Assembly (NCBI RefSeq): GCF_004343725.1
Contig: NZ_PTQW01000056.1
Coordinates: forward strand, 1 to 35,501
DNA length: 35,501 bases
Reading direction: 5' to 3'
From: Treponema sp. J25
GTDB taxonomy: Bacteria; Spirochaetota; Spirochaetia; Treponematales; Breznakiellaceae
Under the pieces are notes generated by a model. It searched no databases and was not told the origin of the DNA. It worked only from the letters and a program-made list of their open reading frames with translations. Position numbers and translations under genes: made by a program. Positions 1-35,501 of this stretch are shown one piece after another; the first letter of the stretch is position 1; each line of letters starts with the position of its first letter.

Positions 1-70
1 TGACCAGTTGCTCCATGAAGCGCTGGTTAGAGAAGAGGGCCTTGTAGCCGCGGTCGTGGTGGTCTGGCAT
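1..70 (-). CDS. Rpn-family (PD-(D/E)XK) nuclease / transposase_31, N-terminal part only
   Basis: Only the first 23 codons are inside the window; the gene continues past the left edge. The minus-strand ATG at 70-68 gives a product starting MPDHHDRGYKALFSNQRFME. The HDRGYKALFS string is the typical opening of the Rpn/PF04754 family (HDxxxKxLFS), which are recombination-promoting PD-(D/E)XK nucleases often annotated as putative transposases. The catalytic residues lie further on and cannot be checked here. No good Shine-Dalgarno sequence is visible upstream of this ATG. The other upstream ATG (81-79) is in another frame. The family call rests on one short motif, but that motif is distinctive. 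Confidence 0.72.
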   Translation of the reverse strand, partial: MPDHHDRGYKALFSNQRFMEQLV

Positions 71-575
71 AGGAAAACCATAGCACAGGGATGGTGGGAA
101 GGCAAGGCTGGAAGGGGAAATCGGGTGTGGTGGGGGCCTGGAGAGGGGCCCAAAAACCTTCTGGGGTGGAGAACTGGGCCCCCAAAAAACTGGCGCTATT
201 GCGGGGTAACCCGGAAAGGAGCCAAAAGACGCCCGCTGTGGCCTGGTGGGAGCAGCCCCCACCCGCAAAAAACCTTCCGGGGTGGCTTAGAGGCCGCGAG
301 AACCGGGTAAGATTGGCTAAAGGGGCCCTGAGAAGGGCCCCGCCGTGGGTGAGCCCGGAGTGGGGGGAGCGCCTGATCGCCTGAGCCGTGGGCTCTGGGT
401 AGTGGGCCGGGCTGGAAGCCCGGCCGGGGAAGGGCTGTGGAAGCGGCGAAGGAAGCAGGCGCGAGGGGGGAGCCGCGGTGGCTGAGGCGACGGTTTGGTG
501 CGGGCTGAGCCGAAAGGGGGGCGGTGCGGTGCTCCCCCTTTTTTTAGAGTTGCGTTTTCATAAATGAGGAACTTC
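71..575. other. 505-bp gene-free, G-rich, hairpin-rich region
   Basis: No protein-like reading frame was found on either strand; the short plus-strand frames give low-complexity Gly/Trp/Arg-rich peptides. The plus strand is strongly G-biased and holds a series of perfect inverted repeats: 145-152 with 175-182 (8 bp), 245-250 with 258-263 (6 bp), 322-329 with 334-341 (8 bp closed by a GAGA loop), 383-387 with 391-395 (5 bp) and 405-413 with 417-425 (9 bp closed by GGA). A near-direct repeat of about 20 bases sits at 151-170 and 266-285. The stretch ends in a terminator-like hairpin. It resembles a structured RNA more than spacer, but matches no RNA family I can recognise. Confidence 0.5.
513..547 (+). 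terminator. Rho-independent terminator, plus strand
   Basis: AAAGGGGG (513-520) pairs perfectly with CCCCCTTT (534-541), and the run of T continues to 545, giving seven Ts. On the minus strand the same stem is followed by only three Ts. The structure is therefore a better terminator for rightward transcription out of the hairpin-rich region than for the leftward gene ending at 576, although it may serve both. Confidence 0.6.
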
Positions 576-1325
576 TCAGGTAGAGGAGATTTTTTCCCCT
601 TCCCGGTACTTTTGTTCTCGGAAGGGCCGTTCCTGAAGGTACTGCTCTAGAATCTCCTGTTCTCCTTCGGGGAAGGATTCAAATTGGAGAACCAGGATTC
701 TTCCTGTGCGTACCAGTTTACAGATAGGATGGAGAAATTGTTCCCCTACGCGCAATGTGCAGAGGGGAATAGGGGTATCCAGAGGAATATCAGAGACCAG
801 GGCCTCTCGCTGGGGAAGAAAAGAAAGAGCATTAATAGATATAGTCTGGATAGATCCTGTAATGAGGATGCCCCGCCTCGGATGAGAGAAAATAAGACCA
901 AACTGGTCCCATGGTTCAGGTCGAATCCGACGGGTCCGGCGGCTTTCTTCGAAGGGAAGATAGCGTCCTAAGATACTTTCAAGCCGATCCATCTCTTCCG
1001 GATTGGTAAGGTCCTCCGAAACAATCCCGCTTACCCCGAGGTACGAAGCTTTAGCCGCTTCTTCAAAGGAAAACCGTGGCCCTTTAAGGAGAATAATGGG
1101 GGTTTTTTCTTTGGGACGCTCGCTGCGAATAAACTGAACGAGGGTTTTCCAATGCCGGGGAAAATCTTCGGCACTGATGATTATTCCTTCAGGGTCTACC
1201 TCATCAATATTGTCCATCGCCTTAAGAGGATGTCGATACCGGATAAGCTCACATCCCAGAGGTTTCAGGGAAGTATGGAGAAGGGTATACACCTCATCGG
1301 CACCAATAACTATGAGTAGCTTCAT
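576..1325 (-). CDS. Receiver-like domain plus degenerate PilZ domain protein
   Basis: The 249-residue product starts MKLLIVIGADEVYTLL, and residues 1-115 have the alternating beta/alpha look of a response-regulator receiver. The acidic pocket and phospho-acceptor Asp are not clearly present, so it is probably a pseudo-receiver. Residues about 130-230 look like a PilZ domain: an Arg-rich RRTRRIRP segment stands for the RxxxR motif, and TISINALSF stands for the (D/N)xSxxG motif, with Gly replaced by Ala. PilZ domains bind c-di-GMP; these changes make binding doubtful. The start overlaps the stop of the upstream gene by ATGA, so the two are translationally coupled. The alternative is a treponemal family without ligand binding. 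Confidence 0.6.
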   Translation of the reverse strand: MKLLIVIGADEVYTLLHTSLKPLGCELIRYRHPLKAMDNIDEVDPEGIIISAEDFPRHWKTLVQFIRSERPKEKTPIILLKGPRFSFEEAAKASYLGVSGIVSEDLTNPEEMDRLESILGRYLPFEESRRTRRIRPEPWDQFGLIFSHPRRGILITGSIQTISINALSFLPQREALVSDIPLDTPIPLCTLRVGEQFLHPICKLVRTGRILVLQFESFPEGEQEILEQYLQERPFREQKYREGEKISST

Positions 1326-2362
1326 TCTGTCCCCAGATTAATGACCGCGTAGTCTACCACCATCCATATATTATCTTTTTTTTCAACGCTGTAAATATAG
1401 CGTTTCCGTTCTATGTATCGTCCCACCCGGAATTTTTCGAGAACCGTGACGGTTCCTTGTTCAGGCCCATAGGTCGTTTTTTCTACCTGAAACTCCATGG
1501 GAATGGTGACGATATCCCCATCCACGACGGCACTTTTTAAATCAGAGCGGAACTTATCCAACATCCGGAGCCGACCTTCCTCGGATTCCGCAAGCCACAT
1601 GCGTTTTTTTACGGGATCTCGCAGTAACAGGGCTTCCAGATCGAGGTATAAGAAAAATTTTTCCCATTGTCCTTTTTGACGGGCCGTGAGCATGTATTCA
1701 ATGACTTTATCGGGGCTTAAGGGTTCCCGCTGAAGAATTTCGTTGGTTTCCACATCAATGAGGGCCGCCACTTTTCCTTGTTCGGGGAGGGGCGCAGGAC
1801 GAATGGAAAGGGCAAGGGTGTTGGAACGAAGCCCCATGCCGGAAGCCGATGCCGGCGTATTGGGGGCCCCCGTGATGGTCCCCACATTTGGCGATGCTCC
1901 CCCAGGGCTGGGCGATCGTGTGGGTGCTTCCCGCTGCAGGAGTTCGGGATAAAAAACAGCCTGAACGACGTAGGAACCGGCACTTGTTATGGCACTATAG
2001 TCGGTAAGATCTTCGGTAAAAGAAAAGGACTCTCCCGGTTCCAGGGATAATTCACGGAAATAAATACGCTGGCTGGTGCTGCGCTTCCGAATCAGTACTT
2101 CTGTGGCTTCTACGGGGCGGTTATTCAAGGTCCTCACGTCAAAATCGATGGAAAAAGCCCGGTCATCGGCCAATTTGAATCGATAGGTACTGGCCCCTCG
2201 GTTGGTTAGGGTTACCTGGATAAAGACCGGTTTTTGACCCGCAAAATAGACCCGTTTATCGTAGTACCGGATGGTAAGTTCCACTGGTTGGGCCCAGATC
2301 TGAGAAAGAACGCCTGCCATCCATATGGATATTATACCGATAACTTTGTATACTGCCCTCAT
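1322..2362 (-). CDS. Exported protein with BsuPI-like N-terminal domain
   Basis: The 346-residue product has a signal peptide (hydrophobic stretch about 6-22, likely cleaved after IWA at residue 24). Residues about 27-145 form a beta-rich domain resembling BsuPI/Ig-like modules, with a run such as FIQVTLTNRG and a PGESFSF turn. A Ser/Pro/Gly-rich linker follows at about 148-178. The C-terminal 130 residues alternate basic helices and strands and end in WMVVDYAVINLG, which recalls NTF2-like folds, though I cannot confirm this. It is probably periplasmic and is coupled to the downstream receiver/PilZ gene. It is divergent from mfd with only 44 bp between them. I do not recognise the specific family. 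Confidence 0.6.
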   Translation of the reverse strand: MRAVYKVIGIISIWMAGVLSQIWAQPVELTIRYYDKRVYFAGQKPVFIQVTLTNRGASTYRFKLADDRAFSIDFDVRTLNNRPVEATEVLIRKRSTSQRIYFRELSLEPGESFSFTEDLTDYSAITSAGSYVVQAVFYPELLQREAPTRSPSPGGASPNVGTITGAPNTPASASGMGLRSNTLALSIRPAPLPEQGKVAALIDVETNEILQREPLSPDKVIEYMLTARQKGQWEKFFLYLDLEALLLRDPVKKRMWLAESEEGRLRMLDKFRSDLKSAVVDGDIVTIPMEFQVEKTTYGPEQGTVTVLEKFRVGRYIERKRYIYSVEKKDNIWMVVDYAVINLGTE

Positions 2363-2406
2363 AGTGATTCCATTAATTTCCTTACTGTATTTTTCGGAAT
2401 ATACCC
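2363..2406. promoter_or_regulatory. Divergent promoter region between the exported-protein gene and mfd
   Basis: Forty-four AT-rich base pairs must carry start signals for both directions unless promoters lie inside the genes. For mfd a weak -10-like TGTATT (2386-2391) is present, and only a weak GGA element precedes its ATG. For the leftward gene TAAGGAAA lies about 12 nt before its ATG. No convincing -35 box is visible for either, so this is positional inference. Confidence 0.3.
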
Positions 2407-5400
2407 ATGAATACTGTATCCTTTCCTGTGTTCCTTGAACGAATATCCCGTTTTCCGGGGAGGAAGCTCCTTGTAGACGCCGTCCAAAGAGGACAGTTTC
2501 CCCTGGAGGTAGAGGGAGTGGAAGGGTCCCTTCAGGCCCTTCTTCTGGGGGACCTTTTTCACCTTACCCAGCGTCCCCTTTTGATAGTCACCCCTACTGA
2601 AAAGGAGGCGGAAGAGCTCGCCAGCGATCTGGGGGCCCTGGGAGAGAGGGCGCTCCTGTTCCCCTGGTGGGGTACCATGCCCTACCGGGATATGAGCCCC
2701 CTTTCTTCTGTTTTTGGAGAGCGGTCCCGGATCCTTTCCCTCTTATTATCTGAAAAATCTGCCATCGTTATTACCTGTGAACGGGCCCTGCTGACGCCGG
2801 TTCCCCCGGTTTCGTATTTTTCGGGTCTCCTCCAACGGATTGCCGTAGGAGAGCCCATCAATCCTACCCTCCTGGGGGAGCGCCTCCAGCAGTACGGATA
2901 CACCCGGGTTCCCCGGGTACAGGTCCATGGGGAGTACGCCCTGCGGGGGGAGGTGCTGGATATCTATATGCCGGGGGAATCCAGGGCGTACCGTATTCTT
3001 TTTGAATATGACCGGGTAGAGGCTATTAAGGCCTTTGATCCAGAAAACCAGAGTGGGGGGGAATCCCTGGAATCTCTCCACATCTTTCCAGTAAAGGAAG
3101 TACTCTGGACTGACGAAAGAATTGAGGCCCTGGGCGCAACCCTGGCTTCCTGTGAAGAATTTAGCGAATCTGGTCGCCAGCTTATTCTCGATGCCCTGAT
3201 TGAAAAACGGCAAATCCCCGGCGAAGAGCTATTGTTTCCCCTGGCCTTTCCCCAGGCCGCATCGGTCCTTGATTATGTGGGAAAGGAGGCGATCCTGATA
3301 TATTTGGATCGGGAACGACTGGAAAATGCGGAGGAAACCCTTTTTAAAGAATACGAGGGCCTGTACCGCCGCACCCGTCGGGAACGGGAAGTGCCCCTCC
3401 CTTCGAGACTCCTTTTAAGTTTTAAACAACTCGCATCCCGGGTAGAACGGCGGATCTCCTTTCGGACTATCAAAGGCAGGGGCGAGGAAGGGGCCCATCG
3501 GATTCAGATACTGTGCGATCCCCCCCGCAGTTTTTTTGGGAATATTCAATATCTTAAGGAAGAACTGCAGAATCTCCTGAAACAGGGGTGGCAGATTGTG
3601 GTGCTTGCCGAATCGGAGGTACAGGCGAGCCGCATAGAAGAGCTCTTAAAAGAGTACACCGTGCCGGTCCTGGCCCTTCCCCTTTCCACCGGTTTTGGTT
3701 TACCGGAGATCAAACTCCTGGTTATCCAGGAACAGGAAATTTTTGGTCGCCGGAAACGGCTTCCCCGTTCTTTAAAACACGCCCGCAGTGCGGCGATCGA
3801 TACCTTCGTTGAACTGAACCCCGGGGATTATGTGGTCCATGTGAATTACGGGATTGGGCTCTTTAAGGGGATTGAGCGGGTTCGGGCCCTGGGGAACGAG
3901 CGGGACTACATCAAAATAGAGTATGCCGATGAGGAATATATCTTTGTCCCCATTGAGCAGGTGAATCTGGTTCAGCGCTATATTGGGAACGAGGGGGCCC
4001 CACCTCGTCTGGACAAACTCGGTTCTAAGAGCTGGGAAAACCGGAAGAACCGGGTAAAAAAATCCGTCGAAGATATCGCTCAGAAACTCCTGGACCTCTA
4101 TTCCCGGCGAAAAACCGCCCCGGGCTACGCCTTTCCCAAAGATACGGAGTGGCAGCTTGCCTTTGAAGCGGCCTTCCCCTACGAAGAAACGGAGGATCAA
4201 CTGCGCTGTGTGGAAGAAATTAAGCGGGACATGGAAAGCCCCTTTCCTATGGATCGGCTTGTCTGCGGTGATGTGGGATACGGGAAAACCGAGGTGGCTC
4301 TGCGGGCCTGTTTTAAGGCGGTCATGGGGGGAAAGCAGGTGGCCTTTCTTGCTCCCACGACGATTTTGGCAGAGCAGCACTATGAGAATTTCCAGGATCG
4401 TTTTGCCCAGTTCCCGGTGCGGATCGGCATGCTCTCCCGCTTTGTGGACAAGGCGGAGGCCCGCAGAACCCTGGAGGCGGTTCGAAAGGGGGAGATCGAT
4501 ATCCTCGTCGGTACCCATCGAATCCTGCAAAAGGATGTGGTCTTCAAAGATTTAGGGCTCCTGGTGATTGATGAGGAACAGCGTTTTGGGGTGAAGGACA
4601 AGGAACGGCTTAAGGAACTAAAGACCAACGTGGATTGTCTTACCCTGAGCGCTACCCCCATCCCCCGAACACTCCACATGAGCCTTCTTAAAATTCGAGA
4701 CATGAGCCTCCTTACCACCCCTCCCTATAATCGCCATCCCATAGAAACATTTATCGAAGAATTTAACGAAGACCGGGTGGCGGCAGCCATACGCCGGGAA
4801 GTAGAGCGGGGAGGCCAGGTGTTTTACCTGCATAACCGGGTAGAAAGTCTTGAGGATGTCCGGCGAATGCTGGAACGGCTTGTGCCGGAACTCCTCATCG
4901 ATGTGGCCCACGGACAAATGGATAGCCAGGAGTTGGAGGATGTGATGCACCGCTTTATCCATGGGGGAAGCCATGTGCTCGTTTCTACCACCATTATCGA
5001 AAACGGTATCGATATCCCCAACGTGAATACCATCATTATCGATCGGGCCGATATGTATGGCGTTTCCCAGTTGTACCAATTGCGGGGACGGGTAGGGCGG
5101 TCGGACCGCATCGCCTACGCTTACCTGTTGTATCCTAAGGACCGGGCCCTGTCGGAATTAGCCATGAAGCGACTCCAGGTGATTTCGGATTTTACCGAGC
5201 TTGGATCGGGCTTCAAGATTGCCATGAAGGATATGGAAATTCGAGGTGCCGGGAATCTACTTGGCAAAGAGCAGTCGGGGGATATCTATTCGGTGGGCTT
5301 TGATATGTACCTCCGCCTTCTTGATGAAGCCATTGAACGGCTTCAGAACGAACACTATGAGGCTCCCGCGGAGGTCTACCTTGAACTGGAATACACGGGA

Positions 5401-5811
5401 TATATACCTGATAGCTATATTGATACGGCCCAGACCAAGATGGAGGTGTACAAGAAAATCGCCGCCATCCAGAGCCGGGAGGAACTGGAACGGGTCTATG
5501 CGGAACTGCTCGATCGCTTTGGTCCCTTGCCAGACGTAGTACAAAGCCTGCTTTCCTTGGCGGAAATTCGGATCATCTGTCGGGAGCTTTCCATCGTTTC
5601 TCTGCGGGAAAAGGCTGGACAGGTCCGTATCGAATTCGGAAAAGTTTCAAAGGTGAGTATTGACCGGCTCCTCCGGCTCATGCAGGAAAGCGGCGGAAAG
5701 GTAAGGCTGGACCCCCGGGCCCCCCAGGTGCTTATCTTACAGACCGGTACAATTGGCCTCAAAGAAAAAAGTGAATTTATTCGGGAAAAACTGGCCTCCC
5801 TCGTGGGATAG
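2407..5811 (+). CDS. mfd: Transcription-repair coupling factor Mfd
   Basis: Mfd is an ATP-driven translocase that removes stalled RNA polymerase from damaged DNA and recruits UvrA. The 1134-residue length matches the family (about 1150). The order is as expected: UvrB-like N-terminal modules (1-about 340), a CarD-like RNA-polymerase-interaction domain starting at NPGDYVVHVNYGIG (about residue 471), then a RecG-like helicase core with Walker A GDVGYGKT (621-628), Walker B DEEQ (722-725), the SATPIPRT motif, and RGRVGR in the second lobe, followed by the C-terminal TRCF domain. The start ATG leaves only a weak Shine-Dalgarno site. It leads a likely operon with the HAD and plsC genes, and the uvrA gene that its product works with lies downstream. 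Confidence 0.97.
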   Translation: MNTVSFPVFLERISRFPGRKLLVDAVQRGQFPLEVEGVEGSLQALLLGDLFHLTQRPLLIVTPTEKEAEELASDLGALGERALLFPWWGTMPYRDMSPLSSVFGERSRILSLLLSEKSAIVITCERALLTPVPPVSYFSGLLQRIAVGEPINPTLLGERLQQYGYTRVPRVQVHGEYALRGEVLDIYMPGESRAYRILFEYDRVEAIKAFDPENQSGGESLESLHIFPVKEVLWTDERIEALGATLASCEEFSESGRQLILDALIEKRQIPGEELLFPLAFPQAASVLDYVGKEAILIYLDRERLENAEETLFKEYEGLYRRTRREREVPLPSRLLLSFKQLASRVERRISFRTIKGRGEEGAHRIQILCDPPRSFFGNIQYLKEELQNLLKQGWQIVVLAESEVQASRIEELLKEYTVPVLALPLSTGFGLPEIKLLVIQEQEIFGRRKRLPRSLKHARSAAIDTFVELNPGDYVVHVNYGIGLFKGIERVRALGNERDYIKIEYADEEYIFVPIEQVNLVQRYIGNEGAPPRLDKLGSKSWENRKNRVKKSVEDIAQKLLDLYSRRKTAPGYAFPKDTEWQLAFEAAFPYEETEDQLRCVEEIKRDMESPFPMDRLVCGDVGYGKTEVALRACFKAVMGGKQVAFLAPTTILAEQHYENFQDRFAQFPVRIGMLSRFVDKAEARRTLEAVRKGEIDILVGTHRILQKDVVFKDLGLLVIDEEQRFGVKDKERLKELKTNVDCLTLSATPIPRTLHMSLLKIRDMSLLTTPPYNRHPIETFIEEFNEDRVAAAIRREVERGGQVFYLHNRVESLEDVRRMLERLVPELLIDVAHGQMDSQELEDVMHRFIHGGSHVLVSTTIIENGIDIPNVNTIIIDRADMYGVSQLYQLRGRVGRSDRIAYAYLLYPKDRALSELAMKRLQVISDFTELGSGFKIAMKDMEIRGAGNLLGKEQSGDIYSVGFDMYLRLLDEAIERLQNEHYEAPAEVYLELEYTGYIPDSYIDTAQTKMEVYKKIAAIQSREELERVYAELLDRFGPLPDVVQSLLSLAEIRIICRELSIVSLREKAGQVRIEFGKVSKVSIDRLLRLMQESGGKVRLDPRAPQVLILQTGTIGLKEKSEFIREKLASLVG

Positions 5812-5871
5812 GGTGTACGTGGCGGGACGGATACGGTGAATCGATGAAGTGTGTAGGAAAAGGAGAAGGAG

Positions 5872-6516
5872 ATGCAACTACGGACGGACATCAAAGCGGT
5901 AGTATTTGATTACGGGAATGTGCTTTCCCTTCCACAGGCCCCCGGCACGATGGATCGACTGGCCGGACTCGCGGGGGTGCCTGCCCGTGAACTAGAACCG
6001 GTGCTGTGGGCCCTTCGGCCCGCCTGGGATCGGGGAGACCTGTCAGGGGTCGCCTATTATAGGGCTATCCTGGAACGGCTTGGTCGAGAGGTGCCCCCGG
6101 CTGTGCTTGAGCGGCTTGTGGAAGCGGATATGGAGAGCTGGTCCCGGCTTAATCCTGAGACGATAGCACTGGTCAGGGCGGTGCAACGGGCGGGCAAGAA
6201 AGTGGGAATCCTTTCGAATATGCCTGTGGAGTTTCTGCGGCGGGCCCGGGAACGGTTCCCTCTTTTCCAGGAGGTGGATGGGGCGGTGTATTCCTGCGAC
6301 GTACGGGTAAATAAACCTGACCGGGAGATTTACGAACACTGTGCTAGAGTTCTGGGCCTTTCTCCAGCGGAGGTCCTGTTTTTTGATGACCTTCCTGTCA
6401 ACATAGAAGGGGCCCGGGCCGTGGGTTTCCAGGCGTTTCTCTGGAAAGGAGCGGAGGAGGCTCGACGAATCTTGGTTTCTTTTGGTATCATCCCCGCGGT
6501 AGAACAAGGGGAATAG
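5872..6516 (+). CDS. HAD-superfamily hydrolase, YihX-like
   Basis: A 214-residue HAD subfamily IA phosphatase. Motif I is VFDYGNVLS (about residues 11-19): the nucleophile Asp is present and the usual second Asp is Gly, as in the E. coli sugar-phosphatase YihX (FDLGNV). Motif II is ILSNMP, the motif III Lys is in NKPDREIYEH, and motif IV is FFDDLPVNIEGA, so the metal-binding acids are intact. The alpha-helical cap lies between motifs I and II. The substrate cannot be read from sequence; sugar phosphates or related small phosphomonoesters are likely. The AAGGAGAAGGAG stretch directly before the ATG is a very strong ribosome-binding site. The 60-bp gap from mfd has no terminator, so it is probably co-transcribed. 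Confidence 0.85.
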   Translation: MQLRTDIKAVVFDYGNVLSLPQAPGTMDRLAGLAGVPARELEPVLWALRPAWDRGDLSGVAYYRAILERLGREVPPAVLERLVEADMESWSRLNPETIALVRAVQRAGKKVGILSNMPVEFLRRARERFPLFQEVDGAVYSCDVRVNKPDREIYEHCARVLGLSPAEVLFFDDLPVNIEGARAVGFQAFLWKGAEEARRILVSFGIIPAVEQGE

Positions 6517-6562
6517 ATCTTAAAAATCCCGAGGAAAACCTTGGCAAAAAGGGGAACGAGCC

Positions 6563-7318
6563 ATGAAAAGACTCGTCTTGCTAATAAAAACTATTCTGGT
6601 TTTTGCGGGCATATGGATCTCGGTGGCCATCGCATTGCCGCTGGGATTTATCTTTTTTATTCTTTCCTTGATTGGATTTGACCGGTTTGCCCGCTGGCTT
6701 TTGCGGGGCCTGGCTCGCCTGTGGGCCCGGGCGGTCATCTGGGCTACGGGGTGTAAGGTCACCGTGGAAGGACTGGAGCACATTCCCCGGGAAGGAGAGG
6801 GCCTCTGTTTTGTGGGGAACCATCCAGGGGATTTCGATGTGATCCTTGCCCTGGCATACATACCGCGGGCCTTTGGTTTTATTGCAAAAAAGGAAATCCT
6901 TTTTTTCCCGTTTATTAACCTCTGGGTGCTCCTGTTGGGCGGCCTTTTCCTGGACCGAAAAAACATAGGCCAGGCCCGCCGGGCTATCGAATGGGGAGCG
7001 GAGCGAATCCGTCGGGGGCTTTCGATGATCATTTTCCCTGAGGGAACCCGAAGCCGCGGGAAGGGGCTGTTACCCTTTAAGGCGGGGGCTTTTAAGCTCG
7101 CCACCCTGGCGGGTTCTCCCATCATCCCCATGGCTATCGAAGGCAGTTACGCGGTGTATGAAGAAACGGGCTTCGTGCGGGCCGTCCCGGTTCGTCTTGC
7201 CTTTGGTCCCCCTATTTCTACGAAGAACTTAAGCGTTGAGGAACGCAAGGCCCTTCCCGAACAGGTGCGGGAACAGATTGCCCGTATGCTTTCGGGCTCT
7301 GGTTCTAAAGGGCTCTAA
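6563..7318 (+). CDS. plsC: 1-acyl-sn-glycerol-3-phosphate acyltransferase (PlsC family)
   Basis: This 251-residue membrane enzyme transfers an acyl chain to lysophosphatidate, giving phosphatidate for phospholipid synthesis. A hydrophobic anchor occupies residues about 5-40. The catalytic HX4D motif is NHPGDFD (His87, Asp92), and the glycerol-phosphate-binding motif FPEGTR is at 158-163, followed by a typical LLPFKAGAFKLA segment. Length matches the family. It follows the HAD gene by 46 bp, with AAGGGGAACGAG before the ATG. That gap contains a small CCGAGG/CCTTGG hairpin without a T run, so read-through from mfd is expected. Other lysophospholipid acyltransferases share these motifs, so the exact acceptor is inferred. 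Confidence 0.9.
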   Translation: MKRLVLLIKTILVFAGIWISVAIALPLGFIFFILSLIGFDRFARWLLRGLARLWARAVIWATGCKVTVEGLEHIPREGEGLCFVGNHPGDFDVILALAYIPRAFGFIAKKEILFFPFINLWVLLLGGLFLDRKNIGQARRAIEWGAERIRRGLSMIIFPEGTRSRGKGLLPFKAGAFKLATLAGSPIIPMAIEGSYAVYEETGFVRAVPVRLAFGPPISTKNLSVEERKALPEQVREQIARMLSGSGSKGL

Positions 7319-7344
7319 AAAGTCTGACACAAAGGACTTCCCCC

Positions 7345-7384
7345 GGGGACCTCTTGTGCTCCGCGGAGTACAAGAGGAATCCCC
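7345..7384. repeat. Long inverted repeat between plsC and tRNA-Val
   Basis: Bases 7350-7377 form an uninterrupted 28-bp palindrome (14-bp arms, one pair being G·T) that extends, past a two-base AA bulge, with GGGGA (7345-7349) pairing to TCCCC (7380-7384). There is no loop to speak of, so as RNA the inner bases would open to a small loop. No T run follows on either strand. It sits between the converging plsC and tRNA-Val transcripts and may act as a bidirectional terminator or be a dispersed palindromic repeat. Confidence 0.55.
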
Positions 7385-7480
7385 TCCGCGGGATTGGTGG
7401 CACATAACATGTATGGAGGATTGTTTTGTTCGGTGGGCTTTGTTTTTCATCACCCATCACAAACACTGGATGGGTACGTA

Positions 7481-7554
7481 TGGGCGCTGAGAGACTCGAA
7501 CTCCCGACTTCCTCGGTGTAAGCGAGGCGCTCTAGCCAACTGAGCTAAACGCCC
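7481..7554 (-). tRNA. tRNA-Val (anticodon TAC)
   Basis: The minus strand folds into a full cloverleaf of 74 nt. Acceptor GGGCGTT pairs with AGCGCCC (one G·T pair), with discriminator A at 7481. The D arm contains TAGCTCAGTTGGCTAGAGC. The anticodon stem CCTCG/CGAGG closes the loop CTTACAC, giving anticodon TAC for valine. The T arm carries TTCGAGT with a GGGAG/CTCTC stem. CCA is not encoded. The gene stands alone on the strand opposite its neighbours and has its own promoter. A 7-bp inverted repeat (7452-7458 with 7469-7475) follows at the 3' side but has no T run. Confidence 0.97.
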
Positions 7555-7563
7555 GATGGGCGC

Positions 7564-7593
7564 ACCATACCATGGAGGGCTGGTCCCTGTCAA
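7564..7593 (-). promoter_or_regulatory. Sigma-70-type promoter of tRNA-Val
   Basis: On the minus strand a perfect -35 TTGACA (7593-7588) is followed after 18 bp by TATGGT (7569-7564). Transcription would begin about at the tRNA 5' end (7554) or a few bases before it, matching a stable-RNA promoter. Confidence 0.75.
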
Positions 7594-7645
7594 GGGCTTG
7601 CGTTGTTAGAAGATCTGAAGGAAAACCCTTCTTGGGAGGGAGGAC

Positions 7646-7674
7646 TTGTTTTCTCCCGCCCGTACCGTTATGCT
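7646..7674 (+). promoter_or_regulatory. Probable uvrA promoter, leaderless
   Basis: A -35-like TTGTTT (7646-7651) and a -10 TATGCT (7669-7674) are separated by 17 bp. The uvrA ATG follows eight bases after the -10, so transcription would start at or within a base or two of the start codon. No Shine-Dalgarno sequence is visible, which fits a leaderless mRNA. No obvious LexA-type palindrome was seen. Confidence 0.5.
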
Positions 7675-7682
7675 AGCGTCGT

Positions 7683-10511
7683 ATGGATAAGCTTATCATT
7701 AAAGGAGCCCGGGAACATAATTTAAAGAACATCGACCTTGTGCTTCCCCGGGATAAACTCATTGTGATTTCAGGCCTTTCTGGTTCGGGAAAGAGTTCCC
7801 TTGCCTTTGACACTATCTTTGCGGAGGGACAGCGACGCTACGTAGAAAGCCTTTCTGCCTATGCCCGTCAGTTTTTGGGGCGTATGGACAAGCCCGATGT
7901 GGACTATATTGAAGGGCTTTCGCCGGCCATTTCTATCGAACAAAAGACCACCCATCGGAACCCCCGTTCGACGGTGGGGACGGTGACGGAAATTTACGAT
8001 TACTATCGACTCCTCTACGCCCGTATCGGCATTCCCCACTGTCCCTCCTGTGGACGGGAAATCCGGGAACAATCGACAGACCAGATTATTGATACAATCC
8101 TGGCCCTGGGAGAGGGTGCGCGGGTCCAGATCCTTTCACCAGTGATCCGGGGAAAAAAGGGGGAGCATCAGAAAATACTCGAAGATGCCCGAAAGGCGGG
8201 TTTTGTTCGGGCCCGCATCGATGGACTGGTGGTACAGCTTGAGGACAGCATCAAACTGGATAAGCAAAAGAAACACACCATCGAGATTGTGGTGGACCGC
8301 CTCGTAGTCTCCCGGGAAAATCGATCCCGCCTTGCGGAAGCGGTAGAGCAGGCCCTGGAGACCGCCGAGGGCATCATGACGGTGTTGCATCAAACCCCGA
8401 ATGGGGAGGAAGAACTTTTCTTTAGCCGAACCAATGCCTGCCCTGACTGTGGTATTTCCATCCCCGAACTTCAGCCCCGGCTTTTTTCGTTTAATAATCC
8501 CTTTGGGGCATGCCCCGCCTGTACTGGCCTTGGAACCCGTATGGAGTTTGATCCGGACCTGGTAATCCCCGATAAGAGCCTTTCGTTTAATGAAGGGGGC
8601 TGCATTCCCTATAATCCCGATTCGGCCTGGAACCGGAGCCGTTTTGAAAGCCTGGCCCGGCATCTTCATTTTTCCCTTGATACCCCCTTTGAAGAGCTTC
8701 CTGCCCATGTGATGAAGGCGATCCTCTATGGTACCGATGAGGCTATCGATGTGCGCTACGAGAACCGGGATAAAACCGGCCGCTTTGAATACAGAACCCG
8801 TTTCCCTGGAATCCTGGAAGACCTGAAACGCCGGTACCTGGAAACCCAGTCGCCGGGAATCAAAGAATGGCTTGAAAAGTTTATGAGCCACCGTCCCTGT
8901 GAGGTCTGCGGGGGCAAGCGCTTAAAACCGGAGGCCCTGGCGGTAACCGTAGGGGGAAAGAATATCTGGGAACTGTCCCGGCTTTCGGTGGCCGAAAGCC
9001 TTGCTTTCTTTGAGCACCTGAGCCTTTCTTCTACGGAGCAAACCATCGCAGCCCAGATCCTTAAAGAAATCCGTGCCCGCCTTGGCTTTATGAAGAATGT
9101 GGGACTGGACTATCTTACCCTGGATCGGAGCGCCGCTACCCTTTCAGGCGGAGAGGCCCAGCGGATCCGCCTTGCTACCCAGATTGGGTCAAGCCTGGTG
9201 GGGGTGCTGTATATTCTCGATGAACCTTCTATCGGCCTCCATCAGCGGGATAATCAGCGGCTGATCGATACGCTGTTGTATCTGCGGGATATCGGTAACA
9301 CCCTTATCGTGGTAGAACACGACGAACAAACCCTGCGGGTGGCGGATCATATCGTGGACCTTGGGCCGGGGGCCGGGGTGCACGGAGGGCAGGTGGTTGC
9401 CCAGGGAACCCCCGAGGAGGTAATGCGGGTTCCAGAAAGCCTTACGGGCCAGTACCTGGCGGGAACCCTCTTTATGAAAATTCCGGAAGAACGGCGGAAA
9501 GGAAACGGCCAGTACCTCACTATTCGGGGAGCCCGGGAACATAACTTAAAAAACATCACCGTCTCGTTCCCCCTCGGGGCTTTTACGGTGATTACGGGAG
9601 TGTCCGGTTCCGGTAAATCGACCCTTTTATCGGATATCCTCTTCCCCGCCGTATCCAACCGGGTCAGCCGTACCAACTACGAAGAGGGAAGCTATGATAG
9701 TATCGAGGGCATTGAATACATCGACAAGGTAATCAACATAGATCAGAGTCCTATTGGACGTACACCCCGCTCTAATCCGGCCACCTATGTGGGGGTCTTT
9801 TCGGCTATCCGGGATCTGTTTGCTTCCCTCCCGGAGGCAAAGAGTCGGGGCTATAAACCGGGCCGTTTTTCCTTTAATGTTCGGGGCGGTCGCTGCGAAA
9901 ATTGTCAGGGCGATGGGACTATCAAAATCGAAATGAATTTTCTTCCCGATGTGTACATTACCTGCGACGTATGCCATGGAAAACGCTTTAATCGGGAAAC
10001 CCTGGAAGTCCGTTACAAGGGGAAAAATATCGCCGATGTATTGGATATGACCATCGAAGAGGCGGCCCTTTTTTTTGCGCCTATTCCGCCTATCGCGCGA
10101 AAACTGGAAACCCTCCTTTCGGTAGGGCTCGGCTATATCAAGCTTGGTCAGTCCGCCCTGACCCTTTCGGGGGGAGAAGCTCAGCGGGTAAAGCTTGCCC
10201 TGGAACTTTCTCGCCGTTCTACCGGCAAGACCCTGTACATTCTGGATGAACCCACCACGGGCCTCCACTTTGCGGATGTGAAACAGCTTATGGAAGTGAT
10301 TCATCGGCTGGTGGATCAGGGAAACACGGTGATCATGATTGAGCATAACCTGGATGTGATTCTCCAGGCGGATTATGTTATAGATCTGGGACCGGAAGGG
10401 GGAGATCGGGGGGGAGCGGTGGTGGTTACCGGGACCCCCGAAGAGGTTTCCCAGTGTGCCGAGTCCTATACCGGATACTACATTAAGGAACAATTACAGC
10501 GGGCACGATGA
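7683..10511 (+). CDS. uvrA: Excinuclease ABC subunit A
   Basis: UvrA recognises DNA damage and loads UvrB in nucleotide-excision repair. The 942-residue product starts [16 protein letters not shown], matching the conserved UvrA N-terminus and fixing the start. It has two ABC ATPase modules: Walker [11 protein letters not shown] (31-40) and [10 protein letters not shown] (about 639-648), each with an LSGGEAQR signature and an ILDEP Walker B. Zinc-binding cysteine pairs occur at CPSC (120-123), CPDC/CPAC (about residues 258-285) and CENC/CDVC (about 740-765). Length equals the family norm. The stop overlaps the start of the lptD-like gene by ATGA, an unusual coupling of repair and envelope genes. 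Confidence 0.98.
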
Positions 10512-13500
10512 AACAGACACCTCTCCCTGTGGTAAGCATGATGGTCCTCGCGTGTTCCCTCTTGCTGGGACTTGCGGGGGGACTCTGGGCTCTCGATGGA
10601 ACAGAGGGTGGGGACACTGCCACCGGGGCGTTGCCTTCTTTACAACAGGGGGGGGCTTCGGAAGAAAGTCGCGGAACTCCTCCGCTCACCAAAGAACAGC
10701 AGATCCTTGAAATGGATATTGCCACCTCAAGCCTTCTGGAACTTGCCTCCTGGTGTCGGCGCCTGGGGCTTTCCGAAGGAGGAACCCGGGAAGAATTGCA
10801 GAACCGTCTGCGACAGTATTACGGTATCCCCCTGTCGAAAGGTAGTGATGCCTCCGGGAAAGAACAAATCAGTAGTTCGGAAAAACCAAAAACCCCAGAG
10901 AAGACTTCTTCCCCACGGACCATCGTGATAGAGTCGGCCGAACAAAGTGAGTTTTTTACCCTTGATGTGGTAAACGAAGAATACGCCCGGCTCCGTGGTA
11001 AGGTTCAAATTACGATAAAAGAAGGGGACACCAGCTATACCCTGTCGGCAGAAGAATTATTGTACAATAAAACCAGAAATCAATTATCTGCCCGGGGGAA
11101 TGTGATCTATACCAAAAAGAAAGGCGAAGTGATCGAAACGTTTCGTGGCACGGCCCTAAGCCTTAACCTGGACTCTTTATCGGGGGCCTTCCTGGGGGGC
11201 TTTTCTGAGCGGGCCATGGAAGGGAAATCCAATGCCTATAAATTTACAGGTCAGGTAATTTCCCGGGATGCGGAGGGATCCACGGTCCTGCAGGATGTGG
11301 ATATCACTACCGCTTCGGTAGAAGAGCCCTACTGGTCGATTCACGCCAGTAAGCTCTGGCTGCTTCCTGGCAACGATTGGGCTATTGCCCATGCGGTGCT
11401 TAAGGTGGGGGAACTCCCCTTGTTTTATATTCCTTTTCTGTATTTACCGGGGGATGAGGTAGTCTTTCATCCGGTGCTGGGATACCGGAATCGGGAAGGG
11501 TCTTTTGTCCAGACCACTACCTATCTCCTCGGGCGACCTAAGGCCTCTTCGTCCACAGAAAACTCCATTACCCGCTTGCTCGGTTCCAGCGAAAACGAAG
11601 AGCGGCGGTTGGAAGGGGTGTTTCTCAGGGCTACGGGGGAGCGGCGAAAAAGCGGGGATGAGGTTTCCCTGGCCATACTGTTTGATATGTATGCGAATCT
11701 AGGGGCCTATGGGGGACTTGAGCTTTCGATCCCCAAAAACGGAGCATGGGGAAAACAGGATGTATCGATGGGTATTGGGTTTAGCCGGACCATCTATCCA
11801 TTAGGAAGCTCTCTGTATTCCCCCTACAATCCCATCGATGGATCTATAGATTGGAATAGTGCCTATTTCTTGAACTGGATGGTTCCCTTTCGGTACCGTT
11901 TTAAAGCGACGGGCTCCCTTTCGTTAGGAACCTTCTCTCTCTCCTGGACAATACCGGTCTACTCCGATCCCTATGTGGACGATGATTTTCTCGATCGGAG
12001 CGAACAGATGGACTGGCTCAGTATGATAAAAGAAGGGGCCAGCGCAGGGAGCAGTAGTTCTAGTTCTTCTAATATTCTGGGATCCTATAATTTGCGTATT
12101 GGAGGAAGTGGGACAATCCCTACCGATGTTCTTAGCCCTCTGATTTCGAGTTTTACCGTCAATTCCCTCAGTTCTACCTTGATATTTAAAACCAAGAGTT
12201 CCACCCTCTATGCATCCAGTTCCTCTCCCTGGCAAAGCTTTTTTTATCCTTCCCAATGGACCCTGGCATCTTTCAGTGGGAATGTACGGGGGACCCTCTT
12301 TTCAAATAGTGTAAAAAAGAGTCCTTCATCGGAACTTATCTCTGAGGATGGGAAAAAGGCGAACCTTTTGGACAGTGCCCTCTCTCCTTGGACAGAAGAA
12401 AGGTCTCCACAAACAATACCTGGGGCAGAGGGACCGCAGAAACAAGCTGATACTTCTGATTCCTTTACCATACCGGCCCTTTCTCAAACCTTTGAAGGTT
12501 CAGGAGGGGCTCAGTATTTATGGAATGTGGAATACAGTCTTGATCCCACCGCTTCGTGGGATCTTCACTACCATTATAGCAAATGGAAAGAAGTATACGA
12601 AGTAAACTGGAGTGATATTAGTTACCTCTATTCTATATTAGGAATTAATGGTACTATTGCTTCGAATTTCTCCCGTAGTGATAACCTTTTCACTATGAGT
12701 TTTAAAATAGGGGGAAACGCAAACTGGCAACACTATCAGTACATTGATACCTCCGCATCGGATATCGATGCGAATAGCCTGCTCCTCTCAGCATACAAGG
12801 CTTCTGGATATTATCTTACTGCAGAAAGCACTTTTACCTTAAGGCCCCTCGTACAGGATGAGATGTGGAAGAATTCTCAGTTCCAGTATACCCTTAAAGG
12901 TAAATGGCTGAGTACGGTGTTTAATAACGATGTTCAGGATCCCCGATGGGACCTCCTCTGGGGAAGCTGGTCAAAGGACTATATCTCGAGCCACAGCCTT
13001 TCCGCCACTCTTTCGGCTCTTACGTCGTTAGGAGAACAATCCCTCGGCCTTTCGATGGAACTTCCCCCCCGGGAAAGCCTTTTGAGTGGGAATACCCGTC
13101 TTCAGTGGGGGGCCAGTTCTCTTTCTGCAAACACCTCTATTTCTAAACCCTTTGAAGATCCCCTTTTTAATCCTCTTACCGTTTCTGGTACGGTGGTGTT
13201 TGCTCCCCGGTTTCAATATAAACAGGATCTTACCTATACGCCGGAAGAAAAAAGTCTTACCTCCTGGATTTCTACCCTCTCGTGGTATGACCTTTCGGCT
13301 TCCCTTTCCTATGCCTATAGCAAGTCCTACCTTTTTAGTGGAGGTAAATGGACCCTTGCCTCCGACGAAGAGGCCCTTCGTCCTAAGGCTTTTCAACTTT
13401 CCTATGGGACTTCTCTCAATAACCTGGTATTCTGGAAAAACCGAATACAGGCAAGTTTGAATATTTCTTCTTCCTTAAGTCTTGATTTGCAGCGCTATAC

Positions 13501-13933
13501 CTACTCAAGTTTTACTTTTTCCCTGGGTACCACCGTAAAGATTCATGAGTTCCTCGATTTTTCGTTTACCAGTAAAAGTCAGAACCGGGTCATCTATCGT
13601 TATATTCAGTCCTGGCCCATCTGGGAGCAGTCGGTACAGGTACCCGGTGAACAGAATATGCTGGTGGATCTCCTCAATTCTTTTCGCTTTGATTCGGATA
13701 CGCTCCGCAAAAGTTCGGGGTTTAAGCTCCAGGCCTTATCGGTCAAGGCGGTACATTACATGGGGGACTGGACGGCCACTTTAACCACCGATCTTGAGCC
13801 CTATCTGGATACGTCCCAGCTTCCCTACCGGTATGCCTTTAACACCAAAGTGAGCTTTCTCGTCCAATGGATACCTATTTCGGAATTCAAAACCCAAACC
13901 TACTATGATAAGGATGGTTTTGTGTTTAAGTAG
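10508..13933 (+). CDS. LptD/OstA-like outer-membrane protein with N-terminal SAP-like motif
   Basis: The 1141-residue product has a signal peptide (hydrophobic 8-28, cleavage near WALDG). Residues about 140-260 form an OstA/LptA-like beta-jellyroll with phrases such as [20 protein letters not shown]. The remaining about 750 residues alternate aromatic and polar residues as in a large beta-barrel, rich in SS-containing loops. In LPS-bearing bacteria LptD inserts LPS in the outer membrane; treponemes lack classical LPS, so the cargo here is probably another glycolipid (inference). Between the signal and the OstA domain, residues about 74-106 resemble a SAP motif. An 8-G tract (10648-10655) lies at codons 47-50. 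The C-terminus is DGFVFK, not ending in an aromatic residue. Confidence 0.82.
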
Positions 13934-13943
13934 AGGTTTGGAC

Positions 13944-13972
13944 CTACCCCTTAAAAGATGCGGTAGTTTTTT
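13944..13972 (+). terminator. Possible Rho-independent terminator after the lptD-like gene
   Basis: CTACC (13944-13948) pairs with GGTAG (13962-13966) and is followed at once by six Ts (13967-13972). The stem is short and the loop is 13 nt, so it is weak, but its place 11 bp after the stop codon and before a new promoter supports it. Confidence 0.45.
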
Positions 13973-14007
13973 GAGGGTGGCTCCTGTTTTGTAAACAGAC
14001 AGGGTGC

Positions 14008-14036
14008 TGGCGCCCCTCTATTGACTTGTGGCGCCC
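14008..14036. promoter_or_regulatory. Twin TGGCGCCC sites flanking the phoH -35 box, candidate operator
   Basis: TGGCGCCC occurs at 14008-14015 and again at 14029-14036. The copies start exactly 21 bp apart, two turns of the helix, and each contains the palindrome GGCGCC. One lies upstream of the -35 box and the other inside the -35/-10 spacer, a position expected for a regulator that blocks RNA polymerase. The two copies could also pair as a hairpin. An inverted repeat CTGTTT/AAACAG (13984-13998) lies just upstream. No regulator is known to me for these sites. Confidence 0.4.
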
Positions 14037-14048
14037 TTGGTCTATACA
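14021..14048 (+). promoter_or_regulatory. Sigma-70-type promoter of the phoH operon
   Basis: TTGACT (14021-14026) and TATACA (14043-14048) are separated by 16 bp; TACACT (14045-14050) is an alternative -10 at 18 bp. Transcription from about 14055 would leave a short leader containing the AGAGGT ribosome-binding site. This shows that the TTG at 14021 is the -35 box and not a start codon. Confidence 0.6.
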
Positions 14049-14068
14049 CTAAACAACTAGAGGTAACT

Positions 14069-15031
14069 TTGGAGGATAGTATAACTATTGTCCTGGAAAA
14101 CCCCGCTATTTTAAGCGGCGTTTGCGGGGCAAACGACGACAACCTGCGGGTTATCGAAAGGGCTCTGGGGGGGATTATTTCCACCCGGGGGAATGAACTG
14201 CGGTTTTCCAGTGCCGATAGGGCCGTGAGCGGCCTCTTTAAGCAGATTATTGAACATTTGATTGTAGCGGTACAGGAAGGGGAACATCCTTCCCCTGAGT
14301 ATGTACGTACCCTCACGGCGACGATGATCGATGCCCCTGAAAGGGCTGTGTCGGTGGATCCCCTGAGAGAGGCCGCCATTGTGATACCCAGTGGGTTTGG
14401 GAGGGTTTACCCGCGGAGTATTAATCAGGCTCGCTATGTACAGGCCCTCAGGACCCATGATGTGGTGTTTTGTGTTGGTCCCGCGGGAACAGGAAAGACC
14501 TTCCTTGCTGTGGCGGAGGCCCTAAGACAGGTCCTTTCAAAAAAACGAAGGAAACTTGTGCTTACCCGGCCGGTGGTAGAAGCGGGGGAAAGCCTCGGTT
14601 TCTTGCCAGGGGATCTCGCCCAAAAGATAAACCCCTACCTCAGGCCCCTTTACGATGCGATGGAGGCCCTTATCCCCTACGAAACAATCCGCCGCATGGA
14701 AGAATCCCGGATCATCGAGATTGCTCCCCTGGCGTATATGCGGGGACGCAGCCTGAACGACTGTATTATCATCCTGGACGAAGCCCAGAACACCACCCGG
14801 GAACAGATGAAAATGTTCCTTACCCGTATTGGAGAGGGATCCCAGGCGGTGATCACCGGGGACACTACTCAGATCGATCTGCCTCGCCGCAGTGATTCGG
14901 GATTGCTCCATGCGATTTCTATACTCCATGATGTGGAAGGGCTCTATTTTGCCTACCTTAACACGGGGGATGTGGTCCGCAATCCCCTCATAAAGAAGAT
15001 AATTCAAGCCTATGAAAACGACCATTCCTGA
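14069..15031 (+). CDS. phoH: PhoH-like ATPase
   Basis: A PhoH/PhoL-family P-loop ATPase of about 320 residues, linked in many bacteria to RNA metabolism beside ybeY. Walker A GPAGTGKT lies at about 137-144, Walker B ILDEAQN at about 235-241, with RPVVEAGESLGFLPGD and the ITGDTTQID sensor motif between and after them. I choose TTG at 14069: AGAGGT sits 5 nt upstream, family members begin near this point, and the longer frame from 14021 would start inside the promoter. The next gene starts 20 bp before this stop. It opens the phoH-pgpH-ybeY-corC-TPR operon. Confidence 0.9.
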   Translation: MEDSITIVLENPAILSGVCGANDDNLRVIERALGGIISTRGNELRFSSADRAVSGLFKQIIEHLIVAVQEGEHPSPEYVRTLTATMIDAPERAVSVDPLREAAIVIPSGFGRVYPRSINQARYVQALRTHDVVFCVGPAGTGKTFLAVAEALRQVLSKKRRKLVLTRPVVEAGESLGFLPGDLAQKINPYLRPLYDAMEALIPYETIRRMEESRIIEIAPLAYMRGRSLNDCIIILDEAQNTTREQMKMFLTRIGEGSQAVITGDTTQIDLPRRSDSGLLHAISILHDVEGLYFAYLNTGDVVRNPLIKKIIQAYENDHS

Positions 15032-17210
15032 AATTTTCTCTTCTCTTTTTAAACCATTCCGCCGAGTTCCCCTCGTGGCTGCAGGAGTCTCCTGTATAAT
15101 TGTAGGGTTTTTCGTCGTGGTAACGGGAAGTTCTAGTCAGCTTTCTGATTACAAGCGGGAATTCGAAGTGGGCCGGGTGGCCGATCGGGATGTGATTGCC
15201 GAGCGTTCGGTTACCTACGTGGACGAGGAAGCTACCCGTTCCCGAATCGAGGCCCAGGAACGGCTGGTCCCGGCGGTGTTTAAATATTCCCATGAAATTA
15301 CCCGGGATGTGTATGCCTCCTTTTCTCGTTTTTCTTCCCAGGTGAGTACCCTCTTTAAGCATCAGGTTTCTCTAGATACCTTCCGTCTTACCATTCAAGG
15401 GGAATATCCCAATATGTTTTCCCAGGAAACCCTGGAAATCCTTTTTAAGAACCCCAGCAGAGATCGTTTCCTGGGGTACGCAGAATCGGTGTTACGGACG
15501 GTAATGGAGAATGGGGTATTTGCTCCCATTAAGGTTTCCCTCGATCAATATAACCCCGACGTTGTAGAGATCCTCCGACGAGATGGGGGGCGTTTGCAAC
15601 GGGAACAATTGCAGATAACCCGCATCGTGACCATGCAGAGCCTTAAGGCGCGGATCCAGGAGATTGTCTCCTCGGGGGCCTATCCTACTGCGTTTGCCAC
15701 GATTGCCCCGGGTCTTCTCATGCCTTTTATTATGGAAAACGTCTTTTTTTCTCCTGAAGAAACCCGGGCAAAGATAGAGGAACTCCGTTCTCGTTTGGAA
15801 CCGGTCACAAAACGTATTGAAGAGGGGGAAAAAATAATCCGAAAAGGTTTTATCGTTTCAAAGGAAGACCTGGCAAAAGTACAGGCCCTGGAACAAAGTT
15901 TAAACCGACCTGACCCGGTGCATCTTATAGGACAGCTTGGCCTTTTGGTACTTTTTACGGTGGGAATCCTTTTGCTCTATAGTCCCCTGGTAAGTGGATT
16001 ATCCCTCGGATCCCGGCAGATATACCTTATTGCGACCCTGACCACCCTGTATATCCTGGAGGCCCTCTTTATTCAGCACAGTTCATTGCAAATTGGGGAA
16101 TTACCCCTTAGCGTGGTATTCCCTACAGCCCTCTGGATCATGCTGGTTTCAATCCTTGTGGGGGTTCGGCCTGCCCTGATAATGGCCTTCGTGAACCCCT
16201 TTGTGCTCCTTGCAACCGGTTATTTTGACGTGGGGGCTTTTTTATTTGCTACCCTATCGGGGGTGGCCAGTGTCTTTGCCCTTCAAGGGGCTGAGCGACG
16301 GATGGATCTTATCCGGGCAAGCCTTATCATCGCTGCCGTTCAGGCGACGTTCTTAGTGTTTTTCCTGTTGTATGAGCGGGCCCCTCTTTCCTCCTATGGA
16401 CCGGTCCTGTTCTGGGGGGCTTTCAATGGCATGACCTGCGGCATGCTTCTCCTGGGCTTCCTGGCCCCGCTGGAACAGCTGCTGAATGTGGCCACCCCCT
16501 TCCGGCTCATGGAACTTTCGGATCTTAATGCACCGGCCTTGAAACGGCTTCTTACCCTTGCGCCAGGGACGTACAGCCATTCGGTGACTGTGGCAAACCT
16601 GGCCGAATCGGCCTGCCGGGATATTGGGGCCAATGCCCTCCTTGCCCGGGTGGGAGCCTATTATCATGATATTGGGAAGATGGAACAGAGTGAATATTTT
16701 ATAGAAAATCAAAATGGATATAATAAACATGATGAACTGGAAGATCCCTTCCTTTCGGCGACGGTGATTCGCAGTCATGTAAAGCTGGGAGTAGAGAAGG
16801 CCCGTGCGCTTGGTCTCCCTCAGGAAGTAATTGATATTATCGCGGAGCATCACGGTAATTCGGTGATAGCCTGGTTTTATAATGAGGCCCTGAAAAAGGA
16901 TGATGCCGCCCAGGTCGCCGATTTTTCCTATCCCGGCAATCCCCCTCGCTCAAGGGAAGCCGCTGTGGTCATGCTTGCCGATACGGTGGAGGCGGCGGTG
17001 CGGACCCTGAAAAAACCCACCATGGCCAGGCTTGAAAAATTCATTCAGGAACTGATTATGGACAAATTTGAACAGGGACAGCTTTCCCAATCTGAACTGA
17101 CCTTTCGGGATCTGGAAATAATCAAGAATTCTTTTGTAAAGGTCCTGGCAGGGCACTATCATACCCGAATAGAATATCCAAAGGCTCTCTTTAAAGAGGC
17201 TCTCCCATGA
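15012..17210 (+). CDS. pgpH: 7TM-HD phosphohydrolase, PgpH-type c-di-AMP phosphodiesterase
   Basis: The 732-residue product has an N-terminal membrane anchor (about 18-40), a large extracytoplasmic 7TMR-HDED domain (about 45-305), a bundle of transmembrane helices (about 308-490) and a cytoplasmic HD domain. In the latter YSHSVTVANLAE supplies the first His, YYHDIGK the HD pair (His552, Asp553), and EHHGN and MLADTVEA the remaining metal ligands. PgpH proteins hydrolyse c-di-AMP to pApA; specificity here is inferred from architecture. The gene overlaps phoH by 20 bp and ybeY by ATGA. The order phoH-pgpH-ybeY-corC is conserved widely. Confidence 0.92.
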   Translation: MKTTIPEIFSSLFKPFRRVPLVAAGVSCIIVGFFVVVTGSSSQLSDYKREFEVGRVADRDVIAERSVTYVDEEATRSRIEAQERLVPAVFKYSHEITRDVYASFSRFSSQVSTLFKHQVSLDTFRLTIQGEYPNMFSQETLEILFKNPSRDRFLGYAESVLRTVMENGVFAPIKVSLDQYNPDVVEILRRDGGRLQREQLQITRIVTMQSLKARIQEIVSSGAYPTAFATIAPGLLMPFIMENVFFSPEETRAKIEELRSRLEPVTKRIEEGEKIIRKGFIVSKEDLAKVQALEQSLNRPDPVHLIGQLGLLVLFTVGILLLYSPLVSGLSLGSRQIYLIATLTTLYILEALFIQHSSLQIGELPLSVVFPTALWIMLVSILVGVRPALIMAFVNPFVLLATGYFDVGAFLFATLSGVASVFALQGAERRMDLIRASLIIAAVQATFLVFFLLYERAPLSSYGPVLFWGAFNGMTCGMLLLGFLAPLEQLLNVATPFRLMELSDLNAPALKRLLTLAPGTYSHSVTVANLAESACRDIGANALLARVGAYYHDIGKMEQSEYFIENQNGYNKHDELEDPFLSATVIRSHVKLGVEKARALGLPQEVIDIIAEHHGNSVIAWFYNEALKKDDAAQVADFSYPGNPPRSREAAVVMLADTVEAAVRTLKKPTMARLEKFIQELIMDKFEQGQLSQSELTFRDLEIIKNSFVKVLAGHYHTRIEYPKALFKEALP

Positions 17211-17665
17211 ACCGGGTCGCTCTTGTGGCAGAAGATTGCGAACTACCGCCGTGGTCATCTCGCCTGGAATCCTTTATGCTGCGGGTTTTGGAAGTGCTCA
17301 AGAAGGATCGGTGGGAAGTATCCCTTGTGCTCTGTACCAATAAACTTATGACTCAATTGAATTCTCAGTATCGAGGAAAAAACGAAAGCACCGATGTTCT
17401 TTCCTTTGCGTTAGGGGAAACCTATCAAGATGAAGAAGGAGAGGAAGTATTCCTTGCGGGGGACCTGGTGATTTCTCTGGAAACCCTGGAAGAAAATGCC
17501 CGATATTTCAACGTTTCTGTGGATGAGGAGTTACGTCGCCTCGTGATTCATGGTATTCTTCATCTGGCGGGGATGGATCATGCTACCAATGATCAGAAAG
17601 AACCCATGCTGATCTTGCAGGAGCAAATTCTGGCGGAGCTATCGGAGGAGAAGGTCCTTCTATGA
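17207..17665 (+). CDS. ybeY: Endoribonuclease YbeY
   Basis: A 152-residue YbeY/UPF0054 metalloprotein needed for 16S rRNA maturation and ribosome quality control. The zinc motif HGILHLAGMDH supplies His115, His119 and His125, and NESTDVLSFALG upstream is the family-typical strand segment. Length is normal. It overlaps pgpH at its start and corC at its end, both by ATGA, so the three are translationally coupled. Confidence 0.95.
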   Translation: MNRVALVAEDCELPPWSSRLESFMLRVLEVLKKDRWEVSLVLCTNKLMTQLNSQYRGKNESTDVLSFALGETYQDEEGEEVFLAGDLVISLETLEENARYFNVSVDEELRRLVIHGILHLAGMDHATNDQKEPMLILQEQILAELSEEKVLL

Positions 17666-18453
17666 AGAATCTCAAGGAGCTTTTAAAAAAGGCCTTTTCA
17701 GCGGGAAAGAACGAAGAAATAGAAGAATTTGAGAACCTTGAATCGGATAAGCAGGATATGATTCGAGGGGTGGTGGAACTTTCTGAGACGACCGTCAAAG
17801 AGGTCATGGTGCCCCGCATCGATACGGTGTTTATCGCCCTTGATAGTCCCTTCGAAGAAATGCTGGAAAAAATCGCCGAAAGCGGCCATTCCCGTTTTCC
17901 CGTGTACAAGGATACCATAGATAATGTGATAGGGATCCTTTATGTGAAGGATCTCTTACGTCAACTGGTAAAAAACAAACATGCCCCTTTCCCTATTCAG
18001 GATATCCTGCGGCGCCCCTTTTTTGTTCCTGAAACCAAGCGGATCGATGACCTTTTGCGGGAATTGCGGCGTAAGCGGGTGCACATTGCGGTGGTGGTGG
18101 ATGAATACGGAGGTGTTTCGGGTATCGTCTGCATGGAAGACATTATCGAAGAAATCGTGGGGGATATCCAGGATGAATTTGATAATGAGCGGGAAGACCT
18201 GATCCAACTGGGAGAAGGGGTCTATCTTTGTGATGCCCGGATAAACCTGGAGGATCTCTCGGAAGAACTGGGCATACCCCTTCCTACAGAGGATTTTGAT
18301 ACCCTGGGAGGTTTTGTGTTCGACCTTTTTGGAAAGATTCCAGTAAAATACGAAAAAGCCACCTATGAGGGTCATGACTTTATTATCCAGGAAATGGAAG
18401 GGCATAAGATCCTTACCGTAAAGGTTATTCTCCGACGGGACCAAAAGAAATGA
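17662..18453 (+). CDS. CBS-pair protein with CorC/HlyC domain (CorC/TlyC type)
   Basis: The 263-residue soluble protein lacks the DUF21 membrane domain of the longer CorB/HlyC forms. After a charged N-terminus, two CBS motifs span about 50-175 (VMVPRIDTVF... and VVVDEYGGVSGIVCMEDIIEEIVGDI), followed by a CorC_HlyC domain (about 190-262) with LPTEDFDTLGGFVFD. Such proteins bind adenine nucleotides through the CBS pair and affect Mg2+/Co2+ handling; spirochaetal relatives are called TlyC (haemolysin C), a name not proof of haemolysis. It is coupled to ybeY upstream and to the TPR gene downstream through ATGA overlaps. Confidence 0.88.
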   Translation: MKNLKELLKKAFSAGKNEEIEEFENLESDKQDMIRGVVELSETTVKEVMVPRIDTVFIALDSPFEEMLEKIAESGHSRFPVYKDTIDNVIGILYVKDLLRQLVKNKHAPFPIQDILRRPFFVPETKRIDDLLRELRRKRVHIAVVVDEYGGVSGIVCMEDIIEEIVGDIQDEFDNEREDLIQLGEGVYLCDARINLEDLSEELGIPLPTEDFDTLGGFVFDLFGKIPVKYEKATYEGHDFIIQEMEGHKILTVKVILRRDQKK

Positions 18454-20483
18454 AAACACCATCCTGGCTTATCCGTTATGGGCGTTATGGTTTTTTTCTG
18501 GTCTTTCTTCTCAGTTTTCTTGTTGTTCAGGAAATCCCCGTCACAGGTCAAAACAGTGAAGCCCTAACCATAGAAATCCGCCGGCTTTTTCAGGCCGGCG
18601 AGGTGGAGATAGTCCGGGAAAACTGGTATGGGGCGGTGGAATACTTCCTTGAGGTGCTTCAGAAGAATCCCAACCATGGGGACAGCATGGCCCGCCTTGC
18701 GGAATGCTACTATCAGCTTCGGGAATTTGATCAGGCCCTTGCCTGGGTTCGACGGGCTCGAGTACTGGATAGGGGGAACCTTTCTCTTGCCAATCTGGAG
18801 GCCCTCTGTCTCATTGCCCTGGGAAAATTAGATGATGCGTCGGCCCTTATTACCCAGGTGTTACAACGGGAGCCCTACAATCGGGAAGCCCTCTTTACCG
18901 CGGCGGAATTAGAACTTGCCCGGGGGCGGCCAGGGGAGGCCCTCAAAAAGTACCAGGAAACGGCCCGTCGTTTCCCCGATGATAAACGGGCCCTCCTTTC
19001 TCTTTCTCTTGTTTTGGGAAGCCTGGGTGATATGGAAACGGCCCGCTCCTATATTCAACGGGCCCTGAGTCTGTACGGTGATGATTACCGGGTTTTCTAT
19101 TATGGGGCATACCTCGATGCTCAGGCAGGAGCGTTAGATGAGGCGGCCAGAAAGTTGGACCGGGCCCTTATCCTCCAGTCCTCTTTTGTGCCTGCCCGGA
19201 GCCTCTTAGGCATAGTTCACTATCGACGGGGACGGTACGAAGAGGCGTCTCGCCTAGCGGATCAGATTATTGGATCCCACCGGAATGAGGTTTCTGCCTG
19301 GTACCTCAAGGGTCTTTCCTATGCCCGTATGGGAAAAACCGCTGAGGCCCGGAACATCTTGCAACAGGCTTTAAAGATCGATGGGGAAGATGAAATTCTT
19401 CGCATTGCCCTAGAAAATCTGGTTATTCAAACTACCTCTGTGGAATCCCCTGAGCGATCTGGCCTTGCCCGCTGGCACTTTGATCGGGCCCGCCAGTTTC
19501 AAAGTCGCCATCTTTCAGAAGAGGCGCTCTTTGAGTATCGTCGGGGTCTACGAATTAATCCGTATGGGGTAGAGCGAAAGGAACTGGCAGAACTGTGGCG
19601 AATCCAGGGTTATCCCCAGCGCTACCTGGATGAATTGCGGTTTTTACAGGAAATCGGCAGGGCCGATCGGGTAGTGCAGGATGCCATTGAGGCATACGAT
19701 AGTCTACTGGCGGATACCCTGAGCCGGCGTAGGGGAGTGGACACCCTTTCGATTGCCACACATCGATACTGGAATGTGGCAGTTTTTTCGGTAGCCGCTC
19801 AATCTTCGGTGCTCCATGTGGACGCCGGTCGGGTGGTGGCCGAGTATGTGCAGGACCTCTTTACCCATGAAGGAAATGTCCGGGCCCTTCCCCTGCCGAT
19901 TGAACAGGCCAGTTTTTCCACCGCCTTCCGAACCGCTCGGGAAGGGGGAGCGGACTATTTTATTATCCTGGGAAGTACAGAAAATAGTCGGGATATTCGG
20001 ATTCAGGCGGATCTCTATGTGGCTCGCACCGGTTCCCGGGCGGCATCCTTTTCATCGTACAAGGTCGGTAACGACCGCCTCCGGAATGCGGCCCGATCCA
20101 TAATGGATCAGCTTCGCCGGAGTCTTCCTTTCCGGGCCAGGCTAATTCAACGGGTAGCTGGCGAGGGCCTCATCGATCGGGGAAAGCCCGATGGGGTGGC
20201 GGTAGGGACCTCCTACATTATAATTAAAAAGAATGCCCCTATGGTTCAGAGCGAAGGGATTGGACTCGTGTACAGCCCTTCGGATGTGGTGGGAACCATC
20301 AAAATTACCGAGGTGGATGATTACTGTGCCCTTGGCACCTTAACCCGCCAGGGCTTCTTTGATCGGATTTCTGTAGGGGATGAGGTCCTTTTAGTGGAGG
20401 GGGAAAACGCTCCCTCGAATGCTTCTCAGACGACGGCCCCCGTTGATCCTGAACTCAGGGAACTTTTGCAGCGACTGCGGTAA
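18450..20483 (+). CDS. Exported TPR-repeat protein with FlgT-like C-terminal region
   Basis: The 677-residue product starts with a signal peptide (hydrophobic 13-27, cleavage near VTG/QN). Residues about 45-330 contain about eight TPR-like units with motifs such as ALAWVRRARVLDRGN and AVEYFLEVLQKNPN. Residues about 430-560 resemble a CsgG/FlgT-middle-type fold (WNVAVFSVAAQS...). The C-terminal part (about 560-650), with GLIDRGKPDGVAVGTSYIII and ISVGDEVLLVEGE, resembles the FlgT C-terminal/SH3-like domain. It is probably periplasmic and a scaffold for envelope assembly; the role is inferred. It is the last gene of the phoH operon and no strong terminator follows. Confidence 0.68.
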   Translation: MKTPSWLIRYGRYGFFLVFLLSFLVVQEIPVTGQNSEALTIEIRRLFQAGEVEIVRENWYGAVEYFLEVLQKNPNHGDSMARLAECYYQLREFDQALAWVRRARVLDRGNLSLANLEALCLIALGKLDDASALITQVLQREPYNREALFTAAELELARGRPGEALKKYQETARRFPDDKRALLSLSLVLGSLGDMETARSYIQRALSLYGDDYRVFYYGAYLDAQAGALDEAARKLDRALILQSSFVPARSLLGIVHYRRGRYEEASRLADQIIGSHRNEVSAWYLKGLSYARMGKTAEARNILQQALKIDGEDEILRIALENLVIQTTSVESPERSGLARWHFDRARQFQSRHLSEEALFEYRRGLRINPYGVERKELAELWRIQGYPQRYLDELRFLQEIGRADRVVQDAIEAYDSLLADTLSRRRGVDTLSIATHRYWNVAVFSVAAQSSVLHVDAGRVVAEYVQDLFTHEGNVRALPLPIEQASFSTAFRTAREGGADYFIILGSTENSRDIRIQADLYVARTGSRAASFSSYKVGNDRLRNAARSIMDQLRRSLPFRARLIQRVAGEGLIDRGKPDGVAVGTSYIIIKKNAPMVQSEGIGLVYSPSDVVGTIKITEVDDYCALGTLTRQGFFDRISVGDEVLLVEGENAPSNASQTTAPVDPELRELLQRLR

Positions 20484-20496
20484 CTGCGGGGCTTTT

Positions 20497-20721
20497 CTAA
20501 GTGGCTCTATCGGCTGGTGTAGCCCTCCGCTGATTGCCGTCGGGTTTTATTGGGTGTTTGCCATTGATGACCGCCATGAGAAGGTCGCGGAGGGTATAGA
20601 GGGCATAGCTATGTGGTGCATCCCCATTGATGGGTTGCCCTGGGCCCCTCTTCGGAAAGAGATACTCGTGTGGCTCCTTATTGTTTCCCTGCCCATTGAT
20701 TACACAATAGTTTATTTGTGT
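20497..20721 (-). other. Coding-like continuation after the stop codon, with INGx repeats; gene remnant or dispersed repeat
   Basis: The gap between the convergent genes is not blank. In the same frame as the leftward gene ending at 20722-20724 (TAA), the reading frame stays open for 74 more codons to a TAG at 20499-20497. The peptide has protein-like composition and three ING motifs (INGQGNNKEPHEYL, INGDAPHSYAL, INGKHPIKPDG) spaced 23 and 21 residues apart, caused by three CCATTGAT copies (20560-20568, 20623-20631, 20692-20700). It has no usable start codon. It may be a truncated gene, a stop-codon read-through region or a noncoding repeat. Confidence 0.35.
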
Positions 20722-21621
20722 TTATTTGCGTCGGGCCACAAGCTGCTGCAATACCCCCTGGATCCATTCGGCGCTTTCCCGGGGATAGGCTGTTTGGGCA
20801 AGGAGAAACGCAAAGAGGGCCTTTTCATATTCTCCCCTAAAATAATAAGACTCTCCCCGGTAAAAATGGGCCCGCCCTTCTATCTCGGCGGAGCGTCGGA
20901 GACTGAGAAAATTCTCCAGCGCCTTAAGCGCTTCATCCCATTTTTCTTTTACTACATATTCCTGAACAATTTGCTGCAGTTGATAGGCTTCTCCACTGGA
21001 AGGGGTCTCCCTATCCTGGCTAAGAATTCGAAGGCTTTTCTGAGATGGTTTTAGAGGTGTACCCTGGGGCAGGGCTCCCAGGGCTTTTCGACTTGACCCT
21101 GATAAGGGCTGGGCGGGAACAACATCCATGAGAAGCACGCCGGGTTTACTGTACTGTAACGCAGCAATATACGGCAGCGGTATGTTCCGCAGGGGGTGTT
21201 CCAGGGGGGGGAGTCCAATCCTCCCCGTCCCGGCGGGAATTTCTGCGGGTACGATGGTGGTGTTTTTCCCCGGAACAAGTTCAAGCCTTCCTTCTCGAAC
21301 TGCTTTTTCTTCGAGTAACGCATAATACGAAGGGAGCCCGGGAATGGGATAATCTATGAAGGGACTTGCCTGGATGCCACTCTGGATTATCACCGCGGAA
21401 AGGATATCCCTGGTAGTAGTAATGGGAGTGGTGGATCGGTATAAAACACAGGGTGTACCCAGTTGCTCTGGCGTAAAAGAAATGACCACCCGGTCTTCCT
21501 GAACCGTTGTTTCTATTCGTTGTACAGAGGATGCTGAAGCCCCTGCTCCAGATTCTTCACCCCCTATCGGATAACTGAGAAGGGCAAACCCCACAATTAC
21601 AAAACCCAGACCCTTTTTCAT
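20722..21621 (-). CDS. Exported FN3-like/TPR-like protein
   Basis: I chose the ATG at 21621, which gives 299 residues and a clean signal peptide (MKKGLGFVIVGFALLSYPIG); TTAGGA lies close upstream. The longer frame from a TTG at 21684, overlapping the previous stop, would hide the signal. Residues about 30-110 look like a fibronectin-III module with VLYRSTTPI and SPFIDYPIPGLPSYYALL. Residues about 205-290 are TPR-like helices with RAHFYRGESYYFRGEYEKAL. An 8-base C run (G on the plus strand, 21204-21211) lies in the middle of the gene and encodes the two Pro of GLPPLE. It is probably periplasmic and co-transcribed with the HD-GYP gene. Confidence 0.62.
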   Translation of the reverse strand: MKKGLGFVIVGFALLSYPIGGEESGAGASASSVQRIETTVQEDRVVISFTPEQLGTPCVLYRSTTPITTTRDILSAVIIQSGIQASPFIDYPIPGLPSYYALLEEKAVREGRLELVPGKNTTIVPAEIPAGTGRIGLPPLEHPLRNIPLPYIAALQYSKPGVLLMDVVPAQPLSGSSRKALGALPQGTPLKPSQKSLRILSQDRETPSSGEAYQLQQIVQEYVVKEKWDEALKALENFLSLRRSAEIEGRAHFYRGESYYFRGEYEKALFAFLLAQTAYPRESAEWIQGVLQQLVARRK

Positions 21622-21680
21622 AATCCTAAGTATGATGGGAAATCGAAAAATCGTCCAGAGTTCAAGTAGAGTTCTAAGGG

Positions 21681-22937
21681 TCAATATTTTAGTTCTTCTA
21701 GTTTTTTTTCGATGTTACAGAACACATTTACCAGGACAGGGTCAAACTGGCTTCCCCCTGAGTGGACGATTTCTTCCACCGCTTCCCGATGACTTTTGGG
21801 GATGTTGTAGGGACGGTCCGAACGCATCGCGTCGTAGGCATCTGCGATGGCCACGATCCGGGCGGGGAGGGGAATCTGCTTCCCCTTAAGGCCTTTGGGA
21901 TATCCTGAGCCATCCCAGCGCTCATGATGGTACAGGCAAATACTATAGGGAATTTCCAGAAAGGGAATATACTGGCTATATGCCGGGTCTGCCTGGAAAA
22001 GGTTAATAATCTTTTTGATGTAGGCCGCACCGGCGATGGTATGGTGTTTTATCTGTTCAAATTCATCCGTTTCCAGGGGATGTTTTTTGGCTATCAATTC
22101 CTGGGGTACCCCTACTTTCCCTATGTCGTGGAGCACCGAGGTATAGGCAATATCCTTTAAGTATTGCTCTATGGCATAGGGTGCAGACTTGAGTAGGTTC
22201 AGCCGCTGGATTTCTTCTGTGAGATAGGAGGTGATAAGCTGGATCCGCTGGAGGTGGCTTGCGGTTTCCCGACTATGTTCTTCCATAAGGGAACAGACCA
22301 GGGAGATGAGCATGATTTTTTGGGCTTCGATATTCTTTTTTGCCTTCTGGAGTTCCACGTTTGCCACCGAAAGAGATTCGATGACGGCGTCGGTCTTCTG
22401 GTAGTACAGTAATTCGATTTCGGCGCTGATATCCCGGATGGAAAGGTAGTATATAAAAATTTTTTGATTCTGATTGTATACCCGTTTCCCGGAAATCCCG
22501 AGGTGCACAAAGGGATGGAGTTTTTGGTTGAGGAGCCCTTCCAGTAAAAAGGGCATGTGGAATTCGGGGATAGCCACTTCTCCCAGTTCCCGGCAATCCC
22601 GGGGAAGAAATTTTTCGAACATGATATCAATGTAAAAGGATGAGGCAAACTCGTTTCTGCTCATGCTAAGTTCTTTAAGGAGCTCTTCGTTTACATGGAG
22701 AATCCGGCGGCGATGATCGAGAATAAGGGGGTACTTTTCTTTTATGGCCTGTTCTAAGAGCAATTTACTGGTAATGGTGGCCCGTTTTAATTTTTTGTTG
22801 TGGTATTGCTTTAGTTTAAGATAGTTAATGTACAGTCTATGATAGAGATACTTGAGTTTTTTGATAATCCCCTGGGCTTTTTTATATCGAGCGACAAGTC
22901 GCTCATAACTGGTCTGGGCATAGGTCTGCTGTACCAT
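21681..22937 (-). CDS. PAS-like/HD-GYP c-di-GMP phosphodiesterase
   Basis: The 418-residue cytoplasmic protein has a basic helical N-terminus (1-65), a PAS-like sensory region (about 66-180) and a coiled connector (about 185-220). The HD-GYP domain follows, with HDIGKVG (His270, Asp271), KHHTIAGAAYI, LYHHERWDGSGYPKGLKG (GYP at 345-347) and ADAYDAMRSDRPY. All expected metal ligands are present, so it should be an active c-di-GMP phosphodiesterase. There is no receiver or membrane domain, so the signal is cytoplasmic. AAAGGA precedes the ATG and its own promoter lies upstream. Confidence 0.9.
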   Translation of the reverse strand: MVQQTYAQTSYERLVARYKKAQGIIKKLKYLYHRLYINYLKLKQYHNKKLKRATITSKLLLEQAIKEKYPLILDHRRRILHVNEELLKELSMSRNEFASSFYIDIMFEKFLPRDCRELGEVAIPEFHMPFLLEGLLNQKLHPFVHLGISGKRVYNQNQKIFIYYLSIRDISAEIELLYYQKTDAVIESLSVANVELQKAKKNIEAQKIMLISLVCSLMEEHSRETASHLQRIQLITSYLTEEIQRLNLLKSAPYAIEQYLKDIAYTSVLHDIGKVGVPQELIAKKHPLETDEFEQIKHHTIAGAAYIKKIINLFQADPAYSQYIPFLEIPYSICLYHHERWDGSGYPKGLKGKQIPLPARIVAIADAYDAMRSDRPYNIPKSHREAVEEIVHSGGSQFDPVLVNVFCNIEKKLEELKY

Positions 22938-22970
22938 AAATAGTCCTTTTTTTCTTTAATTGATGTTCAT

Positions 22971-23000
22971 ACTATAAAGTGGTGAAAAGCGTCCTTGCAA
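22971..23000 (-). promoter_or_regulatory. Promoter of the HD-GYP gene
   Basis: On the minus strand TTGCAA (23000-22995) and TATAGT (22976-22971) are separated by 18 bp. The -35 lies within the perfect 10-bp palindrome CCTTGCAAGG (22993-23002). The start codon is 34 bp downstream of the -10, leaving a short leader with AAAGGA. Confidence 0.55.
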
Positions 23001-23091
23001 GGGGTAAAAGAAAAAAAGATAGGGAAAACCAAAGACTTTTTTGTAGAGCTAGTCGTAGAGTAAAAGATCAGGCTGAGAGAAGCCGGTATAG

Positions 23092-23120
23092 TTGAAAAGT
23101 TTTTTATTCGCCGGTGTTAT
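23092..23120 (+). promoter_or_regulatory. Possible upstream promoter of hexokinase
   Basis: TTGAAA (23092-23097) and TGTTAT (23115-23120) are spaced by 17 bp. The -10 is weaker than that of the proximal candidate and the leader would be about 150 nt. Confidence 0.3.
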
Positions 23121-23206
23121 TTGTCTGTTTGGTGATTTCCCAAGGGGACTCCAGGCAGGAAACGTTTCTTGAAGACTTCAGGAGAGGGAAAAACTGCCTT
23201 GCCCTC

Positions 23207-23235
23207 TTGCTCAGAGCTCCTTGATAGGATATACA
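23207..23235 (+). promoter_or_regulatory. Probable proximal promoter of hexokinase
   Basis: TTGCTC (23207-23212) and TATACA (23230-23235) are spaced by 17 bp. Transcription from about 23242 would give a leader of about 31 nt carrying GGGAGG six bases before the ATG. Confidence 0.45.
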
Positions 23236-23272
23236 AAAGGGAGAAAAAGGACGTTGTTCAGGGAGGTTTTTC

Positions 23273-24631
23273 ATGCGATCCAACTTTGACCCCCGGCTCC
23301 TGGCCGACTTTGCCCGATATTATGGTTTCCACTATGGCGTATGTGATCCCGTAGCGCTGGTAAAAGATCTCATCATAGAAATGGAACGGGGCCTCAGGGG
23401 AGAGCCTTCTACACTCCCCATGTTGCCCTCCTATCTTTACCCGGTTTCCTCGGTTCCTCCAGGAAAGACGGTTATTGCCCTTGACGCGGGGGGAACGAAT
23501 CTTCGTTCTGCCCTGGTTCGTTTTAATGAACAGGGGAAAGCGATAGCGGAAAATACGATTAAAACCCATATGCCGGGAACGAAGGGACAGCTTTCTGCCC
23601 GGGCTTTTTTTGATGAAATTGCGGCGGTTACGGCGCCGTTACTCAAGGAACATCCTGATGTGGCGGGGATAGGTTTTTGTTTTTCCTACCCCATGGAAAT
23701 GACCAAGGATGCGGACGGCATCCTTTTAGGGTTCAGCAAGGAGGTTGATGCCCCCGAAGTTATCGGCAAGGCCATTGGGGCAGGTTTGAGGGATGCCCTG
23801 GCACGGCAGGGCGTTTCGGCACCAGAACGAATTGTGCTTCTCAACGATACGGTGGCGACCCTGCTTTCGGGGCTGGCTGAAATTCCCGCCGATGGTGGGC
23901 AACGCAAAGGTCCCGATGTGTATGCCGTGGAAGCGGGGCCGGTGATAGGGTTTATCCTGGGCACCGGGATGAATGTGGCCTACCCTGAAACCCATATCCC
24001 GAAGATTGGCTTTGAGGATCCCCAGAATCCCCAGATTGTGGTGTGCGAAATGGGGAGTTTCCGGACCCGCTATACGGGACGGCTGGATGAAGAATTTGAT
24101 GCCACCACCAAGAATCCCGGAAAATACACCTTCGAAAAAACCATGGCCGGGGCCTACCTGGGTCCCCTCACGTTATATATGTTGAAAAAGGCGGTCCAGG
24201 ATGGAGTCTTAGTGTTCCGAAGATCCCAGGAACTTCTTGCGATGGAAACCCTGCAGACCAAGGACCTGAATGCCTTCATGCATAACCCCCTTACCGGCGA
24301 AGGTCCCATCGGCTCCCTCTTTGATCGGGATGAACGGGATGCCCTGGCGACCCTTGTCTTCCTAACGTCTATTATCACCGAGCGGGCGGCCCTCTTTGCG
24401 GCCGCCACGGTGGCTGCGGCGGTAGAAAAAATCAAGGCCGGCTATGATCCCTTTGTGCCGGTGCGGATCGCCGTAGAAGGCACAACCTACATGATTTATA
24501 AGGGGATGCGACCAGCCCTGGAATCCTACTTACATACGATGCTTGCCAATAAGGCTCCCCGCTCGGTGGTGATTTCCCCGGTGGAGCAGGCATCCCTTTT
24601 TGGAGCCGCCGTGGCGGCCCTTTCAAAATAG
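23273..24631 (+). CDS. Hexokinase (eukaryotic-type family)
   Basis: The 452-residue enzyme phosphorylates hexoses with ATP at the entry of glycolysis and belongs to the two-domain hexokinase family that is common in eukaryotes and found in treponemes. The phosphate-1 motif DAGGTNLR starts at residue 71, and FCFSYPMEM is the conserved sugar-binding segment. LLNDTVATLLSG carries the catalytic base Asp192, and GFILGTGMNVAY is the phosphate-2-like loop. VAVEGTTY-type sequence near residue 400 (here RIAVEGTTYM) completes the adenosine site. Length equals a single catalytic hexokinase unit, with no regulatory half. It appears monocistronic and converges on the M15 gene with a 24-bp gap that holds no clear terminator. 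Confidence 0.92.
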   Translation: MRSNFDPRLLADFARYYGFHYGVCDPVALVKDLIIEMERGLRGEPSTLPMLPSYLYPVSSVPPGKTVIALDAGGTNLRSALVRFNEQGKAIAENTIKTHMPGTKGQLSARAFFDEIAAVTAPLLKEHPDVAGIGFCFSYPMEMTKDADGILLGFSKEVDAPEVIGKAIGAGLRDALARQGVSAPERIVLLNDTVATLLSGLAEIPADGGQRKGPDVYAVEAGPVIGFILGTGMNVAYPETHIPKIGFEDPQNPQIVVCEMGSFRTRYTGRLDEEFDATTKNPGKYTFEKTMAGAYLGPLTLYMLKKAVQDGVLVFRRSQELLAMETLQTKDLNAFMHNPLTGEGPIGSLFDRDERDALATLVFLTSIITERAALFAAATVAAAVEKIKAGYDPFVPVRIAVEGTTYMIYKGMRPALESYLHTMLANKAPRSVVISPVEQASLFGAAVAALSK

Positions 24632-24655
24632 AAGCGCCAACCCACGGAAGGAAGG

Positions 24656-25591
24656 TTAATCTTCTTTTCGTGGGGGTTCCTCTGGGGGAATCTGGAGGCT
24701 TTCCAGGGATAGCTTTTTAAGCAGGTGGAGCTCGGGCCGATATTCAAAGTGCATCTGGTCATACAGGTCCCACTTGCCACCCCAGATAAAGCCTTCCTGT
24801 TCAAACAACTGAATTATTTCGGCCGGCGGGGCCCAGCGTTCACTCTGGGGAACCAGCATCCAATCAGGGTTTTTTTCCTGTTCCCAGCCCCAGTATATTA
24901 CCTTACCTCCCAGCCGTTTGGGTTGTATGTCGATGGCAAGTCCCCAGCTATGAAAGCTCATCCGCTGGGTCCCCCGGATTTCTCTCCAGTTGTATCCCCC
25001 GATAGTTCCGACGGTAGAGAGAAAGGTAGCCACCTTTTGATTTGTTTTTGCCAGGGAACGGGTCTTTGTATCAATCCGTCGCAGGGCCGCCGCAATTCGC
25101 CGATGCACAGAAACTTTTTTTCCAAAAAACTGGATCGCTACAATCTGGGCTTCCACTTCTCCCCGGGAACGGCCCTCATACAAAAGGCTGCGAAAAAGGG
25201 GATGATGGTCCGGGCCGTTTTTTCTTTGTTCCGCATCTCCCAGGAGTCGAAGCTGTTCTATTCGTTCGGGGGTGTATTGCCGTGGATCGGGGGGGCTTTC
25301 CGGATAGGTGTAGAATACGTAGGGGAGGTACTTTTGCCATTCGCTCCGCTCTTCTGCGGGAAGTATCCTTCCCTGGGCCCAGAAAAGGGTAGTTTCTGCC
25401 ACCGTGATAGTCCAGTCTCCCTCTTGCCAGGAAACATCCCGCACCCGATCGGGGAAGGCCTGCTCATAGGCTTTAAGAACCTCCCGGGGCCCAAAAAGGC
25501 GTTGGTATGCCGGGAGGGCCCCAAGCCCTATAAGAACTATCCCAAGAAAAACGCCGACCCCCATCAGAGTATACAATCTTTTCTGAATCAT
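24656..25591 (-). CDS. M15-family D-Ala-D-Ala carboxypeptidase/endopeptidase-like protein
   Basis: A 311-residue protein with an N-terminal membrane anchor or uncleaved signal (about 7-28), so the catalytic part faces the periplasm. The M15/VanY zinc site is visible: MSFHSWGLAIDI provides His214 and Asp221 (SxHxxGxAxD) and YDQMHFEY provides His281. These enzymes trim peptidoglycan stem peptides; whether it removes the terminal D-Ala or cuts another peptide bond cannot be told. The middle region (about 30-170) has no family I recognise. It is divergent from a TPR gene with a 37-bp gap and AGGA before its ATG. Confidence 0.82.
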   Translation of the reverse strand: MIQKRLYTLMGVGVFLGIVLIGLGALPAYQRLFGPREVLKAYEQAFPDRVRDVSWQEGDWTITVAETTLFWAQGRILPAEERSEWQKYLPYVFYTYPESPPDPRQYTPERIEQLRLLGDAEQRKNGPDHHPLFRSLLYEGRSRGEVEAQIVAIQFFGKKVSVHRRIAAALRRIDTKTRSLAKTNQKVATFLSTVGTIGGYNWREIRGTQRMSFHSWGLAIDIQPKRLGGKVIYWGWEQEKNPDWMLVPQSERWAPPAEIIQLFEQEGFIWGGKWDLYDQMHFEYRPELHLLKKLSLESLQIPPEEPPRKED

Positions 25592-25616
25592 CTACCAATC
25601 CTGCGCAAAAATAGAG

Positions 25617-25622
25617 TATATT
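25617..25622 (+). promoter_or_regulatory. -10 box of the TPR gene, leaderless arrangement
   Basis: TATATT (25617-25622) lies six bases before the ATG at 25629, with no Shine-Dalgarno sequence. The best -35 candidates (ACCAAT/TACCAA near 25593-25599) are poor. Transcription would start at or inside the start codon. Confidence 0.35.
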
Positions 25623-25628
25623 GATACT

Positions 25629-26222
25629 ATGAACGATGAAGCCCCGCGGGATCCGGTGCTGAGCCTGCTGGATGCTCAAAACCTGATGGCCCGCTATGAA
25701 TATGATAAAGCCATTACCATCCTTCAGGACCTCGTTGCAGAGGACCCCCGGGACAGTACGGTCCTTACAGCCCTCGGTATAGCCTATACCGAAGCCGGAC
25801 AAAATGAAAAGGCCGTAAAGGCCCTCCAGTGGGCCCTTTCCCTGGATAACACTATTCCCGAAGCTCACGAGGCTCTGGGATGTGCCCTGTATCGCCTGGA
25901 CCGGTATGGGGAAGCAGAAAAGGCCCTCCGTACGGCAGCCCTGCTGAGACCCGACGATGGGAGCATCCTGCGCAATCTGGGGGTGGTGGTGTCCCGCCTG
26001 GGGAATCTGGAAGAGGGGGAAGCCCTTATCGAAGAGGCCTATGCCCTGAACCATTGGGATTATCATGCCATGTACGCCCTGGTCTCGGTGCGACTGCGCC
26101 AGGGAGACCTGGAAGGGGCCCTGGAACTGCTCGAACGCCTGGCGAATGAGGACGCTCCCATCCAGCTAAAAATGCTTGCCATTGACCATATCCAGAACAT
26201 AAAACGCTACATTCGCCCTTAA
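25629..26222 (+). CDS. Small cytoplasmic TPR-repeat protein
   Basis: The 197-residue product has no signal peptide or membrane segment and consists of about five TPR units with canonical W/L-G-Y-A-P spacing (ALGIAYTEAGQNEKAVKALQ, ALGCALYRLDRYGEAEKALR, NLGVVVSRLGNLEEGEALIE). Such proteins are protein-protein adaptors; no partner is evident. The gene converges with the Memo-like gene, and both stops fall within TTAA at 26219-26222, so there is no room for a terminator between them. No ribosome-binding site is visible and the gene may be leaderless. Confidence 0.75.
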   Translation: MNDEAPRDPVLSLLDAQNLMARYEYDKAITILQDLVAEDPRDSTVLTALGIAYTEAGQNEKAVKALQWALSLDNTIPEAHEALGCALYRLDRYGEAEKALRTAALLRPDDGSILRNLGVVVSRLGNLEEGEALIEEAYALNHWDYHAMYALVSVRLRQGDLEGALELLERLANEDAPIQLKMLAIDHIQNIKRYIRP

Positions 26223-27109
26223 GTCCCCGGTTCTTCCCATACAAGGGCATGGTAATAGTGAAAGTTTCCCCCTTCCTCTCCATCTACCGAAAGAGAACCC
26301 AGGACCCTCATGGTAAGGGAAGAAAAAAAGGATAATCGCAGACAGGCTAGCAGCGCCGGCAGGCCGCAAATCTCCAGGGGGATAGAACGGACAACCGTGA
26401 GGAGGGCCTCTTCGTTATGGTTTTCCAGGGCGGCAAAGAGGGGGGCGAAGGAACCTTCCTTCAGTTCTTTCTGGGAGCTCGAAAAATTGCAGGAGATAAT
26501 GATAAGCACTTCCCCATTTGTCCCTGCCATGACGAGTTCCAGGGCCCGCTGTAAAGCCAGAATACTTTTCCAGTGGGGAATTTTCCCCGTTAAAACCGGG
26601 ACTATGGGGGTGTCGGGAAAATAATAGGCAATAAAGGGAAGGAGCGGTTCTAAGGAATATTCAGAAAGATGGAGAATATCGTTGGTGGTTACCAGGGTAC
26701 TGGTCGACGCAAATTCTTCTATCCCGTCGGTATCGACCCTTACGGGACCAAGGGGGGTGGTGAAGATATCTGACTCACTGACAAAAATGCCTTCTTCCCT
26801 CGAGTCATGGGAAGGCCCGATGAGAATGATGTGTTGATAGGGCGTAGACCGGGTGTACAAGAAAGCCCGGGAAAGGAGGGGTCCCACGAGGTCCCAGGCC
26901 GCATGGGGAAGGACCATAAGATGGACCTTCCCTGAGGGAAGCTTCTCTTGTCCGGCAACTGGGGTTTGAAGAGGAAGGGAATGTACCAGGAGGGACGACT
27001 GTTCTTGTTCGTAGCCCTGGATTTGGCGCCGGGCTATGTCCTCATCCTGGGGGTACCAAAAATCGGCGAGCAGCATGTCCCGAATTTTTACCGCTGAGGC
27101 TTTTGCCAT
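26219..27109 (-). CDS. Memo-like protein (AmmeMemoRadiSam system protein B family), degenerate
   Basis: The 296-residue product follows the Memo fold in order: WYPQDEDIARRQ near the start, LPHAAWDLVGPL (His69), ILIGPSHDSREEGIFVSESDIFTTPLG (His101), SEYSLEPLLPFI and PIVPVLTGKI. Several conserved metal-pocket residues differ. The usual (S)SDxxHW is SCNFSSS (Asp to Asn208, His to Ser211), and the EHS(I/L)E motif reads EYSLE (His to Tyr151). Memo proteins are metal-dependent and related to LigB dioxygenases; this one may be catalytically altered. No AMMECR1 or radical-SAM partner is adjacent. A strong AAGGAGG lies 21 nt from the ATG, too far for normal initiation unless the hairpin between them folds. 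Confidence 0.78.
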   Translation of the reverse strand: MAKASAVKIRDMLLADFWYPQDEDIARRQIQGYEQEQSSLLVHSLPLQTPVAGQEKLPSGKVHLMVLPHAAWDLVGPLLSRAFLYTRSTPYQHIILIGPSHDSREEGIFVSESDIFTTPLGPVRVDTDGIEEFASTSTLVTTNDILHLSEYSLEPLLPFIAYYFPDTPIVPVLTGKIPHWKSILALQRALELVMAGTNGEVLIIISCNFSSSQKELKEGSFAPLFAALENHNEEALLTVVRSIPLEICGLPALLACLRLSFFSSLTMRVLGSLSVDGEEGGNFHYYHALVWEEPGT

Positions 27110-27137
27110 GGTTCAACTGTAGTCCCGGAACCTCCTT
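27110..27137 (-). promoter_or_regulatory. Displaced Shine-Dalgarno with hairpin spacer before the Memo-like gene
   Basis: On the minus strand AAGGAGG (27137-27131) is followed by GGTTC (27132-27128) and GAACC (27114-27110), which can pair with a 13-nt loop. The ATG comes immediately after the second arm. If the hairpin forms, the ribosome-binding site is brought next to the start codon. There is an in-frame TGA just upstream, so no earlier in-frame start explains the strong site. Confidence 0.35.
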
Positions 27138-27195
27138 TTTGCAAGGCCCTTTGAAATATGCATTTGTAATGACTAGATAAAAACTGTTAAATAGG

Positions 27196-27201
27196 TATAA
27201 T
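27196..27201 (+). promoter_or_regulatory. Consensus -10 box of the cyclase operon, leaderless arrangement
   Basis: A perfect TATAAT (27196-27201) lies seven bases before the ATG at 27209. The expected transcription start is at the start codon itself, and no Shine-Dalgarno sequence exists between. No good -35 is found at 17 bp (CTAGAT), so the promoter may depend on an activator. Confidence 0.5.
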
Positions 27202-27208
27202 TAATTTT

Positions 27209-28867
27209 ATGAGTATCCGGCTTAAAATATTGAGTGTGGTGCTCCCCCTCCTTGTAACGTCGGTGGTGCTCGTCGGAGGAGCTTCCTATTTTCTTGCGGT
27301 CTCTTCGGTAACGGCGGTGGCCTTTGATTTTCTCAGTTTTAAGGCCGAAGAAGTAGAACAGTATGCGGAAAGTCAGTGGAAGCTCCTGGTGGAAAATGGC
27401 AAGGTAGGGGAGCCGGAGATGGAAGCGGCCGCCCAGGCGGCGGTGGTTTCCTTTGCTCGAAGCGTCCTCCGCAGCGATACGGAGGCCATCTGTGCCTTCG
27501 ACAGGGAGGGAAACCTTGCCATGGTGGTGGGACCCCTTTCGTTTAAGCCGGAAGAGCAACGCCTGTTGCAGGACTATGGGGCCCAGCAAAAACGGGGGCT
27601 TGTAAATTTCCTGGCCCAGGATATTAACCGGGTAGCGGTGACCTTTCCTTTTGTTCCCTTTGGGTGGCAGGTCTTTGTATCCGAACAGGAAAGCACCTTT
27701 TACGGCCAGGCCCGCCGGATAGGGCAGTTTTCTGTATATATCTTGGTGGGAGCCCTGGTTGTGGCCAGCGCCCTGTTGTTACTCTTTGCCCGCTTCCTTA
27801 CCCGTCCGATCAGGATAGTGACGGATACCATGCAGTCGATTATTGAAACGAACAATCTTTCGGAGCGGGTTCCGGTCCTCTATCGTGATGAGATTGGTCG
27901 GCTGTCTTACACCTTTAATGTGATGCTCCAGGAACTGGAACAGGCCTATACGCAGATAAAAAAATATGCCTTCGAAGCCGTGGTCGCACAGAAACGGGAA
28001 ACAAAAATTCGCAACATTTTCCAGCTCTACGTTCCCAAGGATGTCATCGACGAAGTCTTCATGAACCCCGAAAAGATGCTCGTGGGGGATAACCGGGACG
28101 TGGCGATCCTTTTCTCGGATATTCGGAGTTTTACCACCATTTCGGAGAAAATGGCCCCCGATGAACTAGTGAATTCCTTAAACCGCTATTTTTCAATAAT
28201 GGTGGATGTCATCATGGGAAAAAATGGGGTGGTGGATAAGTACATCGGGGATGCGATTATGGCGGTGTTCGGTGCCCCCGTAAAACATGGCAATGATGCC
28301 CTGGATTCGGTCCTTGCGGGCCTTGGTATGATCGACGCCCTTTCTATTTTTAACGCGGAACAGAAAAAATTAGGGGGCCCCGAGTTCCAGATTGGCGTGG
28401 GAATTAACTATGGCATTGTAACGGTGGGAAACATTGGCTGTGAAAAAAAGATGAACTATACCGTCATTGGGGATACGGTAAACCTGGCAAGCCGCCTTGA
28501 GGGGCTTACCAAGAAGTATCACCAGCCGATTCTCTTTTCCCAGTCGGTCTATGAACAGGTGAAGGACCAGGTCCTCTGTAGAACCGTGGACAAGGTGGCT
28601 GTAAAGGGAAAGACCATTGGGGTGCCCATTTATACCAGCCGCACCCGCATAACTGAAAAAGAAACCGAAGGGTGGTATATTCATGAGCAGGCCCTGGGAC
28701 TCTACTATGAACGGGATTTCTCGGGCGCCCGGGGACTCTTTGAGCGGGTCCTGAGCCTTATTCCGGAGGATCCCCTGGCAAAGGAATACATCCAGCGCTG
28801 TGGGGTCTATGAGAAGAGCCCACCACCCCCAGAATGGGATGGGGTTGAGGTGATGACCGAAAAATGA
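27209..28867 (+). CDS. Membrane class III adenylate cyclase with HAMP domain
   Basis: The 552-residue protein has TM1 (about 8-32), an extracytoplasmic sensor (about 33-172), TM2 (about 174-196), a HAMP domain (about 197-250) with RPIRIVTDTM and YRDEIGRLSYTFNVML, and a class III cyclase domain (about 285-470). The metal aspartates are Asp304 (FSDIRSFT) and Asp348 (YIGDAIMA). The adenine-specifying Lys344 precedes the latter, and GDTVNLASR carries the transition-state Asn425 and Arg429. All catalytic residues are present, so cAMP synthesis is expected. A C-terminal TPR-like helix pair (about 490-535) and a Pro-rich tail follow. It leads the outer-membrane/lipoprotein cluster, with an ATGA overlap to the next gene. 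Confidence 0.9.
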   Translation: MSIRLKILSVVLPLLVTSVVLVGGASYFLAVSSVTAVAFDFLSFKAEEVEQYAESQWKLLVENGKVGEPEMEAAAQAAVVSFARSVLRSDTEAICAFDREGNLAMVVGPLSFKPEEQRLLQDYGAQQKRGLVNFLAQDINRVAVTFPFVPFGWQVFVSEQESTFYGQARRIGQFSVYILVGALVVASALLLLFARFLTRPIRIVTDTMQSIIETNNLSERVPVLYRDEIGRLSYTFNVMLQELEQAYTQIKKYAFEAVVAQKRETKIRNIFQLYVPKDVIDEVFMNPEKMLVGDNRDVAILFSDIRSFTTISEKMAPDELVNSLNRYFSIMVDVIMGKNGVVDKYIGDAIMAVFGAPVKHGNDALDSVLAGLGMIDALSIFNAEQKKLGGPEFQIGVGINYGIVTVGNIGCEKKMNYTVIGDTVNLASRLEGLTKKYHQPILFSQSVYEQVKDQVLCRTVDKVAVKGKTIGVPIYTSRTRITEKETEGWYIHEQALGLYYERDFSGARGLFERVLSLIPEDPLAKEYIQRCGVYEKSPPPPEWDGVEVMTEK

Positions 28868-29592
28868 GAAGCCGTATGCGGGTACCGAAATCCCTCAGAA
28901 CACCCCTGGTGGCAGGAATGGTCTGGTTCCTTCTGGTTTTTAATGGGAAGCCAGCCCTGGGGGAAGAACATCCTGAAGAAACTGAAAAGCTCCGATATAC
29001 CTCCTGGGGAATCCTGTACGGATGGACCAATTCTGGGGAAGAGGCGAAGGACCGCGCGAAAGATGCAATCGACGAATATACCTCGATGCTCCTTTCTTCT
29101 CTAAAATATGCTCTTCGGCAGGAGGGCTTTGAAATTTCCTTCCAGGAAGAACTAAAGGGTTCTCGGGCCGCTGCTGGCCCGGTCTTATCAGAAGAAGGGG
29201 GACTCTCCTCTGTGCTCTATGGGTTTGAAAGGGCCCAGGAAACAAAGAGTCGCTGGCTTGTGGTGGTCCGGACCTACCGGGAAAGAACCCGTTTTAGCTG
29301 GTACATGGGTATCTACGATGGGCTTTCGCAGAGTCTTGTCGTTTCGGACAGTTCCTTCCTTTTCCCGGGCCTCTCGGCCTTACCACAGTTGGATGAAACA
29401 GTGGGGCGTATCCTGGCCAGCTGGAAGGAAAAACAAAAAGAGCCGATAAAGCCGATAGAGGTAGTGGAACATCGTCAGCTTTTTAAGGGAACCCAGCAGG
29501 GCATTTCGGTATTTTTTGGGGACTCTGCCCAGGGTGTGGCGGTGGGAACTCTGGAGGGGGGGGATGGTGCTCGCCCCCTATGTTCCCTTTGA
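28864..29592 (+). CDS. Exported PEGA/outer-membrane protein, N-terminal part (frame broken at poly-G)
   Basis: The 242-residue frame starts with a signal peptide (hydrophobic about 14-31, cleavage near ALG/EE) and a helical domain (about 45-190) that I do not recognise. It then enters a PEGA-like beta segment (HRQLFKGTQQGISVFFGDSA, then GVAVGTLEGG). At an 8-G run (29556-29563) the frame diverges and a short junk tail (DGARPLCSL) ends it. Removing one G joins TLEGG directly to MVLAPYVPFEAEKPVPITLE in the next frame, giving one continuous protein of about 435 residues up to 30172. The interruption is either a phase-variable switch or a sequencing or assembly error. It overlaps the cyclase stop by ATGA. 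Confidence 0.7.
   Translation: MRSRMRVPKSLRTPLVAGMVWFLLVFNGKPALGEEHPEETEKLRYTSWGILYGWTNSGEEAKDRAKDAIDEYTSMLLSSLKYALRQEGFEISFQEELKGSRAAAGPVLSEEGGLSSVLYGFERAQETKSRWLVVVRTYRERTRFSWYMGIYDGLSQSLVVSDSSFLFPGLSALPQLDETVGRILASWKEKQKEPIKPIEVVEHRQLFKGTQQGISVFFGDSAQGVAVGTLEGGDGARPLCSL
29556..29563 (+). repeat. Homopolymeric G8 tract at a frame break
   Basis: Eight consecutive Gs sit exactly where the reading frame of the surrounding outer-membrane protein gene shifts. With eight Gs translation ends nine codons later; with seven it continues for about 200 codons. Poly-G tracts of this length are known contingency sites in Treponema pallidum. Confidence 0.8.
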
Positions 29593-30172
29593 GGCAGAAA
29601 AACCCGTGCCCATTACCCTTGAAAAAGAGGGCTACTGGCCCAAAGAACTGGTACTCCCCAGGGGAATTACGAGAGAGCCCTTTCTTCTTCCGGAGTTACA
29701 CAAAAAAACAACCCAGGCCTGGTGGGCTTCTGTCACCCTTACCCGTCTTATGGGGGCAGAACTGGGGATGCGCTGGTATCCTTTCCCGGACCGCTTTTTC
29801 CTTTCCCTTTCGGATGCCCTCTGGATGAATCATACCTTTCAAGAGGGATCCTATCCGGTGTTCCATACGGAAGTCCGGGGCGAACTGGGGGTATACCTGC
29901 AACGAAGGGTGGACGACCCCTTCCGGATTGCTCTGGGCATGGCCCTGGGGGGTATCTACACCTGGGTGCCTGGCCTGGCAGGCGAAATAGGCCGCCTGGA
30001 CCTGGTGACGGATATCCTCTGGGTGGGCTTTGAGTACCATTTCCCTACCTGGGCGGTGTTCATTAAGAATCGCTTCCCCTTTGCCTGGGGAACGGGGTAC
30101 CTGGACCGGGCCTGGATGGAAATCCCTAACATGGGGCCCCAATTCTGGACCCTGGGGGTGCTGATAAAATGA
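29564..30172 (+). CDS. Exported PEGA/outer-membrane protein, C-terminal beta-barrel part
   Basis: This is the continuation of the preceding frame after the 8-G tract. It finishes the PEGA-like module (KPVPITLEKEGYWPKELVLP), then has about 150 residues of amphipathic strands rich in Trp/Tyr/Phe (GAELGMRWYPFPDRFFLSLS, VGFEYHFPTWAVFIKNRF), typical of a small outer-membrane barrel of 8-10 strands. An ATG directly after the G run (29564) has GGAGGGGGGG in front of it, so separate translation is conceivable. On its own it would lack a signal peptide, so it was probably made as part of the full-length protein. It is coupled to the next lipoprotein gene by ATGA. The frame remains open upstream to about 29516. 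Confidence 0.65.
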   Translation: MVLAPYVPFEAEKPVPITLEKEGYWPKELVLPRGITREPFLLPELHKKTTQAWWASVTLTRLMGAELGMRWYPFPDRFFLSLSDALWMNHTFQEGSYPVFHTEVRGELGVYLQRRVDDPFRIALGMALGGIYTWVPGLAGEIGRLDLVTDILWVGFEYHFPTWAVFIKNRFPFAWGTGYLDRAWMEIPNMGPQFWTLGVLIK

Positions 30173-31173
30173 AGATGAAGCAGTATCGCTGGCCCCTGGC
30201 CGGCCAGTCCTCCCTCTTGCTTGTCCTTTTTGCGTTTACCCTTTCCTGTGAACTCCTTAAACTGGATGTGTTCCCTTCCTACCTGGGGAATAGCCAGGGC
30301 CTGGTCCAGCTTGATTCCTACCTGCAGGCCGCGGGGGCCGACCCTTCCCTGGGAGATCTGGGGTTCATGGTCTTTCTGGATGGCGCCTACCAGGGGACTT
30401 CCTATCGGTACCTCGGCCTAGTCTGGCATCAGGTTTCGGCGGGACCCCTGCTCCTCTTTTTTGATGGGGATACCCTGGCCTTCCGGAAGAGCCTGGCGAA
30501 CCTGCCCGCCGGGGCCTACCTGGGGATTACCGCCGATGGCCGCCTTATCAGCGGAGGGCCCATTTCTGAGACTTCTCCTTACATCTTGATAGATCCCCGT
30601 TCTCTCCAAGAAGATCCATTGAGTAATTCCTTCTCTTCTGGTTCTTCCTTTTCCCGGGCCTGGGTGGTGGTGGCCCCCGATTCGGGAACTCCCAAAATCT
30701 ACCTGGTGAGTTCGAATACTAATACTCTCTGGTATTGCGACTTTAGTGATGTGGATACTAAGACTTTAGGCTCCGTCTCCGCGGCCTTTTATCTTGTGGA
30801 CCTCCTCAAGGTGGGCGATACCCTCTGGTTTCTTATCAAAAATGAAACGGATAAGACGGTAAGCCCCTATGGGGTTTCCAATTTTTCTTCGTTTGGTTTT
30901 CAGTCGGCCTATGGCTCACCAACGGCGCCGCTTCCCCGCATTCCCCTGGGGAACGATGGTCGCGCCTGGATAAGCCCCGGTGGAGTGATTACGGTGCAGC
31001 ACGATGATGGGGTGCGGCTCTCCCGCTATTCCTTAGACGAAGGTTCCAAGCTCGATGAGTTTGCTATGCCTAATCTTAAGGATGGGGTTTTTGCCTTTGC
31101 CGCCGATGGCAGGCGCTGGGCCTGCTATGACCGGAACCGGCGGCGGCTTTATCTTTTGCGGACCTGGTGGTAA
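30169..31173 (+). CDS. Lipoprotein of unknown function, partner of the upstream barrel protein
   Basis: A 334-residue product with a hydrophobic signal (about 14-26) and a relaxed spirochaetal lipobox TLSC, giving a lipidated Cys27. The mature part is beta-rich with repeated aspartate-glycine turns (FFDGDTLAFRK, ITADGRLISGG, AFAADGRRWACYD), resembling a propeller-like or repeat fold, though no family is assigned. It overlaps the barrel gene by ATGA. It probably sits at the outer membrane beside that barrel, judged by genetic coupling only. Confidence 0.62.
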   Translation: MKMKQYRWPLAGQSSLLLVLFAFTLSCELLKLDVFPSYLGNSQGLVQLDSYLQAAGADPSLGDLGFMVFLDGAYQGTSYRYLGLVWHQVSAGPLLLFFDGDTLAFRKSLANLPAGAYLGITADGRLISGGPISETSPYILIDPRSLQEDPLSNSFSSGSSFSRAWVVVAPDSGTPKIYLVSSNTNTLWYCDFSDVDTKTLGSVSAAFYLVDLLKVGDTLWFLIKNETDKTVSPYGVSNFSSFGFQSAYGSPTAPLPRIPLGNDGRAWISPGGVITVQHDDGVRLSRYSLDEGSKLDEFAMPNLKDGVFAFAADGRRWACYDRNRRRLYLLRTWW

Positions 31174-31175
31174 CC

Positions 31176-32726
31176 ATGACGATACGAATACGCGGATGGC
31201 AACAGGGAACACGGCTCTGGATACTCCGGGGACTGCTGGTGCTTCTGGTCTACCTTGGTGGTGGTCCCGGGCTGGGCGCCCAGAACCTGGACCTGCCGGA
31301 GGATAGAAAGAAAGATGCTTCCCCGGCGAGTCTCCTCCTTGTGGTATCCCTGGAGGTGCAAGAGGGCGTTCAGAGAGCCGGGGCGGTTTTGCCCTCCTTC
31401 TGGGAAGAATCCCTTGCGGCGAGCCTTGCCTCCCTGCCACAGGTCGGGGCGGTGTTCCAGGGCCAGCTCTTACGGGGGTCGGAAGAAATCTATGGGCACC
31501 CCGGGGAAGTCGGCCCGGCCTCTAAAGCCCAGGGGCAAGGGGATGCCGGCTCCGCCGGGGCTTCTTTGACGCCCTCGCCGGCAGGGCAAGAAGGACCCAC
31601 TGCGGGGGGCGGCCCAGGGGGGACTGCTCCAGAGGCCCTTTCCACGGAAGCAAAGAGCCCATCTTTGCCAGCCCAGGTTTCTCCCACAGAAAAGGAAAAT
31701 GTGCTCCTTCGCTGGGCCGCCCCCCGGAACTACGACTACCTGGTAAGCGGTTCCATTAGCCTGGCTTCCCCTTCTTCCCCGCGGGGCGGGGAAGGGGCAG
31801 GAACTCCTTCTTCTAAAGAAGGAGCCCGGGTTTTTGTTCGTCTTTCCCTGCGGGATGTGATCAGCCTGAAGATTATCCATACCCTGGAGTGGAACGCTCC
31901 CTTCCCGAGCGAAGCAGAACTCCTTCAGACCTTCTGGCTCCCCCTCCTGGATGCGGTATCTTCCCTATCGTCCACCGATTACGTCACATCCCTGACCATC
32001 CAGGGGCTTCCGGGCACCCGGGTCCGGGGTTTTACGGAAAAACCTGTCATTATTCCCGAAGAGGGAACTGCGGTGGTTCAGGTGCCTAAGTTACACAGCT
32101 TTTCCTGGCATGCGACAACCCCGGGGCATGAGGATCTCTCTGGTTCCTGGCTTACCATGAACGAGGAGGAAACCCTGGCGCTTTCGCCTCTTCCTCTTCT
32201 CCGGAACACCCTGGAGTGGGGTATGCTCCGGGGGCAGTTTGGAGATTTTTGGCTCGGGCGTTACTTCTTCCAGAACCGGCTCCACCTGAAAATTGGGGCA
32301 GAACAGTACATCGTGGGGTTCTACTTCCCCTCTATCTGGGAGAGTAGTGACGTTTCCATGACGATTTCCCTGCCTATGATTCTTCCGGGCCTGGTAGGAG
32401 AGTGGTACTTTGGGGAGAATCACCAGTTTATCCGTCCCTATGTGGCCCTGGGGGCCCTGCTCCGGTTGAACCTGGACCAGGCAGCCCTGGATCCGGTGGC
32501 GCCCCTCATCGTGCTGGGGCGGGGGGGCCTTCTCTGGCGGGTAAATCGTCAGTGGTCTTTTTTGGGAGAGCTGGGGGTGGATTGGTATCCCTTTGCGGAT
32601 GGGCTGCTCCTTGTGGCAAACCAGAAAACGCAGTCGGAAGGGAGTTCACCGTTCTTTTTGTACAGCGATCGCTGGTACCTGGATCTCTTTGTCTTTCGTT
32701 GTGGGGTAAGAATTAGTTATGAGTAA
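31176..32726 (+). CDS. Exported PEGA-like/outer-membrane barrel protein with low-complexity linker
   Basis: I chose ATG 31176 (GGTGG lies six bases upstream); a GTG at 31167 would add three residues. The 516-residue product has a signal peptide cleaved near GLGA/QN. A helical domain (about 45-105) is followed by a Gly/Pro/Ala/Ser-rich linker (about 110-175), beta strands, and a PEGA-like part with GTRVRGFTEKPVIIPEEGTA. The C-terminal barrel (about 340-516) carries LGVDWYPFADGLLLV, which parallels LGMRWYPFPDRFFLS in the upstream barrel protein, so the two are probably distant paralogues. A 7-G run lies in the barrel part (32521-32527). The gene overlaps the preceding lipoprotein only with the GTG start, and the next gene by 8 bp. 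Confidence 0.62.
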   Translation: MTIRIRGWQQGTRLWILRGLLVLLVYLGGGPGLGAQNLDLPEDRKKDASPASLLLVVSLEVQEGVQRAGAVLPSFWEESLAASLASLPQVGAVFQGQLLRGSEEIYGHPGEVGPASKAQGQGDAGSAGASLTPSPAGQEGPTAGGGPGGTAPEALSTEAKSPSLPAQVSPTEKENVLLRWAAPRNYDYLVSGSISLASPSSPRGGEGAGTPSSKEGARVFVRLSLRDVISLKIIHTLEWNAPFPSEAELLQTFWLPLLDAVSSLSSTDYVTSLTIQGLPGTRVRGFTEKPVIIPEEGTAVVQVPKLHSFSWHATTPGHEDLSGSWLTMNEEETLALSPLPLLRNTLEWGMLRGQFGDFWLGRYFFQNRLHLKIGAEQYIVGFYFPSIWESSDVSMTISLPMILPGLVGEWYFGENHQFIRPYVALGALLRLNLDQAALDPVAPLIVLGRGGLLWRVNRQWSFLGELGVDWYPFADGLLLVANQKTQSEGSSPFFLYSDRWYLDLFVFRCGVRISYE

Positions 32727-33942
32727 GAACGCTGCCACATTCCGGAGACCCTGTGGCCTCCGCAGTCATATCTTTACACCTGAGGACGCCCGGCGGGAAC
32801 TTACCCTCTATCTCCCGGCTGCCTGCCGGGTGGGCCGGGGGCTTTCGGAGTATATTCTTACGACCCTCTTGTTTGGCTTTGGCCTTCTTGCTTCTTCCTG
32901 CTGGCATCCCCCCTTTGATCCTGCCGTAAGCGCCTCTGCGTGGGCCGTGGAAAAACTCGGGAATCCCGTGGCGGAGTACACCCTCTATGGAGCCTATGGG
33001 ACGGCAAATGGCTTTTTCTGGCCCGCCAAGGATGGCACCACCTTTTATCTTAATACGGGTCTCTGGGTGTGGGAGGAAAATAACCGGCTGCGGATTGGCT
33101 ATCTTTCAAGCCTGGCCTCTGGCATGGTTGTAGGGAACTCTTTCTTTTCAGAGTTACCCTTCTATAAAGGAGAGCGCCCCTGGCTCCTCCAGTATGGAGC
33201 AAATGGAATGGTGTATGGGGGGGACCCTCAGAATCTCCGAATTGTGCAGGCAATCCCCAATGACCCGTGCAACCAATATATTCCTTCTGTTGATGGGAGC
33301 TTTATTAGCATAGGCTTTGGGAGTCTCATGAATAGTACCGATAACGTAGAGCAGGTCTATATCGCTTCCTGGTGGCGCAATACTTCTGGGAATCCAGGGA
33401 TAGATGTCTATGCCTACAAGGCCGGAGATTCCTTCCCACCATCCAACCCCACAAAATACACCCTTCGCCCGCCGCGGGAATTGCCGGAAGGTTCCTTCTG
33501 GGTCGGTAAGTATCCCTATGATGAGAATACCGCGGGACCGGTCTATGTTTCCTACCAGGTTCGGGGGACCGGTACCTTCGTTACCTACAAATGGAATGAT
33601 TCTGGAAATAGCAGTGAAGACCCCTATAAACTCCCCATCCCCAACCGGATTACCCGGATACTTTCCACCGGGGACCTGGTGGCCGAGCTTGATACCAAGA
33701 TGTTTGTCTATAGCCCCGAGGGGAACCTGAAATACGTAATTCCCACCGGTTCCTGCCGGTTTATCCACGAGGTGTGGGTCAACGATGGTCTTGGTGGGGG
33801 TGGGCACCCGGAAATGCTCTTTAGCCGCTTGATTCGATGGAAGCTAAGCTCCTGGGAACAACAGCAGTATGGGGCCTATTGGAAGTACCAGGTAAGCCTG
33901 TACCGCATTCCCACGGCGGAGCTCTATCGCCTGGCAGAGTAA
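32719..33942 (+). CDS. Lipoprotein of unknown function, partner of the second barrel protein
   Basis: The 407-residue product has its hydrophobic signal only at residues about 45-60, ending in a lipobox-like LLASSC, so the first 43 residues form an unusually long n-region. The true start may be the GTG at 32830, which would give a normal-length signal, but its ribosome-binding site is weak. The mature part is rich in Tyr/Trp/Gly strands (LYGAYGTANGFFWP, YLNTGLWVWEENNRLRIGYL) and ends in YRIPTAELYRLAE. Like the lipoprotein before it, it follows a barrel gene with overlapping reading frames. I recognise no family. Confidence 0.6.
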   Translation: MSKNAATFRRPCGLRSHIFTPEDARRELTLYLPAACRVGRGLSEYILTTLLFGFGLLASSCWHPPFDPAVSASAWAVEKLGNPVAEYTLYGAYGTANGFFWPAKDGTTFYLNTGLWVWEENNRLRIGYLSSLASGMVVGNSFFSELPFYKGERPWLLQYGANGMVYGGDPQNLRIVQAIPNDPCNQYIPSVDGSFISIGFGSLMNSTDNVEQVYIASWWRNTSGNPGIDVYAYKAGDSFPPSNPTKYTLRPPRELPEGSFWVGKYPYDENTAGPVYVSYQVRGTGTFVTYKWNDSGNSSEDPYKLPIPNRITRILSTGDLVAELDTKMFVYSPEGNLKYVIPTGSCRFIHEVWVNDGLGGGGHPEMLFSRLIRWKLSSWEQQQYGAYWKYQVSLYRIPTAELYRLAE

Positions 33943-34071
33943 AGAAAGCGCCCCCACAGGCACAGAAGTGCCCCCATCTATACTCTCGAAAAGGGTCCCT
34001 CTACAGAAAGAAAAAAGAAGGTCTTCTAAGCCGCGAAAAGTGCCGGAAATACTTGCGGAATCACCTGAGCC
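33943..34071. other. Convergent intergenic gap without recognisable feature
   Basis: The 129 bp between the convergent lipoprotein and membrane-protein genes contain short repeats of a GCCCCCA-like motif but no terminator stem with a T run, promoter or small reading frame that I can support. Confidence 0.5.
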
Positions 34072-34734
34072 CTAGGCTCTATCCCGGAAGAGGGTACCAC
34101 CTTTAACCAGCCACGAAAACCCAAAGGCCCAGAGAGCCAGGGTTTCCAGTGCTAGAATGGGGGCCAGGTGCCGCAAAAAGGTATCCTGCCAGAGCCAGAG
34201 GTAGAGGCCGATACCTATAAGGCACGCTACAATGGTAATACCACAGAGACGGTAGAGCAAATTCCGCAGAAGTTTGCGGGGGCCGGGCCGGCCCGTCCCT
34301 GTTTTGGTAAAGAGAAAAAAGGCGTTGTACGCTAAAAGCAGAAAAAAGCAGGCCGCACTTACCAGGTGGAAATACACCGAAATTGTTGAAGGTAGGTGAA
34401 AAATCCCCACCGGCAGGGGCGGGTCGGCCGGATAATCGCTTGGAAAGAGGGCTATACCAAAGGCCGCAAGGCCGCTTCCGTTGGTAACCCAGTTATCCAG
34501 CCGGTCGTAGCCCTGATAGGTGATGAGAAAGACCCCTACGGCGCCGAGGATACCCACCAGGAGGTCCCGCATGTTAGTGTAGTAGTAGCTACTGATGCTC
34601 CCTTCGATATGGCCCGGTTGCACTATCCAGCCCCCTACCACAAGCACCACGGGCAGGGCTATGCCGAGCCAGCCAATGCTTTGTCGCAGGGTTTTATAGG
34701 AAATGATGATGCTCCGATTCCGCTTCCCCTTCAC
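34072..34734 (-). CDS. Six-helix integral membrane protein, unknown function
   Basis: The 220-residue product starts at GTG, supported by a perfect AGGAGG (34745-34740) five bases upstream. Six hydrophobic segments (about 18-37, 57-75, 85-101, 117-141, 160-181 and 189-210) span the membrane. Conserved-looking loops GSISSYYYTNMRDLLVG and LAAFGIALFPSDYPADPP resemble a widespread bacterial family of unknown function (DUF998-like or Frag1-like); I cannot decide which. There is no lipobox or signal peptidase site. The stop lies within a GAGCC/GGCTC inverted repeat (34064-34076 area) lacking a T run. It is 89 bp downstream of the coiled-coil gene. Confidence 0.62.
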   Translation of the reverse strand: MKGKRNRSIIISYKTLRQSIGWLGIALPVVLVVGGWIVQPGHIEGSISSYYYTNMRDLLVGILGAVGVFLITYQGYDRLDNWVTNGSGLAAFGIALFPSDYPADPPLPVGIFHLPSTISVYFHLVSAACFFLLLAYNAFFLFTKTGTGRPGPRKLLRNLLYRLCGITIVACLIGIGLYLWLWQDTFLRHLAPILALETLALWAFGFSWLVKGGTLFRDRA

Positions 34735-34823
34735 CGGGACCTCCTTTTTTCTGACTTTTTTTCTTACCTCTCCTTAAAACCATGATTTGTCCCGCTCGAT
34801 CCTTTGCAGAAGGTGCCAGGTAG

Positions 34824-35501
34824 CTAGGTCCCTAAATTCTTTTTAAGACTTTCAAGGAAACTCCGCATGGCCTCATTGTCCTGATACCGGCTCTGGAGCC
34901 CCTCAAGGTAACGATTCCGACTCCGCTCGTCCTGCAGTCGTAGGACCGTTTCTACAATCTCCCGGGCCAGGTACAGGCTTTCTTTCTGACCCGCGGTGAC
35001 AAATTCCTTTTCGTACCGAAGGATCCGTTCCCGTAAATCGGGGAACACCTGCCGAATGGCGGGATCGTTCAAAAAGGCCTCTAGACTTCCCCGGGCCTCC
35101 ACCAGTGAATTGGCACCCCCTCGGGCAAGAAGGGTATCTTCCCTGGTCCGATAGGTTCGGTACGCCGCCGAAAGGCGCTCATATTCTTGCAGGGCTGTTT
35201 TAAGGCGTTCATTTTCCTGTTTCAGGGCCGTATACTCAGGGCTTGCCGCAAGGGCTTCCGCACCGGGAACTGCGGGGCCGGCACTTGTTCCTGCGGTAGC
35301 TGCATTTCCCTGGTTCCCGGTGGCGGTGTTCAGGGCTTGCTGTGTTTGGGTTCGGGCAAGTTCCAGGGCCTTTTCAAGCTCTGCGACACGCCTCTTCTGG
35401 GTTTCCAGATCCTGGTCTTTCTGGGTAGACAGGGACTTTTCTTCTTCCAGGGCCTTACGGAGATCCGCCGCTTGTTTCTGCATCACTTTGCCAGGTTTTC
35501 G
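34824..35501 (-). CDS. Coiled-coil protein, N-terminus beyond the window
   Basis: The frame is open from the right edge (RKPGKVMQKQ...) down to the TAG at 34826-34824, so the real start lies outside the window; the internal GTG/ATG near 35486 is not proven as a start. The visible 225 residues begin with a long heptad-type coiled coil (KDQDLETQKRRVAELEKALE), then an Ala/Gly/Thr-rich linker (about 55-80), a second coiled segment (PEYTALKQENERLKTALQEY) and an acidic-basic helical C-terminal domain. No catalytic motif is seen. The lost N-terminus may carry a membrane anchor, so the role is open. Confidence 0.6.
   Translation of the reverse strand, partial: RKPGKVMQKQAADLRKALEEEKSLSTQKDQDLETQKRRVAELEKALELARTQTQQALNTATGNQGNAATAGTSAGPAVPGAEALAASPEYTALKQENERLKTALQEYERLSAAYRTYRTREDTLLARGGANSLVEARGSLEAFLNDPAIRQVFPDLRERILRYEKEFVTAGQKESLYLAREIVETVLRLQDERSRNRYLEGLQSRYQDNEAMRSFLESLKKNLGT

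Follow-up and report, generated by a model that had tools for sequence, protein, structure and literature searches.

A one-base frame break at a G8 tract in a putative outer-membrane barrel gene of Treponema sp. J25, possibly a slippage allele

In the stretch of DNA analysed here (the window: 35,501 nucleotides, which are the complete contig C56 of the 3.18 Mb, 66-contig genome G000 of Treponema sp. J25), a forward-strand reading frame at 28864-29592 loses its frame inside a run of eight Gs at 29556-29563, a site that homologues cross in a single frame. Our preferred explanation, held with rather less than even confidence, is that the window carries a one-base slippage allele at a mutable tract and not an evolved contingency locus. 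In the upstream frame, which begins at the ATG at 28864, the tract comprises the third base of a GAG codon, two GGG codons and the first base of GAT; the protein reads ...AVGTLEGG and then, for nine more codons, DGARPLCSL before a premature TGA at 29590-29592. The adjacent frame passes through the tract without a stop, has an ATG at 29564 directly after it, and runs to a stop at 30170-30172, such that the two halves when joined amount to 233 + 202 = 435 residues. An earlier sequence-only reading had described the break, the nine-codon tail, the continuing adjacent frame and the joined length of 435 residues, and on all of these it proved correct. A coding-frame HMM trained on the source genome places the switch at 29566/29567, and coding character is kept in both halves with no second lesion. 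The tract length itself is that of one draft consensus assembly.

Each half was searched on its own, against 59 relatives and then against 200 genomes of the family. Among the 59 relatives, the 3' half is matched in 14 genomes (its own included) and the 5' half in 13, at loci that are mostly shared, and wherever both halves match in a relative, one open frame carries both. A homologue is present in 42 of the 200 family genomes, the source genome again included; apart from two truncated at contig ends, of 330 and 319 residues, the other homologues are single open frames of about 396-997 residues, and the downstream frame of the window gene measures 237 residues in the same search. A scan of the genome collection with a three-row alignment returned three loci, in metagenome bins labelled Treponema, each in one frame. 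Homologues align through GTLEGG, and on both sides of the tract the residues match without a gap, with TLEGG-MVLAPYVPF in the window corresponding to TLEGG-TLEGRYLPF in G027 and to TIEEG-ELTTPIVLF in G024. The surrounding operon is kept in the same order through the taxonomic order, and the neighbours of the broken gene are intact. Upstream lies an adenylate/guanylate cyclase with a HAMP domain (27209-28867, +; Pfam PF00211, E 1e-27, and PF00672), syntenic in relatives, which overlaps the start of the barrel gene by ATGA; a second four-base overlap, ATGA at 30169-30172, joins the far end of the barrel gene to a probable lipoprotein with a lipobox-like FTLSC (30169-31173, +), identified from its sequence and synteny. 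This is followed by an exported and probably second barrel protein (31167-32726, +), which has no Pfam match and matches NCBIfam OmpW at an E of 0.007, far under the cut-off, and by a syntenic gene with no family match in Pfam or NCBIfam (32719-33942, +). Because all other homologues found run in a single open frame and the operon is conserved, the two halves are one conserved gene split by one base, as had been proposed from the window alone.

The product of the intact gene is best described through a homologue. No Pfam family matches the window halves, or an intact homologue even at E<=1, and no NCBIfam family fits either. The fold was modelled for the homologue L128, from a five-row alignment, and not for the window protein (mean pLDDT 74.5, pTM 0.49), and it comprises a signal helix, an alpha/beta domain resembling the TolB N-domain, linker strands and an eight-strand barrel of the OmpA type. 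The N-terminal domain gives a Z of about 10.8 to the TolB N-domain and 11.1 to FlgT, and the barrel gives 16.9 to OprF, 16.1 to OmpA and 16.0 to NspA (rmsd 2.2-2.3 over 129-132 aligned residues). The modelled fold is like those of OmpA/OprF-type eight-strand barrels and of TolB-N-like periplasmic domains, but sequence identity is ~10%, the TolB-N-like domain comes first and the barrel last, and the protein belongs to no Pfam or NCBIfam family. Transferred to the window, this architecture would assign a signal peptide (~residues 1-33), the TolB-N-like domain and the start of the linker strands to 28864-29592 (+), and the remaining linker strands and the barrel to 29564-30172 (+), in line with the exported protein with a C-terminal barrel that was first suggested. 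The PEGA-like module suggested at the join is not confirmed by sequence, as the Pfam searches of the window halves and of an intact homologue gave no match; the model does place short beta strands between its two domains. The break falls in these linker strands; since the barrel lies C-terminal of it in the homologue's model, the break would take away the membrane anchor, and we infer that what is left would be a soluble fragment in the periplasm.

How unusual is a frame change at such a tract? Runs of seven or more Gs are rarer than chance in the window (14, compared with 44 expected from shuffles), and the genome has 96 runs of at least eight G or C, 82 of them of exactly eight and 14 longer. 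What stands above chance is the change of frame at the tract, not the tract as such. A frame test in 240-base windows found 33 of the 34 tracts flanked on each side by confidently coding sequence to be in frame, the exception being the G8 described here, with about half of the tracts left unclear and two breaks, close to the start of a gene or to membrane segments, missed. Of 67 coding G8/C8 tracts, a more sensitive pass found about 65 continuous and 2 broken. In the window, the G8 tracts at 10648 and 21204 are in frame. Counting breaks that are supported by homology, there are 3 among about 73 coding tracts of at least eight G or C, compared with 0 of 371 at runs of six to seven G or C and seven to eight A or T; the corresponding Fisher p values, about 0.004 for these three events and about 0.02 for tracts of exactly eight (2 of 67), rest on two or three events chosen partly by eye. 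The few automatic break flags at the shorter tracts, many though not all of which were inspected, were attributed to overlapping genes, since the stop of the first and the starts of the next lie together. As the breaks concentrate on long G/C tracts, slippage, whether biological or technical, is their likely cause.

The second break is at a C8 on the coding strand (C34:43065-43072, L107), where the frame changes between a membrane sensor part and a GAF/HD-GYP part that in the nearest homologue (G041) form a single frame of 582 residues. The third, at a G9 (C14:150219-150227, L086), falls in the signal-peptide part of a lipoprotein-like gene whose start codon and lipobox (LLGAC) are in different frames, and the G051 homologue of which is continuous from its start. 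A further G9 (C13:213584-213592, L081) belongs to a CRISPR-associated gene of the DevR/Csa2-like kind (PF01905, E 1e-31) and precedes its stop by seven bases; there the other frame yields a basic, AT-hook-like tail, and judged from its sequence this could be a fourth break.

Poly-G also occurs in this genome in a quite different setting. Two G13 tracts (C37:4934-4946, L110, and C41:2693-2705, L115) lie between a TTGACA and a TATAAT or TACAAT, and the same promoter recurs in two related genomes with tracts of G13 (G027, C1 near 296431, L197), G8 (G068, C132, L196) and G9 (G068, C219, L195). In all five copies the poly-G follows straight after TTGACA-N7, and in most it stands straight before the -10 box (TATAAT/TACAAT); the genes below the spacers encode small secreted proteins (MKKxIASLLVL..MVMAE), with a divergent C39-peptidase-like gene in four of the five. 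Because the flanks are conserved while the tract length differs, the arrangement suggests a transcriptional phase-variation promoter like that of tp0126, and these spacers are stronger evidence for poly-G switching in this lineage than the window G8. Elsewhere in the source genome, two copies of TTGACA-N6-G10 (C12:126336-126345 and 128005-128014, L074) each lie upstream of a 73-residue peptide that has a double-glycine leader (SSLELEQIEGG) and is bacteriocin-like.

Two features of the assembly deserve mention. A run of 18 Gs (C53:27517-27534, L124) lies 62 bases from a contig end, where the assembly probably stopped at a long poly-G. Contig C46 (L126) shares 94.5% identity across 6.2 kb with G027, a single-contig genome whose composition it also has, whereas the window has that of the main genome; because C46 is foreign, the source genome is probably a metagenome bin. 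On C46 the operon seen in the window has an intact homologue, and the idea that this copy might be an intact backup paralogue was discarded, C46 being a probable contaminant. A viral-contig scan gave no match.

Under the explanation that we prefer, the G-run would have arisen through the codons used locally to encode Glu-Gly-Gly, its length would then have changed by one base (modulo 3), likely through strand slippage, and the population sampled would carry the result as a null or minority allele; low-frequency reversal would be expected at such a tract, and nothing indicates that it has been selected as a switch. In one review, runs of 6-8 Gs are classed as 'mutable', with rates of 1e-7 to 1e-5 per division, and runs of more than seven as 'hypermutable' (PMC4235727), and as these classes overlap at eight, the G8 sits on the border between them. 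That the allele is real, and not an error of the consensus, is our inference. The competing reading, a sequencing or assembly indel in which the organism's own tract is in phase, its gene is whole and the consensus is one base off, is a serious contender that we nonetheless consider doubtful. Poly-G/C runs of eight or more are a known weak spot of short reads, with high Illumina error or contig ends (PMC4235727), this draft is in 66 contigs with at least one of them foreign, the G18 run lies close to a contig end, and both halves of the gene look otherwise undamaged. Against this, some 65 of the 67 coding G8/C8 tracts, together with all confidently classed coding runs of seven to eight A or T and six to seven G or C, are in frame. 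With nearly all coding tracts in frame, homopolymers are not a general weakness of the assembly, and genome-wide homopolymer error is ruled out as a general explanation.

The sequence-only reading had inferred an on/off or length switch, and this was not established. An evolved poly-G phase switch, in which slippage would toggle between the barrel protein at full length and a shortened version in the periplasm, perhaps also altering downstream translational coupling, seems unlikely to us even though the tract borders on the hypermutable class, the gene encodes a surface protein, two more breaks at G/C runs of at least eight occur in surface or signalling genes (the G9 of the C14 lipoprotein and the C8 of the C34 HD-GYP gene), and promoter poly-G spacers of unequal length exist in the source and two related genomes. 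The tract is private to the source genome and just eight long: across an alignment of about 40 homologues, all from other genera, no G-run close to the site is longer than six, their longest runs there being of three to six, and a conserved contingency tract, in the sense of seven or more Gs at this site in any aligned homologue, was not found. It lies in mid-gene and not at the 5' end, the frame is kept across most coding G8 tracts, and mutS and mutL are present and intact. Recoding or internal initiation is more improbable still, whether by slippage of the ribosome or RNA polymerase on the G-run or by starting the barrel half at the ATG at 29564. The GGG-GGG-G sequence would permit P-site tRNA re-pairing one base on, and the tract itself creates a candidate internal start, with a GGAGG (29553-29557) ideally spaced six bases 5' of the ATG (29564-29566); but the shift site has no stop or evident slow codon, homologues read through in one frame with no such element conserved, and a barrel begun at 29564 would be without an export signal. 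Least credible of all is a pair of natural adjacent genes with a genuine stop between them, which the ATG at 29564 and the overlapping frames formally resemble. The comparison with relatives rules it out, as every other homologue with both halves has one open frame rather than two conserved genes with a natural stop.

If the slippage allele is real, it would add another slippage-broken surface gene in this spirochaete family, and the small set of breaks at G/C runs of at least eight, together with the poly-G promoter spacers of the same genome, is a lead in its own right; if it is an indel error, it is a warning against inferring a switch from a single draft genome. It is tempting to speculate, and we consider it quite unlikely, that this lineage of uncultured and free-living spirochaetes like the Breznakiellaceae, under no known host immune pressure, would vary surface and signalling proteins through poly-G slippage at promoters and in reading frames, with the barrel protein of the cyclase operon among them. 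We know of no study of poly-G switching in this family. The precedent originally invoked, T. pallidum, holds insofar as the tracts there belong to spirochaete surface-protein genes, but the poly-G of tp0126 and tprE/G/J/L lies within or close to the promoter, outside the reading frame, and alters transcription, with length variation measured and, for tp0126, a spacing of 17 bases working best (PMC7864442). Common to those genes and the window gene are a spirochaete, a surface protein and a G-run of about eight; the window tract, in contrast, is in mid-gene, affects the reading frame and is known from one consensus, and it is the C37 and C41 promoter spacers that are far closer to tp0126. Tracts in the contingency genes of Campylobacter and Neisseria are usually of 9-12 bases and reappear at one locus from strain to strain, and their switching has been measured. 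With these translational poly-G/C genes (PMC4235727) the window gene shares an intragenic G-run that sets the frame of a surface-related gene, but its tract is of eight Gs in one genome, and an orthologous tract of differing length was not seen in its relatives, all of other genera.
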